This document shows positions 1 through 62,363 of a stretch of 62,363 nt of DNA, one piece after another. Numbering within the stretch: the first letter of the stretch is position 1; each line of letters begins with the position of its first letter. The DNA is taken from contig UBMP01000031.1 in the NCBI GenBank assembly GCA_900466575.1, positions 10,331 to 72,693 of the forward strand, written 5' to 3'. A program made the translations under genes and the position numbers. The notes beneath the pieces were generated by a model that was not told where the DNA came from, ran no database searches, and saw only the letters and a program-made list of their open reading frames with translations. This DNA comes from Hyphomicrobiales bacterium. GTDB lineage: Bacteria; Pseudomonadota; Alphaproteobacteria; Rhizobiales; Rhizobiaceae.

Positions 1-23
1 GTTCGATCTCTTCATGGAGAAGA

Positions 24-1007
24 ATGATGTCTCATGACCAAATGAGCGCCGACCGCGCTCGCCACTACGAAACCACCGTTGACTTGAACGCGCTTCAGCC
101 GCGTCTGTTGGCGCTGGCCGAGCAAGCAGCCACCTGCGCATTTAAAGTCCCGCAGATGATGGAGGCTTTGGGAAGAGGTCTGGAAGTGGCGGCAACGCTG
201 ATGCGCGCCGTTCCCATTCAGGAAGGCCGTCTCCTCGAACAGGGCATCGCGCTGCTTGCGGGTTACAATCCGGATCTGCGGGCTTTGACGGAAAACATCC
301 GCCTGCCCGTGACGCCTGCAGCCCTTCAGCTCGTCGAGATGAACAACGAGGCTCATTATCGCCGCCTCACGCTCGACGCTGATACCGGCGGGCGGAAAGG
401 TTACACGCCCGACATTCTCTTGGTCCACCTGTCGAAGCGGCTCGCTTACGTCGTCGATATTAAGCGCACGCTGGGCTCGTATGAAGCGACCCGGATCGTC
501 GATCTCAAAAATCGGATGCTGGCGTCATCGCTGGTCGTCCCGGATCTGCTTTACAAAGAACACCGTCGAATGACGGTCGATGAAGTCCGGGCGGTGATCA
601 TCAACGCGGACGGGCAGAAGATTGACATCGATCACGGCGTCTGGCCGCTCAGCCATCTCGACCATCTCCTGGAAATCGACGGGGCAGGCCTCGCGGTGGA
701 ATGGCTGCGAACGCAGTTTGCCTCTGCCATCGAGCGCAACTGGAAGACCGCCGTCAGGCAGCTCGCTGACAGCTACACTCGGAAACGAGATGGCGCGGGC
801 GACCGATCAAAAGCTGGAACTGACTTCGGATTGACCGCAGCAACCCTTGACCGGCGCGACCCTGACGCCGTCCGCGCCGCAAGTGATCCGGACACGTTGG
901 GTGGGTCGAACCACGGTTCGGATTCTGTCCAGCGCATCAGCGAAACGCAGCCATCGCCGTTGCGGGTCGGCTTCGCGCGCGCCCCGGATTTGGCAGCTGC
1001 GGGATAG
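24..1007 (+). CDS. Unrecognised protein with PD-(D/E)XK nuclease-like motif, first gene of an AAA+/M41 operon
   Basis: The 327-residue product is not one I can name. Residues 126-150 read as a strand pair with a proline-aspartate at 129-130 and an aspartate-isoleucine-lysine at 145-147. This spacing matches the PD-(D/E)XK nuclease core (PD, hydrophobic strand, D/E-x-K), so a metal-dependent nuclease fold is a reasonable guess. The last 70 residues are low-complexity and probably disordered. There is no signal peptide or membrane segment. The ATG at 24 has GGAG at 16-19; a second ATG at 27 could also serve. A 112-bp gap separates it from the next gene, and all four genes run the same way. That it is catalytic is inferred from the motif alone; a nuclease-like binding domain is an alternative. 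Confidence 0.6.
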   Translation: MMSHDQMSADRARHYETTVDLNALQPRLLALAEQAATCAFKVPQMMEALGRGLEVAATLMRAVPIQEGRLLEQGIALLAGYNPDLRALTENIRLPVTPAALQLVEMNNEAHYRRLTLDADTGGRKGYTPDILLVHLSKRLAYVVDIKRTLGSYEATRIVDLKNRMLASSLVVPDLLYKEHRRMTVDEVRAVIINADGQKIDIDHGVWPLSHLDHLLEIDGAGLAVEWLRTQFASAIERNWKTAVRQLADSYTRKRDGAGDRSKAGTDFGLTAATLDRRDPDAVRAASDPDTLGGSNHGSDSVQRISETQPSPLRVGFARAPDLAAAG

Positions 1008-1119
1008 CTCAGCGCTGCAAGGGCAGGCGGCGGCGAACGCCGCCCTCCTATCTCACCAACTTCTAAGCACATCAACGCCGCTTGAGCCACGCTCGCGGCG
1101 ACTGCGAAAGGGATGCCCT

Positions 1120-1536
1120 ATGTCAGACCTGACACCAAATTCTGATTACCTCCCGAAACCTGCACCTGCGCCGTCGCCGCAACCCGGTAAGCATGCCGTT
1201 GGTTCTGTGCAAACACCCTCCTGTTCGCCGTCCGAAGTGGCCGATCGGACCCGCCGGATCGTCTCGATCATGTCCCACCGCGGACAGGGGGCCGGGGTTG
1301 AGAATACGTCGCCAGATCCTGCCGTTGTGATTGCGGCGGCCATTCGTTTTGCGACAAGGCGCGGGCGCAGTCTTTCGGCGCTCCCAGCATCGATCCGCAT
1401 GCAGCTTCATCGCCTTTGCGATGGTGGTGATCCCGCAGCCTTGCTCGTCCGAGACTGGATCGAATGCAAACTCCCGGATGCAATCGCCGATGCTTTGGCC
1501 GAGACGGGTGAGGAAGCGACGAAGGGGAGGGCATGA
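1120..1536 (+). CDS. Small hypothetical protein between nuclease-like gene and AAA+ gene
   Basis: This is a 138-residue unrecognised protein. The frame is open further upstream, but ATG 1120 is preferred because it has an AAAGGG-like ribosome site and the upstream part overlaps the previous gene. The N-terminal 45 residues are rich in proline and serine. The C-terminal 90 residues look helical and amphipathic, with no catalytic motif. The stop codon overlaps the start of the AAA+ gene in an ATGA arrangement (1533-1536), so the two are probably translationally coupled and the product may be an adaptor or partner of that ATPase. The adaptor role is inference from gene order only. Confidence 0.55.
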   Translation: MSDLTPNSDYLPKPAPAPSPQPGKHAVGSVQTPSCSPSEVADRTRRIVSIMSHRGQGAGVENTSPDPAVVIAAAIRFATRRGRSLSALPASIRMQLHRLCDGGDPAALLVRDWIECKLPDAIADALAETGEEATKGRA

Positions 1537-3581
1537 TCATGCCGAGCAAAATCCAAATGAACACGGCCGACCGCATCACCCGTTACCTGCTACGCCGTCT
1601 TGAGCGAAAAGCGATCCGCGATGTCTATGAGCGCGCCGAGGCGCGCGGCCTCCTGGAGCGCAAGAGGGTTCCTTCAGCCGCCGGAGGGGAAATCATCGCG
1701 TGGCAGGTTCCGCAGACTCTGCCCGACACCCTGACTGGGCACTTTCGAACCGACGGCCTTTTGATCGAAAGGACGCTCGCACGCCCGGTTCCGCCCGACC
1801 CAGATCCGATGGCGGATCTGAGCATGGGCGAGGATTTGACGATCGGCCATACGGTTGACGGGACGCCTGTTCATGCCGTGAACGCAACCTCGTCACTGCG
1901 CGACAATTCCACGACAAAAGAAGACCGTGATGCTTTGGAAAGAGCGGCTTCCGCTTTTGGAGGCGCTGATCTCAAGCGCGACTATCTCCTGTTGCTGATC
2001 CGCTCCTGTCGTGCAAAGCCACATGTCGCCGACGCAGCCGTAGCGCTTCTGATCGCCAGGGCCATCGGTGAGACTGTGCCCGATCTGGGGTGCCTCCTCG
2101 ATGTCCTGCGACGTCCAGCGTCCGTGATCGTGCTGCAAACGGCGCTCGCCGAATTTGAGCAGCGCGTGGGCAGGATGCTTGAGAGAGGCTTGATCATGCC
2201 TTTTCCCCTCAGCCTGGTCGACGCCTTTGGAGATCGGGCGTTGAGCGGTCGTTACCGAGACCAGGAGAGTGATCGGCATCGGGTCATGACCATGTCCGGG
2301 AAAGGTCTTCGCGATATGTCGGCGCAAGCGATCCGCGACGCACTTGCCAAGGCGTCGCTGCACAAGACCATGCCGCTCTTCATCGCCGACGAATTGGCAT
2401 CGGCGGAGTTTCCACCACGTCTCGCCGCCGCCGCCGATGTGGTTTTGCAGACTGGCGGCATCGATCGGACGCTGCTGGTCGAGCTTCTTCACGTGTGCCT
2501 TTCCATTCCGCCGAAGACATCGCTGACGACGATGGAGGCCCGTGACTTCCAGCCGGGCGCTCTGGGGCTTGATGACCTTGCGCTTGCTCTGAGACCGGGA
2601 CGCACTGTCGAGGAAATCCTCACCGTTCTCACGGCGCTGACGGCAGCTACCGAAGCGGAGAAGGAGGGCGAAGATGAGGGAAGCGGTGATGGCAGCGGCC
2701 GATCGCGCAAGCTGAAGCCGCGGGGTCGTGAAAGGCTCGGACGGCTCACTCGCTCAAATCGTGGCGGCGCGTCCGATTTGACGATGCCCGAACCCCAGCC
2801 AACCGACGCCGAGCAAAAGCCCTCGACCACGAAATATCTCTCCGTCGAAACGCTCAGCGGCTACGGGCAAGCCAGGGACTGGGCGCTTGATCTCAAGGCA
2901 GACCTGTCGCTGTGGCGGCAGGGCAGTCTGGCATGGAGTGACATGTCGACGAAACTGCTGTTGAGCGGTCCGCCTGGAACAGGCAAAACAACCTTCGCAA
3001 GGGCGCTGCGCAACACACTTCAGGTTCCGTTGCTGGCGACGTCCCTCGCCACGATGCTGGAGCCCGGCTATCTCGGCGACGTTCTGAAATCGATGACGTC
3101 TGCCTTCGATACCGCTTGCGACCATGCCCCCGCAATCCTGTTCATCGACGAGTTCGAAAACATCGGCAAGAGGTCCAGCGGCGGTGACAAGAATGCCGAA
3201 TACTGGAACTCCATCGTTAACAGGATGCTCGAGTTACTCGACGGCGCGAACAGGACTGAGGGCGTCATCGTGGTGGCAGCCACCAATTTTGCCGACCGTA
3301 TCGATGCCGCGCTTCTGCGTTCGGGGCGGCTCGAGACCCGCATCGATATTCCCCTTCCAGACACGACGGCATTGGCAGGTATTCTTGGGCATCATCTCGG
3401 TGCTGATCTTGCCGCGGTCATCGGGACGCGGCCTCAGTCATCGCCGCGGACGCAAGCCGAAACTGGCAAGCTCGGCCCAGCGCATGCACCGCAAAAGTTG
3501 AGGAGGCGCAGTGAAAGCGGCCCCTCATCTGATCTGTCGTTGCATGAGGAACGGGTTGAGCCGAAGGGAGACCGAGCATGA
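1533..3581 (+). CDS. Soluble AAA+ ATPase, FtsH/VCP-like, with large N-terminal region
   Basis: This is a 682-residue ATPase. Residues 1-440 are a mostly helical region of no recognised family, ending in a charged low-complexity linker (about 375-410). The AAA+ core follows: Walker A GPPGTGKTT at about 479-487, Walker B ILFIDEFE at about 534-541, and a second-region-of-homology segment ATNFADRIDAALLRSGRLE with the arginine finger. The core resembles the FtsH ATPase, but there are no membrane segments. After the core the protein ends in about 55 low-complexity residues, and the helical lid expected next is instead encoded at the start of the following gene, which overlaps by ATGA. It probably unfolds or remodels substrates for that M41 partner. 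Role in defence or mobile-element biology is inferred from location only. Confidence 0.85.
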   Translation: MIMPSKIQMNTADRITRYLLRRLERKAIRDVYERAEARGLLERKRVPSAAGGEIIAWQVPQTLPDTLTGHFRTDGLLIERTLARPVPPDPDPMADLSMGEDLTIGHTVDGTPVHAVNATSSLRDNSTTKEDRDALERAASAFGGADLKRDYLLLLIRSCRAKPHVADAAVALLIARAIGETVPDLGCLLDVLRRPASVIVLQTALAEFEQRVGRMLERGLIMPFPLSLVDAFGDRALSGRYRDQESDRHRVMTMSGKGLRDMSAQAIRDALAKASLHKTMPLFIADELASAEFPPRLAAAADVVLQTGGIDRTLLVELLHVCLSIPPKTSLTTMEARDFQPGALGLDDLALALRPGRTVEEILTVLTALTAATEAEKEGEDEGSGDGSGRSRKLKPRGRERLGRLTRSNRGGASDLTMPEPQPTDAEQKPSTTKYLSVETLSGYGQARDWALDLKADLSLWRQGSLAWSDMSTKLLLSGPPGTGKTTFARALRNTLQVPLLATSLATMLEPGYLGDVLKSMTSAFDTACDHAPAILFIDEFENIGKRSSGGDKNAEYWNSIVNRMLELLDGANRTEGVIVVAATNFADRIDAALLRSGRLETRIDIPLPDTTALAGILGHHLGADLAAVIGTRPQSSPRTQAETGKLGPAHAPQKLRRRSESGPSSDLSLHEERVEPKGDRA

Positions 3582-4336
3582 TCAGCACTATGACACACCA
3601 CAACGTATCGGCTGCGGACACCCTGAGGCCTTTGGCGCTTCTGGCGACGGGGATGAGCGGTGCAGATATCGAGCGAGTTGTTCGTGAGGTCCGGGCCCGC
3701 TGCAGACGAAAAGGCGAACCGCTCACCTGGGAAATTCTGGAAGTAGCGTTGCGCCGGGATGACGACGGTCTTTCCGACGCCATCCGCCATCGCATCGCCG
3801 TTCACGAAATCGGCCATGCGCTCTGCTACGAACTCCCCGGCGTCGGTAGTGTCAACTCAGTGCGCCTTCACGGTCTCAGTGGGCAAACGGAAACCTTGAT
3901 TGACCGCGAGCGACTTCAGTTCCCGGTGGGCCTGCAGGACCACCTGGTTGCAATCATGGGCGGTCGCGCCGCGGAGTTTTTGATATTCGGCGGGAGAATG
4001 GTCGGCTCTGGAGGCGAGACACAGAGCGATCTGGCGCTCGCGACTGGGATCGCGATCAATCTCGAAACATCCTTCGGGATCGGCGGCGATCTCCCCCTGC
4101 TTTATCGTCCGCCGAGCACCATCGGAGACATCCTCCATTACAATCCGGCATTGGCGGAGCGGGTGCATGGAAGGCTGGAACAGGCGGAGCAGCGGGCGGA
4201 GGAACTGCTGCGTCCGCATCGCGAACTGATCGAGGCGCTGGGTGGAAAGCTGGTCGCGGCCCGTGTCCTCGAGGGCGCGACAATCAGAGCAGCGCTGGAG
4301 AGCGTTATGGCAGACGGCCACGCCGCGCCCCCCTGA
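3578..4336 (+). CDS. FtsH-type M41 zinc metalloprotease domain protein, soluble
   Basis: The product has 252 residues. Residues 16-58 resemble the C-terminal lid helices of an FtsH AAA domain (TGMSGADIERVVREV). An M41 peptidase domain follows: zinc motif HEIGH at 76-80 with catalytic Glu77, the MGGRAAEFLIFGG segment at 127-139, and the third zinc ligand as Asp151 in GETQSDLALAT. All metal ligands are present, so it should be active. FtsH is normally one membrane-anchored polypeptide with ATPase and protease fused; here the protease is a separate cytosolic protein whose start overlaps the ATPase stop (ATGA, 3578-3581). The two products probably assemble into one ATP-dependent protease. M41 assignment is strong; substrates are unknown. 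Confidence 0.85.
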   Translation: MISTMTHHNVSAADTLRPLALLATGMSGADIERVVREVRARCRRKGEPLTWEILEVALRRDDDGLSDAIRHRIAVHEIGHALCYELPGVGSVNSVRLHGLSGQTETLIDRERLQFPVGLQDHLVAIMGGRAAEFLIFGGRMVGSGGETQSDLALATGIAINLETSFGIGGDLPLLYRPPSTIGDILHYNPALAERVHGRLEQAEQRAEELLRPHRELIEALGGKLVAARVLEGATIRAALESVMADGHAAPP

Positions 4337-4453
4337 TGCGGCGTCGTTCGGAGGGCATGGCTTGTTTTGATTGGTCTTGCTTCAAGGCGCGTTGCGCACA
4401 TGTCGACATAGGTCAGCTTAAGTCTTCGGGACTTATCTCAAGTTATGCTTTTG

Positions 4454-4523
4454 CGATTCAAAACACGAGGTGCCCGATTCCAAAACATTGGCGCCGCGTT
4501 ACAGAACCGTGGAAAACCGATTC
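4454..4523. repeat. CGATTC iteron cluster 1, 21-bp period
   Basis: CGATTC occurs at 4454 and 4475 (exactly 21 bp apart) and again at 4518 (43 bp on), with a degenerate copy near 4496. After each good copy the pattern is A-rich followed by GG about 15 bp downstream. GTCGACATAGGTC at about 4403 and TCTCAAGTTATG at about 4436 lie just upstream. The same order recurs at 4766-4813. Two-turn spacing suggests a protein-binding array. The surrounding 4337-4894 shows no convincing gene. Confidence 0.55.
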
Positions 4524-4765
4524 TTGTGCAAACGCCGTGACGCGGGTGAAATCGAAGGAACACAGCATTGAAGGCTGGGCTGAAGGCCTCGACGTAGCCC
4601 GGGTTCGCGACGTGCGGGCCGCGCCGACGGGAGCGGTCTCGTTGGCGGGGGCGTATAAGCAGAGGCCCGTTATTGCCATGCTTTGCAGGCAAGTCGACAC
4701 AGGTCGTGGCAGCTTTCTGCCAACCTTATTCGATTTGGAACACGTCGTCTCAAGTTATGGAAGCG

Positions 4766-4813
4766 CGATTCTTATGTCTGGTTCGCCGATTCCAGATCAC
4801 GGTTTTACGATTC
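4766..4813. repeat. CGATTC iteron cluster 2, 21-bp period
   Basis: CGATTC occurs at 4766, 4787 and 4808, exactly 21 bp apart. As in cluster 1, a GTCGACACAGGTC-like block (about 4693) and TCTCAAGTTATG (4748-4759) precede it, so about 130 bp is an imperfect direct repeat of the first cluster. The spacing puts each copy on the same face of the helix. It lies about 80 bp upstream of the gene at 4895 and may regulate it, or be a replication, partition or transfer site. Confidence 0.55.
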
Positions 4814-4894
4814 AGAGACAAACGGCGTTTAGAAGGGGGGCAAGGTCGTAGCCCATTAAGGAGGGCCTGACGCAGTCCGCAACGGGGGAGGATC

Positions 4895-5266
4895 ATGATG
4901 ACGCGCAAGTTAAAGGAACAACGAAACGAAGAGCAACGCGTCCGCCAGGAAAAGCTAAGGGACAATAAGCGGGAAGAGTGCCGGGCCGAACGCGACCACA
5001 TGGCTCGCGCGCTTCTCTGGGTCATGATCAAGGAAACCTTGGGTGAGAAGGACCCACGCAAGGCGCTGGACCTTCTTCGGAACTCCGTAGTCGAAGAACT
5101 CGAGAAGCAGGGCTTCCATGTCAAATACGCTGAAGACGACTTCGAAGCGCTCGCTGCCAGGTACATCGCCTGTTTCCACTTCGGTATCACGCCTTTCCGG
5201 CCAAAGCCCCATCTCAAACCAAAAAAGGCTCCCAGTGGCGATCCGACGTCGGGTTCCCCATCCTGA
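4895..5266 (+). CDS. Hypothetical charged protein
   Basis: The product has 123 residues. The first 40 are very rich in Arg, Glu, Lys and Gln (a probable charged helix or coiled coil). A compact helical region with hydrophobic positions follows (ARALLWVMIKETLGEKDPRKALDLL, and a segment ending in AALAARYIACFHFGI-like sequence), then a Lys/Pro-rich tail. The family is not recognised. The start at 4895 is preceded by GGGGGAGG with good spacing. It stands alone after the iteron-bearing region and is followed directly by a long inverted repeat, which resembles a mobile-element regulator or small DNA-binding protein arrangement. Function is unknown. Confidence 0.6.
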   Translation: MMTRKLKEQRNEEQRVRQEKLRDNKREECRAERDHMARALLWVMIKETLGEKDPRKALDLLRNSVVEELEKQGFHVKYAEDDFEALAARYIACFHFGITPFRPKPHLKPKKAPSGDPTSGSPS

Positions 5267-5279
5267 CGCTTCCGCGTTC

Positions 5280-5374
5280 GTTTCTGTCAGTTTCTGCAAA
5301 CGGTGTTTATCTATAATCTGGTCTACTCCCCCCATTACTCCATAAAACGCCGTTTGCAGAAGAATCGCAGAAAC
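5280..5374. repeat. Long imperfect inverted repeat
   Basis: TTCTGCAAACGG at 5292-5303 is followed by TGTTTAT. Its near-exact complement lies at 5342-5361 (ATAAAACGCCGTTTGCAGAA), giving arms of 19-20 bp with one mismatch and one bulge around a 31-nt spacer. An outer pair, GTTTCTG at 5280 and CAGAAAC at 5368, extends the symmetry. It starts 14 bp after the preceding stop codon. It could be a terminator, a structured RNA or a relaxase/recombinase site; there is no T-tract that favours a simple terminator. Confidence 0.5.
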
Positions 5375-6270
5375 ATTACTGACTCGAAGCGGTCGGCAAA
5401 CCTCCAGTCAGTAGGCAGGTCGGGGCATCATTGCAAATTTTTGCTGGCACTGATTGGCGCGAATGGCCTTGGTGTTCAAAATGATTAAAACACATCAGAT
5501 TGGGACGAAAATTCGTCGGATGCCGAGGTACGCTGAAGCTGGTGATGCCAATGTCCGCCCAAAAAAAGGATACATAAACAATCAAAGATAGTATGTCCCG
5601 TTTCTAATAGGCACACATTCCATCAAAATGCGTCACTCGCATGGATCGCTGCATTTAATACAATCAGGGATGATAGTTCAGGCGAATAACCCCGACATTT
5701 GAGGGCTAACAAAAGATATTGAAAACGATATGCATTTTCACGGTGAACGATCCACCGGAAAACCAGCAGCCGGTGGTCCTGTCGCAAAAACTTAACATCG
5801 CCACCGCTTGTCGTGTAACCGTCCGAGGTAGGCTGCGGGATTCGGGTTTCGCGCGTATTAAGGTGCTGTGAAGGCACAAACGAACAGGCCGCACCAACTG
5901 AAGAACCCGCGGTAGCGATAAGTGGAAGGGATCAGTTTGAGCGCAAAACATTGGGCCAGCGGTCATCTTAATGTGCACCCGGCCCTTAAAGCTCAAACAT
6001 CGCACAAATCCCCTTGCCAAGCGGGCGCCATCGAGACACGACGCCACTGTGTCATGGTCAGCTTTCTCCTTGATGGCATCAAAATCTCCTCGTTTGCAGG
6101 GACGCTTGACGCCAAATTTGCTGACCCACGGAGTTTGGTCGAAGCCGAATACCGGCCTACATTTGATTGGGATTGTGGCTGCCATTTGATCGGAATGCCG
6201 GCCGGATTCATGTCGCAATCTGCACGCAAGCGTACTGCGGCATCCGCGACAATGAGCCCAGATCTACGCA
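5375..6270. other. Gene-poor stretch
   Basis: No convincing coding region is visible on either strand. A 92-codon minus-strand frame (6271 to 5993) starts in a TAATG overlap with the stop of the protein encoded at 6271-6936, which leaves translational coupling possible, but its composition is not persuasive. GC content is lower and more variable than in the flanks, as expected for transferred or decaying DNA. Confidence 0.4.
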
Positions 6271-6936
6271 TTACCGCGCCCCATGGGGCAGGTCTTCCAC
6301 TAACCCGCGCGCTCCTGGGGCATCTACGGTCCGAACCGCCGCAGGGGTCTTCGCCGGGATATGCGCGGCCGGTGGAATGTGGCCGGTGATCACAAGGACG
6401 TCGGTTACGCGTTTGCGGCGTCCAGGCGCAGCATCTGCATCAACAACCTGCCCCTTACTAAACGTGTCGCAGAACACCCAGCCGCTGACCGCCACCAGAT
6501 GTCCGGTCACTCTTACAGCACAAGGATGAGTTCGTTGCTCACCGGCCCTGTTTTCCAGGTAAGCTGCAAGGGTCGGCTTGCCCTTTACCTTCTGCCAGCT
6601 TACAGCAAATCCGAGCAGCCGGAACACCTTCTCAGTCTCAGCGAGATTCGTTCTCTTGATTAGAGGCGACCGGCGGCGGTACACCCAGCCCGACCCGTGA
6701 CGCACGAGCCTGTAGCAGTTATGAACCCGGGAGATCGGCTCCCCTGTGATTGCCGCCACTGCCGTCGGCCCGCAGAAGGCTCGCGACTTGGTGTCGTTGA
6801 CGACATCGTATAGGCGGCCTTGGACGATAGCTTTCACCGGGGCAGGAGCAATACTTGCGTCCGGCTTCTGCTCCGGCATGCGGCGAACGGAGGGGGTTGC
6901 GGAAGCGGTGGTGCCAGAGGCAGCCTTTCTTTTCAT
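6271..6936 (-). CDS. Putative papain-like/C39-like cysteine protease or inactive relative
   Basis: This 221-residue protein has a basic, Ala/Pro-rich N-terminal tail (1-35). A domain follows with Cys55 in AFCGPTAVAAITG, His146 in VTGHLVAVSG and Asp157 in the next strand. This Cys-His-Asp order and the CGPTA context match papain-fold and C39-like peptidases. There is no signal peptide, so it would act in the cytosol. The C-terminal 50 residues are Pro/Ala-rich. It is a single minus-strand gene between two repeat-rich non-coding stretches, consistent with mobile-element cargo. The fold call is moderate; proteolytic activity and target are not shown. A peptide-processing enzyme, deamidase or plasmid accessory protein are alternatives. 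Confidence 0.55.
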   Translation of the reverse strand: MKRKAASGTTASATPSVRRMPEQKPDASIAPAPVKAIVQGRLYDVVNDTKSRAFCGPTAVAAITGEPISRVHNCYRLVRHGSGWVYRRRSPLIKRTNLAETEKVFRLLGFAVSWQKVKGKPTLAAYLENRAGEQRTHPCAVRVTGHLVAVSGWVFCDTFSKGQVVDADAAPGRRKRVTDVLVITGHIPPAAHIPAKTPAAVRTVDAPGARGLVEDLPHGAR

Positions 6937-7141
6937 GATTTACGTCCTATAGTTGTTAATAAGACCGCAGAACATCTGTATAAGGGCATTTTGCCCGGCG
7001 GCTGCGTAGTTTGGGAGGAATTGCCGGGATCGCCTGACTGCGGTTGAGTCTCCTAAAAACACAGCATCCGTTTTCCGGCAATGAGGGGTTGCTCTGAAAG
7101 TTTCCGACGCGATAAGTGGCGTCGCGATAGGCGGCTCCGAT

Positions 7142-7310
7142 TGAAGTCTTCATTTTAAAGAAAATAAAAGACTTCAGTGGCTTAAGCGATGAGTGATTGA
7201 AATCATTGGCTATTTTTGGAGAAATAAAGACTACGATCCTCGGTTGTGCATCGTTGGAGTCTTTATTTTCGTCTTCGTCAGATGAGGGCGTTGGAGTCTT
7301 TCATTTTCCC
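7142..7310. repeat. AGTCTTT repeat cluster with hairpin
   Basis: Five copies of a roughly 15-bp element of consensus GRAGTCTTTYATTTT lie within 170 bp: direct at 7143-7156, 7256-7270 and 7293-7307, inverted at 7161-7175 and 7221-7232. The first two form a hairpin (TGAAGTCTT at 7142-7150 with AAGACTTCA at 7168-7176, plus ATTTT/AAAAT inside). CGTTGGAGTCTTT is repeated exactly at 7252 and 7289. The cluster sits in a 720-bp non-coding gap between a minus-strand gene and the methyltransferase gene. It could be an operator array or an origin-type iteron set. Confidence 0.6.
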
Positions 7311-7484
7311 GTTAACTATGTTTGCCGATTTATGGAAAACGGGCGGAGAAGCGGGCCGACATTCCGCCTTTTAAAGGCGAGAGGCTGCGATTTGCTTGAC
7401 CGAGTGCGAAATCGCTGCTCCCGAAGCCCGTCGATCAGATCACGTATGGGCCACAAACTGACGTCTCGGACGGAGCCCCCCGAT

Positions 7485-7510
7485 CACCGGCCTCCCGCGG
7501 GAGGCCGGTG
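7485..7510. repeat. Perfect 26-bp palindrome centred on CCGCGG
   Basis: Thirteen bases (CACCGGCCTCCCG) are followed without spacer by their exact reverse complement. The centre contains CCGCGG. It lies 148 bp upstream of the methyltransferase start. No T-tract follows, so it is not a typical terminator; a dimeric regulator site or the recognition site of the adjacent restriction system are possibilities. Confidence 0.6.
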
Positions 7511-7657
7511 GACTAGCAAGCCAACGGGAGGGCACCGCCGTGCTAAGGGCCTGGGAGAAGGCATTTGTGGGACTGGAAACCGTCGAAGGATCCGTGCATA
7601 CTTAGAACGAAAGAGAAACGAATATTGAGTACGATTCGCATCAGGGTACTGAGCCAG

Positions 7658-8824
7658 ATGACCAACAGTCATAAGTCGACCTTCTATGAATTCTTCGCCG
7701 GTGGCGGCATGGCCCGGGCCGGTCTTGGCTCCGACTGGCAATGTTTGTTCTCAAACGATTTCGATTTCAAAAAGGGCGCGGCGTATCAGACAAACTGGGA
7801 CAGGGATGGCCAAACGGTTTTAAAGGTCGGCGATATTCGCAAGCTGGAAACGAAAGAGCTACCAGGAACAGCCGATCTCGCTTGGGCCTCGTTTCCGTGT
7901 CAGGACCTGTCGCTCGCGGGCGGCGGAGCGGGTCTGCGCGGGGAGCGGTCAGGCACATTCTATCCCTTTTGGGATATCATCAGACGGTTGATCGGGGAGG
8001 CGCGCGCACCGCGCGTCGTCGCGCTTGAAAATGTCACCGGTACCTTGACCAGCCATGGCGGTCGTGACTTCGAGGCCATCTGCCAAACATTCGCCGAGAA
8101 CGGTTACAACTATGGCGCCCTTGTCATCGATGCAGCCTTTTTCGTTCCTCAATCCCGACCGAGATTGTTCGTCGTCGGCATTCGAGATGAAATCGGCGTC
8201 AACGATGTTCTGGTATCGCCGGGCCCGATCGAGCCGTTTCACACACGAGGATTACAGGTTGCGTATGAACGCCTCAATGATGAGGCGAAGGCGAAATGGC
8301 GGTGGTGGAATATCCCAACGCCGCCGCATCGCAATACCGTTTTCGCCGATCTTATCGAGAACCAACCGGACAGCGTGGTTTGGCATACGCCCGCCGAAAC
8401 GGCCAAGTTGCTCGGACAAATGTCGGCTCTGAACCTCGCCAAGGTCGAAGCGGCAAAACGCGCTGGGCGCCGCATGGTTGGCGCGGTATACAAGCGCACC
8501 CGTATTGAGGATGGCGTAAAGCGTCAGCGCGCGGAAGTGAGGTTCGACGATCTTGCTGGCTGCCTCCGGACACCGGCTGGCGGCTCCTCGCGACAGGTGA
8601 TCGTTGTCGTAGAAGGCGCGCGCATTCGCTCCCGCCTGATTTCTTCACGTGAGACCGCACGCCTGATGGGGCTCGATGAAAGTTACATCCTCCCGAAAAG
8701 CTATAATGAAGCCTATCATCTGACCGGCGACGGGGTTGCTGTGCCTGTCGTCCGACATCTGGCCCAACATCTGATTGAGCCTTTGCTTGCGATAAACGAG
8801 GCGGACGAAGAAGCTGTGGCATGA
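7658..8824 (+). CDS. DNA (cytosine-5)-methyltransferase
   Basis: The enzyme transfers a methyl group from S-adenosylmethionine to C5 of cytosine in a specific DNA sequence. From ATG 7658 it has 388 residues and the ordered C5-MTase motifs: I (FYEFFAGGGMARAGL), IV with the catalytic cysteine (ASFPCQDLSLAGG), VI (ALENVTGTL), VIII (PQSRPRLFVVG) and a C-terminal motif X region (GVAVPVVRHLAQHL). A target-recognition region lies between VIII and the end. The frame is open to 7565; ATG 7658 begins directly before motif I, but a TTG at 7625 behind AAAGAGAAACG is an alternative. It leads a same-strand set with a GIY-YIG protein and Vsr, so it is probably the protective enzyme of a type II restriction-modification system. 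Confidence 0.92.
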   Translation: MTNSHKSTFYEFFAGGGMARAGLGSDWQCLFSNDFDFKKGAAYQTNWDRDGQTVLKVGDIRKLETKELPGTADLAWASFPCQDLSLAGGGAGLRGERSGTFYPFWDIIRRLIGEARAPRVVALENVTGTLTSHGGRDFEAICQTFAENGYNYGALVIDAAFFVPQSRPRLFVVGIRDEIGVNDVLVSPGPIEPFHTRGLQVAYERLNDEAKAKWRWWNIPTPPHRNTVFADLIENQPDSVVWHTPAETAKLLGQMSALNLAKVEAAKRAGRRMVGAVYKRTRIEDGVKRQRAEVRFDDLAGCLRTPAGGSSRQVIVVVEGARIRSRLISSRETARLMGLDESYILPKSYNEAYHLTGDGVAVPVVRHLAQHLIEPLLAINEADEEAVA

Positions 8825-8933
8825 CCGTTGCCGCCTCTTCGGTTACGACAAATCGGAGTTCAGCCATTTGGGCTCCGCGTGCAAGCCGGTATAGTCCGCC
8901 ATCATTCATATGAAATCGATTCGGAGCGGCTGA

Positions 8934-9668
8934 ATGGCGGGAGAGCATAAACCCGACGATATCCACATCCCGCCGTTTGAGACAGAAGATCTTCGGCGAA
9001 ATCTCGTTACCTTGCTCGACAGTGAGTTCGACGATCCGGTAGCAGGTGAGAAGAGACGGATCGGCAATTTTCGTTGGGGCGTTTATCTATTCTATGATTA
9101 TGACGGCGAGCCGATCTACGTCGGGCAGACCAACGAGATGCTGCGCACCCGCATCAGAAGACATCTGACCAACCAGCGCACGGACGCGGTGGCCATGAGC
9201 GTTCTGGACCCGTTCGAAGTCTACGAAATCGAAATTTATCCTTTGCCGCAGTTTCAGGAGCTGACCGGCGGCCCTCAACGGGCTGTCGCCAAAGCCCATC
9301 TCGATGCACTGGAGTATGCCGTTTACGGCAAGGCCATTGCGGCAAGCCAGTTCAAGGCGATCCTCAATGAAAAAGATCCGCCAGCACCCATAGTCGACGT
9401 CGAAATCCCGCTTTCATTTCGGATGCGCGTCGTCTCGGACGAGGTCGCAAGGATCCGTTCGCATCCGGATTTCCGGATCGCACGTCGCGCGCTCATTATC
9501 TCTCGCCTTGCCCAGGTGATTTCAGAAAGAAAGGTGCAGGGCGGCCTGAGGAGGGTCTTGCTAACCCAGGCCAAACGCCTACAATGGCTCGCTGATCGTC
9601 GCTATCAAGCGCTCGGTGGCGCAGCGTCTATCGAGACAGGGACTGGCGATGAAGGCGAAGGCGACTGA
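8934..9668 (+). CDS. GIY-YIG nuclease, probable restriction endonuclease
   Basis: The 244-residue protein carries a GIY-YIG domain at about 47-145: GVY at 49-51, YVG at 62-64, an arginine-rich helix (Arg72, Arg75), the metal-binding Glu127 in ALEYAVYGKAI, and Asn in AILNEK. All GIY-YIG catalytic positions appear filled. The rest is helical and lacks the zinc finger or UvrC regions of repair GIY-YIG proteins. It lies 109 bp after a C5 methyltransferase and overlaps a vsr gene, the order expected for a type II restriction enzyme; Eco29kI-type enzymes are known GIY-YIG restriction nucleases. That it is the cognate endonuclease is inference; a homing-type or repair nuclease is less likely. Confidence 0.75.
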   Translation: MAGEHKPDDIHIPPFETEDLRRNLVTLLDSEFDDPVAGEKRRIGNFRWGVYLFYDYDGEPIYVGQTNEMLRTRIRRHLTNQRTDAVAMSVLDPFEVYEIEIYPLPQFQELTGGPQRAVAKAHLDALEYAVYGKAIAASQFKAILNEKDPPAPIVDVEIPLSFRMRVVSDEVARIRSHPDFRIARRALIISRLAQVISERKVQGGLRRVLLTQAKRLQWLADRRYQALGGAASIETGTGDEGEGD

Positions 9669-10110
9669 TAGTCGCCGCAGCGCGACGATGCGGGCGGTCA
9701 AGTCCGTTGATACGACGCCAGAGATGATTGTGAGGCGGTTGGCCCATCGCCTTGGTTATCGCTATCGTTTGCACAAGAAGAACCTTCCTGGGAAGCCCGA
9801 TCTTGTGTTTGTCGGTCTTCGTAAGATCGTCTTTGTGAACGGCTGCTTCTGGCACGGTCATAATTGTGCAAGGGGATCCAGACTTCCCAAAACCAACCGA
9901 GAATATTGGCAGCGCAAGATCGCTGGAAATGTTGCTCGTGATCAAGCCACTTTGGTGGCGCTGGAAGCCGCCGGCTGGTCAGTGTTCACCGTCTGGGAGT
10001 GTGCAACCAAGGTCTCGGAACGTTCCGCGCTTGAGCGTCGGCTTGTAGAGTTTTTGTCTAATGAACTGCTATATGGTGACACAGCTAGTGGAGCATATGT
10101 CAGGTTATAG
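9649..10110 (+). CDS. vsr: Very short patch repair endonuclease (Vsr)
   Basis: The enzyme nicks DNA 5' of the T in T:G mismatches that arise when 5-methylcytosine deaminates, starting very short patch repair. The 153-residue protein has the full Vsr signature: RSATMRAVKSVDTTPEMIVRR, the catalytic aspartate in PGKPDLVF, the zinc-site segment VFVNGCFWHGHNC, TNREYWQRKI and GWSVFTVWEC. ATG 9649 is chosen because it gives the normal length; the frame is open to 9616 only through overlap with the previous gene, and the genes still overlap by 20 bp, suggesting coupled translation. It fits the linked C5 methyltransferase, whose product makes such mismatches likely. Confidence 0.93.
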   Translation: MKAKATDSRRSATMRAVKSVDTTPEMIVRRLAHRLGYRYRLHKKNLPGKPDLVFVGLRKIVFVNGCFWHGHNCARGSRLPKTNREYWQRKIAGNVARDQATLVALEAAGWSVFTVWECATKVSERSALERRLVEFLSNELLYGDTASGAYVRL

Positions 10111-10148
10111 GATATAGTCGTTTTTTAGTTTGTGTTCCATAAACCAAA

Positions 10149-11345
10149 TTATGCAAACGGTGACTTCATCCCGTCGCGGACCTCGCTGATCGCTGACAAC
10201 AGCGATCGGACTTTGACGCCGCCCTTGGCAGGATAATCCTCAGTGCCGGCACCAACAACAATGCGGGTTTCGATTGCAAGGTCATCGCAAGCGACATGAA
10301 ATCCTCGCTCCACCTGTGGCGCGCTTGCCCTCTTTACCTCAATAGCAAGCTTAGGCTTGCCCGCGTGTTCGAACACCAAGTCAATCTCGGCTCCGTCCGC
10401 TGTTCGATAGAAGAAGGGAGCAGCATCTGGTCCTGCGGCATCGATGAGGGTTTCAACTACAAAGCCCTCCCAACTGGGCCCGACAATCGGATGGCCCAAA
10501 AGCTGGTTTAGTGTGCCTATTTCTAAAAGCGCGTGCACTAGTCCGCTGTCGCGGACATAGATTTTTGGGGATTTAACGAGCCGCTTTCCGAAATTGCCGC
10601 TCCATGGCTGGAGCCGGCGAACCAGCATCAGATCGACAAGCAGATCGATATAGCGGCCGATCATGGGTGCCGAAACGCCGAGCCCTTGGGCCAACCGGGC
10701 GCTATTGAGCGTACTGCCTTGTCCGTTGGCCAACATCGTCCACAAGCGACCTATCGTTGCCGCAGGCATGCGCGGCGCAAACATCGGTACATCGCGTTCC
10801 AGGTAGCTGCGGATGAAGGCTTCTCGCCAGATGTAGCTGTCTTCGTCGTTTGCTGCCGTCAGACTGTCGGGAAATCCACCGCGGAGCCAAAGCTGGTCAA
10901 TCTCAAGATTGGACGTGACCGCTTCCTCGGCACTGATGGAAGGCATCTCAAGATAGATGATCCGGCCTGCGAGCGTTTCGGAAACCTGCTGAATGAGGTC
11001 CAGCGATGCCGAGCCGAGCAACAGGAATTGCAGGGAGCGCTCACCATTTGCGCGACGGTCGTCGACAATTCCCCGCAGTTCGGCAAACAGATCGGGAAGC
11101 CGCTGCACTTCGTCAAGAATGGTCAGATGGCCTGCCTGGGCCTGCAAGAAGGCCTCTGGATCTTCCAGTTTTCGGCGATCGGCAGAACGTTCGAGATCAA
11201 GATAGAGCGTCCCAGGCAACTGGTCGGCAAGTTTGCGGGCAAGTGTTGTTTTGCCGATCTGTCGTGCGCCAATCAATGCAACCACGGGCGCTCGCCGGAG
11301 GGCTTGCTGGAGTGCCAATTCGATTCGGGTGCGCGGTATCAACAT
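10149..11345 (-). CDS. AAA ATPase with DUF4143 domain
   Basis: The 398-residue protein belongs to the AAA_14/DUF4143 family. It has Walker A GARQIGKTTLA at about 26-36, Walker B LTILDEVQRLP at about 75-85, and a sensor segment LLLGSAS. The C-terminal half contains the DUF4143 region with a PD-(D/E)XK-like core (EIDLVFEHAGKPKLAIEVKR). Members are frequent in mobile regions and near toxin-antitoxin and defence loci; their biochemical role is not settled. It runs convergently with vsr, ends 39 bp from it, and stands alone. The start ATG at 11345 precedes the P-loop by the usual 26 residues. The family call is firm; function is not. Confidence 0.88.
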   Translation of the reverse strand: MLIPRTRIELALQQALRRAPVVALIGARQIGKTTLARKLADQLPGTLYLDLERSADRRKLEDPEAFLQAQAGHLTILDEVQRLPDLFAELRGIVDDRRANGERSLQFLLLGSASLDLIQQVSETLAGRIIYLEMPSISAEEAVTSNLEIDQLWLRGGFPDSLTAANDEDSYIWREAFIRSYLERDVPMFAPRMPAATIGRLWTMLANGQGSTLNSARLAQGLGVSAPMIGRYIDLLVDLMLVRRLQPWSGNFGKRLVKSPKIYVRDSGLVHALLEIGTLNQLLGHPIVGPSWEGFVVETLIDAAGPDAAPFFYRTADGAEIDLVFEHAGKPKLAIEVKRASAPQVERGFHVACDDLAIETRIVVGAGTEDYPAKGGVKVRSLLSAISEVRDGMKSPFA

Positions 11346-11442
11346 AGCCGTAAATCATAAATCAGAGTTGCGATTTACGGTCAATAACCTTTTCCGTATT
11401 TGGCTTTTGTGGCAGTGACCACTGGAAGGTTGCGATTGCGCC

Positions 11443-14172
11443 TTATCGGCGTGATCCTTTCCTCGGCCGCGCCTCATCTGACTGTTTTAGGTGTCGTGCG
11501 CGGCCCGCCCATGACTCAGGAAACCAGGTTCTTGCCTTTGCAAATGCGACGAAGTCGGCGCCGCTCATGGGACGGGCCAACGCGTAACCCTGCAGTGTGT
11601 GACAGCCAAGGTTGCGCAAGATCTTCACATGTTCGAGTGTCTCCACGCCCTCTGCAACGATTTCAATGTCGCGCGACCTGCCTATGTCAATTATGGAAGC
11701 GACAAGGGCGCGCTGCGATTGCGAGTTGACGACTGGCTGAATGATTTCGCGCGCGATTTTGAGGCGCCGCGGCATAAGTTTCAAGAGAGTGACGATCGAA
11801 GCGCGGCCGGTGCCGAAATCGTCAATTTCAACCTCAACACCTAAATCCTTCAATTGCTCAGTTCGCCGCAAAAGTTCCCCATCATCCGCTTCGAAGGAGA
11901 TCGATTCCAGCAATTCGATGGAAATGGTGCCCGGCTTCAGGGCAAGTTCGCGCAGCTCGTGGATGAGTTTGTCGTCCCCCAGTCGCTGCGCAGAAACGTT
12001 TACCGAAAATCTTGGGACCTCAATGCCGTTGGCGAGCAAGCGAATGTACTGGTCTCTAGCATGGCCTAAGACGATAGAGTCGATTTTGGAAACAACGTGG
12101 AGGTTCTCCGCAGTCTTCAAAAATTTGTCCGGCGTAAGGGTCCCTTTCTCTGGGTGTTGCCAGCGCGCCAAAGCTTCGAACCCATTGATTTCAAGGCTCG
12201 TCGCGTCGAACTGAGGCTGGTACCAGGCGATAAACTCCTGCTGTTCTATCCCCCGCAGAAGATCATCGGCGCACTTCTTGGTGTTGAGCGCGACCTCCTT
12301 CAGCTTCGCAGCAAACCGTTCTACCCGATTGCGGCCTTTGCGTTTCGCCTCGTAGAGCGCGATGTCCGCATTTATAAGAAGCTGTTCCGGCCGATCCACT
12401 CCGATGGTTCCCGTCGCCAAGCCAACGCTTGCGCCAATTCGGCACTCATGTCTCTCATAGGGGATCGGTCGCGCCAGCGCTTCAACAAGCCTTTGAGCGA
12501 GGGCCAAGTAGTCGCGGCTTTCGTTATCCTCGCCTGACAGGACGACGAATTCGTCTCCACCGATGCGGGCAATGAAGTCGCCTTCATAAATGTTCTGCTG
12601 CAATATCTCGGCAGTACGTTGCAAAATGAGATCGCCTGCGGCGTGACCGAACGTGTCGTTGACGTCTTTGAAGCGATCGAGATCCATATGCAGCACAGTC
12701 ACCTGCCTGCCAGCGGCATAATCCCGGATCACCTTGTCGAGGAAGCGCCGGTTGGCCAGTCCAGTCAGGGGGTCCTGAAGGGCAATGCGCTCCAGACCTT
12801 CTCGAGCTTCTTCCAAGCGCCGATTTTGTAGTTCAGCTCTCGATTTCGCCTCCCGAAGCTCGTCCTGCATTTGCACGTCTTCAGAGACGTCCCAGTTCAC
12901 GCCGATGATCTTCTTGTGCCCCGAGCTATCCTGATAGACGGTACCGAAAGCCTTGATATGGCGGATGCTCCCATCACGCTTGCGAATTCTAAAGCCGGTT
13001 GCATATGGCTCTCTCCCCTTGATGGCGTTGTCGAAGCGGCGTACAGCGTCTGCAAGATCGTCAGCATGCAAGGCGTCTTGCCAATCGGCATATGTGCAAT
13101 CGTCCCGATCAGCGGGAATGTCATACAAATCGCGCATCCGCTTATCCCAGTGCAGAATCTGTGCAGAAACGTCGAACTCCCAGACTCCGATCTTCGACGT
13201 CTTAAGCGCGAGTTCCAGCCTGTGGGTGAGCGCGGCTAACTCATCCTCGCGCGCTTGCAGGGCCGTCATATGATCCTGCCGATCGGCCATAAGCTTACCC
13301 GCCCAAACCATAGGCGCGAGAAAGAGCAGCGCGATCGAGAGCAACGTCATGCGCGAGACATACTGGTCGCCATTACCGGGCCAGCCGCCGACAGGAGCGG
13401 CATAAAGCGTCCAGTCGTCGTAGCCAAGGTTGATCGTCATCATGATTGGGCTGCCCTGAAGGAGCATGGGATCGCCGTAGAACACTGAAGGCTTGGGATG
13501 TGTGGGGCCGGTCGAGGCGATGGTCACACGCAGCCGGGCCGACGCGTCACTCAGTCCACTATCCGTGTAGAGCTTTTCGAGATCGATGACAGCAGACACG
13601 ATGCCCCAGAAGTGTTGGTGTTCACCACCACCTCCACTGATCAACGGATACCGCGCGATTAATCCCGTACCCCCTTGCACAAGGTGAACCGGACCCGTGA
13701 GCAACGGGCGTCTTGTTTGCTGCACTGTCAGTGCTGCGTCGCGTTGCTTTTCCTCTTTAAGATAGTCAAGGCCAAGTGCCTGTTCGTTTCCCTTCAATGG
13801 GTAGACCATCGCGACCTTCATATCAGGCGCGATCGCCACGTCCCTAATTTGCGGGGCCTCCGCCAAAATGCGGGCCGTCAACGGCTCCCATTGCCGCGGT
13901 GTGATGGTGGTGTTTTCGGAAATGGCATTACTCAGCCCTTGCACAAGAGCGACGGTTCGATCTATCGAGCCTTCGAGCTTGGCCTTCAACAGGCTCAGGC
14001 TCTGAACGGCGTCTGCCTTCGCACGATCCTGATTGATCTTATTGCGTTGAAAGTCGACGTAGGTCGCGAAAAAGCTGATGGCGATCGCCGCAATCATTGC
14101 AGGGACGAAATACACCAGACGAGCCTTTGAAAAAGGCATACGGATCGCCGCGAGCTTCAACTGTTCCGGCAT
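11443..14172 (-). CDS. CHASE-PAS-GGDEF-EAL cyclic-di-GMP protein
   Basis: The 909-residue inner-membrane signalling protein makes or breaks down cyclic di-GMP. Order: a membrane helix at about 16-36, a periplasmic CHASE-like sensor to about 270, a second helix near 285, a short coiled coil, a PAS domain (WEFDVSAQILHWDKRMR, with PAC segment), GGDEF with intact active site RIGGDEFVVL, and EAL with FEALARWQHP, SVNVSAQRL, IDDFGTG and AEGVET. Both catalytic motifs are intact, so it may be bifunctional. Start 14172 is chosen for its AGGA site and the membrane helix directly after; the frame stays open 237 bp upstream. It is a single gene. Confidence 0.92.
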   Translation of the reverse strand: MPEQLKLAAIRMPFSKARLVYFVPAMIAAIAISFFATYVDFQRNKINQDRAKADAVQSLSLLKAKLEGSIDRTVALVQGLSNAISENTTITPRQWEPLTARILAEAPQIRDVAIAPDMKVAMVYPLKGNEQALGLDYLKEEKQRDAALTVQQTRRPLLTGPVHLVQGGTGLIARYPLISGGGGEHQHFWGIVSAVIDLEKLYTDSGLSDASARLRVTIASTGPTHPKPSVFYGDPMLLQGSPIMMTINLGYDDWTLYAAPVGGWPGNGDQYVSRMTLLSIALLFLAPMVWAGKLMADRQDHMTALQAREDELAALTHRLELALKTSKIGVWEFDVSAQILHWDKRMRDLYDIPADRDDCTYADWQDALHADDLADAVRRFDNAIKGREPYATGFRIRKRDGSIRHIKAFGTVYQDSSGHKKIIGVNWDVSEDVQMQDELREAKSRAELQNRRLEEAREGLERIALQDPLTGLANRRFLDKVIRDYAAGRQVTVLHMDLDRFKDVNDTFGHAAGDLILQRTAEILQQNIYEGDFIARIGGDEFVVLSGEDNESRDYLALAQRLVEALARPIPYERHECRIGASVGLATGTIGVDRPEQLLINADIALYEAKRKGRNRVERFAAKLKEVALNTKKCADDLLRGIEQQEFIAWYQPQFDATSLEINGFEALARWQHPEKGTLTPDKFLKTAENLHVVSKIDSIVLGHARDQYIRLLANGIEVPRFSVNVSAQRLGDDKLIHELRELALKPGTISIELLESISFEADDGELLRRTEQLKDLGVEVEIDDFGTGRASIVTLLKLMPRRLKIAREIIQPVVNSQSQRALVASIIDIGRSRDIEIVAEGVETLEHVKILRNLGCHTLQGYALARPMSGADFVAFAKARTWFPESWAGRARHLKQSDEARPRKGSRR

Positions 14173-14500
14173 TGGTGTTCCTGGGTTCACTTCGTCACAG
14201 ACCCTGCTAGAAACGCAAAACTTCATTAAGATATCATTCAAGCCGGTGTCGGCGTTCTGGGGGTATTGGTCGGTGGAACGCCGTCGTTTATCCACCCTGA
14301 GTTGCTCGAAAACTAACAGAAACTTTGGATCAGGCGCTGACATCGACCGGACTCGAGGCCGACGCCAGCACCTGACTGCTCTCCTCTTCCGGCGGGGGTT
14401 GGGGGGCACGCCAGGATAGAGAAGATATAGTGATTATGCTATTTTTAGTGGCTTGCTCGTGGCTTACGAAATTGTTTTCTCGAATTGAAAGTGCAGGCCA

Positions 14501-14536
14501 ATAAACTGCGCCCCTGGACCGGGTGCGCAGTTTGTT
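14501..14536 (-). terminator. Probable intrinsic terminator after the chemoreceptor gene
   Basis: AAACTGCGC (14503-14511) pairs with GCGCAGTTT (14525-14533), with CCC/GGG pairing inside and a short loop. Read on the minus strand the hairpin is followed by TTTATT. It lies 26 bp beyond the chemoreceptor stop at 14562. The rest of 14173-14561 shows no gene. Confidence 0.6.
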
Positions 14537-14561
14537 TATCACCCCGTTGGGGTTCAACGTG

Positions 14562-16160
14562 TCAGGCGGCGTGATATCGTTGCGCCGAGGCGTCGCGCTC
14601 TGACTTCGACTTAAACCTTGACATGAGCCTCTGCAGGGAGACCGCCTCGGCGGCAAGCGAGGCCATGGCGGCTGACGATTCCTCAACGATGGCCGCATTT
14701 TGCTGCGTGTCCCGACCGAACCCGGACATGGCCTGGTCGATGACGGCAAGTCCGCTCGCCTGGTCGCTGGTATTGGTCGTGATCCGCGCCACGGCAGAGC
14801 CGATCGCCTCGATCTCGCCGATGATCGACTTCAGTGCGTCGCCCGCATCGTTGACTAGGCCAACGCCGGCTCGCACCTGTTCGCCCGACGTGCTGATCAG
14901 CGACTTGATTTCTTTGGCCGCCTGGGCGGAACGCTGGGCAAGTTCGCGGACTTCGGTCGCCACGACCGCAAAGCCCTTGCCGGCTTCGCCGGCGCGCGCC
15001 GCTTCCACGCCGGCGTTCAGAGCGAGGAGGTTGGTCTGGAACGCGATCTCGTCGATCACACCGATAATGTTGGCGATCTGGTTAGACGAGCCCTGAATCC
15101 TGCCCATGGCATCAATGGCATTGTTGACCACCAGTCCGGAGCGATTGGCCCCGTCTGTCGCCTTGGCGACGGTTGTGCCTACATCGCGTGCGAGACCGGC
15201 CGTCGAGGAGACGGCGGATGTCAGGTGTGAAAGCGCGCCCGACGTCTCTTCAATCGTCGCCGCCTGACGCTCCGACCGCGTCGAAAGATCGTGGTTGGTA
15301 TCGCTAATTTGCCGGCTGCCGACATTGATCTGGACGATCACGTCGTTGGCTTGCCTGATCAGGGCTTCCAGCCCATCGGCGGAGACGTTGTAAAGCGTCC
15401 GGAGATTGTCGAGATCGCCTTCAAGCGGCTGCGTGACACGATAGCCCACATTGCCGTCGGCGAGCTTGTTGAGGGCTTCGCCGATGACATCGACCGCAGC
15501 CGAAACGGAGGCCGCCTCGCGATTGCGTTCGGCCTCGTGAGACTGGCGGTCGCGTTCGGCCCGTTCCGTCGCGGCCTCGATTTCGCGCGTCGCGATTTCG
15601 GCCCTTGCCTGCGCCGTCTGCGCCTGGGCGACCGCATCATCTGCAGAAACAAAGGCTCTGGAGAGCGCCACGGTCAGCGGGATGAGAACAGCCGTCTGCA
15701 AGACCAGAACCACCGCGTGCAGGACCACCCGCATGAAGTCGGAGTCGGTCGGAAATACCGCGAACGGCATGACAAAATAGAGAATGACGTGGTGGACAGC
15801 GACGAAAGCCGAATAGGCCATGATCGCACGCCAGTCGATCCATGTGGCGCAGATCGCCAGGGAGGCAAAGAAGTACATGTGAATGTCGATCTGCAGCGGC
15901 GAGCCGCGGAACGAATACACCATGAGCGCGACGGTAGCCGCATGAGCGGTCGCGGTCATCATACGTGTCGCCGATCCGGTGGGATCACGGAACCACGCAT
16001 AGGTGGAAGGCACGGCGATCGCGCAGGCCGCGGCCACCGCCATCCAGTCGAAACTGTCGGCGCCGAACGCTTCCCGCGCGGCGATCAAGGACACGTTGAG
16101 CCAGAGTATGGCAATGATGCCTCGACCGGCGACGCTACGCAGCTTTTCCAAAGATGCCAT
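14562..16160 (-). CDS. Methyl-accepting chemotaxis protein with multi-helix membrane sensor
   Basis: The 532-residue chemoreceptor signals to the CheA/CheW array. The N-terminal 175 residues contain about five or six hydrophobic segments with little periplasmic loop, so the ligand is probably sensed in or near the membrane. A long coiled coil (about 178-225) and a HAMP-like segment follow. The signalling hairpin tip [37 protein letters not shown] is intact. No CheR-binding pentapeptide is present; the tail is basic. ATG 16160 has GAGGAC upstream and overlaps the stop of the small secreted protein encoded just before it by 26 bp, so the two are likely co-translated. Confidence 0.93.
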
Positions 16161-16446
16161 TTTGTCCTCTTGTGCACCCGAGTGCGAGATTTTCGTTCAG
16201 GACCATCAGCGCGCCGGCCCGCATCAGCCGCGCCGCAAAGCCCGGCTCCGAAGAGTGGGCCACGACGAGCCAGTCCACGCGGCCGAAGGCGACGATACTG
16301 CCGTTCGACTGGGCGATCCTGCCGAGACGGGTTGAATTGGATTCGAAAGGACTGCTGACGACAAGAACAAACTCGCCGCGCGGGGCAGCCCATACAGCAA
16401 AGACCAGGAAGAGACACAGGGCAAAATTGGCAATGATCAATTTCAT
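16135..16446 (-). CDS. Small exported protein preceding chemoreceptor
   Basis: The 103-residue protein has a clear signal peptide or anchor ([20 protein letters not shown]) followed by about 75 residues with alternating hydrophobic strands. I do not recognise the family; the text resembles a short segment of a YfiR-like or periplasmic binding fold, but too little is present to say. Its stop overlaps the chemoreceptor start, so it may be a periplasmic partner of that receptor. The link is inference from coupling. Confidence 0.5.
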
Positions 16447-16649
16447 CCGCGCTGGAACTTCCGAAGTTACTCACTTAGTTATGTCTTACATAGATTTACA
16501 TACGAAAAAGTTAATGAAAAAAATATCGTCTCGGGTTCGTTCGTATGAGGCTTTTGTGGCTTTGATGTGCCGAATGCTACCTGTGTGGCAGATCGGAGGC
16601 TCTCCATAGGAATTGCGTGTAGCGAGCGGGTGGCGTCGCCTTGTTGGAA

Positions 16650-17190
16650 GTCAGCTATGAAGGGTGGCACAGTAGGCCTTTCGGGCGCGGCTTTGGGCGA
16701 GACGATAGCTGTCGCCGTTCATTTCCAGGATGCTGACGTGGGGGTGATGCGGTCCAGCAGCGCGTCGGTCAAACGCTCGGATCCCAAGGTATCCGTCCAT
16801 TCGTCAAACGGAAATTTGCTTGTGATGAGCATGGTGCCCCGCTCATTGCATTGCGAGATCAGCTCGAACAGCAATTCCGCGCCGGTCTTGGAAAGCGGCA
16901 CGAAGCCGAGCGCGTCGATGATCAGTAGGTTATAGGCGGCCATCTGTTTCTGGAATCGGAGGAGCGGCCGCTCGTCTCGCGCCTCCATCATCTCACTCAC
17001 CAGCGCAGCGGCCGTCGTAAACCCGACGGACAGGCCCTTTTGGCATGCGGCCAGACCCAGACTGAGAGCCACGTGGGTTTTCCCGTGCCGCTGGGCCCAA
17101 GCGCGATCACGTTCTCACGACGCTCGATCCATTTGCAGCGTGCCAGCTCGAGCACCTGCAACTTGTTGAGCTTGGCGTCGCGGCAAATTA
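16650..17190 (-). pseudogene. IS21-family istB remnant (helper ATPase), frameshifted
   Basis: Read on the minus strand, the frames together give an IstB-like protein: CRDAKLNKLQVLELARCKWIE, then GPSGTGK, then LSLGLAACQKGLSVGFTTAA, a DALGFVPLSKTG Walker B region, PFDEWTDTLGSERLTDALLDRIT, and finally MNGDSYRLAQSRARK in another frame. One frameshift falls inside the P-loop (near 17075) and another near 16740, so no functional product is made. The conserved DE of Walker B is DA. The N terminus and the istA transposase gene are missing. Confidence 0.85.
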
Positions 17191-17439
17191 AGTAATTGGC
17201 TGCTCGGATGCGCAGCCTACGATGTTTGCGAGTGGAATGGAGATGGCCTGACAGTGATCGGCGTTCAGATAGCCCAACAGTGGAAATGGTTCTTGGAAAC
17301 CGTGTTGATTATTGTCGCTCTAAACGTGCGGATATCCATCTTGGCCACGGCGTGGCCGTGAGACCGAATACGTTGAAGCAGACTGGTCAGGGATCAAAAA
17401 ATCACTTGCAAGCAGGGCGGGCCATACGTTTCCACTGAG

Positions 17440-17633
17440 AGCTGACCCGGCATTTCCACCGAGAAGTGACCCGCCTTTAGGTATCGTTCGTGTTGCTGGT
17501 CGGGGTCAAGTTCCTGCGTTTCTCCTTTGCTGTTTTGGGCTGATGGGCCGAGCTATTCTTAAAGCGGAAGCTGTCGTTTCCCGTTTCGAGGATGTGGCAG
17601 TGGTGGGTGAGCCTGTGGAGCGGCGCGGTGGTC
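17440..17633 (-). mobile_element. IS21-family 3-prime end, second remnant
   Basis: On the minus strand this segment encodes the C-terminal part of a second, different IstB (LHRLTHHCHILETGNDSFRFKNSS) followed by a stop near 17477 and the repeated GGGTCA...TGGAAA pattern typical of IS21-type ends (17435-17475). It abuts a chemoreceptor gene at about 17633, which it truncates. Between this and the other istB remnant, 17191-17439 has no recognisable gene. Confidence 0.75.
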
Positions 17634-18113
17634 AATCATCGCCTGCCCGCGCGATATCGCCTCCATCTGGTTGCGATAGTCGGTGTTGAGCAACCGCTCC
17701 TTGGCATTGGACCACTCAACGACGAAGCCCTCCGGCCTGCCGCCCTTCATCAACGGGGTGACCAGCAAATCGAATGCGTGGCCACCGACACGGATGGTCG
17801 CATTGTGCGGCTTGGTCAGCTTGGCCAGCATGTCGCGCTGATAGCTCGGGTTCTTGTGGAAAACGTCGATATTGCTGCCGAGTAGTGTTTCCATGGAAAA
17901 GCGCGGTAATTCGGCCTTGAGCTCGGTCTCGACCTCGGCCAGCAGGCTCTTCACGGACGCATTCATGTAGGTGATCTTCAGATCGGCATCCGCGATCATG
18001 ACATTTGCGCGCAGCGTATCGATCGCGCGCAGTTTTGCGCCCGACACGCGAATTTTAAGTCCAAACATCAGGTTACCCCCAAAGTCACTGGTGGCAAACT
18101 GACCACCATTCAT
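17634..18113 (-). pseudogene. PAS-containing chemoreceptor, truncated by IS21 remnant
   Basis: About 155 codons of a PAS domain remain (LRANVMIADADLKITYMNASV, FHKNPSYQRDMLAKL, ATIRVGGHAFDLLVTPL, GFVVEWSNAKERLLN), the type that opens cytosolic PAS chemoreceptors in rhizobia. After AISRGQA the sequence switches to IS21 DNA and the frame closes at 17559, so the signalling domain is absent. The likely original start is ATG 18068 (MFGLK). The reading frame itself is intact up to the junction, suggesting fairly recent loss. Confidence 0.8.
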
Positions 18114-18265
18114 TGAAATTATTGCATGTATTAATTAAGGACTTCTGAATTGTCCCGAAGCTGCGACACTCTTTCATTTACAGGCACCATTCGTCCCTTT
18201 AGCTGTCTGCCTTGTATTTGCACCCACGGCAGCGCATGAAGGTGTCTTGGGAGGGTCACGTGGCT

Positions 18266-19831
18266 ATGGCAAAATTCATCTTTCTCCTGGTAATTGCGGG
18301 ATTGATGACTGCAAATTCTCCGGAAGTCGCACATTCTGAAGTCTCATTTCTCGACAGGTCATCCGCAATTCCGATCCACCAATCCTATGAGGGTGACTGG
18401 AACCATTTTGTCGGCGGTGGGGTGGCGGCATTCGACTGCAACGATGACGGGTTTCCCGATCTCTACGTTGCAGGTGGATCAGCGCCATCACGGCTTTTCA
18501 TCAACACCAGCACCCGCGGCGGCCCGATCACCTTCAAGCAGGGCGAAATCGAGAGCCTGACGGACGTCATCGGGGCTTATCCGATGGATATAGACGGTGA
18601 CGGCATTCTCGATCTGGTCGTGCTGCGCGACGGCGGCAACGTCGTCTTCAAGGGGCTTGGCGGTTGCAAGTTCGTCCGTGCGCCGAGCGATTGGCGCTTC
18701 ACGGAAGGCAATGAGTGGACAACCTCGTTTTCGGCGACGTTCGAGAAGGGCGAGAACTGGCCGACCTTCGCCATTGGAAACTATGTGAATGAGAAGGATC
18801 CGAATGGACCATTCGAGGCTTGCGACCACAATTACCTCATCCGCCCCAAGGGGCGCGCCTTTGGTGAACGCATTCCCCTGGACCCCGGCTTCTGCGCGCT
18901 CTCCATGCTGTTCTCCGACTGGAAGCGCGTCGGCACGCCTGATTTGAGAATTTCCAACGACCGCCAGTATTACGTGTCGAAGGGCCGCGAACAGATGTGG
19001 CGCCTCAACCCGCTGCACGAATATACGGAGGCCGAGGGGTGGCCGACGCTACACATCTGGGGCATGGGAATCGCCAGCCGAGACCTCAACGGCGACGGGC
19101 TTCCCGAAATCGTGCTCACCTCGATGGCTGACCAGCTTCTGCAGATCAATCTCGGTGGCGGCAAGATGAAAGCGGCGCCCTATTCGATGGGCGCCTATGC
19201 GACCACCCCCTACAAGGGTGACGACGGCCGGCCTTCCACCGGCTGGCACGCGGAATTCGGCGATATCGACAATGACGGGCGCGACGATCTCTTCATCGCC
19301 AAGGGCAATGTCGACCAGATGCCTTCCAACGCCATCCACGACCCCAACAATCTGCTGATGCAGCAACCTGATGGAACATTCGTCGAGAAAGGCGGCGTTG
19401 CCGGGATCGGAACAACGGAAAGGTCGCGCGGCGCGGCGGTCACGGATCTTAATCTCGATGGAAAGCTGGATATTGTCGTCGTCAACCGGCGCGCACAGAT
19501 GGAAGTCTGGCAAAACAGCACCGAGCCGTCCGGGCACTATATTTCCGTCGATCTGCGGGAACCGGGCGCAAACAGCCATGCGGTGGGCGCGATTGCCGAG
19601 GTACGGCTGCCTGACGGGCGCATCCTGACCCAGGAGCACACGGTGGGCGGCGGTCACGCCTCCGGCGACGCCGGCCCCTTACATTTCGGCCTCGGGGCCG
19701 CCGCATCCGTCGAAATCCGCGTCACCTGGCCATGGGGTAAACCATCGGACTGGACGCGTATCGCCGCCGATCACGCGGTTCGGATTTCGCCCGGCAACGG
19801 CTCGGCGCTAACAGTTGAGACGAAGGAGTAA
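18266..19831 (+). CDS. Secreted FG-GAP/VCBS repeat protein with ASPIC-UnbV domain (CRTAC1-like)
   Basis: The 521-residue exported protein begins with a signal peptide (AKFIFLLVIAGLMTANS). Five calcium-loop FG-GAP repeats follow: CNDDGFPDL, DIDGDGILDL, DLNGDGLPEI, DIDNDGRDDL and DLNLDGKLDI. They probably build a beta-propeller. The C terminus is an ASPIC/UnbV domain ending in VEIRVTWPWGKPSDW. ATG 18266 is chosen for its GGGAGGG site and signal peptide; the frame is open to 18212. It ends 3 bp before a diheme peroxidase gene, so the two form an operon and both act in the periplasm; the peroxidase may use or modify this protein. Confidence 0.88.
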   Translation: MAKFIFLLVIAGLMTANSPEVAHSEVSFLDRSSAIPIHQSYEGDWNHFVGGGVAAFDCNDDGFPDLYVAGGSAPSRLFINTSTRGGPITFKQGEIESLTDVIGAYPMDIDGDGILDLVVLRDGGNVVFKGLGGCKFVRAPSDWRFTEGNEWTTSFSATFEKGENWPTFAIGNYVNEKDPNGPFEACDHNYLIRPKGRAFGERIPLDPGFCALSMLFSDWKRVGTPDLRISNDRQYYVSKGREQMWRLNPLHEYTEAEGWPTLHIWGMGIASRDLNGDGLPEIVLTSMADQLLQINLGGGKMKAAPYSMGAYATTPYKGDDGRPSTGWHAEFGDIDNDGRDDLFIAKGNVDQMPSNAIHDPNNLLMQQPDGTFVEKGGVAGIGTTERSRGAAVTDLNLDGKLDIVVVNRRAQMEVWQNSTEPSGHYISVDLREPGANSHAVGAIAEVRLPDGRILTQEHTVGGGHASGDAGPLHFGLGAAASVEIRVTWPWGKPSDWTRIAADHAVRISPGNGSALTVETKE

Positions 19832-19834
19832 GAC

Positions 19835-21205
19835 ATGTTGCGCAAGCTTTCTCTCGCTGCAACGGCGCTGTGCGCTCTCGGGCTGGCATTCGGCCTCTCA
19901 CATGGCGTTCCAAGGGCGGACGAAGCCCGCCCCGCAAACCTGCCCGCGCCGCTTACGGATGCCGATTTCCCGGCGCATCCCATGGCGGAAGTCGAGCTGG
20001 GGCGGCAGCTGTTCTGGGACAAGATCATCTCCGGCAACAAGAACATCGCCTGCGCCACCTGCCACCATCCGCGCTTTGGCACGTCTGACGGGCTGTCGCT
20101 TGGAATGGGCGAAGGCGGCATCGGGCTCGGCCCGGACCGCAAGCCCGATCCGAAGGACTATCCTGAGCAGCGCATTCCGCGCAACGCACCGGCGCTGTGG
20201 AATACCGGCGCGCGCGGCTTTACGGTTCTGTTCGACGATGGCCGCATCGAGGTCGATCACACCCGGCCGAGCGGGTTCCGAACCCCGCTTGAGGACGAGA
20301 TGGTGAAAGGCTTCGCCTCGCTACTCTCCGCGCAGACCATGTTCCCCGTTCTCGCCAACGACGAGATGGCGGGCCATTATCACGAAAGCGACGTTTCGGC
20401 GCTTGTCAGGCAGGGGCGGTTGACCGGTCCCGGCGGCGCATGGTCGGTCATTGCAAAGCGTGTGGCCGACATCCCGCAGTACAAGTCGCAGTTCGAGGCC
20501 GTCTATCCTGAAATTGCGGCGGGGCGTCCGGTCGCCTTCTCCGATATTTCAAATGCGATTGCCGCCTACATGACGTTTGACTTCCGCTCGGATACCTCGC
20601 CTTTCGACGCTTACCTGCGCCATCAGGGCGCGCTCAGCGCGTCGGCCCAAAAGGGCATGGACGTGTTTTTCGGAAAAGGGCAATGCTCGACCTGCCATTC
20701 CGGGCCGCTCTTCAGCGACATGAAATTCCACGCCATGGGCGATCCGCAAATCGGGCCCGGGAAAGCCGAGCGTTTCGAATTGCACCAGATGGACAAGGGC
20801 CGCATGCGCGTCTCCAACGACCCCAAGGATGCCTTTGCCTTCCGGACGCCGTCGCTGCGCAACGTGACCCTGACTGCGCCATACGGGCATGCCGGAGCCT
20901 ATCGCGATCTTAGCGATTACCTGAAACAGCACATCCATCCGGGCTCCGGGCTGAAAGACTACAATATTTCGTCTGCAGTGCTGCCCGACATGAAGGTTGG
21001 CAAGCCCGATTACAACCCAGCCGAAAACGGAGCCAATTACGCCGCGATTGAAAATGCCGTCAGCGCCAAGCCTGTCGACCTCACGGATCAGGAGCTGGAG
21101 GAGCTGAAAAGCTTCCTGAAATCGCTAGAGGACCCGGTAGCAGTTTCCGGCGGCCGGATGACCATTCCAGAAACTGTGCCTTCCGGGCTGAGTATTGATC
21201 GTTAG
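19835..21205 (+). CDS. Diheme cytochrome c peroxidase/MauG-like enzyme
   Basis: The 456-residue periplasmic protein has a signal peptide (1-28) and two c-type heme sites, CATCH at 73-77 and CSTCH in GKGQCSTCHSG. It also has the family segments ELGRQLFWDK, FRTPSLRNVTLTAPYGHAGAY and LTDQELEELKSFLKSL. Members reduce hydrogen peroxide or, in MauG and MbnH, oxidise residues of a partner protein. It lies 3 bp behind the FG-GAP/ASPIC-UnbV gene, a likely partner. Sequence alone does not distinguish peroxidase from protein-modifying activity. Confidence 0.92.
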   Translation: MLRKLSLAATALCALGLAFGLSHGVPRADEARPANLPAPLTDADFPAHPMAEVELGRQLFWDKIISGNKNIACATCHHPRFGTSDGLSLGMGEGGIGLGPDRKPDPKDYPEQRIPRNAPALWNTGARGFTVLFDDGRIEVDHTRPSGFRTPLEDEMVKGFASLLSAQTMFPVLANDEMAGHYHESDVSALVRQGRLTGPGGAWSVIAKRVADIPQYKSQFEAVYPEIAAGRPVAFSDISNAIAAYMTFDFRSDTSPFDAYLRHQGALSASAQKGMDVFFGKGQCSTCHSGPLFSDMKFHAMGDPQIGPGKAERFELHQMDKGRMRVSNDPKDAFAFRTPSLRNVTLTAPYGHAGAYRDLSDYLKQHIHPGSGLKDYNISSAVLPDMKVGKPDYNPAENGANYAAIENAVSAKPVDLTDQELEELKSFLKSLEDPVAVSGGRMTIPETVPSGLSIDR

Positions 21206-21306
21206 GATCCCACTTAACAGCGACATCACACTGCCCACTTCAATTATACAGAAGAATAGGGATCTGGCGGTGGTTGGATTTCAATATCGTGTTGTCATTT
21301 CAGCTT

Positions 21307-23961
21307 TCAGAGCTCCCGTAAACCCAATACGGATTGTTCGCTCGATTTGCGGATGGCGATAATCGTCGCTGCAAGAATTGAGATCAGTACCGTTGCCAAA
21401 GCCCCTATTACATATGTCCAAGGGATGGATAACGCTTCCGGAGGTGGGTCGAAGACACCATTGAGCAACTTCACCAGCATCCATGAAATCGACACACCGG
21501 ACACGATCCCGAATGACAGTCCGCCAACCGATATCAAAACGCCTTCCGACCACAGGAACCCAACGATCTGTCGTGGCGTCGCCCCGATGACTTTGAGGAT
21601 CACGAAGCTTCTGCTTCGATCTGCAAAGCCCAGCGCCAGCATTAGTCCCGCGGCCGATGCAGCCATGATGATAGCAAAGGTGAGCTCGATTTTCGTCAGG
21701 GACGACATGTCGACCGCGGTCAGGCTTGAGCCTATAATGTGCGATACGCTGCCGATATCCTTGATTTGCAGTGCCGGGGAATCGGCGAGTGCGGATCGCA
21801 CTTCGCTCGCCACCTTTTCGACATCGCCATTCGTTCGGATCAGTGCATATTCCGAGACGGGCGTTCCGGTCATCCTTGCGATATAGCTTGCGTTAGCCAC
21901 TAGGAACGAGTCCTTCGGAGCGGTGGGAAATTCGCGGGCGACCCCGATGAATTTGAACGGAACCGCGTGATACTGATGATCAGATGCGTTCATGAGCCTC
22001 AGATTGATCGTATCGCCGAGTTTGAGCTGGAAGTCGCTTACCGTCTCTTCCGAGACCAGGACTCCGTCTGTCGTCTTGGCGAGCCTATTCAATATTTCCG
22101 CTGCGCTCCCGCCGCTGAAATAGGCATTGGACATGCGTGTTGCTCTGCCAATCGTCGATGGATCGACGCCATACATGTCCTGGAGGTCGGAGCCGACATA
22201 CGCGAAGCGGTGCTGCATGGGAACCACAGACGTGACGCCAGGCAGGGCGGAAAGCTTGTCGAGGTAAGGCGACGCTGGGTGTGCGCTTGAACCGAATACT
22301 GTAATGTCGGAGCCGTTGGTCAGTTCCGCATCTACCCTCGCCTGCGCATTGTATGTTGTGTTGAATATTGCTGTCGACATCGCGAAAGATATGGCAAGAG
22401 CCGTCATGGCAATCCCGGTCGTCAGCCGCTTGGACTGGTTGGAAAATGACGATCCTGCGACGTCGGCGAGCACTCCCGCAAACGGTCTTATGATGGCGCG
22501 AAGTAGCCTGCCGTTCCTTCGTATGATCGCTCCAGACAATCGAATGGTCAAAAGACCGAGGCCAACCCAGAAGAGGCCAGGCGCAAGGAACGCTTTGTAA
22601 TCGACAGACGTGGCCGGCACTCCTTCTGGAGCCAGGACGATTTGATAGCCCGAACTTGCAAGTTGCCAGAACGCGAGACCGGACAGGGCAAGCACGATGT
22701 AGTCGACGCCATAGCGCTGCCACCAGGACACCTGATCTCGCTTGACCTGGCGCTTCGTCATCGAAACTGTCTTGGAATTTGTCGCCCGCCAGACAGGCAC
22801 TACGATAGCTATGAAGGAAAGGAAGAGCCCGACCACGGCAACGGCTGCCCAAATCCAAGTGGAACTGCCGTCCAGGGCCGACGCCACCGACATAGTTTTC
22901 ATCAGGAGTTGCGTGGTGAAGAATCCCAGAGCGTAGCCGATCACGGCTACAGCCACGGCTTCCGCCACCACCAGGCCCAATGTCTTTCCGATGGATGCGC
23001 CGCGTGCGCGCAGTAAGGCTAATTCGGCATTTCGCTGTCCGAATGATGTCCTGGCGATGGCCAGCGTCAAGAGAACCGCAAGACCCAGTCCGGGGACGCC
23101 GAGGAAAAGGAAAAGGACCGCTGCGTACAGTGAATCGCCCCGCACCGCCTCAAGCCGCGCCCCAATATTATTCGCGACCAAGGCTTGACCGGCGACCTTC
23201 GCTTCCAGATTCTTAGCTGATTGCGAAACACTGAGATAAGCCGCCGTCGGGCTTGACGGCAATTGATCGTGCGCGAGGCGGATATGGAACTGTATTCGTG
23301 TCGCGTCCGGGCGAACCGTCGCCTGCTCATCAAAAATCCGGTGCCACTCGGCTTGCGGAAGGACGAGTACGTTGTCCGGCGGGGCCTGCGGAGACGCTTG
23401 TGGGGGTAAACCGACACCCTGAAAAAGTGAGTCTGCGTCAGGCAAATCCACAACGCCGGCAACCTGCACCTGAATAGAAGGCAGGCCGATCCTTTTTACA
23501 GTGACAAAATCGCCAGGGCCAGCATGCAAATTTGCCGCCGTCTGCTGGGCTAGCAATGCTCCCGATGTCGATCCCACCAGGGGGCGGACTTCCTTTGGGA
23601 AGACTTTCTCATAGCCGGGTGCAAAAGCGATCACCTTTCCAGGACCTGTTGTTTGAACGGTCCCGCCTGTCGCCGCCTCGAACCCGTCAACCTTGGCAAA
23701 ATCCGCCTCTGAAACAGCTTTCACTGCGGAGGACGAATGGATCGCTTTCAGAATGTCTTCCCTGTTCGCCGACGGCACCAGTTCGATCTGCCAATCGATT
23801 GGGACCGCATTGATGGCGCGTGCCGTCATGGTGGCTGAGCTGTCCACAAGAAAGGTTAAAAGAGCCCCGAGAAGGCCGACCGTCACGGCTACACCGAGCG
23901 CCGATCCCACCAAACGAGTGGCGCGACGTTTGAAGAGTCCCGATATCCAAAGCCTAATCAT
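21307..23961 (-). CDS. ABC transporter permease, FtsX/MacB-LolCE type
   Basis: The 884-residue inner-membrane protein has an N-terminal helix, a large periplasmic domain (about 45-270), a block of helices to about 480, a second periplasmic domain (about 500-740) and three C-terminal helices. This is the duplicated FtsX-permease layout in one polypeptide. Such permeases do not carry substrate through a channel but drive extraction or export from the periplasmic side (lipoproteins, lipids, peptides). It follows two ATPase genes and a secreted protein gene in one operon. The substrate is unknown; no lolA homologue is nearby. Confidence 0.9.
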   Translation of the reverse strand: MIRLWISGLFKRRATRLVGSALGVAVTVGLLGALLTFLVDSSATMTARAINAVPIDWQIELVPSANREDILKAIHSSSAVKAVSEADFAKVDGFEAATGGTVQTTGPGKVIAFAPGYEKVFPKEVRPLVGSTSGALLAQQTAANLHAGPGDFVTVKRIGLPSIQVQVAGVVDLPDADSLFQGVGLPPQASPQAPPDNVLVLPQAEWHRIFDEQATVRPDATRIQFHIRLAHDQLPSSPTAAYLSVSQSAKNLEAKVAGQALVANNIGARLEAVRGDSLYAAVLFLFLGVPGLGLAVLLTLAIARTSFGQRNAELALLRARGASIGKTLGLVVAEAVAVAVIGYALGFFTTQLLMKTMSVASALDGSSTWIWAAVAVVGLFLSFIAIVVPVWRATNSKTVSMTKRQVKRDQVSWWQRYGVDYIVLALSGLAFWQLASSGYQIVLAPEGVPATSVDYKAFLAPGLFWVGLGLLTIRLSGAIIRRNGRLLRAIIRPFAGVLADVAGSSFSNQSKRLTTGIAMTALAISFAMSTAIFNTTYNAQARVDAELTNGSDITVFGSSAHPASPYLDKLSALPGVTSVVPMQHRFAYVGSDLQDMYGVDPSTIGRATRMSNAYFSGGSAAEILNRLAKTTDGVLVSEETVSDFQLKLGDTINLRLMNASDHQYHAVPFKFIGVAREFPTAPKDSFLVANASYIARMTGTPVSEYALIRTNGDVEKVASEVRSALADSPALQIKDIGSVSHIIGSSLTAVDMSSLTKIELTFAIIMAASAAGLMLALGFADRSRSFVILKVIGATPRQIVGFLWSEGVLISVGGLSFGIVSGVSISWMLVKLLNGVFDPPPEALSIPWTYVIGALATVLISILAATIIAIRKSSEQSVLGLREL

Positions 23962-23973
23962 TTCGTTTCCATT

Positions 23974-24642
23974 TCAGATGTTTTGTGGCGTCGCCAACTG
24001 GCCGTGATCGATCGACCATTGCTTTTGCATGAAGCCTGCAATCAGTCTGTCATGTGTAGCGACGACGACAGCCAGTTCATTTTCATCGGCAAATTCGAGA
24101 ACACGGCCAAGGAATTGGTGCGCGGTTGTGCTGTCCAACTGCCCGGTAGGTTCATCCGCCAGAATGAGCCTCGGTTTCACGACCATCGCCCGCGCCATGG
24201 CCACGCGTTGGGCTTGTCCGCCGGAGAGCTCCTCCGGCAATTTCTTTGAGAGGCCATCGAGTTGCAGCCGCTCAAGAAGCGCAGACGCGGCGTCCGCGCT
24301 TCCCAAAAGGTTTCCCATCAGTTTCAAGGGAAGCATGACGTTTTCGAGGACGTTGAGCGCTGGAAAGAGGCTTTCCGCCTGAAAGACATAGGCAATTTTT
24401 GCAGGCTGCAGCGTTGCCCGGTTGCCAAGCGCCGGCCAGGTGACGGTTCCCTCGCTTGGTACGATCAATCCACCCAGGATGTTTAGGAGCGTCGACTTCC
24501 CGCTACCAGAAGGCCCGGACAAAACAATGCGGTCGCCCCCGACGATGTCACAGTTGATCCCTTCGAGAACACGCACCTTTTCGCCGTTCGGCTGAATAAA
24601 CTCCACTCCGGCGTTTCGGGCACTAACAAGAATATCATGCAT
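23974..24642 (-). CDS. ABC transporter ATP-binding protein, LolD/MacB-like (second)
   Basis: The 222-residue ATPase has Walker A GPSGSGKST, Q-loop FQAESLFPALNVLENV, signature LSGGQAQRVAMARAM, Walker B PRLILADEPTG and H-loop VVVATHD. ATG 24642 is chosen for GGGAGG at good spacing; the frame is open to 24684. It overlaps the previous ATPase gene by 8 bp and precedes the permease gene by 12 bp. Two distinct ATPases with one duplicated permease suggest an asymmetric pair driving one exporter. Confidence 0.92.
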   Translation of the reverse strand: MHDILVSARNAGVEFIQPNGEKVRVLEGINCDIVGGDRIVLSGPSGSGKSTLLNILGGLIVPSEGTVTWPALGNRATLQPAKIAYVFQAESLFPALNVLENVMLPLKLMGNLLGSADAASALLERLQLDGLSKKLPEELSGGQAQRVAMARAMVVKPRLILADEPTGQLDSTTAHQFLGRVLEFADENELAVVVATHDRLIAGFMQKQWSIDHGQLATPQNI

Positions 24643-25297
24643 CAAGGATCCTCCCGTCACGAATGTGGATGATCCGATCCGCATGAAGGGCGAGCGCGTT
24701 GCTATGCGTCGAAAGCAAAGTTGTTAGACCAGTTCTCTTGCGGTGTTCGAATAGTTCGAAGAGAAGCTCCTCCGTTTGAGCGTCCACCTCGGCCGTCGGT
24801 TCGTCGGCAATCAATATGGGTGGGTCAGCCGCGACGACTGTCGCAAGGCCAGCGCGGGCGATCTCGCCGCCAGAAAGCGTCGGAGGGTAAGACTTGCCAC
24901 GATGCGAAATACCGACAGCCTCGAGCAGCGAAAGCACACGCTTGGCGTCCGTCTTGCCCGCGATCTGCATCTGAAACATGATGTTGTCTTCGATTGTCAG
25001 ATGCTGAAACAGGTTACCGCTTTGAAGCATGATCCCGAAAGTACGGGCTCGAAGGCGAGCACGGACTGTTTCGCTTCGTCGCGTCAAGCGCTCCTTGTTG
25101 ATAGAAACCCACCCACCGTCCGGCTCATCGAGACCCGTCAGGCAGTTAATCAATGTCGATTTGCCACTTCCCGATGGCCCCACAAGTGCGACGGTTTCTC
25201 CGGCGTCGAGTGACAGACTGACACCACGTAACGCAGCGGTTTCATCGTCGCCAATGTGGAAGAAGCGGTAGAGTTCCACTGCATCGAGAACAGCCAT
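24635..25297 (-). CDS. ABC transporter ATP-binding protein, LolD/MacB-like (first)
   Basis: The 220-residue ATPase has Walker A GPSGSGKST, Q-loop LQSGNLFQHLTIEDNI, signature LSGGEIARAGLATVV (a degenerate LSGGQ with Glu), Walker B PPILIADEPTAEVD and the switch histidine in LLSTHSN. ATG 25297 follows a GGTGGAAG site; the frame is open to 25336. The start lies 2 bp after the stop of the secreted-protein gene. The unusual signature (EIARAG rather than QQQRVA) may mark it as the weaker site of a heterodimer. Confidence 0.9.
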   Translation of the reverse strand: MAVLDAVELYRFFHIGDDETAALRGVSLSLDAGETVALVGPSGSGKSTLINCLTGLDEPDGGWVSINKERLTRRSETVRARLRARTFGIMLQSGNLFQHLTIEDNIMFQMQIAGKTDAKRVLSLLEAVGISHRGKSYPPTLSGGEIARAGLATVVAADPPILIADEPTAEVDAQTEELLFELFEHRKRTGLTTLLSTHSNALALHADRIIHIRDGRILDA

Positions 25298-25299
25298 GG

Positions 25300-25899
25300 T
25301 CACTTCCACCGGAATGAGCGCGACATCAAGTTCCACTGATCGACGTTGTCAGCACCAAAGGGAGCGTAGAACTGCAAGGAAACGGTTTTGCCGCCGTTGT
25401 GGTAGACATAGATTTCATTCTCCAGCCGCAACTGCTTGTTGGTTACTGCATTTGGTTCGGAATTGGAGGTGAATGCAATCCGAACCACTTTTCCGGCCGG
25501 CAATTGGACCTCTTCGACCTTACCGAGCTTCATAGCGCGGGAGCGCTTCTCCAAATCGGGGATGAACGCCGCTTTCACCGAGTCTACCGTCGGGACCGAA
25601 TTGTCGGCTGTTTCCGTGACGAGAACGCCGTCCAGCTTGTCGACGAAACTAACGCCATTTCCAAGGTCAGATCTCGCCCAGCCTTCCGGTACCTTCAGAC
25701 TGTATCCCGACTTGGCATTATAGGTTACGAAGACCTGGCTGTCGGGGATATCGCCTGGCGGGTTCTTTTCCGGTGCGACTGCCCTTTCGGCTGCGAAGAC
25801 AGGCACCGCAAGCAAAGGCGAAAGGTGGACCGCAACGACCGATGTTGCGACCAGCGCCGAGGCAAGGGTCCTTTTGATGTTGATAGGACTACGGGTCAT
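25300..25899 (-). CDS. Exported PsbP/Mog1-like-fold protein, first gene of ABC exporter operon
   Basis: The 199-residue protein has a signal peptide (1-37, ending PVFAAE). The domain after it has features of the PsbP/DUF1795 fold: YSLKVPEGWARSD, GVSFVDKLDGVLVTE, KVVRIAFTSNSEP and a closing FRWK. No lipobox. ATG 25899 has AGGAA upstream; the frame is open to 25929. It leads the operon with the two ATPases and FtsX-type permease, so it may be a periplasmic chaperone, cargo or sensor of that exporter. Fold call is by pattern only. Confidence 0.65.
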   Translation of the reverse strand: MTRSPINIKRTLASALVATSVVAVHLSPLLAVPVFAAERAVAPEKNPPGDIPDSQVFVTYNAKSGYSLKVPEGWARSDLGNGVSFVDKLDGVLVTETADNSVPTVDSVKAAFIPDLEKRSRAMKLGKVEEVQLPAGKVVRIAFTSNSEPNAVTNKQLRLENEIYVYHNGGKTVSLQFYAPFGADNVDQWNLMSRSFRWK

Positions 25900-25965
25900 C
25901 TGACATTCCTTTTCGTCTGATGACCGCATTGAACGCCAGAATTCTTACATACGTTGATCCTGGGG

Positions 25966-25981
25966 CTTACACTTTGGTAAG
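25966..25981. promoter_or_regulatory. Candidate response-regulator site CTTACACTTTGGTAAG
   Basis: The 16-bp element has perfect CTTAC/GTAAG arms with a 6-bp spacer. It lies 67 bp upstream of the exporter operon start (25899). A half site CTTACATACG lies at 25944, 22 bp (two turns) closer to the gene. Related elements occur at 27811, 32917, 33008 and 35671. Confidence 0.5.
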
Positions 25982-25994
25982 CTTGACCAGGCGA

Positions 25995-26801
25995 TCAGGC
26001 GACCGATGATCCGCTCGCGAGCGACGCGCGGGGGCGGGCCGCGAAGGCCGAGTATGCTACGAAAACACAGATAAGGATCGCCAAGACCAAACTGACCGGA
26101 CCCGTGCCCCAGTCGAGGCCGCCCCGCTCGTGCGACACACCCATCCAGTCGGCGAAGGAAGCACCAAGTGGACGGGTTACGATATACGCGAACCAGAAGG
26201 CAGGAATTTCCGGGAGTCCAAACTTCCAGAACGCGATCGCCGGGACGGCGATAACGGCGGCGAACATCAGTCCGGAAACGAAATATCCCAGCCCGAGACT
26301 ACTCGCGGTCATATCGCCCGCAGCAGTTCCCAATGCGAACGTCGTCAAGACCGTTGCCCAATAAAAGACCTCACGCCGCTTGGTACGGATACTATGGATC
26401 GAAAGCGTGCGCTCAGACCAGAACCACACCAAGAAAATCATCAACAGCGAGACGCCGAAGAAGGTCGTCGAAATCCAATAAGGTACACCAAGTCCGACAT
26501 GAAGAACGTCGGCGGCCATGGTGCCGAATATCGATACCATTACGACCGCGAGCCAATAAATCCAGACGTTGAAACGGGGCATGAAGAACTGCACTGCCAG
26601 AGAGATCAGGAAACAAACACCACCAATGGCAACGGCGATCGGCGGATCAATGCGATGAACAAGGAAATCAGACGTCGTCTCGCCCATGCCAGTCGTCAAG
26701 ATCTTAATCACCCAGAAGATCGCAGTGACTTCGGGAACCTTTGAAAGCCAGGGGCGACCGCCCTCATTCTGACCGACCGGATCGCCTGAAAATGACGTCA
26801 T
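25995..26801 (-). CDS. COG4705/DUF347 repeat membrane protein (paralogue 1)
   Basis: The 268-residue protein has eight or so membrane helices arranged as four DUF347 repeats. Each repeat has a small-residue helix with a conserved acidic residue: GETTSDF, GTMAADV, GTAAGDM and GASFADW. Function of the family is not established; the repeated acidic residues within the membrane suggest ion binding or transport. ATG 26801 has GGAGAG upstream. It follows a methyltransferase gene by 89 bp. Two paralogues lie at 33847 and 35797. Confidence 0.85.
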   Translation of the reverse strand: MTSFSGDPVGQNEGGRPWLSKVPEVTAIFWVIKILTTGMGETTSDFLVHRIDPPIAVAIGGVCFLISLAVQFFMPRFNVWIYWLAVVMVSIFGTMAADVLHVGLGVPYWISTTFFGVSLLMIFLVWFWSERTLSIHSIRTKRREVFYWATVLTTFALGTAAGDMTASSLGLGYFVSGLMFAAVIAVPAIAFWKFGLPEIPAFWFAYIVTRPLGASFADWMGVSHERGGLDWGTGPVSLVLAILICVFVAYSAFAARPRASLASGSSVA

Positions 26802-26890
26802 CAAATCTCTCCAATTGTCTTTATTGGGGGCAATGCGCTGCTGAACAGCGTCGCGAATCTATCCGTTATATCGTCTGGACAGATGCGACA

Positions 26891-27613
26891 TCAGCCGTGT
26901 TTCGTGACCTTCGCGAGAAGCCCTCTGAATCGGCATGGAAGCCACATCTTTCGGATCTCGATCAGGTCCTCGCCGAAGTCACTGGCTCGAAGAAGTCGAT
27001 GAAGGCTTTGCTCGTCGAAGGTTTGCCTGGTTTCCCGTCCATCGAATTGCAGCCACGACATGTGCGATTTGTCGGTTACATAAACGCACAATGTTCCGCC
27101 GGGACGCAACACGCGCCGGGCTTCCCTGAGGGCTACAGATATGGGATCGACAAAGTAGAGAACATTGACAGCCAAGATACCATCCACAGACGCGTCCGAG
27201 AGTGGCAAGCACTCGAAGGTCCCCTGCTTCAGCAACATGCTGCCCTGGGCAACGGCGTTCGCATTTGTTGCGGTCGCCAATCGTCGCATGGTGGGGGATC
27301 GGTCCACACCTACGACGGATCCCTTTGAGGCCATTCTGGATAGCTTGGCGAGACCGAAACCCGGACCATGTCCAATTTCCAAGAGATCGGCAGTGGGTTT
27401 AACATCTAGCAGGCCGATCGCTCCGCGGTACGGGAGCCAATTGATCATGCGCATGACTTGGGCAACTGCAACGCCACCTATGCCCTCCGGCTTCGCAAAC
27501 TGCCTGGCGATACATTCGTGGACGCGCTGCGCTTTGGGATTTGTACCGATGTCGTCAGCAAGCATGCAATGTCCAGACCCATGACTATGATCACCTTGCC
27601 CGGAGCGCGCCAT
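26891..27613 (-). CDS. Class I SAM-dependent methyltransferase
   Basis: The roughly 240-residue protein has the Rossmann methyltransferase motifs: LLEIGHGPGFGL (SAM loop, about 76-87), VVGVDRS (acidic loop), FECLPLSDASVDGILAVNVLYFV and REARRVLRPGGTLCVYV. It is a Methyltransf_11/UbiE-like small-molecule or lipid methyltransferase; the substrate cannot be told. The N terminus is His/Gly-rich. The start may be ATG 27613 or, less likely, GTG 27616 or ATG 27562. It probably shares an operon with the COG4705 gene. Confidence 0.85.
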   Translation of the reverse strand: MARSGQGDHSHGSGHCMLADDIGTNPKAQRVHECIARQFAKPEGIGGVAVAQVMRMINWLPYRGAIGLLDVKPTADLLEIGHGPGFGLAKLSRMASKGSVVGVDRSPTMRRLATATNANAVAQGSMLLKQGTFECLPLSDASVDGILAVNVLYFVDPISVALREARRVLRPGGTLCVYVTDKSHMSWLQFDGRETRQTFDEQSLHRLLRASDFGEDLIEIRKMWLPCRFRGLLAKVTKHG

Positions 27614-27810
27614 CACACATCTTCATTTGTTATAGCTGACCAACGGCAGTAGATTGGGACTGACGAAAGCATGAAGAAGATGCCTGTGCGCGGGCCAAGG
27701 CGAGAAATCTCTACAACTGAGGCCGTATGACAGGCCTCGCCAAGCAGTGACCGACCAGGAGGCCACCCGGCGTTTTTAGGCCGACTTGATTACGCACGGC
27801 TGTCCATAAC

Positions 27811-27826
27811 CTTACAAATTTGTAAG
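27811..27826. promoter_or_regulatory. Candidate response-regulator site CTTACAAATTTGTAAG
   Basis: A perfect 16-bp palindrome, the best copy of the element. It lies about 185 bp upstream of the methyltransferase/COG4705 unit (start 27613), within the otherwise empty 27614-27882 interval. Confidence 0.5.
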
Positions 27827-27843
27827 CGTTCATGACGACCGGA

Positions 27844-27872
27844 CCTCCCCGCGGCTTAAGCGCCGGGGGAGA
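27844..27872 (-). terminator. Possible hairpin after DUF1344 gene
   Basis: CTCCCC (27845-27850) pairs with GGGGAG (27866-27871), with partial GC pairing inside and a TTAA loop. It lies 11 bp past the DUF1344 stop. No T-tract follows on the minus strand, so it is a weak call. Confidence 0.3.
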
Positions 27873-27882
27873 CCTGGGTTAG

Positions 27883-28137
27883 TTACTTGCTGGCTTTGAC
27901 GCTCGTGGCGACGTTTTTTCCGTTTTGCTTGGTATAGGTAACTGCGACCTTCGTACCAGGCTTGAAGTCCTCCGCCTCGCTTCCTTCCGCAAGCGTGTAC
28001 GTGCTGCCATCGCTGAGGGTGATGGCGTCATGGCTGGAATCGACGCTCTTCACAGTGCCGCTCATCATGGCCGCGTTCGCAGCAAAGGACAGTCCGAAAG
28101 CAGCGATAACGGTCAAAGCTGTGACCAATTTTTTCAT
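27883..28137 (-). CDS. DUF1344 periplasmic protein
   Basis: The 84-residue exported protein has a signal peptide (KKLVTALTVIAAFGLSFAANA) and a small beta domain (MMSGTVKSVDSSHDAITLSDGSTYTL, GTKVAVTYTKQNGK) typical of DUF1344, a family common in rhizobia and brucellae with no known function. ATG 28137 has GGAG upstream. It stands alone. Confidence 0.85.
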   Translation of the reverse strand: MKKLVTALTVIAAFGLSFAANAAMMSGTVKSVDSSHDAITLSDGSTYTLAEGSEAEDFKPGTKVAVTYTKQNGKNVATSVKASK

Positions 28138-28492
28138 GTTTTTTCTCCGTTACACCCGTTGAATTCCGGGCTCACACGAAACTCAAAGTTAATAACGGCT
28201 ATTCGTTGTCGGTATATATACGAATATGTAAAGTGAATTAATGTACGCGCCCATATTTTAGCCACTATTAAATACGTTTTTCGCTTGAAATAGCGCATAC
28301 ACGTACGTCATAAGCACGAAATATTATAAGAAATATTTCGCCCCTCTTGCCAGCAGACTTTTCAAAAGCTGCATGGCGAGTGACCGGCGTGGCAAACCTC
28401 GCTAGAGGCGGATATCGGGCGCTGTGAACGGAGACATTTTGTCGATCGGGTGAGCCAGCCGTGACCCTAGCTCGCGGCTGAGGTGGCCTGCC
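28138..28492. other. Intergenic stretch with AT-rich palindrome
   Basis: No gene seen. CGAAATATT (28317-28325) and AATATTTCG (28332-28340) form perfect 9-bp arms around ATAAGA. The part 28190-28345 is strongly AT-rich, unlike the rest of the window, and probably holds the DUF1344 promoter. Confidence 0.5.
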
Positions 28493-30382
28493 TCACCCAA
28501 GTCCAGCGAGAAGCGACAGGTGATAGACGACAAAAGAACTCAGGTAAGCGAGCCCCAACATGTAACCGAAGCTCACCCACATCCATTTCGCGTGACCGGT
28601 CTCTCGCTTGATCACAGCCAGCGTTGAAGCACATTGGGGTGCGAAAATGTACCAGACAAGAAACGAGAGAGCGGTAGCCAGGCTCCAATTCTGCGCCAAA
28701 GCCTGACCAACTTGTTGAGCAGCGTCTCCTGCGCCTTGGATCGAGTAAACGGTTCCCAGAGCCGCGACCACCACTTCGCGTGCGGCCATCCCGGGAATCA
28801 ACGCGATGCTTATCTGCCAGTTGAACCCAATCGGCGCGAGGATCGGCTCGATCCAATGCCCAATCATGGCGGCAAAGCTGTAAAAAATTGCGGGCTGCGA
28901 AGAACCCGCGGGAGCTGCGGGGAAGGACGCCAATGCCCATATCAGAACCGCCATTGAAAAGATTGTTGTGCCCGCGCGGTGCAGGAACATCTTGGCCCGT
29001 GTGAGAAGGGCGATTGCGACGTTGCGAGGTCGTGGCATCTTGTAGTCGGGCAATTCCAGCATGAACGGCGGCGTGGGCTCTTGCGCCCAAAACATCATTT
29101 TGGCGACAAATGAAACGGCGAGCGCGCTGACAATTCCTGCGACATACAATCCGAACATAACGAGACCCTGCAAGCTGAGGTAACCCAAGACCTCGTGACG
29201 CGGGATAAAAGCCGCTATGATCAAAGTGTAGACGGGTATGCGTGCCGAACAGGTCATAAGCGGCGCAACCAAAATCGTCGTCAGACGGTCTCGGCGATTA
29301 TCTATGACCCGCGTCGCCATTATGCCGGGAATCGCACACGCAAAACTCGACAGTAGTGGGATAAACGCTCGGCCGTGCAGACCTGCCCCGCCCATGATCT
29401 TGTCCATCAGGAAGGCGGCGCGCGCCATATATCCCAGGTCTTCCAGAAGCAGGATGAACAAAAAGAGGATGATAATCTGTGGGAGGAACACGATTACGCT
29501 GCCCACCCCGGCCAGTACCCCGTCCACGATGAAGCTTTCCAAAAGGTTCTGACCGAGGAGCTCGCGGAGCGCTGCGCCGCAATAGCCGAACGCCGCCGAA
29601 ATAACGTCCATCAGCGGCTGAGCCCAGGTGAAGACCGCTTGGAACATGACAAACAGCAAGATCAACAAGATGATCAATCCGCCGATTGGGTGCAAAAGTA
29701 CGCCGTCGATGCGATTGGTGAGCGTGTCCGGTTTTACGGGCAGCCGAACGGTCTTTGCAATCAGTTGATCGGCCTCCCGTTGGGCTGCCCGCAGCTCTCC
29801 AGGTCCCGGAGCAGTCCAGGTATTCTCGAACGCGGCAGGCGCACCCTGAACGGCCAGACGATCCAGTTCCTTCCAAAGCTCCTCCATGCCGCCCCGTCGT
29901 ACGGCACTGGCTGTTGCAACACGAATACCGAGAATGTTCGAAAGCATATTGATGTCGATCTCGATTCCACGGTAGCGCGCGATATCAATCATGTTGAGCA
30001 CCAGCATCATTGGCCTGCCGGTCCGACGAAGCTCCAAGACAAGCCGGAGCGCCGATCGCAGGTTCGTGCTATCGGCAACCGCAATCAGAAAATCGGGCAG
30101 TTCGTCTCCAGCCTTGCGCCCCAACACGATATCTCGTGAGATCTCTTCGTCCGGGCTGCGGCCACGCAAAGAGTAGGTTCCAGGCAAGTCAATAATCTGG
30201 AATGTATTCCCTTCAGGAGTGGTCGCAGCGCCGACCTTGCGCTCGACGGTTACGCCAGCATAGTTCCCGACCTTCTGGCGACTGCCGGTCAGCGCATTAA
30301 ACAGCGCTGTCTTTCCGCAATTCGGAACACCGATCAGGGCAATCCGTTTGTCGGGTTTTTGGCTCGAACTAAGCATCGACAT
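28493..30382 (-). CDS. feoB: Ferrous iron transport protein B
   Basis: FeoB is the inner-membrane Fe(II) permease with a cytosolic G domain. The 629-residue protein has G1 GVPNCGKTALFNAL (18-31), G2 GNYAGVTVERK, G3 IDLPGTYSL, G4 LNMID and a helical GDI domain. Two gate regions follow in the membrane part, with the conserved cysteines in SSFACAIPGIMATR and TCSARIPVYTLI. At 629 residues it is shorter than E. coli FeoB (773), lacking much C-terminal extension, a known variant. It begins directly after the feoA stop. Confidence 0.96.
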   Translation of the reverse strand: MSMLSSSQKPDKRIALIGVPNCGKTALFNALTGSRQKVGNYAGVTVERKVGAATTPEGNTFQIIDLPGTYSLRGRSPDEEISRDIVLGRKAGDELPDFLIAVADSTNLRSALRLVLELRRTGRPMMLVLNMIDIARYRGIEIDINMLSNILGIRVATASAVRRGGMEELWKELDRLAVQGAPAAFENTWTAPGPGELRAAQREADQLIAKTVRLPVKPDTLTNRIDGVLLHPIGGLIILLILLFVMFQAVFTWAQPLMDVISAAFGYCGAALRELLGQNLLESFIVDGVLAGVGSVIVFLPQIIILFLFILLLEDLGYMARAAFLMDKIMGGAGLHGRAFIPLLSSFACAIPGIMATRVIDNRRDRLTTILVAPLMTCSARIPVYTLIIAAFIPRHEVLGYLSLQGLVMFGLYVAGIVSALAVSFVAKMMFWAQEPTPPFMLELPDYKMPRPRNVAIALLTRAKMFLHRAGTTIFSMAVLIWALASFPAAPAGSSQPAIFYSFAAMIGHWIEPILAPIGFNWQISIALIPGMAAREVVVAALGTVYSIQGAGDAAQQVGQALAQNWSLATALSFLVWYIFAPQCASTLAVIKRETGHAKWMWVSFGYMLGLAYLSSFVVYHLSLLAGLG

Positions 30383-30667
30383 TTACGAAACCAGGATCGC
30401 CATCGCTTCTTTCCTTCGGAGTGCCACAGTTGTTGCGTTCAGGCGCACCGCGATAGGATCTCGCCCGATTAAACCCTCATGAAGGATTGCCACTTTCGAT
30501 CCCTCCAAAAAGCCCAACTCTAACAGCCGCTGTTCCATTTCGTGAGGCGGCAAACTGAAGGTTCCAACTTCGGTATCGATACGCTGAACCACGCCACTGA
30601 AGCCTCGGCTTGCCAAGCCCAACGGCAACAGATGCTTTTCCTGTTCATCATTCGGCGCGGTGATCAT
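30383..30667 (-). CDS. feoA: Ferrous iron transport protein A
   Basis: The 94-residue cytosolic SH3-like protein supports FeoB. It has the FeoA pattern: LPLGLASRGFSGVVQRI, a middle MEQRLLELGFLEGSKVAILHEG and a closing PIAVRLNATTVALRRKEAMAILV. It is first in the feoAB operon, stop immediately next to the feoB ATG. No strong ribosome site is seen at 30667. The 136-bp upstream region probably holds the promoter; no clear iron-regulator box was recognised. Confidence 0.92.
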   Translation of the reverse strand: MITAPNDEQEKHLLPLGLASRGFSGVVQRIDTEVGTFSLPPHEMEQRLLELGFLEGSKVAILHEGLIGRDPIAVRLNATTVALRRKEAMAILVS

Positions 30668-30803
30668 ATGTCGCTACTTTGATTGAACCCATTCGCGTAT
30701 CCCTAGTCAAAAGGTTGAAAAACCACCAGCGGAAAGTTGACGAGAAAACTCATGATTGATCTGTCAAAATGTCGCAGTTCAGACTGGTCATCCTGTTCAG
30801 CGA

Positions 30804-32174
30804 TTAATTAATGGGTTTGGGATTGCGCCAGGTAAGAACGAACCTTGAGCCAGGATGGTTATCCTGAATCTCTACGGACATACCGTGAAGATCGGCAATC
30901 GCCTTCACCATGCTGAGACCAAGTCCGTTGCCAGGCGAATGTCGGCTTTTGTCGAGTCGATACAATCGACGAAAGACCTTTTCGCGCTCCGCCGCAGGAA
31001 TCCCGGGACCGTTATCGGCGACAATAGCCGAACACCGATCTTCCGACCTTTGCAACGACATCTGAATCGTTGTTCCCACAGGACAATGGTTCATTGCATT
31101 TTCTATCAGGTTGACGAACAACTGGGTCAATAGATCCTTGTCGCCTTCTATATGACACCGTGGTGCGCGATCTGCATCGAACGAGAGTTTCTGGCCGTTA
31201 TCCTCGGCGACTTCACCAAAAATCTCAACGACGTTGCTGACCAGTCGATTGAGGTCAACGTCGGCAAAGCGCGTCCTTCGCGCACCCGCCTCGATCTGCG
31301 ATATCCGCAACAAGGCTTGAAACGTTTCGTTGATCTGATCGCTCTCGATCAGAGCATCCCTCAATTGCTCCTGCACGGGCTGCTTGTTTTCATCTCGAAG
31401 GGATGCGTCTTCCAGGATCAGCTTCAAACGGTTCAGTGGCGTCTTCAAATCATGCGCTATATCGGCACTCACCTGCCGCATGCTTTCCATCACATCGGAA
31501 AGCCGATCCAGCGCCGAATTGATCTGCGCCGAAATCATATCGATGTCGTCACCGGATCCCTTCAGGGGAACGCGGCGGGACATGTTGCCGTCCGTGATCT
31601 CGGTCATCGCTTCCGCAATCGCGTCGATACGCGCATGCGCGCGCCGGGCCAGGAACATACCCGCAAAGACGGCCAACAAGGTTGTAAAACAAGCCATCCA
31701 TGCGAAATTCGCGAGAATGATCTGCGCCAGGTCTTCAGTGGCTTCCAGGCTTTCACCGACCAACAGGTTGTTTCCATCGATCGTTCCAGTCTTGACCCTG
31801 AAATGATCATCGCCCGGTAAACCCAGTGCCTCACCTGAAATCGTCTGGAGACCCGTTGTGGGGAGGAATTTGGCGATATCTCCCGCCAGCCTTTTGCCGT
31901 CAGCCGAGCCCAAGTAGAATATTCTCCGGTCTCCATTCTGAAGGCGGCTGAACGAATTCATGCTCTGGACCACGTCCTCGATGTCGCCCGGCGCATAGCT
32001 CGACTGGATGACAGAATAGGTTTCGGTAACCGAATTATCGAGTGTCGAATAGATTTCCGCCCTCAGCAGAAAATAGGTCGAGAGATAGACCAGCAGTGAT
32101 GAAGAGACGAACAATAACGCATAAGCCACAGCCAGTCGGAAGGGTGTGCTGCGGCGAAGCCTAGAGAGGCGCAT
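30804..32174 (-). CDS. Sensor histidine kinase, EnvZ/QseC type
   Basis: The 456-residue inner-membrane kinase has a helix at about 10-32, a periplasmic domain to about 150, a second helix, HAMP (about 185-235), a HisKA box with the phospho-accepting His in SADIAHDLKTPLNRLK, and the ATPase boxes N (LIENAMNHC), G1 (VADNGPGIP) and G2 (GNGLGLSMVKAI). The start 32174 overlaps the response-regulator stop by 14 bp. The periplasmic domain has no motif that tells the stimulus. Confidence 0.93.
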   Translation of the reverse strand: MRLSRLRRSTPFRLAVAYALLFVSSSLLVYLSTYFLLRAEIYSTLDNSVTETYSVIQSSYAPGDIEDVVQSMNSFSRLQNGDRRIFYLGSADGKRLAGDIAKFLPTTGLQTISGEALGLPGDDHFRVKTGTIDGNNLLVGESLEATEDLAQIILANFAWMACFTTLLAVFAGMFLARRAHARIDAIAEAMTEITDGNMSRRVPLKGSGDDIDMISAQINSALDRLSDVMESMRQVSADIAHDLKTPLNRLKLILEDASLRDENKQPVQEQLRDALIESDQINETFQALLRISQIEAGARRTRFADVDLNRLVSNVVEIFGEVAEDNGQKLSFDADRAPRCHIEGDKDLLTQLFVNLIENAMNHCPVGTTIQMSLQRSEDRCSAIVADNGPGIPAAEREKVFRRLYRLDKSRHSPGNGLGLSMVKAIADLHGMSVEIQDNHPGSRFVLTWRNPKPIN

Positions 32175-32844
32175 GAATGCTATATCCCGTGCTTCGAACC
32201 GTATGTAACAGCGGCACGTCGAAGGGCTTGTCCACCTTTGCACGCAATCGGCTCATATGGGTCTCGACGACGCTGGTTTGCGGATCGAAATGCAAGTCCC
32301 AGACCTTTTCGAGAAGCATCGTGCGTGTCAGGACACGGCCCTCGGCGCGCATGAGCGTTTCGAGAAGAAGAAATTCTCGCGGCTGAAGTTCGATGGTCTG
32401 GCCCGCCCGATGGACCTTGCGTTTGACAAGATCGAGTTCGAGGTCGGCGACCTTAAGGGATGTGCGTTGCTCCTGTACGGGGGGACGCCGTGCAAGCGCG
32501 TTCAACCGCGCGATCAGCTCCGAGAAGGCAAACGGTTTGACCAGATAGTCATCTGCGCCAGCCTCAAGACCTTCCACTCGGTCTTCCACCCCACCCATGG
32601 CAGTCAGAAACAGGATTGGCGTGCGAACCTGCGCAGCCCTGGCGGCCCTGACAACTGAAAGTCCGTCGAGACCGGGAAGCATTCTGTCGACAACGAGCAC
32701 ATCATAATTTTCACGATCTTGCGTCGCCTGAAACAAGCCGTCACGGCCATCATGACAAACGTCGCTGACGTGCCCTGCCTCCGTCAGCCCCCTCGCTATG
32801 AAGGCGGACATCTTCTCATCGTCTTCAATTATCAAGATGCGCAT
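32161..32844 (-). CDS. OmpR-family response regulator
   Basis: The 227-residue regulator has a receiver with acidic pocket EDD (7-9), phospho-acceptor Asp52-like in LVVDRMLPG, Thr in LTAM and Lys in VKPF, then a winged-helix trans_reg_C domain (LQPREFLLLETLM, RVLTRTMLLEKVWD, VVETHMSRLRAKV). It is co-transcribed with the overlapping kinase gene. Two copies of a CTTACA-type element lie in its divergent upstream region, so autoregulation is likely; the same element sits before the COG4705 units. Confidence 0.94.
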   Translation of the reverse strand: MRILIIEDDEKMSAFIARGLTEAGHVSDVCHDGRDGLFQATQDRENYDVLVVDRMLPGLDGLSVVRAARAAQVRTPILFLTAMGGVEDRVEGLEAGADDYLVKPFAFSELIARLNALARRPPVQEQRTSLKVADLELDLVKRKVHRAGQTIELQPREFLLLETLMRAEGRVLTRTMLLEKVWDLHFDPQTSVVETHMSRLRAKVDKPFDVPLLHTVRSTGYSIHAPL

Positions 32845-32916
32845 ATCAGTTCGCTTCGTCGTTTCCGCAGTCGGTTAAGATTAGACGGGCTTTGTTTCCG
32901 CAACCTTCCCGGAACT

Positions 32917-32932
32917 ATACATTTTTGTAAAG
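32917..32932. promoter_or_regulatory. Candidate response-regulator site (TATACATTTTTGTAAA)
   Basis: Matches the CTTACAAATTTGTAAG palindrome at 11 of 16 positions, with the right half well kept. It lies 73 bp upstream of the response-regulator start, consistent with autoregulation. Confidence 0.4.
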
Positions 32933-33007
32933 AAGCCGCCCTTTTTACAGCAAGACAGACTTCGCAGTCGCAGTCTTCGGGAAATGATCATGACAGCCGG
33001 TCCATTT

Positions 33008-33023
33008 CTTACAAAACGGTATG
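33008..33023. promoter_or_regulatory. Candidate response-regulator site (CTTACAAAACGGTATG)
   Basis: Matches the palindrome at 12 of 16 positions, with the left half perfect. It lies 148 bp upstream of the secreted-protein gene at 33171 in the divergent promoter region. Confidence 0.4.
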
Positions 33024-33170
33024 TTTCAGGAAAAGTCCTCGTAGCCTCGGCACGTTAGAACACCGTTATCGAACGGAGTTGGTCGCAGCACGCGATTTGC
33101 CCCGCTGATTTCCTGATAAACGGCGCAACGGGCAATATTCACCCAAAGCGCGAAGCCGGAGAGAGCAAAA

Positions 33171-33815
33171 GTGAAACAATTCCTCCTTGCCACTGCGCTG
33201 ATAGCGGTCCCTGTCGCGCTTTTCTCAGCCTATGAGCACTACATGGTGCCACCTGCTGATGCTGCGCAGGCTCAAGGCCAGACCAAGGGCCTCGGCGATC
33301 TGACCGACTTCAAGTCTATCACGAAGGACGTCCAGAAGATCGCGGCAACTGGAGACTTCAAGGCAGCAGAAAAGCGGGCAACCGATTTCGAGAAAGAGTG
33401 GGACGACAAACAGGCCACTTTGAGACCGCAAGATCCCGAAGCCTGGGGCAATATTGACGCCGCCGCCGATGCTGTCTTCAAATCGCTCCGGAACGGTGCG
33501 CCAAATGCGGACAAGGTGAATACCGCGCTTGCTGACCTTCAGATGGCATTGGACAAATCCGGTGCTGCGGTCGGAAAATCTGGTACGCAGGCTTTCGTGG
33601 CAGGCATTGCTGTCACTGACGCCACCGGGCATCCCGTCCCCTGCGAAGAACTGATCAACAAGCTCAAGGCTGCTTCGGCCAAGACCGGCATACCTGCGGA
33701 TAAACAGGCAAAGGCGGCCGACTTTCTTTCGAAGGCGCTGGAGCGTTGCAACGCCGATGACGATCAGCACGCTGACGCATTCTCAGCCCAAGGCATCGCG
33801 CTGCTGACCCAGTAA
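33171..33815 (+). CDS. Secreted helical protein, paralogue of the product at 35258
   Basis: The 214-residue exported protein has an uncleaved anchor or signal peptide (1-20). Residues 52-125 form a helical repeat domain (DFKAAEKRATDFEKEWDDKQ, then LRPQDPEAWGNIDAAADAVFKSLR) that is clearly repeated in the shorter protein at 35258. A second helical part with two cysteines (PCEELI, ERCNADDDQHADA) follows. Family not recognised. The start is GTG 33171 with GGAGAG upstream. It is divergent from the two-component system and followed 31 bp later by a COG4705 gene. Confidence 0.75.
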   Translation: MKQFLLATALIAVPVALFSAYEHYMVPPADAAQAQGQTKGLGDLTDFKSITKDVQKIAATGDFKAAEKRATDFEKEWDDKQATLRPQDPEAWGNIDAAADAVFKSLRNGAPNADKVNTALADLQMALDKSGAAVGKSGTQAFVAGIAVTDATGHPVPCEELINKLKAASAKTGIPADKQAKAADFLSKALERCNADDDQHADAFSAQGIALLTQ

Positions 33816-33846
33816 GTGCGCCATCAAATTCAAGGGATCATTGATC

Positions 33847-34614
33847 ATGGAAACCAACGTCCTCAAAAATCGTGTACCGCAAGTTACGGTCGATTTCTGG
33901 ATCATCAAGCTTCTTGCCGTAACCATGGGCGAGACGGCGGCGGACTATCTCAATGTCAACCTGGGGCTCGGGCTGACGCTAACTTCGTTCATCATGACGG
34001 GTGTGCTTGTGCTTGCCCTCATCGCTCAGTTTAGCCAGAAGCGTTATGTGCCATGGGCCTATTGGCTCGCCGTCATCCTGATCAGCGTGGTCGGAACACT
34101 GATCACTGACAATCTGGTGGATAATTTCGGCGTGCCGCTCGAAGTGACAACCGCCGTCTTTTCCGTCGCGCTGATTGCTACATTTGCCCTCTGGTACAAG
34201 TCGGAAAGGACGTTGTCGATCCATTCCATCTACACAAACAAGCGTGAAGCATTTTACTGGCTCGCTATTCTCTTCACGTTCGCGTTGGGGACGGCGGCCG
34301 GGGATCTGGTCTCCGAGCGCTTCGGCCTGGGCTACGGCAGCGCCGGAATTCTGTTCGGAATGGTGATCGCATCGCTTAGCTTCGGTTACTTCTTCCTGAA
34401 ACTTGACGCGATCCTCGGCTTCTGGCTCGTCTACATCCTCACCCGCCCGCTCGGCGCATCATTCGGCGACCTCCTATCCCAGCCGAAGGAATATGGTGGT
34501 ATGGGCTTCGGGACCATCAACACGAGTATCGGCTTCCTGATTGGGATTGCGCTGATCGTTGTCTACATGACGGCGACTTACAAGCCCGAGACGGTAGCGG
34601 CAGAGGCACAATGA
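33847..34614 (+). CDS. COG4705/DUF347 repeat membrane protein (paralogue 2)
   Basis: The 255-residue protein has four DUF347 repeats with acidic motifs GETAADY, GTLITDN, GTAAGDL and GASFGDL. It is closest to paralogue 1, sharing the WYKSERTLSIHSIYTNKREAFYWLAILFTFALGTAAGDL-type middle segment. ATG 33847 is preferred over TTG 33841 because AAGGGAT sits at the right distance. It is in the same unit as the secreted protein at 33171. Confidence 0.85.
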   Translation: METNVLKNRVPQVTVDFWIIKLLAVTMGETAADYLNVNLGLGLTLTSFIMTGVLVLALIAQFSQKRYVPWAYWLAVILISVVGTLITDNLVDNFGVPLEVTTAVFSVALIATFALWYKSERTLSIHSIYTNKREAFYWLAILFTFALGTAAGDLVSERFGLGYGSAGILFGMVIASLSFGYFFLKLDAILGFWLVYILTRPLGASFGDLLSQPKEYGGMGFGTINTSIGFLIGIALIVVYMTATYKPETVAAEAQ

Positions 34615-34641
34615 TCCCCTTGTGATCTGCTGACTGGAGGG

Positions 34642-34672
34642 CCCCGGAGCGGCTGAGGCTGCTCCGGGGTTT
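34642..34672 (+). terminator. Strong GC hairpin after COG4705 gene
   Basis: CCCCGGAGC (34642-34650) pairs with GCTCCGGGG (34661-34669) around a 10-nt loop, followed by TTTAG. It sits between the COG4705 gene and the PAP2 gene and may end or attenuate transcription; the T-tract is short. Confidence 0.55.
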
Positions 34673-34691
34673 AGCCGATGGAGAGACTAGA

Positions 34692-35243
34692 ATGCATCAC
34701 TACGACCTGTTGATCACCCAATCGATAAATGGCCTTGCCGGACAATTTCCGGCTTTGGATACGTTTTTTATCTTCATCACCTCGTTCGGTGTGCCGTTGA
34801 TGATAATTGCAGTGGCCGCGCAATGGTGGAGACGAGAAAACCGTCAGGAAGTCAGGCATGCTTTGGTAGCGTCCGGGTTGACGTTCCTGCTCAGCCTGGC
34901 CATGAACCAAGTCATTCTTTTATTCGTTCACCGCATGCGTCCCTACGATGCCGGCCTCACGCATCTTTTGCTTGCGCCAAGCGCCGATCCTTCCTTCCCG
35001 TCAGACCATGCGACGGCCTCGTTTGCGATAGCCTTTGCATTCTTTGCGCATGGGCTCAGACGTTGGGGAACGGCATTTGCAATCGCGGCGATCCTGATCT
35101 GTTTTTCGCGCATCTACGTCGGAACCCACTATTTCACGGATATCCTCGGCGGTGCCATAACCGCGGCCTTCGCCTCGCTGATCGTGAAACAGGCCTATCT
35201 GCGAGACACTCGTATCGACAGATTTGTGACCGGGCTTCTCTAA
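34692..35243 (+). CDS. PAP2-family membrane phosphatase
   Basis: The 183-residue integral membrane enzyme has all three PAP2 motifs: VHRMRPYD (lysine replaced by His-Arg in the first part), PSFPSDHA and SRIYVGTHYFTD. Family members dephosphorylate undecaprenyl diphosphate, phosphatidic acid or lipid A at the periplasmic face. The size and motif spacing fit a BcrC/YbjG-type undecaprenyl-diphosphatase, but substrate is not decided by sequence. It lies in the presumed two-component regulon and 14 bp before a small secreted-protein gene. Confidence 0.88.
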   Translation: MHHYDLLITQSINGLAGQFPALDTFFIFITSFGVPLMIIAVAAQWWRRENRQEVRHALVASGLTFLLSLAMNQVILLFVHRMRPYDAGLTHLLLAPSADPSFPSDHATASFAIAFAFFAHGLRRWGTAFAIAAILICFSRIYVGTHYFTDILGGAITAAFASLIVKQAYLRDTRIDRFVTGLL

Positions 35244-35257
35244 GTAAGGTTCAAGCT

Positions 35258-35629
35258 ATGAAATCAGCGAGAATTTGGGGGGTGCTCATCTCCGCCACGC
35301 TGGCCGCCAATCCGCTGCTCGCGAAAGAGAGTTTTCGTTGTGAGAGTTCGGCGGCGGCACACATGAAGGCTTTGGTTGCTGAAGCTCAACAGGCGACTCT
35401 GAGGGATGATTTCAAGGCAGCGGAAAACACGATTGTCGATCTGGAAACTGCGTGGATCGTCGCGGAGCACGAGTTGCGACCGGTTGACGAACTGCGTTGG
35501 AAGGAGGCCGACAACGCCCTTTCCAACGCTGTCGCTTCGCTCCAGCGCGCTCGACCAGGACGGGATTCATCGTTGAAGGCGGTCCTCACGCTGCAAAATG
35601 CACTGATCGGTTTTTGCAAAGACCGATGA
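35258..35629 (+). CDS. Small secreted helical protein, paralogue of the product at 33171
   Basis: The 123-residue exported protein has a signal peptide (1-22, ending LLAKES). Its body (LRDDFKAAENTIVDLETAW, HELRPVDELRWKEADNAL, LKAVLTLQNALIGFC) aligns by eye to residues 52-130 of the protein at 33171, but the C-terminal half of that protein is missing. The start ATG 35258 has AAGG upstream; the frame is open far upstream only by overlap. It is coupled to the PAP2 gene. Family and function unknown. Confidence 0.75.
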   Translation: MKSARIWGVLISATLAANPLLAKESFRCESSAAAHMKALVAEAQQATLRDDFKAAENTIVDLETAWIVAEHELRPVDELRWKEADNALSNAVASLQRARPGRDSSLKAVLTLQNALIGFCKDR

Positions 35630-35670
35630 CCTCCTTATACTCCTGACGATCTACGCGTAGCCTCCGCTAC

Positions 35671-35686
35671 TTTACAAAATTGTAAG
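35671..35686. promoter_or_regulatory. Candidate response-regulator site (TTTACAAAATTGTAAG)
   Basis: Matches CTTACAAATTTGTAAG at 14 of 16 positions. It lies 111 bp upstream of the third COG4705 gene. Confidence 0.5.
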
Positions 35687-35796
35687 TTCGCCGACAGGTT
35701 CCGGAGGATTTTTATGCCGATAAGAGGTTGGGCAAACAGACGGCTGATCGCTCTCAGGTCAGCCAGCCCAATTTCCCTCTTGTCAGGATTTTCCCT

Positions 35797-36627
35797 ATGA
35801 AGTTCGACGTCCAATCGAAGCCGTCCACACCCTCGGGTATCAGTCATTCGAAAGCCGACCCCGCACTACTCAACAAGATTGCTGAGGTCACGGTCCTGTT
35901 CTGGGTGCTGAAGATTATCGCAACCACGCTTGGCGAAACGACAGGTGATTTCATCGCACAAACCCTGAATCTTGGCTATGTCGCTGGCCTTGGCATCACC
36001 GGCGTCGCTCTTGTTGCGCTGGTGTTCATCCAGGTCCGCATCAATCGACACCATCCCGCGGCTTTCTGGGCGGCTATCGTGGCGACGACCACAGCCGGAA
36101 CCGAGATTTCGGACATGATGGACCGCACATTCGGCCTTGGTTACACCACCGGATCGCTCATCCTGACCGCAGGGCTCCTTCTGACCCTCCTCATCTGGTA
36201 TAAGCGTGATGGCAATCTTAGCGTGGATCCCATCGTCCGGAAGGATGCGGAAATCATGTTCTGGATTGCGGTCGTGTTTTCGAACAGCCTCGGAACGGCA
36301 TTCGGCGACTTCCTGGTCGACAATCTCGGTCTTGGCTACATGAACGCAGCGCTCGTCTGCACTGCCGTCATCGCCGCCGTTCTGGTGCTACACTACACAA
36401 AATCGATGAACGACATCGCCCTGTTCTGGATCGCCTTCATCTTCACCCGGCCTTTCGGAGCGACATTCGGCGACTTTCTCACCAAGTCCGTCGCTCACGG
36501 TGGCCTTGATCTCGGAACCTACAATGCCTCGTTTGTTTGCCTGGCATTGATGACGGGTCTGGTCTTCATTACCGTTCGCCGCAGCTCTCAGGAATTAGCG
36601 CAGGTATCGGTGACGAACGATGTCTGA
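35797..36627 (+). CDS. COG4705/DUF347 repeat membrane protein (paralogue 3)
   Basis: The 276-residue protein has a 25-residue cytosolic tail, then four DUF347 repeats with motifs GETTGDF, GTEISDM, GTAFGDF and GATFGDF. It is more diverged than the other two: LSVDPIVRKDAEIMFWIAVVF replaces the LSIHSI segment. ATG 35797 follows CAGGA; the frame is open to 35728. It precedes the DedA-PAP2-LssY fusion gene by 115 bp, and has a candidate regulator site upstream. Confidence 0.85.
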   Translation: MKFDVQSKPSTPSGISHSKADPALLNKIAEVTVLFWVLKIIATTLGETTGDFIAQTLNLGYVAGLGITGVALVALVFIQVRINRHHPAAFWAAIVATTTAGTEISDMMDRTFGLGYTTGSLILTAGLLLTLLIWYKRDGNLSVDPIVRKDAEIMFWIAVVFSNSLGTAFGDFLVDNLGLGYMNAALVCTAVIAAVLVLHYTKSMNDIALFWIAFIFTRPFGATFGDFLTKSVAHGGLDLGTYNASFVCLALMTGLVFITVRRSSQELAQVSVTNDV

Positions 36628-36742
36628 ATGAGTTCTCGCCTTGGTGGACCAGCCTCCCGGACCACATATCAGGTCTGGGAGGCTTGCTTAGGTCCAAACC
36701 TTTATTTTGCCGCGCTGAAATACCGCTTGGGGTCTTCACACG

Positions 36743-38740
36743 ATGCTCGCCAACATGATCGCCCAACTGGTGGATTTCCTCCATTCGCATTCTCACCTCG
36801 CCTATGGAGTTGTCTTTCTGCTCGCAATGTCCGAATCGCTCCCCGCGATCGGGGCGATTGTTCCGGGCACCGCAATCATGGTGGGCCTGAGCGCGTTGGT
36901 TCCCAGTGGCGTGCTCATTGTGTGGCCGCTTCTCGCCGCAGCAACGCTCGGCGCGATCGCCGGCGACGCGTTCGCGTTTTGGCTGGGTCATCACTATCAT
37001 GCGAGGATACTGTCTGCCTGGCCGTTTTCACGATATCCTGCGGCCGTCCGGCACAGCGAGCGCTTCTTCGAAAAATACGGCGCGCGAAGCATATTTTTCG
37101 CCCGCTTCCTTCCCGGCGTCAGGGCGTTCGTTCCACTGATGGCTGGCACGCTGGGCATGCACGTCGCGCGATTTTACGCGGTCAACATCATTTCTGCGGC
37201 GATTTGGGCTCCTGCGCATATTTTGCCCGGCATGCTGTTCGGCGTCACTTTCCATGCTCTCGGCCCTGCCGCCAAGCCGCTCGCCGCGCTGCTGCTCACG
37301 CTCTTGATACTCTCATGGCTCCTCGTCCGCTCTCTAAGATACGTGATCAGCAGAGGACTGCCCTACCTCCAGACGCTCAGTGAGATTGTTCAGGAAAGGC
37401 TTTCACGGCGATCGGATCCCGCGTCACGACTGGTCCATCAATTGCTGGACCCGGCTGGCAATGAGCTCCGTATCATCGCCGTTCTTGTTATCGCCATGTC
37501 TGCCGGAACCTGGTTGTTTTTGGGTATCATGGAGGACGTCTTTTCCGGAGATCCGCTCGTAAATGTCGATGTTGGTGTCTACCAATTTTTGCAGGGTTTC
37601 CGGTCAACTCTAAGCGACGCCGTGATGGTGACCATTACCGAGCTCGGCGACACCGTTATCGTAGTGGCCGTCACAGTCGCAGTGCTTGCCTATCTGGCGC
37701 TGAAGAGGGCGAGGCACACCATTGTTTTCTTCCTTGGAGCGATAGCCGGAGCCTCTGCGCTCAATACAGCCGTCAAGGTGGCCCTTCACCGCGCGCGGCC
37801 CGTCGATGGTCTATATACGGGCTGGAGCGCATTTTCCTTTCCGAGCGGGCATAGCACTGTCAATATGGCACTCTATGGTGCCGTGGCATTTCTCATTTTT
37901 TTGAATGCCAAGGGCAAGCTTGCCGTGATCGCTCCTGTGGTCGCCGGTCTTCTTGTCTTCGCGGTCGCGTTTTCGCGGCTTTATCTCGGAGCACACTGGT
38001 TTTCCGACGTCACCGCAGGAATGGCGTTCGGCCTGGCATGTATCGCGCTGCTTGGAATGGTCCTGCTGCGCAAGCCGAAGGAGCCCATCAACGCAGGAAT
38101 ACTCGCGATCATTCCAATTTTGGTGCTCGCTACAATCGGTACCTACCATGTGGTGGGCAACCACCGTGCTGATGTCGCCCGATACGCTGTTCAAACGACG
38201 GAACCAACACTGGCCTTCAATACGTGGTGGTCATCGACAGCACCGACGGGGAGCTCATATAGGGTTGACTTGACTGGGGAACTCGAGGAGCCGTTTATTT
38301 TGGAATGGGCCGGAGATTTAGCTCCGCTGGAAAAAGCATTGAGCAATGACGGTTGGAGGGGCCTTCCAGCATGGTCACTTCAGTCAGTCGGCAGGCTGTG
38401 GAGCCGAAGCTCGCCGTCGGATGAAATACCCGCCGCCCTGATATTGTCTTCAGGAAAGTTTCCCGAGGTGACCCTGTCTCGCATCTCCTCAGACAACGTT
38501 TCGCGCCTTGTACTAAGAATTTGGCGTTCGGATACGCTCATCGCGGGGAAGTCCCCCGTTCCGCTGTGGCGAGCAACCATTGCCAAGGAGAAAATCGAAA
38601 AGCTGTGGGATCTCGCCTCCCTCCCGATTGATCAAGGCGATGGTTCGGCTGAGGGCATGTCGAAGATCATCAGCGCCGCGAAAGCTGCAGCAAATTCATG
38701 CAAGATCGCCGATGGTCTCCTGAAATGCTCAACCGTTTAG
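36743..38740 (+). CDS. DedA-PAP2-LssY_C three-domain membrane protein
   Basis: The 665-residue protein joins three families. Residues 1-200 are DedA/SNARE-associated (ESLPAIGAIVPGTAIM, FFEKYGARSIFFARFLPGVRAFVPLMAG with the conserved arginines). Residues 245-455 are a PAP2 phosphatase (KVALHRARPVD, FSFPSGHSTVNM, SRLYLGAHWFSDV). Residues 475-660 form a periplasmic or cytosolic LssY_C-type domain (NTWWSSTAPTGSSYRVDL, WRATIAKEKIEKLWDLA). DedA proteins are implicated in lipid-carrier flipping, so the fusion could couple flipping to dephosphorylation of an undecaprenyl or phospholipid substrate. This coupling is inference. Confidence 0.88.
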   Translation: MLANMIAQLVDFLHSHSHLAYGVVFLLAMSESLPAIGAIVPGTAIMVGLSALVPSGVLIVWPLLAAATLGAIAGDAFAFWLGHHYHARILSAWPFSRYPAAVRHSERFFEKYGARSIFFARFLPGVRAFVPLMAGTLGMHVARFYAVNIISAAIWAPAHILPGMLFGVTFHALGPAAKPLAALLLTLLILSWLLVRSLRYVISRGLPYLQTLSEIVQERLSRRSDPASRLVHQLLDPAGNELRIIAVLVIAMSAGTWLFLGIMEDVFSGDPLVNVDVGVYQFLQGFRSTLSDAVMVTITELGDTVIVVAVTVAVLAYLALKRARHTIVFFLGAIAGASALNTAVKVALHRARPVDGLYTGWSAFSFPSGHSTVNMALYGAVAFLIFLNAKGKLAVIAPVVAGLLVFAVAFSRLYLGAHWFSDVTAGMAFGLACIALLGMVLLRKPKEPINAGILAIIPILVLATIGTYHVVGNHRADVARYAVQTTEPTLAFNTWWSSTAPTGSSYRVDLTGELEEPFILEWAGDLAPLEKALSNDGWRGLPAWSLQSVGRLWSRSSPSDEIPAALILSSGKFPEVTLSRISSDNVSRLVLRIWRSDTLIAGKSPVPLWRATIAKEKIEKLWDLASLPIDQGDGSAEGMSKIISAAKAAANSCKIADGLLKCSTV

Positions 38741-39010
38741 GCCAAACTTCGCCACCAGCGCCAGATGCCCCGATGTCCGCTCCCGCTATTCGGCACCCAC
38801 CCATCTGACAGCCCCTCATGGCCCTAAAACTGCCTTATCGGACGGGGTAAATGCGTTGGTCGGAAAAGCGCCCCCATTGTAGACCCAGGGCAGCTTGAGC
38901 CCAAGCTCTAGGACCGGACATTAGGTGAGGCGTAAGTCTTTCAAATCATCGGTAATGACGACATCTGTATGTGCATCCGAGGACAGGAATCCTTGGGTCC
39001 GACTGACTCC

Positions 39011-40360
39011 TCAGTGTCGCTCGAGGTTTTTCAGGAGGCGCACCACTTCTGTCGACGACGCTTCGACCGCGGCTATTTCACGCAGAGCACCGTCGACGTT
39101 GCCTTTCGCATAAAGCGCTACTGCCTCTTTGGCGTGCGAATGAACCGATGCATGCGGTTCTTCGAGTCGTTGAAAGTCTGACTTCGTCCGAAGGTAAGGA
39201 TCACTTGCTTCATAATACCATTTGCCGAGTCGGCATGAATGGTGGCTCGTGAGTTCTTCTGGCCGCAAACCATCACGGCCGATGATCATGTTGGCGAGGC
39301 GCTTCTTCCAGATCATGTGGTCCGACTGGGCAAGGCGTATGATTTTCCGGGGTATGTTGGTTTTTGCAATCCGTCCCAACTGCTCAGTGATGACATGTTG
39401 GGCCGCATCCATGGCGTCGATGATTTTTTCAAGTGAATGGGTTGAAACTCCGGTTCTCCGGGCAGCCTCCGCAATGCCGGATGCAACTTCGCTCGCTGCA
39501 ACCCTTTGTTGCTGAAGCGCTTCGGTGATATGACCTGTGGAATCTGAAACACTCCGCACGCCTTTGGAGAGATCATCCATAGCAATTTGCAGACTGTCTG
39601 TTGCCCTTTTCCCGTCTTCTGCCGCCGTGGAACTCTGGGCCATGGACCGAACCATTTCTTCAGTTCCTGCTTGCAGTTCTTTAACGATGGTAGCGATTTC
39701 GGTCGTGGCGGCTGTGGTCCGGTCGGAAAGGGCTTTGATCTCGGTAGCGACGACAGAAAAACCGCGCCCGGCGTCGCCGGCCCGCGCCGCTTCCACAGCA
39801 GCATTGATCGCCAAAAGATTCGTCTGTGATGAGATTTTCCGGATATTGAGCGAAATCTCGTCAATTCGCTTCGCAAGGCTCTGCAGGCTGCCAATTTTCG
39901 CGTTGGTTTCCGTTACCGCGTTTGCGATGACATCCATTTTCTTTGCGGTCTCGACAACCGCCATGACGCTCTTTGTTGCGGTGTTTTCGGCCGTCTTCGA
40001 CGTTTTGAATATGTCCTGCCCGTGTCTGTCGATCTCGGCGACAGTCGACGCCATTTCTTCAGCCGCCGTGGCGATCGACTGTGACAGGTCATCGACGCTT
40101 CGAAGCTGATGAAGCAGTGTCGCTGACATAAAAGCGGTGTCGTTCATGCCCACGGAAATCTCCACGACATTTGACAGTTCCGCACTGCAGCGCCGTTCCG
40201 TCGCTTCCAGCATTTTGCAGACAGCTTTTGACAGTTCATCATTTCCCGCAGGGCGTCGCATAAAGTCGCCCTCTGCTGCAGCCTCCAGACAATAGATCAG
40301 TTCGTCGACTGAGGAAGCGCCCTGATCGAATATGCTCAAGGCGGCAGCTTCTGCGCTCAT
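39011..40360 (-). CDS. Cytosolic chemoreceptor with C-terminal CZB zinc-binding domain
   Basis: The 449-residue protein has no membrane helix. The N-terminal 60 residues are of unknown type. The methyl-accepting signalling region ([36 protein letters not shown] tip) spans about 80-320. The C-terminal 100 residues are a CZB domain with the His-Cys pattern [26 protein letters not shown] and [17 protein letters not shown] domains bind zinc tightly and in other systems sense hypochlorous acid or zinc. ATG 40360 has GGGGAT upstream; the frame is open to 40402. It is a single gene. Confidence 0.92.
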
Positions 40361-40758
40361 GATTATTAATCCCCTAAAGCCCTCAGGCTCTCCCGCCATC
40401 ATCGTTTGAACGGCTTAATATGCTACATTTCGCATTGAAGGCTTAAAGACTGATTAACCGTGACCACTTCGCAGTCTCCTCCAGTCCGGTCCATCTGCTT
40501 CCAATGTAATTGATGCCTGGAGCCGTTGAGCGCATGTCGAGAGGGCCTATTCCACTATCGAGTTTCAGGTCTGCTTTGCCGCACTTAACCCCTGAAACCC
40601 GAACGTCTGGTGTCGGCCCCGAGACGGAAATTATTTCCGCTTTGCGCCTTCCTTTCGGTCCTTCAAGTCCCCGACAGCAGCCCCTGAAAGCCGCCGTTCG
40701 ACCTCCAACGCCGCTTGCCTTATCGGCGCTTGCGCATTTATCTCATTCCCCAAATGCT
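40361..40758. other. Intergenic stretch, no gene seen
   Basis: About 400 bp between the CZB chemoreceptor start and the end of the diguanylate cyclase gene. It should hold the chemoreceptor promoter. No convincing coding frame or structured repeat was found. Confidence 0.4.
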
Positions 40759-42645
40759 TTAGGTGGCAATTCGCTCAAAAGGAGCAACGGACTCTTCCGT
40801 CCACGAATTGACGCGGTTTCGACCGCCTCTCTTTGCGCCGTAGAGAGCAGCGTCAGCCTTCTGGAGGAGATCTTTCGCGTCCTTCGATGACGCCAGTTGA
40901 CGGCGATCCGATGCGACACCGACACTCACAGTGACGACGCCAAGCTGGCTTCCGGCATGAGGAATGGCGTGTTGGAAGAGATTGGAGCGAAAGCTTTCCG
41001 CAAGCGTAAGCGCATCCTCCTCGGATGTTGCAGGTAGAAGGGCCACAAACTCCTCACCGCCAAGTCTGGCGATGAGATCACCTTTGCGTTTCGCCGTCTC
41101 ATTCAGAAATTGAGCGACCAGTCGCAGGCATTCATCGCCCGCCTGGTGGCCGTAAGTGTCGTTGAAGGCCTTGAAGTGGTCAACGTCGATCATGAGAACG
41201 CTGACGGGAGCAAGTAGACCTGTTCCGTTTAAGCTGGCTTCGGCCAATGCATTTTCAAAGCTCCGCCTGTTCGACAGCCCGGTTAAGGAGTCGATGTTTG
41301 CAATAGAGCGCAACGCCTCTGCCTGTTCACGCAGAACAGCCTCGGTGGTCTTCAAGTCCGTGATGTCCGACATAATCACGATGGCTCTCTCACCGGATCT
41401 GCGGACCTTGATTGCAAACCACCGCCCATCGCACATGTTGAGTTCAACGGTCGATGTCGCTTCGGCCACACCACGCAGCAGCTTCGGCCAAGTTTCGATC
41501 GATTCCGATGTTGCGTTCAGGATTTCGCCGGTCCTCAAGCTCTCCTCGAGAAGCTCCCTGATTGTCGCGCCGGGCTTCCTCAAATGCGCGGTCATCGGAA
41601 AGACCCTGCGGTATTGCTCGTTGCAAAGTTCGAGGACGCCGTCATCATCGAAGATAGCAAAGCCGTCCGACATGCTTTCGAGCGCGTGGTTGAGCTGGTC
41701 ACTATTTTGCCGCGCCAGAGCTGCCAGAGCCTCCCTGTCCGTTACATCCCGCGTAACACCAACCAACCCCATCACCGTCCCGTCCGCCTCCAATAGGGGG
41801 ACTTTCGTCGTGACAAAGGTTCGCTTGCCAATCTGTTCGAGAACATCGACCATGGGTTTGCCCAAGCCCATGACTTCTTGCTCCTCTTCATAAAGTCGTG
41901 AAGCGCGATTGGCCGGCGCGAGCGCAAAGTCATCATAACCATTCATCGCTTCCGGCGAGGCGAAGTGATTGATGACCGCGGTATTGGCATTGACGGCGAC
42001 AAACTTGCTATGCCTGTCCTTTACATAAAAATAGTCAGGAGCCTGAGCCAGGGCTGCCCGGAGCATCCGTCTTTCACGTTCCGCCCATCTAACGCATTGC
42101 ATGATAAGAAATCCTCCGACCAGCGCGCAAAGGTTCAGAGCGATGTATGAAATTCCGATCTTTTCGAGCGCAGCGCTGGAGACAAAGACTGGCGGTGTTG
42201 TCCACATAAGGATGCAGGCGCATAGAAGCGCAAATGATGCGGCGAAAAGCCTTGGCCAAATTGAGCGACGTTGTGTAAGAACCCCGGCAAATGCGCCAAA
42301 TGTTGCAACGACAGCCAACCCGACAAGCGCATGAACGGTGGCGGGGCCACCGATTGCAAGCCGTGTCAGAATTAACAAGGCAAAAGCCAAGGTTCCGCCG
42401 AGCGGCCCAGCAGCAAGAAAGGCAACAGCCAGCAGGCCGAAACGAACGTCTATCCGAATCCCATCTTCGGTCACGATAGCCAACATCATCGAGACCGCCG
42501 CCGCAAAGCCGAATGCAAGCCCCGCTTTTATAGCCCATGGCATTTTGGACAGCAGCCTGGCTCGACCACTTAGGGAGCTCAATCCAACGATGGTAAGAGC
42601 CGCCGCGGCCAAATTGCCAATGATCTCACTCCAAAGACTTCCCAA
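40759..42645 (-). CDS. Diguanylate cyclase with 7TM-like sensor and two PAS domains
   Basis: The 628-residue protein synthesises cyclic di-GMP. Residues 1-185 contain about five or six helices resembling the 5TM-5TMR_LYT sensor region (DGIRIDVRFGLLAVAFLAAGPLGG). PAS1 (about 195-305: APDYFYVKDRHSKFVAVN) and PAS2 (about 315-430: MSDGFAIFDDDGVLELCN) follow, then GGDEF with active motif ARLGGEEFVALL and RxxD inhibitory-site-like arginine to be checked. There is no EAL domain. The start is a TTG at 42645 behind a strong GGGAGG site; no ATG occurs early enough to keep the first helices. Confidence 0.9.
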   Translation of the reverse strand: MGSLWSEIIGNLAAAALTIVGLSSLSGRARLLSKMPWAIKAGLAFGFAAAVSMMLAIVTEDGIRIDVRFGLLAVAFLAAGPLGGTLAFALLILTRLAIGGPATVHALVGLAVVATFGAFAGVLTQRRSIWPRLFAASFALLCACILMWTTPPVFVSSAALEKIGISYIALNLCALVGGFLIMQCVRWAERERRMLRAALAQAPDYFYVKDRHSKFVAVNANTAVINHFASPEAMNGYDDFALAPANRASRLYEEEQEVMGLGKPMVDVLEQIGKRTFVTTKVPLLEADGTVMGLVGVTRDVTDREALAALARQNSDQLNHALESMSDGFAIFDDDGVLELCNEQYRRVFPMTAHLRKPGATIRELLEESLRTGEILNATSESIETWPKLLRGVAEATSTVELNMCDGRWFAIKVRRSGERAIVIMSDITDLKTTEAVLREQAEALRSIANIDSLTGLSNRRSFENALAEASLNGTGLLAPVSVLMIDVDHFKAFNDTYGHQAGDECLRLVAQFLNETAKRKGDLIARLGGEEFVALLPATSEEDALTLAESFRSNLFQHAIPHAGSQLGVVTVSVGVASDRRQLASSKDAKDLLQKADAALYGAKRGGRNRVNSWTEESVAPFERIAT

Positions 42646-42684
42646 CGCGCGCCTCCCAAAGCCACCAGCGTCAACCGTCGGATG

Positions 42685-44544
42685 TCACGCCGATAGACGC
42701 CGCGGCAGATTGCGGCCCTCTTCGGGCCAAGCCGATCCAGATTCGCGTATTGTCTTCCGTCGGTTGAGCTTGAAACGACCTACAAGCTCCGACAGCGACG
42801 CGGCATCGGTGGCCAACGAATGGCTCACCCCGGTCGTTTCCTCCACCATGGAAGCGTTGTGTTGTGTCATCTGGTCGATCGAATTGACCGCAGAACTGAT
42901 CTCATTAAGACCAACCGCCTGTTCGCGCGAGGCCGTGGTGATGGCATCCACCTTATGATCGATGTCCGTGACGTAGCTTTCGATCCGCTCAAGTGCTGTA
43001 CCGGTTTGACCGACCAGCCTGACACCGTTCGTCACCTCTTCGCTGGAGTTTTGGATCAACCCGCTAATTTCTTTGGCGGCAGCAGCGGAACGCTGCGCCA
43101 GCTCCCTGACTTCTTGTGCAACAACCGCGAAACCCTTGCCAGCATCACCCGCGCGCGCAGCCTCGACGCCAGCATTCAACGCAAGAAGATTGGTCTGGAA
43201 CGCAATCTGGTCGATGACATCGATGATGCTGCCGATCTCGCCCGACGCAGTTTCGATCCGCTTCATAGCGTCGATTGCATCACGGACGATTTCGCTCGAA
43301 CTTGTGGCTGCCTGCCTTGCATTGCGAACGAGTTCGCGCGTTTCGCTGGTGCGTTCGACCGAGGCTTTGACCGTGGACGTCACCTGCTCCAACGCAGCAG
43401 CCGTTTGTTCAAGAGCTGCTGCTTGCTGTTCTGTGCGACGCGACAGATTTTCCGCAGCCTCTCGCATGGCCTGTGATTTCTCACTGATGTCGCCGGTCTT
43501 GGAAAGCACCTGTTCCAACGTCGCCTGGAAGGTTGCGATGGAGTTGTTGAAGTCGCGGCGTAGCGTATCAAACTCTTCCGATAACGGCTGATCAATGGTC
43601 ATCCTGATATTGCATTCGGCGAGCCGTCCCAGGCCCGCGCCAAGCGTTTCTACGACGACCTTCAGATTCTCGGCCTCTTCCAGGCGGGTCTGCTCCCGCT
43701 GGCGGCGTTCTTCGTCTGCTAGTTCCCGATCGCGCTCCATTTCCTTGCGCATTCGTTGCCGTTCCATCGCAGCATTGCGGAATATATCGACGGAACGTGC
43801 GACGTCGCCGATTTCGTCAGCGCGCTTTGTGAACGGAACCTCTTCGCTGTAATCGCCCTTCGCCAGGCGGTTCATGTAGACTGAGATGGAACTCAAGGGT
43901 ACAACCGCACGGCCACGCATGAACCAAAGTCCAACGAGGAAAAGTGCAACAGACGCCAAGCCGAATGCGGCCGCCAGGTTGGTGTAGATTCGGTCGTCGG
44001 ACGTCGCGTTCGCCTCGATGCCGTCCATCTCGTTGTTTGCAAGCTCAACAAGCCGCTTGACCGCAGTTTGGTGATCACGGAATTGAGCCTGTAACGTGTC
44101 CAGCGCCTGCTTCATGGCGCTCTCATCGCCCTTAATGGCGGCCGATTTAAACTCGCCTTCTAGCTCGCCCCAGAAGGTGTTGCCCTTGGTAACAACTTCG
44201 TTCTGCAAATACGACTTCAGCTTCGGCGACAGGGCAGATGCCTGCCAGAAGGTGCTGCGGGTGTCGTAGTCTTTCTTCAGGTTCTCGATCTGCTTGAGGT
44301 TGTCTGCGATCATTGCCTTGTGAACTGCTACCTCGTTTGCCAGCCCATAGGCCTCAACGACGTAAAGCGGCGGGGGCAATATGTCGGCCACCAGATCCTT
44401 CGCATCGTTAATTTGCGAGAACACCGGTCCGCCTACTTTCAGTCGGTTCAAGGTCATGTGCTGGACGCCAAGCGACGCGGCAAGTCCAGTCGTTACGACC
44501 ACCCCGAAAATGACGGTGAGCCGCGAAATTGTGAATTTGAACAT
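42685..44544 (-). CDS. Transmembrane methyl-accepting chemotaxis protein
   Basis: The 619-residue chemoreceptor has a membrane helix at about 9-28, a helical periplasmic domain (about 30-185; HBM/four-helix type), a second helix near 190-210, HAMP, a Glu/Arg-rich coiled coil, and a complete signalling hairpin ([40 protein letters not shown]). The C terminus lacks a CheR-binding pentapeptide. ATG 44544 follows GGGGGT and gives the normal N terminus; the frame is open to 44622. It ends 39 bp before the diguanylate cyclase start, so the two may be co-transcribed. Confidence 0.94.
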   Translation of the reverse strand: MFKFTISRLTVIFGVVVTTGLAASLGVQHMTLNRLKVGGPVFSQINDAKDLVADILPPPLYVVEAYGLANEVAVHKAMIADNLKQIENLKKDYDTRSTFWQASALSPKLKSYLQNEVVTKGNTFWGELEGEFKSAAIKGDESAMKQALDTLQAQFRDHQTAVKRLVELANNEMDGIEANATSDDRIYTNLAAAFGLASVALFLVGLWFMRGRAVVPLSSISVYMNRLAKGDYSEEVPFTKRADEIGDVARSVDIFRNAAMERQRMRKEMERDRELADEERRQREQTRLEEAENLKVVVETLGAGLGRLAECNIRMTIDQPLSEEFDTLRRDFNNSIATFQATLEQVLSKTGDISEKSQAMREAAENLSRRTEQQAAALEQTAAALEQVTSTVKASVERTSETRELVRNARQAATSSSEIVRDAIDAMKRIETASGEIGSIIDVIDQIAFQTNLLALNAGVEAARAGDAGKGFAVVAQEVRELAQRSAAAAKEISGLIQNSSEEVTNGVRLVGQTGTALERIESYVTDIDHKVDAITTASREQAVGLNEISSAVNSIDQMTQHNASMVEETTGVSHSLATDAASLSELVGRFKLNRRKTIRESGSAWPEEGRNLPRRLSA

Positions 44545-44769
44545 GAAAGTGACCCCCATAATCGAGAGAAATGAACACTGATGCGTAATCCAAGCCGGGC
44601 TGGTGATGCTTTTGGCGCGCATCTATGTTCGTAAGCCTTCGATAACAACCTTATGAAAACTTACCAAACGGACGGTAAAAATCGTGTCGCTCAGTCGAAA
44701 AAATGCATGAGCATAAATAACTCAGTCCTTGCATATTTAGCATTTTTCGCCCAATTTAAATCTGGATAA

Positions 44770-45852
44770 ATGCTCGCCCGTGCAGAAAATGCTCAAGGCG
44801 GTCAGGCTTATGGAGTACCGCCAATTCCAAATCGCGCTGCCAAGTCGCCGGAAAGGCGAGCTCAGATCATGGAAACCCTATTGGGAGCTGGCGTGTGGAC
44901 CTACGACGCTCGAACACGCGAAGTAACCTGGTCGGCAGGCCTATACCGTCTACTTGGGCTTGATCCCAACGTGATTACTGCAAGCATAGAACTTTACGAC
45001 TCTCTCGTGCACCCCGACGACAGGATGAGCCACGCGGAAATCATGCTTAGCGCCGAAGCGGGTGGTCTTGCTCAGCGCCGGTTCCGAATGATCAGGCCCG
45101 ATGGGCACCTTATTTGGCTCGAGAGCCAGCTTGACCTTCAGTACGACCGCGAGGGCAATCTTGTGATGCTTCAAGGGGTCGTCCAGGATGTTACCGCTGA
45201 TGAGAGACAACGGGCGGAAAGCGCGAAAACTGCTGCGGTAAACGGTGCCTTAAAAGCCTTTATTGGCGGAGACCTCTGGCGCGCAGACACCGAGGGCAAG
45301 CTGCTCGATTTCGGAGGATGGGTGAAGTTCACCGGCCAGAATGCCGCACAACTGAGAGACTACGACCAGCTTTCCGCCGTTCATCCCGACGACCGAAGCA
45401 TCTTCCGCAGGACGTGGCAGGAGGCGATAGCCCAGAAGGCCCCACTTGAACTGACTGTGCGGGTCAAAAGGCACGACGGCGTCTATCAGTCGTTTATGAC
45501 AAAGGCGGTGCCAGTTCTCGGGCCGCAGGGCGCTCTGGCCGAGTGGATCGGCGTCTCCTGGGCGGTCGACGAATTGGCAGCGCTCCAGAAAGCGACTGAA
45601 GGCATAGAGTCCTCCCACCTTCGTGCAGCCAGGGCCCTGTTGGACATCTCCGCGAAGGAACTAGCATTGCGATCAGGTTTGTCCTTCTCGACGATGCGTC
45701 GCATTGAAGAGGATACGAACGCGGTGCGCCCTGATAGCCTAAGCGCTGTCGTCGCATATCTTGAATCGCGAGGCATCAGGTTCAGCACTGGCGAAAACGG
45801 ATTCGTCACGCTTTCATTGTTGTCGAGCGCGGGAGCAGCTACTAAACTCTGA
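44770..45852 (+). CDS. Double-PAS regulator with C-terminal XRE-like helix-turn-helix
   Basis: The 360-residue cytosolic protein has PAS_3 domain 1 (about 33-145: GVWTYDARTREVTWSAGLYRLLGLDP, HPDDRMSH, DGHLIWLESQ), PAS domain 2 (about 160-275) and a C-terminal XRE-like helix-turn-helix (about 283-340: LRAARALLDISAKELALRSGLSFSTMRRIEE). PAS input with a single-copy HTH output suggests a one-component transcription factor. It is divergent from the chemoreceptor at 44544, whose expression it might control. No ligand can be inferred. Confidence 0.82.
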   Translation: MLARAENAQGGQAYGVPPIPNRAAKSPERRAQIMETLLGAGVWTYDARTREVTWSAGLYRLLGLDPNVITASIELYDSLVHPDDRMSHAEIMLSAEAGGLAQRRFRMIRPDGHLIWLESQLDLQYDREGNLVMLQGVVQDVTADERQRAESAKTAAVNGALKAFIGGDLWRADTEGKLLDFGGWVKFTGQNAAQLRDYDQLSAVHPDDRSIFRRTWQEAIAQKAPLELTVRVKRHDGVYQSFMTKAVPVLGPQGALAEWIGVSWAVDELAALQKATEGIESSHLRAARALLDISAKELALRSGLSFSTMRRIEEDTNAVRPDSLSAVVAYLESRGIRFSTGENGFVTLSLLSSAGAATKL

Positions 45853-46007
45853 AGCACGATGGCGCGATGAGGTCCAATTCTCCCAGCATTCCTTCCCGGA
45901 CGACGCAGCGGGATAAAGGCAGCCATCGCGCCGCCAAACGACGTCCGGTTTGCGCAAGTTCGCAGACCGAAATAGACGGTCCGGCCCCATTCCGGACGCA
46001 GATGATC

Positions 46008-46595
46008 TCAGGCCTGCGCCTCAGCGTGTTCGTCGCGGGCGGCCTCCCAGATTTCCTTGGCTGCGTCCAGGTTCATAGCGGCGATACCAAAGCCCACAAT
46101 CAGGTCGGGCCATGCCGAGCGCCACATATAGGCAGTCACCAGACCGGCACCAATGATCGCGACATTGGCAAACGCGTCGTTGCGGGCCGACAGGAACGCG
46201 GCCCGTGTCAGAGACCCCTTGGCATGACGGTAGTTTGCGAGAAGAAACGCGCAGCAGGTGTTGACCACCAGGGCTCCAAAGCCAGTAAGTGAGAGCGCAA
46301 AGGGAGCAGGTGGTATTGGATTTAAGAACTTGTACCAGGCGGTCCACAGGAACGCAGCCGCTGGAGCCAGCAGGATGAAGGCCATGAGCATGCCGATGCG
46401 GGCGCGGCTTTTGGCGGACCATGCCATGGCGAAGAATATGAGTAAGTTCACCGAGGCGTCTTCGACAAAGTCGGCGCTGTCCGCCAGAAGCGAAGCGGAG
46501 CCAATCTTCAGGGCGACGGCAAACTCCACACCGAAATAGGCAAGGTTGGCGGCAGCGATAATCAGCACGGCTTGGCGGAGTTTGTTGTCGAGCAT
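46008..46595 (-). CDS. Short cation diffusion facilitator-like transporter
   Basis: The 195-residue membrane protein has five or six helices. SLLADSADFVEDASVN in helix 2 and SARNDAFANVAI later match metal-site positions of the CDF family, but the C-terminal cytosolic domain is absent, so it is a short variant. It probably exports Co, Ni or Zn with protons in exchange. ATG 46595 follows GAGG. It lies 17 bp behind the RcnR-like repressor gene in the same operon, divergent from the RcnA-like exporter gene. Confidence 0.78.
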   Translation of the reverse strand: MLDNKLRQAVLIIAAANLAYFGVEFAVALKIGSASLLADSADFVEDASVNLLIFFAMAWSAKSRARIGMLMAFILLAPAAAFLWTAWYKFLNPIPPAPFALSLTGFGALVVNTCCAFLLANYRHAKGSLTRAAFLSARNDAFANVAIIGAGLVTAYMWRSAWPDLIVGFGIAAMNLDAAKEIWEAARDEHAEAQA

Positions 46596-46612
46596 GTGCA
46601 AAATCCTCCGGT

Positions 46613-46888
46613 CTATTTCAGGTAGGTGCGCAGAACGTCAATCAGCTCGGCGGCACCTTCGTCCCGTTCTGCCTGCGTCAGGTTGGCATCCGCCAGATGC
46701 ATCAGGATATGGTCTTCGATGACCTCACCCATCAGGCCGCTGATGGCCCCCCGCATGCCTGCAATGGCGTGCATGACTTCCCCGCAGCCCTTCTCCTCCT
46801 CAAGCATCCGTTCAAGTCCCTCGGCCTGTCCGCGCAAGCGTCGCACGCGGTTTATCAGCTTCTGCTTCTCATGGACGGTATGGCTCAT
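46613..46888 (-). CDS. rcnR: RcnR-like nickel/cobalt-responsive repressor (CsoR/RcnR family)
   Basis: The 91-residue four-helix repressor leaves its operator when metal binds. The positions of the RcnR metal ligands are all filled: His3, Cys35, His60 and His64, which separates it from copper CsoR and formaldehyde FrmR. The core is typical (INRVRRLRGQAEGLERML, GEVMHAIAGMRGA). It heads an operon with the CDF gene and faces the RcnA-like exporter gene; a shared promoter/operator lies between. Homologues in rhizobia are also called DmeR. Confidence 0.9.
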   Translation of the reverse strand: MSHTVHEKQKLINRVRRLRGQAEGLERMLEEEKGCGEVMHAIAGMRGAISGLMGEVIEDHILMHLADANLTQAERDEGAAELIDVLRTYLK

Positions 46889-46954
46889 GGGTCTCTCGCT
46901 TGGATGTTCGTCGTTTCACAGGCTCACTACCATAACAAACACACAAACCGGAAG

Positions 46955-46984
46955 TTGACAATATATAGGATGGCCCCCTATACC
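46955..46984. promoter_or_regulatory. rcnA promoter with RcnR-type operator
   Basis: TTGACA at 46955-46960 and TATACC at 46979-46984 form a -35/-10 pair with 18-bp spacing toward rcnA. Between and over the -10 lies TATAGG (46964-46969) and its complement CCTATA (46977-46982), flanking a CCCCC run. A G/C tract within AT-rich inverted arms is the known RcnR/CsoR operator type. Bound repressor would block the -10. Confidence 0.65.
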
Positions 46985-47015
46985 ATCTGACGAACATCAA
47001 CAGAAAGCTCCCGCC

Positions 47016-48203
47016 ATGAATTCGCTCACCGACCTTTTACAACAGGGCACTGCGCACGCATGGCTGTTCATACCCACGGGCATTTTGCTTGGAGCCTTGC
47101 ACGGTCTGGAGCCAGGTCATTCAAAGACTATGATGGCCGCCTTCATCATTGCCGTGCGCGGCACGGTAAAACAGGCGGTTCTGCTCGGACTGGCGGCCGC
47201 CATTTCCCACACCGCCGTGGTCTGGCTGGTGGCCTTGGGCGGTCAATATCTCGGGCGCGGCATGAATGCTGAGACCAGCGAGCCGTATTTCCAGATTGCC
47301 TCGTCTGTCATCATCGTTGGCATTGCGTTCTGGATGCTGTGGCGGACGTGGCGTGAGCAAAAACTGGAAGCGGCGCACCATCACGACCACCATCATCACC
47401 ATGGCGATGAAAGCCGCCGCATTGATACCGGTCACGGTGTCATGGCCCTTGAGGTTTTCGAAGATGGCGTGCCCCCGCGCTTCCGTGTCCGCTTTGAAAG
47501 TGGCCACGGATGGGCGGTAAAAGATGTGACCTTGGTGACCGAGCGGGCGGACGGGTCGCGGCAGGCCTTCACCTTTGCTGAAAAGCACGGCTATCTGGAG
47601 AGCTTGCAGGATATCCCCGAGCCTCACGCTTTCAACGCCCGCATCAGCCTCGGCCATGGCAATCACACCCATGATTACGACCTTGCATTCAGCGAAGACG
47701 ACCACAGCCATGACGGACTGGATCTCAATGACGGCGAATACATGGATGCCCACGAGCGCGCCCATGCCAACGATATTGCCCGCCGGTTCCAAAACCAGAA
47801 CGTCACCACATGGCAAATCGTCATGTTCGGCCTGACCGGAGGCCTTATCCCTTGTCCGGCCGCCATTACCGTACTGTTGCTGTGCCTCCAGCTCAAGCAG
47901 CTTTCTCTCGGCGCTGTCTTGGTCTTGTGTTTCAGCATCGGCCTTGCGGGCACGATGGTGTCGGCAGGCGTGCTGGCCTCGTTGAGTGTCCGGCACGTGC
48001 AGAAGCGCTGGTCAGGATTCAGCACCTTCGCCCGTCGTGCTCCTTACGCATCCGGGTTCCTTATGCTCCTGATCGCGCTTTATATGGGTTATGCGGGCAT
48101 ATTAGGCCTAGAAAGGAACCACGCGAATGTGACATCTGCTGCAAAGGCTTTCCCTCACCAAACTTCCGAAGTTTCCGCGCCATCGACTGTGGCGCTGGCC
48201 TGA
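47016..48203 (+). CDS. rcnA: RcnA-like nickel/cobalt efflux protein
   Basis: The 395-residue inner-membrane exporter of the NicO/RcnA family has the metal motif ALHGLEPGHSKTMMAAFIIAV (27-47), IPCPAAITVLLLC in the second half and about six helices. A cytosolic His-rich insert (HHHDHHHHHGDE, 120-131) and a second acidic/His loop (about 205-245: GHGNHTHDYD, EDDHSHDG) likely bind metal. The insert is much longer than in E. coli RcnA (274 residues). It is regulated from the shared operator by the divergent repressor. Confidence 0.92.
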   Translation: MNSLTDLLQQGTAHAWLFIPTGILLGALHGLEPGHSKTMMAAFIIAVRGTVKQAVLLGLAAAISHTAVVWLVALGGQYLGRGMNAETSEPYFQIASSVIIVGIAFWMLWRTWREQKLEAAHHHDHHHHHGDESRRIDTGHGVMALEVFEDGVPPRFRVRFESGHGWAVKDVTLVTERADGSRQAFTFAEKHGYLESLQDIPEPHAFNARISLGHGNHTHDYDLAFSEDDHSHDGLDLNDGEYMDAHERAHANDIARRFQNQNVTTWQIVMFGLTGGLIPCPAAITVLLLCLQLKQLSLGAVLVLCFSIGLAGTMVSAGVLASLSVRHVQKRWSGFSTFARRAPYASGFLMLLIALYMGYAGILGLERNHANVTSAAKAFPHQTSEVSAPSTVALA

Positions 48204-48430
48204 CACTTAGGGCCTTCGCCCGCTAACGAGCCTAGACATAAATCTGGCTCAGTCAGCACGTCTCTTCGCTAGATTGGGTTTCAGCGGATGGCTACACCAC
48301 GTAGGTTCGAAATGGGCACAGCCTACCTATAAGAATCTGATAAAAATCAGCCATGCCTGCGCATTCCTTTATATCGGTAGCGCGTGGTCTAACGGACGCG
48401 CAGCCGCCCGAATTTTGATCGGAGTTCCCT

Positions 48431-48868
48431 ATGAAACAGCTTTTTCTGGCATGGCAGTTTTGGGCTCTGCTTTCGGCGGCCTTTGCAGCGGTTACCGCGA
48501 TTTTTGCAAAGGTCGGCGTGAACCATGTCAACGCCGACTTCGCAACCTTCGTCCGTACACTTGTCATCATTGCAGCGCTCGGACTCATCCTCACTGCCAC
48601 CGGTGCGTGGCAGTCACCGGCGACGATCGAGGCCAAAAGCTGGCTGTTTCTGACCCTCTCGGGCATGGCCACCGGCGCGTCGTGGGTGTGCTATTTTCGA
48701 GCGCTGAAGCTTGGAGAGGCTTCCCGCGTCGCGCCAATAGACAAGTTGAGTGTCGTTCTCGTGGCCGTCTTCGGCGTCGCCTTTCTTGGGGAGCGGTTAT
48801 CAGTTCCGAACTGGCTAGGCGTCGCCTGCATCGGGGCCGGCGCAATTCTTGTCGCATATAAGGGATGA
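48431..48868 (+). CDS. Single-domain EamA/DMT transporter
   Basis: The 145-residue protein has four or five helices and one EamA unit (FAAVTAIFAKVGV, MATGASWVCYFRALKLGEASRVAPIDKLSVVLV, FLGERLS, GVACIGAGAILVA). Single-unit EamA proteins act as dimers; substrates vary. ATG 48431 has GGAG upstream. It overlaps the region upstream of the phosphatase gene, start 17 bp after the stop. The 227 bp before it hold no gene. Confidence 0.85.
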   Translation: MKQLFLAWQFWALLSAAFAAVTAIFAKVGVNHVNADFATFVRTLVIIAALGLILTATGAWQSPATIEAKSWLFLTLSGMATGASWVCYFRALKLGEASRVAPIDKLSVVLVAVFGVAFLGERLSVPNWLGVACIGAGAILVAYKG

Positions 48869-48884
48869 TGTCAGGATGACCTCT

Positions 48885-49445
48885 ATGAAAAAGCTCTTCA
48901 AGCGGGCCGGACAGGTCGTTCTGGCGGGAGTGCTCTCGGTTGGGGCGTACCTTGGTTATCTCCAAATATCTGACAACTTTGCGACCGTCGTCCCGAACGA
49001 GGTCTACCGTTCTGCGCAGCCGACATCAGCTTCGATCCATGAATTCGCGGCCCGCAACGGCATCAAGACCATCCTTAACCTCCGCGGCGAGAACACTGGC
49101 AGTCCCTGGTATGACGACGAAGTTGCGGCTGCCAAGGAGCTCAGCATCGACCATATCGACTTTGGCATGAGCGTACGTCAGGAGCTGGATCGCCAAAGGG
49201 TGGAGAAGCTCATTGAGATCATGCGGAACGCCCCAAAACCTCTACTCATTCACTGCAAGGCAGGTGCTGACCGTACCGGATTGGCGTCGGCCCTCTACCT
49301 GGCCGCTATCAAGAACGAAGGAGAGAAGGCCGCCGAGGAACAGATTTCCCTCTACTACGGGCACCTCTCGCTGCCGTTCATCCCCGAATACGCAATGGAC
49401 CGCACCTTTGAAGCCGCAGAACGTTGGTTGGGTATAAATGGGTAA
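48885..49445 (+). CDS. Membrane-anchored tyrosine/dual-specificity phosphatase
   Basis: The 186-residue protein has an N-terminal anchor or signal (VVLAGVLSVGAYLGYL), then a DSP/PTP domain: VYRSAQPTS, IKTILNLRGEN, general acid region and the P-loop HCKAGADRTG with nucleophile Cys. Related exported phosphatases act on phosphotyrosine or phosphoinositides. ATG 48885 is chosen for AGGA at good spacing; ATG 48876 and 48849 are alternatives. It appears co-transcribed with the EamA gene. Confidence 0.85.
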   Translation: MKKLFKRAGQVVLAGVLSVGAYLGYLQISDNFATVVPNEVYRSAQPTSASIHEFAARNGIKTILNLRGENTGSPWYDDEVAAAKELSIDHIDFGMSVRQELDRQRVEKLIEIMRNAPKPLLIHCKAGADRTGLASALYLAAIKNEGEKAAEEQISLYYGHLSLPFIPEYAMDRTFEAAERWLGING

Positions 49446-49869
49446 GATGAAAAAGCAGAGTGCCTAAGGCCCATCCTTTTTCAGCTTTTACAGTTCAAAC
49501 GCCGTTGCGGATCCCCGGCAACTATAAGAAGCGATTTTGCTGCACTGCTTTCTCGACCTCCGCAAAATCGAGCGCCTTGCTCCGATCAATGCGATGGATT
49601 GCAGCAGGGCGATGCGACGACGCTCGGCTCAGGTTCCGGCAGGGACGCCTCAGTTGTTCAGATTTTCGCCGTTCGCCCCTTTCGCGTTGCGCCAGCCGCT
49701 CGCTTTAATCGCAATGGTAGAAAGGATGCTTTTATGTCTTGAATGCCTCCGACTGAAATGAAAAAGACGATCAAGTTAAGGCCATAGTCAACACGAAACC
49801 CCAACGAAACTCTTCTAACGCAAAACTCGGTCACGCCTCCTTCCATGTTGCCAGATTCCAAGCCTCGCA
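49446..49869. other. Intergenic stretch, no convincing gene
   Basis: About 424 bp between convergent genes. Short frames on both strands have no RBS and unnatural composition. No hairpin terminator or repeat of note was seen. Confidence 0.4.
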
Positions 49870-50808
49870 TCACCGCGCAAGAGGCGGCAGTCCTTCGCAG
49901 GCTCGGATCAGCTCGATCATGTGGCGTAGCGCCGGGTGGTTTTGCCGGCGGCTGGGATAGTACATGTGGAAGCCTGCGCCCATGGACGACCATTCGGGCA
50001 TGACCACCTCCAGCCGGCCGTCCGTGAGTTCGGCTTCCGCGCGCCGACGCAGCACATAGGCCAGCCCGAGACCGTCGGCAGCCGCATCGATGGTGGTCTG
50101 CGTGTCGCTGATCGTGCAGTTGCCGGGCACGTCGATGCGCACCATCGCGTCGCCATTGCCCAGTTCCCATCGGAACGGCGAATTGTCTCCCAGCAGCAGA
50201 CGCAGGCAGGAATGGTCGGCGAGGTCAGCGGGCTCCGTCGGCCTGCCATGGGCGTCGAGGTATTTGGGCGCGCCGACGACGACCCATTCCAGAGGCTCGG
50301 TGAGCGCCACGGCTATCATGTCCTCCGGGACGGTGTCACCGTATCGTATCCCCGCATCGAATCCCTCCGCCACCATGTCGATCGGTCGGTTCTCGACCAC
50401 GACCGTCAGCCGTATGTCGGGGAAGCGGGCTCGAAAAGTGGCAAGCACAGGGCTCACCACAAGGCGGCTGGCGTCCGCGGGGATGTTCAGGCGCAGCTCG
50501 CCGAATGCGCCGGCGCGAACGTCGTCGATCTCCGACAGCGCCGAACCGATCTCGTCAAACCCCGCCTCTAGGCGCTCGGCAAAGCGCAACCCCGCCGGTG
50601 TGGGAGCGACGCTTCGGCTCGTGCGGTTGAGGAGCTTCGCGCCGAGACGCTCCTCCAGCCGGCGGATCGCATGGCTGAGAGCAGATGTCGTGATCCCCAG
50701 TTCAATCGCCGCCGCCTTGAAGCTGCGCCGCCGCACGACGATGGAGAAGGCCGCCAGATCAGGCAGTTCGGATCTCAAAAACGGCGGCACAGGGTGATTT
50801 CCGTTCAT
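49870..50808 (-). CDS. LysR-family transcriptional regulator
   Basis: The 312-residue regulator has the N-terminal winged HTH (LAAFSIVVRRRSFKAAAIELGITTSALSHAIRRLEERLGAKLLNRTSRSVAPT, quoted by its ends: about residues 13-65) and a two-lobed effector domain. It is divergent from a short-chain dehydrogenase gene with 90 bp between starts, the usual arrangement for a LysR protein controlling its neighbour. The inducer is unknown. Confidence 0.93.
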   Translation of the reverse strand: MNGNHPVPPFLRSELPDLAAFSIVVRRRSFKAAAIELGITTSALSHAIRRLEERLGAKLLNRTSRSVAPTPAGLRFAERLEAGFDEIGSALSEIDDVRAGAFGELRLNIPADASRLVVSPVLATFRARFPDIRLTVVVENRPIDMVAEGFDAGIRYGDTVPEDMIAVALTEPLEWVVVGAPKYLDAHGRPTEPADLADHSCLRLLLGDNSPFRWELGNGDAMVRIDVPGNCTISDTQTTIDAAADGLGLAYVLRRRAEAELTDGRLEVVMPEWSSMGAGFHMYYPSRRQNHPALRHMIELIRACEGLPPLAR

Positions 50809-50824
50809 CGCATCGTTGAATCAC

Positions 50825-50846
50825 ATGCATGGATAAGCGATTGCAT
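50825..50846. promoter_or_regulatory. Possible LysR binding site ATGCA-N12-TGCAT
   Basis: ATGCA at 50825 and TGCAT at 50842-50846 are inverted arms in the 90-bp divergent intergenic region. Spacing is near that of T-N11-A type sites. Weak call on position and symmetry only. Confidence 0.3.
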
Positions 50847-50898
50847 CCGCGCCTGCAAGGCGTAGTTTCGCGTCGAAATCGTGCAAGAGGAGGTCCCC

Positions 50899-51675
50899 AT
50901 GGGGGATATGCTGAAGATCCCGGACCTGGCCGACAGGGCCGTTCTCGTGACAGGGGCCTCGACCGGCATTGGCGCGGCGGTGGCCAAGGCTTTTGCGGCA
51001 CAGCGCGCGCGGGTCGCGATCCACTATAACGAAAGTGCCGCAGCCGCCGAGGTACTTCTCGACAGCATCCGGCAAGCCGGGGGCGAAGCAGTCCTCGTGC
51101 AGGGCGACATGTCGCGGCCGGGTGAAAGTGAACGCGTCGTGGAAGCCGCTGCGGCCAAGCTTGGCGGGCTCGACGGCCTCATCAACAATGCCGGCGGCAT
51201 GCTTGGCCGAATACCCACGGCAGAGGTGGACGATGGCCATTATGCCCGTGTGATGGACCTCAACGCACGCTCGGTGCTGGCCGCAACGCGGGCGGCGGTT
51301 CCGTTCCTCAAGCAGCGCGGTGGCTTCGTCATCAATACGACCTCGATTGCGGCACGCAATGGCGGCGGCAACGGTGCGATCCTCTACGCAGCCGCCAAGG
51401 GTTTCGTCTCGACGATCACGCGCGGCCACGCGAAGGAGTTCGTCGGCGATGCCATCCGCGTCAACGCCGTCGCACCCGGCATCGTCGCGACGCCGTTTCA
51501 TGATCGCTACACCAGTCCGGAAATGCTGGACGCCCAGCGGCAGAGCGTTCCGATGGGCCGCGTCGGCACGCCGGAAGAGTGCGTGGGCGCCTATCTCTTC
51601 CTCGCCTCGCCCCTTCTGTCCGGCTACATCACCGGCCAGATCATCGAGGTGAACGGCGGGCAGCTCATGCCCTGA
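50899..51675 (+). CDS. Short-chain dehydrogenase/reductase
   Basis: The 258-residue classical SDR has the cofactor motif TGASTGIG, NNAGG, the catalytic serine in NTTSIAARNG and the YAAAK pair. Arg after the second strand (AQRARVAIHYNE) suggests NADP. It ends SGYITGQIIEVNGGQ, as usual. ATG 50899 has an excellent AGGAGG site. It starts a two-gene unit with an aldo/keto reductase and is probably regulated by the divergent LysR protein. Substrate unknown. Confidence 0.92.
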   Translation: MGDMLKIPDLADRAVLVTGASTGIGAAVAKAFAAQRARVAIHYNESAAAAEVLLDSIRQAGGEAVLVQGDMSRPGESERVVEAAAAKLGGLDGLINNAGGMLGRIPTAEVDDGHYARVMDLNARSVLAATRAAVPFLKQRGGFVINTTSIAARNGGGNGAILYAAAKGFVSTITRGHAKEFVGDAIRVNAVAPGIVATPFHDRYTSPEMLDAQRQSVPMGRVGTPEECVGAYLFLASPLLSGYITGQIIEVNGGQLMP

Positions 51676-51770
51676 CGCCAGACTTGGCACCGTCACATCT
51701 TCCGATCGTTTGCCGCGCGCTGCCAACGGGCGCAGCGTCGATCGTGTCGGACACATCACAGGAGCATACC

Positions 51771-52763
51771 ATGACCATCACCACACGGCGTCTCGGCCGG
51801 ACCAACTGGAAAATCTCGGAAATCGGCTTCGGCGCCTGGGCGATCGGCGGTTCCTGGGGAGACGTGGACGAGGCCGACGCCCGTGCCAGTGTGCACGCTG
51901 CACTTGATGCCGGCATGACCTTCATCGACACCGCCGACGTTTACGGCGACGGCCGTTCGGAGCGCATCATCCGCGACGTGCTGAAGGAGCGCGGGGGCGA
52001 ACGGCCCATCGTCGCCACGAAGGCCGGGCGGCGCCTCAGCCCGCATGTGGCTGATGGATACAACAAGGCCAATCTGGAGGCTTTCGTCGATCGCAGCCTC
52101 TCCAACCTGGGCGTCGACGCGCTCGACCTCGTCCAGCTCCACTGCCCGCCGACCGAAGTCTATTACCGTCCCGAAGTGTTCGGCGCGATGGACGATCTGG
52201 TCGCTGCCGGCAAGATCCGCTTCTATGGCGTATCCGTGGAAAAGGTGGAGGAGGCCTTCAAGGCCATCGCCTTTCCGAACGTCTCGACCGTCCAGATCAT
52301 CTTCAACATGTTCCGGCGCAGGCCCGCGGAGCTGTTCTTTCCCGAAGCGGCACGACGCGATGTCGGCGTCATCGTGCGCGTCCCACTGGCAAGCGGCATG
52401 CTGACGGGGAAAATGGGCGCGGACTCGATCTTTGCTGCGGACGATCACCGCAACTTCAATCGCCACGGCGAAGCCTTCGACGTCGGCGAGACTTTCTCCG
52501 GCGTCCCCTTCGAGGTCGCGCTGGAGGCAGTCGAGGAACTGCGGGCACTCGTTCCCGGCAAGGCCTCCATGGCGCAGTTCGCGCTGCGCTGGATCCTGAT
52601 GGAAGAAGCCGTCTCCGTCGTCATCCCCGGCGCCAAGAACCGCGATCAGGCGACCGCCAACGCAGGCGCGAGTGCTCTGCCGCCGATCCCGGCCGATGTG
52701 ATGGACAAGGCGCGCGCGCTCTACCATGAGCGCATCGCGCCGCATGTCCACCAACGCTGGTAG
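51771..52763 (+). CDS. Aldo/keto reductase
   Basis: The 330-residue NADPH-dependent oxidoreductase is of the aldo/keto reductase superfamily: FIDTADVYGDGRSE (catalytic Asp and Tyr), IVATKAGRR (Lys), LVQLHCPP (His) and VVIPGAKNRDQA near the cofactor site. ATG 51771 follows CAGGAG; the frame is open to 51579 by overlap with the SDR. It is 95 bp behind the SDR and likely shares its regulation. Substrate unknown. Confidence 0.93.
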   Translation: MTITTRRLGRTNWKISEIGFGAWAIGGSWGDVDEADARASVHAALDAGMTFIDTADVYGDGRSERIIRDVLKERGGERPIVATKAGRRLSPHVADGYNKANLEAFVDRSLSNLGVDALDLVQLHCPPTEVYYRPEVFGAMDDLVAAGKIRFYGVSVEKVEEAFKAIAFPNVSTVQIIFNMFRRRPAELFFPEAARRDVGVIVRVPLASGMLTGKMGADSIFAADDHRNFNRHGEAFDVGETFSGVPFEVALEAVEELRALVPGKASMAQFALRWILMEEAVSVVIPGAKNRDQATANAGASALPPIPADVMDKARALYHERIAPHVHQRW

Positions 52764-52894
52764 GCTCAACCGTTATAAGATAGCGTGTGAGCTCGTTGTT
52801 CTCGGAAGTATGGCCAGTTTGACTACCGCCACAAGACGAAGGCCTACTTTGAAGCGGATATTGAGGCTGGCGCCCTATCTATTGGAGATAGACC

Positions 52895-53217
52895 ATGGCG
52901 ACTAATCGCAAGTTCAAGGGCAATGCCTTCGAGCCCATCCATAGTGCTGTCGAAGGTATGTATGCGGCAGGGTCCATCCACAACGAAACGATGCGGACCT
53001 TCGAGAAGATTGTCTGGTTGTCCCGCCGGAGATGACGCCAGATGAGATAAGGGCCTTGCGTGAAAAGATCCGCGTCAGTCAGCCGGTCTTTGCGCGCTAT
53101 GTGAACACGAGCCAATCCACAGTCCAAAAATGGGAGACACGCGCCAAACGCCCAGGCGGCCCGGCGCTATAGCTGCTTTCGCTTGCGCAGCAGCATGGTT
53201 TTCAGGTTTTGGCGTGA
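52895..53217 (+). pseudogene. HigA/XRE-type antitoxin gene, broken
   Basis: From ATG 52895 the frame reads NRKFKGNAFEPIHSAVEGMYAAGSIHNETMRTFEKI, then shifts near 53015. The other frame continues MTPDEIRALREKIRVSQPVFARYVNTSQSTVQKWE, a clear HTH of toxin-linked antitoxins, then hits TAG at 53170 before LLSLAQQHGFQVLA and TGA at 53215. One frameshift and one nonsense codon make it nonfunctional. No intact toxin gene is adjacent; 52764-52894 and 53218-53480 have no recognisable gene. Confidence 0.8.
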
Positions 53218-53480
53218 CCGGTCCTCTTTTCAGCTGGAGTACTCGATTTCTTCATTGCTGCTTGATGCGAACCGAATCGATGACCAAGCAATTACGCCCC
53301 CTTGTAATTTGTACGGCAGGGCCGTTACGACGTAAAGGAAACGCATCATGATGTGCGTGAGGCTCGACAGGACCCGTCCGATAGAGCGTGGGGAGATACA
53401 TAAACCGGCAATATGAGCCGCTGGATTCCAGACGTCCAATCTTGTTCGAGGTTGTGGCCCACAGGCAGCGCTTGCTCCTT

Positions 53481-54002
53481 TCAGTTGACGGGGCGACAAT
53501 TCGTGACCGTTAATGGTTTCGTTTCAACGCGGCCGTTCCCGATGAGATCTATACAATAAGGGATAGCCGGAAAAACGGCATCCAGATATATATCGATTGC
53601 CACCGGCTTGCCCGGCAGGTTGACGATCAGCGTCTTACCACGCGTTCCGGCCGTCTGGCGGGAGAGGATCGCGGTCGGCGTCTGTTCGAGGCTGGCACGG
53701 CGCATCAGATCGCCGAACCCCAACATTTCCTTGATCAGGACGGCGCGCATCGCTTCGGGCGTCTCATCGCGCGGCGACGGTCCGGTTCCGCCGGTCGTGA
53801 GGACGAGGTCGACGCGGTCCTGATCGCACAGGTCGATGAGCGTGTCGCGAACGGATTCAAAACCGTCCGGAATGACCCTGCGCGTCACCTCGTACGGCGA
53901 AACTATGACTTTCTTCAGCCAGGCCTCGATGGCCGGACCGCTCAAATCTTCGCATTCGCCACGGTTCGCCCGATCTGACACGGTTACGACGGCAATCTGC
54001 AT
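53481..54002 (-). CDS. mogA: Molybdopterin adenylyltransferase MogA
   Basis: MogA adenylylates molybdopterin before molybdenum insertion by MoeA. The 173-residue protein has the MoCF_biosynth pattern: VVTVSDRANRGECEDLSGP, VDLVLTTGGTGPSPRDETPEAM and NLPGKPVAIDIYLDAVFPAIPYCIDLIG. ATG 54002 has GGAGA upstream; the frame is open to 54023. It is the last gene of the nitrate reductase operon, supplying cofactor for NarG. Confidence 0.93.
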   Translation of the reverse strand: MQIAVVTVSDRANRGECEDLSGPAIEAWLKKVIVSPYEVTRRVIPDGFESVRDTLIDLCDQDRVDLVLTTGGTGPSPRDETPEAMRAVLIKEMLGFGDLMRRASLEQTPTAILSRQTAGTRGKTLIVNLPGKPVAIDIYLDAVFPAIPYCIDLIGNGRVETKPLTVTNCRPVN

Positions 54003-54044
54003 TTCGGTCTCCGCTCGTTCCAACTCATGATTCCGATCTTGGTC

Positions 54045-55454
54045 CTAAGGCGTGGCGGGGGGAACGTATTCCGCCGGCACATGGGTCCCGCGCCGTGCCA
54101 ATTTCTCGGTCATGATCGTGGTGCGCATGACGATCGCCGAAATCAGGAAGGCGGCGACGCAGCCGGTGATCAGCGGCAGGAGCGTGGAAAACTGGCCGGT
54201 GATTTCCATCGCAAAAAGGATTGAGGCGAAGAGTGCTCGCGTGGCGCCGGCAAAACACGCGGCCATGCCGACAAGCGCCGCCATGCTGAGATCGAGGCTC
54301 AAATCAAGCGCCTGCAGTACCTGCCCGATCAGTACGCCAAACGCGCCGCCGATGGTGAAAAGCGGCGCGAGCGTTCCTCCCGACGTGCCGCTGCCGAGAG
54401 CCACCGACCACGAGACGAATTTCAATGCGCAGAAGACAGCCAGCGCCGTGCCGACAAAATTGCCGCTCAGGATGCTGTCGATATTGTCGTAGCCGACGCC
54501 GAGCGTCTGCGGCGCGGCAAAACCGATGACGCCGACGACCAGCCCGCCAATGGACGGCCACCACATCCAATGGACCGGCAGCCTTTCGAACAGGTCCTCG
54601 ATGAAGTAGACGGCGCGGGTGATGGCCACCGACAGGACGCCGATCGCCAGTCCTTCGGCCGCATAGGCAAGCAGCGCCTCGCGCGAGGCGGACCCCATGA
54701 TCGGCACGTTGAAAACAGGAGCGACCCCGAACAGCCACGGGCGCAGCCACATCGCTGCGAGAGCCGCAACGATGATCGGTACGAAGGAGCGGGGGCGGAA
54801 TTCAAAGACGAGAAGCTCGATCGCCAGCAGCACTGCGGCAAAAGGCGTGGCGAAGATCGCCGTCATCCCCGCGGCCGCACCGGCCGCCAGCAGAACCTTG
54901 CGCTCATTGGCCGAAACATGGATCCGCTGCCCGAGCCAGGAGCCGAGCGCGCCGCCGGTCGCAATGATCGGCCCTTCCGCCCCGAAGGGTCCGCCGGTGC
55001 CGATGGAGATGGCCGCCGAGAGCGGTTTCAGGAAAGTCATGCGCACCGGAATGCGGCTGTCGTTGGTGAGGATTTGCTCCATCGCCTCCGGTATGCCGTG
55101 ACCACGGATCGCCTTGGCGCCGTAGCGGGCCATCAGGCCGACGACGATGGAACCGACGACCGGAACCGCGATCACGAGCCAGCCGAGCCTGTTGTGCGTC
55201 GGTGAGGCGAGATCGAACGCGACGCGGCCGTAGAAGGCGATGTTGGTGATCAGCCCGATGAGATAGACGAGGAGCCGCGCCACCAACGCGACGACGGCGG
55301 CAAGCCCCATGCAGAGCGCGCAAATGACGAGGCTTCGCCCGTCGAGCGCACGCGGATGCCGCTCGACGCTCGCCTTTTCGATCAGCGGTCCGAGGCCGAC
55401 CGACAGTGGCAGGCCGGGCGTGGTGGAAGCTTTCTCGACATCGTGCTCGCTCAT
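54045..55454 (-). CDS. ClC-family anion channel/transporter in nitrate operon
   Basis: The 469-residue membrane protein has the ClC signature segments GHGIPEAMEQ, GTGGPFGAEGPIIATGGALGS (external gating Glu kept), FATPFAAVLLAIELL and GSGTSGGTLAPLFTIGG. Aligned by eye to CLC-ec1, the anion-site Ser107 is His, the internal proton Glu203 position is Leu, and the Tyr445 position is Met. It may be a channel rather than an exchanger, and may pass nitrate, nitrite or chloride. It overlaps the MarR gene by ATGA and precedes mogA by 42 bp; no narK is seen in this window. Confidence 0.88.
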   Translation of the reverse strand: MSEHDVEKASTTPGLPLSVGLGPLIEKASVERHPRALDGRSLVICALCMGLAAVVALVARLLVYLIGLITNIAFYGRVAFDLASPTHNRLGWLVIAVPVVGSIVVGLMARYGAKAIRGHGIPEAMEQILTNDSRIPVRMTFLKPLSAAISIGTGGPFGAEGPIIATGGALGSWLGQRIHVSANERKVLLAAGAAAGMTAIFATPFAAVLLAIELLVFEFRPRSFVPIIVAALAAMWLRPWLFGVAPVFNVPIMGSASREALLAYAAEGLAIGVLSVAITRAVYFIEDLFERLPVHWMWWPSIGGLVVGVIGFAAPQTLGVGYDNIDSILSGNFVGTALAVFCALKFVSWSVALGSGTSGGTLAPLFTIGGAFGVLIGQVLQALDLSLDLSMAALVGMAACFAGATRALFASILFAMEITGQFSTLLPLITGCVAAFLISAIVMRTTIMTEKLARRGTHVPAEYVPPATP

Positions 55455-55933
55455 GCGTCGTCTGTCCCTTCGAAAAATAATGGTGGCGGTGTCTCTGCAA
55501 GGCCGGCGGCCTGCGCCAGCGCCAAAAGCCCTTGCGCAAGCGCGGCGCGATTTTCCACCGACAGCGCGGCTATGGCGCCGACAATGTCTTCTTGCGGGGT
55601 TTGCGCCTGGCGGCTCACGATCTCGCGACCCGCCGGCGACAGGTGCAGTTCGACGCGCCGGCGGTCGGCGCTGGCGACATGACGCTCGATAAAACCCTTG
55701 GTCTCAAGCCGCGAAACAACCTCCGACACCGTGCTCTGATGGGTATGGGTAAGGTTTGCGAGGTCGTTCACGCTTGCGCCGTCATGGGCCTGAAGCGTTC
55801 GCAAGACGAAGACTTGGGCGCTCGTCAGGCCTCCGGAATAACTCGTTGAGGCCTGGCGTAGCGACTGCACGATGCGGCGCAGCGTATCCATGATCACCTG
55901 AGCCTCGGAGGGTGGGGCTGTCTCAACCGCCAT
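55451..55933 (-). CDS. MarR-family transcriptional regulator
   Basis: The 160-residue winged-helix regulator has the MarR core (LTSAQVFVLRTLQAHDGASVNDLANLTHTHQSTVSEVVSRLETKGFIERHVASADRRRVELHLSPAGREIV, residues about 39-110). Its stop overlaps the ClC start. A CCATTTAATGG palindrome lies just upstream, so it may autoregulate the downstream part (marR-clc-mogA). Ligand unknown; an anion or oxidative signal would fit the context. Confidence 0.92.
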   Translation of the reverse strand: MAVETAPPSEAQVIMDTLRRIVQSLRQASTSYSGGLTSAQVFVLRTLQAHDGASVNDLANLTHTHQSTVSEVVSRLETKGFIERHVASADRRRVELHLSPAGREIVSRQAQTPQEDIVGAIAALSVENRAALAQGLLALAQAAGLAETPPPLFFEGTDDA

Positions 55934-55970
55934 AATATATCGTTCCCCATTTAATGGCTCCCAATATAAT
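55934..55970. promoter_or_regulatory. Candidate MarR operator and internal promoter
   Basis: CCATTTAATGG (55947-55957) is a near-perfect 11-bp palindrome flanked by ATATAT (55934-55939) and AATATAAT (about 55962-55970), within the 63-bp gap before marR. AT-rich symmetric sites next to the start are typical for MarR autoregulation. Confidence 0.4.
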
Positions 55971-55996
55971 TTTCAGCGGCAAATGTCCAGTCGATT

Positions 55997-56536
55997 TCAG
56001 ACCGCTTTGATCGCCTCCGCCGCAATCGCCTCGCGGCACCAGCGCAGAACCGCGTCTGGGTCCGGCGCGAGATCGCTCGACATGCCGCCGGCAAACCCAC
56101 GCCACGGCTCGAGATAGGTCTCCTTGACCGATGTCAGGACCGGAACGCCTGCAAGGCTTGCCGCCTCGAAGGCGGCGCGCAGGCCTTTGCCTTCGCTCTC
56201 CCCCTTACCGAAGCGGTTGAGAATGAGAATATCGGGGCCTTCTTCCAGCATGGCAAGCGCGCGCGCCGTGACGGCAGCCATGGCCTGCGGATCGAGGCGG
56301 CAGCCTTTCGCCTGACGACCGAGCGGCTGCATGATCTGGATGCGTTTGCCGGCCGCAATGTCCTCGACATCGACGGCACCGCAGCAGCGTCCGGCGATTT
56401 CCTGCGAGTACTGGATGAAGCCGGCCACCCGATAGCCCTCACTGACCAGCGTGCGGGCTACATATTCCAGCATCTGGTCGACAGCCTGATCCTGCGCAAA
56501 CGGGATGGCGGCGAGAAGCGGAAAGTTCTGGTCCAT
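55997..56536 (-). CDS. DUF2478 protein
   Basis: The 179-residue protein (LLAAIPFAQDQAVDQMLEYVARTLVSEGYRVAGFIQYS, GPDILILNRFGKGESEGKGLRAAFEAASLAGVPVLTSV) matches DUF2478, a family often linked to molybdenum genes and with P-loop-like topology, but I see no clear Walker A here. Cys-Cys-Gly (GRCCGAVD) may bind a ligand. ATG 56536 has GGAG upstream; the frame is open to 56848. It lies 4 bp behind moeA. Confidence 0.82.
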   Translation of the reverse strand: MDQNFPLLAAIPFAQDQAVDQMLEYVARTLVSEGYRVAGFIQYSQEIAGRCCGAVDVEDIAAGKRIQIMQPLGRQAKGCRLDPQAMAAVTARALAMLEEGPDILILNRFGKGESEGKGLRAAFEAASLAGVPVLTSVKETYLEPWRGFAGGMSSDLAPDPDAVLRWCREAIAAEAIKAV

Positions 56537-56540
56537 GGTA

Positions 56541-57827
56541 TCAGACTCCAAATGCACGGGTTGAACGGGGAAACGGAAGCCAGGAGACAAGGTCGCCGTC
56601 TTCCAGGCTTGCGCATTCGGCGGGCACCACAACCACGCCATCTGCGTGCGAAAGCGGATAAAGGGTTGCCGAACTGCCGTGGCCGAGCGGCTCGACGACT
56701 GGCCGGTTGCCGGCCTCTGCGGCAATGAGAACGGGCACAAACTCGGTGCGTCCCGGCTTGCGCCGGACACGACCCCTAAGCACGGCGCGGGCCTGCCGGG
56801 CAGGCCCTTGTAGAAGGCCGGCAAGCGCCTCGATCTGGGCTTTGACAAACAGCTCGAAGCCGACGAAGGCGGCCAGCGGATTACCCGGCAGGCCAGTGTA
56901 GAGCGCTGTGCCGAGCCCGCCGAAGAAGACCGGCTTGCCCGGTTTCAGCGCGACACGATGGGCATCGACACGCCCACCGGCGGCCACGAGTGCGGCGCGC
57001 AGATGGTCGCGCGCGCCATCGGATGCGGCACCGGTCGAAATGATCAGGTCGTATTGTCCGGCCATGGCGCGAAGTGCCGCGGTCATGGCGGCCAGATCGT
57101 CAGGCAGTACGCCCAGGTAATGCGCGTCGAACAACGCGCCGCGGCACAATGCCGCAACCATCGGTCCGTTCGCGTCGTAGATCGCCGCAGTGCCGCCGAG
57201 CGGCCCGCCACGCGTTAGCTCGTTGCCGGTGGAAAGAATGGCGATACGGATCTTCCGCCGCACATCGACGGCCGTGATGCCGTTTGCCGCCAACAGGCCG
57301 ATATGGCGCGGCTCGACGATCGTGCCGGCGCAAACGAGCGTATCGCCCTCGGCAATATCCTCGCCCCGACGGCGGATGTTCGCGCCCCCTGCCGGCATCG
57401 CCTCGAAGGAGACCTTGCCGCCCGCAAGACGGCAATGTTCCTGCATGATCACGGCATCGAAGCCATGCGGCACGGGAGCGCCGGTGAAGATGCGGCAGGC
57501 ACCCGGTCTGGCATCGATAGCCGTTAACGCCGACCCGGCGGCCGCGGTGGCGATGACAGGGAGACGCCAGGGGCCATTTGCGCGGAGGTCGCAGAGGCGA
57601 ACGGCGAACCCGTCCATCGCCGCATTGTCGAAGAAGGGCATGGCGCGCGGCGCGTATACGTCGCTTGCGCTGACACGCCCCAGCGCATTGCGCAGATCGA
57701 CCGTTTCCACGCATTCCAGCGGGCGGGCGAGCGATCTGGCGAGGCGCACGGCATCGTCCACTGGCATCAGCCCGCCGAGCATATCCGGCGCATCGCAGCC
57801 GCAGGGTATTCTCGCCGTTTCGGCCAT
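56541..57827 (-). CDS. moeA: Molybdopterin molybdenumtransferase MoeA
   Basis: MoeA inserts molybdate into adenylylated molybdopterin. The 428-residue protein has MoeA_N (MPFFDNAAMDGFAV, ARIFTGAPVPHGFDAVIMQEH), the central LSTGNEL and the MoCF segment DLIISTGAASDGARDH, GKPVFFGGLGTALYTGLPGNPLAAFVGFE, plus the C-terminal domain IV. ATG 57827 has AAAGGA upstream; the frame is open to 57902. A MIPCGCDAPDM-like N-terminal tail with two Cys is unusual. It serves NarG in the same operon. Confidence 0.93.
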   Translation of the reverse strand: MAETARIPCGCDAPDMLGGLMPVDDAVRLARSLARPLECVETVDLRNALGRVSASDVYAPRAMPFFDNAAMDGFAVRLCDLRANGPWRLPVIATAAAGSALTAIDARPGACRIFTGAPVPHGFDAVIMQEHCRLAGGKVSFEAMPAGGANIRRRGEDIAEGDTLVCAGTIVEPRHIGLLAANGITAVDVRRKIRIAILSTGNELTRGGPLGGTAAIYDANGPMVAALCRGALFDAHYLGVLPDDLAAMTAALRAMAGQYDLIISTGAASDGARDHLRAALVAAGGRVDAHRVALKPGKPVFFGGLGTALYTGLPGNPLAAFVGFELFVKAQIEALAGLLQGPARQARAVLRGRVRRKPGRTEFVPVLIAAEAGNRPVVEPLGHGSSATLYPLSHADGVVVVPAECASLEDGDLVSWLPFPRSTRAFGV

Positions 57828-57926
57828 GAACTCGATCCTTTCAGTCTTGATGCAGGTACTGCGCGCGGCGGGCGGCATGACGATGGCATTCTCGACGATC
57901 ATGTGACGCCGTTCGGAGGCCGCGAA

Positions 57927-58340
57927 TTACTGGAGCATGGCCACATGCGGCTCCGGCGCTTGCTCCTTCGACGCCTTTTGAAGGCTTTCCACCACCGAAT
58001 AAGCGACATCGCGGTCACGGGCGTGCTCGGCGGTCAGCTGGTCGAGAACGTCGGCCAGGTACTCGTCGGCGGGCAACTGCCGGCGCAGAAGCGGGAAGAG
58101 ATATTCCTCCTCGTCCAGCACATGCAGGCCGAAGTCGGCGTTCAGGAAATCGAAGGCGGCCGCGACGGCGTCGGTGTCAAGGCGCCCGGCAATGGCCATG
58201 TCGTCGGGAGGACCGCACAACGCGCGCTGGCGCATGTGCTCGTCCCGCATGAAATCGATCGGCTGGGCAAATCGGCTTTTATGAGGCTTTGCCCGCAACA
58301 TGGCGATGGCCGATAGCTGGGCTTCCGCATGCTTTTCCAT
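57927..58340 (-). CDS. Hemerythrin-like domain protein
   Basis: The 137-residue helical protein carries HHE-type metal ligands: His in IDFMRDEHMRQRALC, His/Glu in FGLHVLDEEEYLFPLL and His in LDQLTAEHARDRDVAY. Hemerythrins bind O2 or NO at a diiron site. In a nitrate respiration operon it may sense or bind NO or O2, or protect the reductase; this is inference. ATG 58340 follows GGAG and AGG, 14 bp after the parvulin stop. Confidence 0.85.
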   Translation of the reverse strand: MEKHAEAQLSAIAMLRAKPHKSRFAQPIDFMRDEHMRQRALCGPPDDMAIAGRLDTDAVAAAFDFLNADFGLHVLDEEEYLFPLLRRQLPADEYLADVLDQLTAEHARDRDVAYSVVESLQKASKEQAPEPHVAMLQ

Positions 58341-58353
58341 CGCCTGGCTCCGC

Positions 58354-59268
58354 CTATTGCACCAGCGGAATGTCGGTGCCAATGAGATCGACACCGGTAA
58401 TCACCGCGTCGGCGGCAAGAAGCGCGATATATTGCGAGACGGCCTTCGACCATGTTGCGGCCTCCAGCCATCCGGCAATACGGTCGACCACCACCTCGAA
58501 GGGCAGTTCCCGACCGTCGATCCTGCGGTCGAGGCGGATGATGTGGAAGCCGTAGCGGGTTTCGACCGGCGTGGCCGTCAGTTCGCCTTCGGAAAGCCGC
58601 TGGAGCGCCTCTTCGAATTCGGCAACCGTGCTGCCTTTGGTCAGCTGCCCCAGATTGCCGCCCTGGCGCGCCGACGGGCAGGCCGAATATTCACCGGCAA
58701 TGCTGGCGAAGCTCGCCGGATCCTCGTGGATGAGCGTGATCAGCAATTCGGCGCTGACCCTTGCCGCCTTGCGCGCGGAGGCATCGGCCGGATCCGCCGA
58801 AACAAGAATGTGCCATGCCTCCCACAGCGGTTCGGATGTAAAGCGCTGTCGGTTGTTGTCGTAGAAGCGCCGGCACTCTTCCTCGCTCGCCTGCGGGGCG
58901 GAAACCTCCGCCTCGATGACGGCGCGAATGGCGGCATCCTCGGCTGTTTCCAGGCGGCCTTCGTCGTCGCGGACGGGCTCGGGCGCAAGGCCCAGCTCAC
59001 CGGCGCGGTTCAGCAGGAGCTGCCGCACGGCAAGCGCCCTGGCTGCCGCGCGAAGTGCGGCACCCGGATTTTCGGCCGGATGGTTCTGGGCTTCCGACAG
59101 GATCGCGTGTTCGGGAATTTCCACCCCGTCAACGCTGACCTTGTTGAAGAGCGGCTTCGCCTTTGGCGGAACGCTTGTGTCCGGCTCCTGATAGCCGCTA
59201 TAGCTGTCGGTCGGGGCATGAACGTGCCGGGTCTCCGGCGCTTTTGTTCTGTTCAGAAGATTGACCAT
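58354..59268 (-). CDS. Parvulin-type peptidyl-prolyl isomerase (NifM/PpiC-like)
   Basis: The 304-residue protein has a helical N-terminal SurA-like half and a rotamase domain at about 165-265 (WEAWHILVSADPADASARKAARVSAELL, FASIAGEYSACPSARQGGNLGQLTKGSTVAEFEEAL, RYGFHIIRLDRR). There is no signal peptide, so it acts in the cytosol like NifM, probably helping fold or mature nitrate reductase. It starts 4 bp after narI stop. Confidence 0.9.
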   Translation of the reverse strand: MVNLLNRTKAPETRHVHAPTDSYSGYQEPDTSVPPKAKPLFNKVSVDGVEIPEHAILSEAQNHPAENPGAALRAAARALAVRQLLLNRAGELGLAPEPVRDDEGRLETAEDAAIRAVIEAEVSAPQASEEECRRFYDNNRQRFTSEPLWEAWHILVSADPADASARKAARVSAELLITLIHEDPASFASIAGEYSACPSARQGGNLGQLTKGSTVAEFEEALQRLSEGELTATPVETRYGFHIIRLDRRIDGRELPFEVVVDRIAGWLEAATWSKAVSQYIALLAADAVITGVDLIGTDIPLVQ

Positions 59269-59272
59269 GATA

Positions 59273-59986
59273 TTACTCCGCCGCGATCCGGTTTGCCTTT
59301 GAGCCGTCGCCGCGCTGGCGCACGACCTGATAGCCCGGCCTCCACATGTAACGCACAGGCACGCTCAGCATGTGAACGAGGCGCGTGAACGGGAAGAGCA
59401 GCAGGATCGTGAGACCAAGGAACAGGTGCAGCTTGAAGACGATGGGCGCATCGGCAACATAGCTGGAAGCCGAAAGATCGAAGGTGAAAATGCCCTGGGC
59501 CCAGTTCATGAACTTCACCATTTCATGGCCGTCGATATTCGCGATGGACACCGGAATGGTGGAAAGGCCCAGGAAAAGCTGGCACCACAGAAGAATGATG
59601 ATGAGCGTATCGGTGTTGCTCGACTGGGTGCGCACCCGATGGTCGAACAGCCGGCGGTGCACGAGCAGCGTCGCCCCGACGATCGCCATGGCGCCTGCAA
59701 TGCCGCCGGCGACCACGGCCAGCGTCTGCTTTTGCTGATGCGTCACGCCCAGCGTGTCCCAAACCCAGAGCGGCGTGAGCAGGCCGACGAAATGACCGGC
59801 GAAGATGAACAGGACGCCGAGGTGGAAGAGCACCGAACCCCACATCAGCTGCTTGCGGCGAAGCAACTGGCTGGAGCCCGACCGCCACGAATAGGTCTCG
59901 CGGTCGTAGCGCACGATGGAGCCGACAACCAGCACCGAAAGCGCGATATAGGGATAGATCCCGTAGATGAGCGTGTTGAGAAACAT
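59273..59986 (-). CDS. narI: Respiratory nitrate reductase gamma subunit NarI
   Basis: NarI is the diheme cytochrome b that takes electrons from quinol to NarH. The 237-residue protein has five helices with histidine ligands (LFHLGVLFIFAGHFVG, FKLHLFLGLTILLLFPFTRLVHML). The pattern RYDRETYSWRSGSSQLL and MWRPGYQVVRQR are conserved. ATG 59986 follows narJ by 11 bp. Confidence 0.95.
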   Translation of the reverse strand: MFLNTLIYGIYPYIALSVLVVGSIVRYDRETYSWRSGSSQLLRRKQLMWGSVLFHLGVLFIFAGHFVGLLTPLWVWDTLGVTHQQKQTLAVVAGGIAGAMAIVGATLLVHRRLFDHRVRTQSSNTDTLIIILLWCQLFLGLSTIPVSIANIDGHEMVKFMNWAQGIFTFDLSASSYVADAPIVFKLHLFLGLTILLLFPFTRLVHMLSVPVRYMWRPGYQVVRQRGDGSKANRIAAE

Positions 59987-59997
59987 CGTCTTTCCTC

Positions 59998-60705
59998 TCA
60001 GATCAAGGGCCTCAGCGGCATGTCGGGGCGGCGATGGGCGGCGCGTATCTGCGTGCGCAGGCGATCGGGGCCACAGGCGCCCTCGCCCGCATTGCCGCCG
60101 AAGGTGACGACCTCGTCTTCCCAGATGCGATCAAGCGCGGCCAGATCGTCCGGGTCGTCCTCACCGAGGGCCAGAAGCTCGGCCAGAAGCTTCTCGTCGG
60201 GCCTCGCCTTCGACAGAAGCGACAGCGCCGCAAACGCGTTGGCATAGACCGAGGGCCGCTTCTTCAGTCGCGCGCCGATGGCGGCGGTGATGTGGGCGGT
60301 CTGGGCCAGAAGCTCGTTGGCGTCGCCTTCCGGCAAGACCGACAGGAATTCGAGGAAAAGCGGCAGGTAATCCGGCAGTTCCTTGGCGTCGATCTCCAGG
60401 CCCTGCTCCTCGTACATGGTCTTCAGGTCAACCATCGCCTGTCCGCGGTCGCGGCTCTCCCCGTGCGCGTGCTCGAACAGATGCAGCGACAGCGAACGGC
60501 TGCGGTCGAAGAGATAGACGTAGCGTTCCTGCGCGTCATAAAGATCGTGGCCGGCAAGATCGTCGATCAGCCTGTTCAGGAGAACGGCGACGGCTTCCGG
60601 CACGTCGTCGCCCTTCAGTGCTTGCTTCAGGTCCGGCAAGCCGTCGAGCAACGCCTTTTCGGGATAGGCCAGAAGCAGCGAAATGATTTTGAGAGAAATG
60701 TTCAT
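59998..60705 (-). CDS. narJ: Nitrate reductase molybdenum cofactor assembly chaperone NarJ
   Basis: The 235-residue helical chaperone holds NarG during cofactor insertion. Typical segments: ISLLLAYPEKALLDGLPDLK, YVYLFDRSRSLSLHLFEHAHGESRDRGQAMVDL and PDYLPLFLEFLSVLP. The start overlaps narH stop by ATGA at 60705. Confidence 0.95.
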   Translation of the reverse strand: MNISLKIISLLLAYPEKALLDGLPDLKQALKGDDVPEAVAVLLNRLIDDLAGHDLYDAQERYVYLFDRSRSLSLHLFEHAHGESRDRGQAMVDLKTMYEEQGLEIDAKELPDYLPLFLEFLSVLPEGDANELLAQTAHITAAIGARLKKRPSVYANAFAALSLLSKARPDEKLLAELLALGEDDPDDLAALDRIWEDEVVTFGGNAGEGACGPDRLRTQIRAAHRRPDMPLRPLI

Positions 60706-62243
60706 CAGACCTGCTCCTTGAAGATGTCGGTGGGCGTCTGGACCAGTTTGCGGCGCTTGGCGCCGAAAATGTCGGCATCCGAAGATCCGCCCGAACAGCC
60801 GTTGCCGAAAGAGAAGCCGCAGGAGCCGCGAACGTCGTAGGCGTCCTCGGAAACCTCGCGGTGCGTCGTCGGGATGACGAAGCGATCCTCGTAATTGGCT
60901 ATCGCCATGATCTGGTACATGTCCTCGATCATCGCGGGTGTCAGGCCAACCCTGGCGGCAGCGGCATCGTCGATCACGCCGTCGATGGTCTTGGCGCGCA
61001 TGTAGGACCGCATGGCCAGCATGCGTTCGAGCGCCGAGACGACCGGCTCCTCCTTACCTGCGGTCAATAGGTTGGCGAGGTAGCGGACGGGGATGCGCAG
61101 CGAGCGGACATCGGGCATGTCGCCGTCCATGCCGAGCTTGCCGGACTGGGCGGCGGACTGCAGCGGCGACAGCGGCGGGATGTACCAGACCATCGGCAGT
61201 GTGCGGTATTCGGGATGCAGCGGGAATGCGACCTTCCATTCCATTGCCATCTTGTAGACCGGCGACTTCTTGGCCGACTCCAGCCAGGCTTCCGGCACGC
61301 CGTCCTTGCGGGCCTGCTCGATGACGGCGGGATCGTTAGGGTCCAGGAAGACCTTCAGCTGTTCCTCGTAGAGGTCCTGCTCGTTGGCCGTGGAGGCGGC
61401 TTCGGAAATCCGGTCGGCATCATAAAGAACGACGCCGAGGTAGCGGATGCGACCGACGCAGGTTTCCGAGCAGACCGTCGGCTGGCCGGCTTCGATGCGC
61501 GGATAGCAGAAGATGCACTTTTCCGACTTTCCGGAGTTCCAGTTGTAGTAGATCTTCTTGTAGGGGCAACCCGACACGCACATGCGCCAGCCGCGGCACT
61601 TTTCCTGATCGATGAGGACGATGCCGTCATCCTCGCGCTTGTAGATGGCGCCCGACGGACAGGCCGCCACACAGGTCGGATTGAGGCAGTGCTCGCACAA
61701 ACGCGGCAGATACATCATGAACGTGTTTTCGAACTGGCCGTAGATTTCCTTCTCGACGCCTTCGAAATTCACGTCCTTCGAACGCTTCTCGAACTCGCCG
61801 CCGAGGATTTCCTCCCAGTTCGGACCCCATTCGATCTTTTCCATCCGCTCACCGGTCAGCTTGGAGCGCGGGCGCGCGGTCGGCATGGTCTTGCTTTCCG
61901 GGGCGTTCTGCAGGTGACCGTAGTCGAAATCGAACGGTTCGTAGTAGTCGTCGATTTCCGGCAGGTCCGGATTGGCGAAAATTTTCGCCAGGATGCGCCA
62001 TTTCGGACCCATCTTCGGTTCGATCCGGCCGTTTTTCCTACGGACCCAGCCGCCGTTCCACTTCTTCTGGTTTTCCCATTCCTTGGGAAAGCCGATGCCG
62101 GGTTTGGTCTCGACATTGTTGAACCAGGCGTATTCGACGCCTTCACGGTTCGTCCAGACATTCTTGCAGGTGACTGAGCATGTGTGGCACCCGATGCATT
62201 TGTCGAGGTTCAGCACCATGCCGATTTGCGCGCGGACCTTCAT
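60705..62243 (-). CDS. narH: Respiratory nitrate reductase beta subunit NarH
   Basis: NarH carries the Fe-S clusters between NarI and NarG. The 512-residue protein has four cysteine groups: CIGCHTCSVTC at 16-26, CEHCLNPTCVAACPSG, CRGWRMCVSGCPYKK (with the Trp that marks the [3Fe-4S] cluster) and CIFCYPR...CSETCVGR. ATG 62243 follows AGGAGG; the frame is open to 62351. It overlaps narJ. Confidence 0.97.
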   Translation of the reverse strand: MKVRAQIGMVLNLDKCIGCHTCSVTCKNVWTNREGVEYAWFNNVETKPGIGFPKEWENQKKWNGGWVRRKNGRIEPKMGPKWRILAKIFANPDLPEIDDYYEPFDFDYGHLQNAPESKTMPTARPRSKLTGERMEKIEWGPNWEEILGGEFEKRSKDVNFEGVEKEIYGQFENTFMMYLPRLCEHCLNPTCVAACPSGAIYKREDDGIVLIDQEKCRGWRMCVSGCPYKKIYYNWNSGKSEKCIFCYPRIEAGQPTVCSETCVGRIRYLGVVLYDADRISEAASTANEQDLYEEQLKVFLDPNDPAVIEQARKDGVPEAWLESAKKSPVYKMAMEWKVAFPLHPEYRTLPMVWYIPPLSPLQSAAQSGKLGMDGDMPDVRSLRIPVRYLANLLTAGKEEPVVSALERMLAMRSYMRAKTIDGVIDDAAAARVGLTPAMIEDMYQIMAIANYEDRFVIPTTHREVSEDAYDVRGSCGFSFGNGCSGGSSDADIFGAKRRKLVQTPTDIFKEQV

Positions 62244-62314
62244 TCTGCCGCCTCCTGGGTTTGAGCAGTTGTTTCTTCGCGGGGGCTGTTGGTTTCCGCG
62301 CAGAAGTGAGCCGG

Positions 62315-62363
62315 TTATGGAGTGAACCCCTCGGGCTGGACCACGGGGCACGGAAAAACTGAT
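62315..62363 (-). CDS. narG: Nitrate reductase alpha subunit NarG, C-terminal end (partial)
   Basis: At the right edge, one minus-strand frame gives about 15 residues (VFPCPVVQPEGFTP) and a TAA at 62317-62315, 71 bp before narH. Its position, directly upstream of narH on the same strand, and the closing segment fit the end of NarG. The call rests mainly on gene order, since the rest lies outside the window. Confidence 0.5.
   Translation of the reverse strand, partial: SVFPCPVVQPEGFTP

Follow-up and report, generated by a model that had tools for sequence, protein, structure and literature searches.

Several described systems resemble parts of the locus analysed here. FtsH is a single chain with N-terminal membrane helices, and it shares with our locus an AAA domain with Walker A and B motifs, two Arg-finger positions and the lid sequence (T/S)GADIE, as well as a protease site made of HExGH plus an Asp. 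However, the machine predicted here has neither the membrane helices nor the single chain of FtsH; it is soluble, is divided within the lid into two chains, and carries an extra degenerate AAA-like domain. A second relative is the SGI1 system sgiAT, which is related to the ietAS pair of pTiC58 and is described as combining a protease toxin with an antitoxin that is an AAA-ATPase (PMC5006074). As in our locus, an AAA ATPase gene adjoins a protease gene on a plasmid or island, but our gene set has an M41 metalloprotease (Pfam) as the protease partner, a nuclease, two small genes and a split lid, and the subtilase partner (IetS) is absent from it. Finally, HamMAB, AVAST and Canu, published in 2025, are gated nuclease-protease pairs of a metallo-beta-lactamase nuclease with a trypsin-like or caspase protease, found in defence loci with the nuclease gene typically upstream (PMC12799240). 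Our locus likewise pairs a nuclease gene with a protease gene, although it joins a PD-(D/E)XK-like nuclease to an ATP-dependent M41 protease, families unrelated on both sides to those of the published pairs.

The window (the whole stretch of 62,363 nucleotides that was analysed) begins with a four-gene operon, which an earlier note made from the sequence alone had placed at positions 24 to 4336 and described as packed with ATGA overlaps at 1533 and 3578. All four ORFs are found at these places, and both overlaps are confirmed. That reading overlooked a fifth gene, the repABC genes directly upstream (Pfam), the break inside the AAA lid and the predicted degenerate first AAA domain. The features are as follows:

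24..1007, + strand: PD-(D/E)XK nuclease-like protein, 327 aa; core at about 15-257, disordered linker at about 262-310, conserved C-terminal tail VGFARAP
1120..1536, + strand: small conserved protein, 138 aa; ATG at 1120
1533..1536, + strand: ATGA overlap of 4 bases between the small protein and AAA genes
1533..3581, + strand: soluble AAA+ protein, 682 aa; first AAA-like domain (about 129-381) predicted to be degenerate, active AAA domain at about 415-631 with a lid that ends after its first helix, variable tail
3578..3581, + strand: ATGA overlap of 4 bases between the AAA and M41 genes
3578..4336, + strand: M41 zinc protease chain, 252 aa; at its start, residues about 16-60 correspond to the second lid half that the AAA chain lacks
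4895..5266, + strand: the module's fifth gene, for a small charged protein of 123 aa; conserved in the vicinity of the operon, either downstream or upstream on the other strand

A second copy of the module is present on contig 37 of the same genome, with dN/dS values of 0.11-0.28 for the five genes compared, and the order nuclease-small protein-AAA-M41 recurs in 79 of the 80 loci with at least 4.2 kb downstream (13 of 93 loci had less and were set aside), indicating that the module is not a chance arrangement. The homologues therefore co-occur in a conserved order, a point on which the earlier note had made its proposal depend. The locus set took in 80 of 92 confirmed loci on genome contigs; the nuclease was also found in 11 plasmid records (15 places), and 10 of these records were sampled at one place each. 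Judged by these loci, the conserved gene set occurs in Rhizobium and its relatives, is often chromosomal, and is probably an undescribed defence or plasmid-maintenance module. The set was not described in the titles and abstract openings of the literature searched, most of it outside subscription journals.

Both enzyme chains match their Pfam families above the cut-off (AAA, PF00004, E = 1.1e-30; M41, PF01434, E = 5.3e-13), in agreement with the previous reading of an FtsH-like AAA+ protein and a separate M41 protease. The HEIGH motif occupies residues 76-80 of the M41 chain, and D151 in SDLxxAT is invariant and presumably the third zinc ligand, by analogy with FtsH. Walker A was found in 84 of 89 AAA ORFs, SDLxxAT in all 84 M41 ORFs and HExGH in 81 of them, with three lacking it. 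No membrane helix was detected in the window chains, whose best 19-residue hydropathy means are 1.36 (AAA) and 1.17 (M41) compared with 2.36 for FtsH of the same genome; at other loci, values above 1.8 occur in 8 of 90 AAA and 2 of 84 M41 ORFs. The AAA chain aligns with positions 198-345 of the FtsH family model and the M41 chain with residues 352-607 of the genome's own FtsH, lid included, and in these alignments the two jointly span the AAA and protease parts of one FtsH and are divided within the lid. Because the break falls there, the M41 chain is likely to provide, in trans, what the ATPase lacks. The NCBIfam FtsH scores are 98.9 and 47.3 bits against a cut-off of 600. Taken with the conserved gene order, the alignments and hydropathy support the idea of a cytosolic two-piece FtsH tied to a nuclease-like protein.

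The AAA and M41 genes are fused in none of the 93 nuclease loci (both ORFs were seen in 84). A frameshift or pseudogene origin of the split can be rejected, as can a single programmed frameshift common to all copies, since the split is present in 84 of 84 comparable loci with differing frame relations (60, 22 and 2), ATGA occurs at the AAA stop in 58 of the 84 split pairs, and the low dN/dS range given above applies to all five genes.

Neither the nuclease nor the 138-aa small protein has a Pfam match, and comparison of the nuclease with PDB sequences gave no meaningful match. In the homologue alignment, E67, E72, D130 and K147 are invariant and residue 145 is D (once E). The AlphaFold model has PD-(D/E)XK topology, with the Glu helix, the Asp and (D/E)xK present in the core, and its fold matches in the PDB are mostly PD-(D/E)XK nucleases, although individually weak (best E = 6e-3, none at 0.001). 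The nuclease motif is found in 92 of 93 loci and the C-terminal tail is conserved in 88. The PD-(D/E)XK reading of the first gene, for which the earlier note had regarded the predicted fold as decisive, is thus supported by both alignment and model; the window protein has the catalytic residues and core topology of the superfamily, and DNA cleavage is predicted.

The module is patchily distributed, being present in 75 of 394 genomes of the family. The earlier note had considered that the operon might consistently prove to be plasmid or ICE housekeeping; however, 13 nuclease places in 8 genomes lie on chromosome-sized contigs (3.95-4.84 Mb), and a module confined to plasmids is therefore excluded. 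A phage gene set can also be dismissed, as PHROGs gave no match at 0.01 for the nuclease, the small protein or the fifth protein, a search with a type-2 nuclease returned no phage record, and viral contigs gave one locus only. Among 29 nuclease places without a match to the first AAA domain, 11 were re-examined, and eight of these divergent loci, in seven genomes (L106-L108 and L111-L115), encode AAA and M41 as a single ORF beside the nuclease gene, suggesting that the split parts should work together. Two others (L110 and L116) have more than 5 kb downstream with no AAA or M41 match, and L109 is uninformative at 1.7 kb from a contig end. Conversely, 24 AAA places have no nuclease match; nine of these (L117-L125) were re-examined and gave no nuclease profile match, and at L123 a degenerate nuclease homologue was seen by eye.

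The surroundings of the module are rich in defence genes. Two sets of flank proteins (111 and 73) matched 179 and 104 PADLOC models at E ≤1e-12, whereas equal numbers of control proteins from the same contigs matched 6 and 4; these figures count models rather than genes among 184 proteins per side, and the excess is evidence of location in islands, not of a role in defence, because the controls, a random 184 of 345 proteins encoded 150 kb away, may be core genome and not other accessory regions. Gene calling covers 74% of the flank test regions and 85% of the controls, which works against finding flank matches. Some genomes are shared between the 20 flank regions and the genome-contig loci, so the two sets are not independent. 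One large flank gene of our choosing was scanned in 17 of the 20 loci, and eight match at E ≤1e-20: BrxC (2), type I REase, type III MTase, GajB-type helicase (1.1e-28, partial), HamB and MzaE (2). The module's own proteins are largely invisible to PADLOC-DB 2.0.0, in which the nuclease, M41 and fifth proteins have no match at E = 0.1, the small protein reaches only E = 0.021, and the AAA protein matches only via its AAA domain. The suggestion of an undescribed defence system located near defence genes holds as regards the association; a plasmid-maintenance role retains some probability, given that the window copy and five other loci lie near repA. For the gene upstream in Acidiphilium, a sequence link to the nuclease was sought and not found, and a GIY-YIG reading of the Paracoccus yeei neighbour, made by eye without Pfam support, was discarded.

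What can be read from the loci themselves is a conserved gene set that keeps its catalytic residues in nearly all copies and resides among defence genes. In our best reading, it is a defence module of a nuclease and a protease, similar in working to the gated-nuclease pairs of 2025 though not related to them, and we give a nuclease controlled by the module's ATP-dependent protease a probability of about one half. The AAA and M41 chains would assemble into a soluble ring machine with a degenerate first ring, an active second ring and an M41 chamber, with the rest of the AAA lid supplied by the M41 chain. The nuclease would be the substrate, taken by its conserved C-terminal GFARxP tail on the disordered linker. 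In healthy cells, the protease would most likely remove or restrain the nuclease until an infection signal lifts this restraint and the nuclease cuts phage or host DNA; the opposite sign, in which cleavage activates the nuclease, is nearly as likely. The full proposal, that a soluble double-ring AAA+ metalloprotease with its lid completed in trans gates a PD-(D/E)XK nuclease via the C-terminal tail as an immune module of a new type, is advanced tentatively. On this view, a DNA-cutting defence would be switched by ATP-dependent proteolysis, and the division of the lid would make ATPase activity depend on whether the protease chain has docked.

The main rival to the defence reading is an ietAS-like addiction module of plasmids or islands, in which the nuclease would be the toxin and the AAA-protease the antitoxin, and loss of the element would free the nuclease and kill the cell. 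The window copy directly follows repABC, and the AAA domain matches PADLOC IetA models (best E = 5.8e-23), with only residues 117-254 of the 330 in IetA covered and an NCBIfam IteA score of 81.3 bits against a cut-off of 510. The antitoxin role of the ATPase in sgiAT also fits, but the ietAS toxin is a protease of the subtilase family rather than M41. Within the fetched DNA, repA was found at a strict threshold near at least six loci (L004, L007, L009, L012, L014 and L040), which is just 6 of the 93 nuclease loci. Toxin-antitoxin and mobile-element genes also live in defence islands, yet addiction by itself would not lead one to expect as many defence genes as the flanks contain, and with so many copies on chromosome-sized contigs we regard this explanation as rather unlikely.

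It is less likely still that the protease is the effector, with AAA-M41 degrading proteins of the phage or essential proteins of the host and the protein with the nuclease fold acting as a DNA sensor or second independent effector. Such an arrangement would accommodate the AAA or AAA-M41 relatives with other upstream partners (NERD-like, E = 0.0014; PDDEXK_5-like, E = 5.9e-5; both below cut-off), the Lon-like AAA gene seen by eye in L117 and L118, and the L123 homologue, which seems to lack catalytic residues. However, retention of the nuclease catalytic residues in all but one of the 93 copies implies that cutting matters, and a conserved tail at the end of a long linker suggests that the protein interacts with a partner. 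Least probable is housekeeping or transfer regulation of plasmids and islands, for instance through turnover of a replication protein or repressor and without any part in immunity or addiction, which suits neighbours such as repABC, a serine recombinase and a DUF3102-like gene that lies immediately upstream in 67 of 93 loci, but fits poorly with the many chromosomal copies and leaves the excess of defence genes unexplained.

As a defence module, the gene set would be a candidate whose enzymes are unrelated on both sides and whose protease is driven by ATP. Here an AAA+ lid is naturally divided over two polypeptides; this division is stable across many genera and has fused relatives as controls, and it would allow testing how the ATPase and protease halves of an FtsH-type machine communicate.

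The AAA chain also resembles p97/Cdc48 and Rix7 in having two predicted AAA-like domains in one chain. Among the top 50 PDB matches of its structure model (pLDDT 69, moderate), the best are p97/Cdc48/Rix7 tandem AAA proteins, aligned over 493-584 columns with an rmsd near 20. Unlike these proteins, the module has a first domain without a P-loop, as read from the alignment, and carries a protease partner.

Four closely packed plus-strand genes occupy window positions 24–4336, and their coordinates bear out the ATGA overlaps at 1533 and 3578 described in the earlier note. The genes and their downstream neighbors are as follows.

First gene of 24–4336, + strand: nuclease-like protein, 327 aa
ATG at 1120, + strand: small protein, 138 aa
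Beginning in the ATGA overlap at 1533, + strand: AAA protein, 682 aa
Beginning in the ATGA overlap at 3578, + strand: M41 protein, 252 aa
4895–5266: fifth small gene, downstream of M41
7565–10110: cytosine methyltransferase, then GIY-YIG and Vsr genes; best PADLOC model DruM2, E 7.9e-163
10149–11345, − strand: match to PADLOC candidate family PDC-S01, E 3.2e-86

The assembly containing the window measures 5.14 Mb, and repA, repB, and repC (Pfam) lie immediately upstream of the window on the contig. A second copy, next to a large serine recombinase on contig 37, has the same gene order, its fifth small gene likewise lying downstream of M41. The dN/dS between the two copies, gene by gene, is 0.19, 0.28, 0.17, 0.23, and 0.11; all five genes are therefore under protein-level selection. 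We class this set as a putative defence or addiction module that combines a nuclease with an ATP-dependent protease split in two; none of the titles and abstract openings listed by a literature search describes it.

A scan of 84,980 species genomes with the nuclease alignment confirmed 92 loci, 80 of which were taken in; together with the genome's own two copies, ten loci on plasmids, and one on a viral contig, these make 93 nuclease loci. The order nuclease, small, AAA, M41 is kept in 79 of the 80 loci having at least 4.2 kb downstream, the only exception (L012) being rearranged around insertion elements; the four-gene set was rightly recognized, and is more general than the window alone could reveal. 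Within the window's own family, the nuclease is found in 75 of 394 genomes, which represent 42 of 109 genera and carry as many as three copies, the first domain of the AAA protein in 76, and both in 62. Among 385 genomes of the class, the nuclease matched in the own genome only, and 398 genomes of the phylum gave four matches including the own, all of the window's family. The pairing of the nuclease with AAA-M41 is strong, yet not absolute: two of 11 re-examined nuclease places (L110 6328–7335 and L116 5161–6051, both − strand) have more than 5 kb downstream with no AAA or M41 match, and nine re-examined AAA places (L117–L125) have no nuclease profile match. At two of the latter (L117, reverse-complement 3366–4901, and L118, 2526–4076), the gene preceding the AAA-M41 pair is, by eye, another AAA ATPase, Lon-like, and the slot before the pair thus seems exchangeable. 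At L123 (3334–4263), a nuclease-like homolog beside the AAA and M41 genes has, by eye, apparently lost the DxK residues and is possibly a dead paralog.

A DUF3102-like gene (~390 aa) often joins the set as its sixth member (e.g., L127 6093–7283), although its Pfam match falls below the cut-off. It lies directly upstream in 67 of the 93 nuclease loci, elsewhere in 11, and is absent from 15, some of which have little upstream sequence; four of the six repA loci are among these 15. In the own-genome copy L005, a gene likened to it by eye lies downstream (8542–9519).

Whereas FtsH is one chain, the module has AAA and M41 as two. The AAA protein aligns to positions 198–345 of the FtsH family model and the M41 protein to positions 356–595, the latter covering 352–607 of the own-genome FtsH, lid motif included; the break therefore falls within the AAA lid. 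The first lid helix is the end of the AAA chain, and the remainder, (T/S)GADIERxVREAR, opens the M41 chain. As the earlier note had proposed, the AAA protein appears soluble and the protease separate: neither window chain has a predicted membrane helix, and none of the 93 nuclease loci has AAA and M41 in one ORF (both ORFs compared in 84). Eight divergent loci in seven genomes do carry a single AAA-M41 ORF adjoining the same kind of nuclease, which argues that the two chains work as a single machine. The lid is uninterrupted at the four fused junctions inspected and in the fused plasmid relatives. On the nuclease tree, the fused rows require two changes, although the branches bearing loci L114 and L115 are long and unreliable. 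On moderate evidence, we read the stretch preceding the AAA domain as a degenerate first AAA domain. The AAA protein model (pLDDT 69) matches p97, Cdc48, and Rix7 over 493–584 columns spanning two AAA domains (top 50 matches), at an rmsd near 20 that stems from a different arrangement of the domains. The alignment of this region has no P-loop, and its sequence profile found no AAA protein in the PDB.

Searches of Pfam, NCBIfam, PADLOC, and PHROGs, at the limits applied, gave no match for the nuclease-like protein. Its proposed PD-(D/E)XK character is supported by conserved residues and predicted topology, although no single fold match reaches E 0.001 (best 6e-3). E67, E72, D130, D145, K147, and R148 are invariant in an alignment of 26 relatives; in the plasmid set, position 145 is once E, otherwise D. 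The strict pattern occurs in 92 of 93 copies, the sole exception beginning at a contig end. The AlphaFold model (mean pLDDT 81) shows a helix that carries Glu, a strand with D130 at its start and another with DxK at its end, plus a helix and one more strand. By our count, 27 of its top 30 fold matches are PD-(D/E)XK enzymes or complexes containing one, including SgrAI, R2 endonuclease, arenavirus endonucleases, Cfr10I, Bax1, Can2, and McrBC. A variable, often acidic, disordered linker precedes a VGFARRP-like C-terminal tail in 88 of the 93 copies; the remaining five comprise two with GFAS or GFAG and three that are truncated or interrupted.

The earlier suggestion of a defence role is well supported by genomic context and remains putative as to function. 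Regions of 20 kb surrounding the nuclease, two of them shorter, were taken from 20 genomes and compared with controls situated 150 kb farther along each contig. With recognized module genes removed, the PADLOC scan (E 1e-12) covered every called flank protein (184) and 184 control proteins drawn at random from 345. The flanks matched 179 + 104 models and the controls 6 + 4, a ratio that overstates the gene excess, as one protein can match many models; the controls may also be core genome, so the excess reflects residence in defence-rich accessory regions rather than function. Flank matches include BrxC (E 0, two loci), HamB (E 0), type III methyltransferase (E 0), GajB (8e-211), ZorD (5e-208), type I and type IV restriction, and MzaE; those in controls include mad3 (both halves), DEDDh, Csa3, and subtilase. 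In a scan of one large flank protein per locus, chosen by us at 17 of the 20 loci, eight matched at ≤1e-20. Downstream of the window copy lie the DNA cytosine methyltransferase, GIY-YIG, and Vsr genes and the PDC-S01 candidate, whose large neighbors (11443–14409 and 14562–16160, − strand) have no PADLOC match at 1e-20.

The AAA and M41 chains probably assemble into a soluble, ring-shaped protease. The nuclease comes from the same operon, and its conserved tail on a flexible tether is arranged as would suit a protease substrate or a docking peptide. The protease might restrain the nuclease until infection, with ietAS-like logic, and we slightly favor such restraint over activation because FtsH-type proteases mostly degrade. 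Alternatively, it might trim and thereby activate the nuclease, following the logic of metallo-beta-lactamase nucleases activated via trypsin-like or caspase proteases, as reported in PMC12799240. Plasmid addiction stays alive as a rival to defence, since some copies adjoin repABC. The two roles may coexist in the module, as an ietAS relative has been described as a toxin-antitoxin system (PMC5006074) and ietAS is counted among anti-phage systems (PMC10286901).

Relatives with other partners occur on plasmids. In Acidiphilium multivorum, an AAA relative apparently without an M41 domain (L102 4228–6828) follows a gene whose match to the NERD nuclease is weak (E 0.0014, under the cut-off). In Sulfitobacter dubius, the gene at L101 3525–4082, which precedes a fused AAA-M41, has a PDDEXK_5 match just under cut-off (E 5.9e-5), with a type II restriction gene nearby. 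On Rhizobium acidisoli pRapFH23a (L100), a single-gene soluble AAA-M41 is flanked by an S8 peptidase/ATP-binding pair (ietAS-like) and a Kiwa KwaB-like gene.
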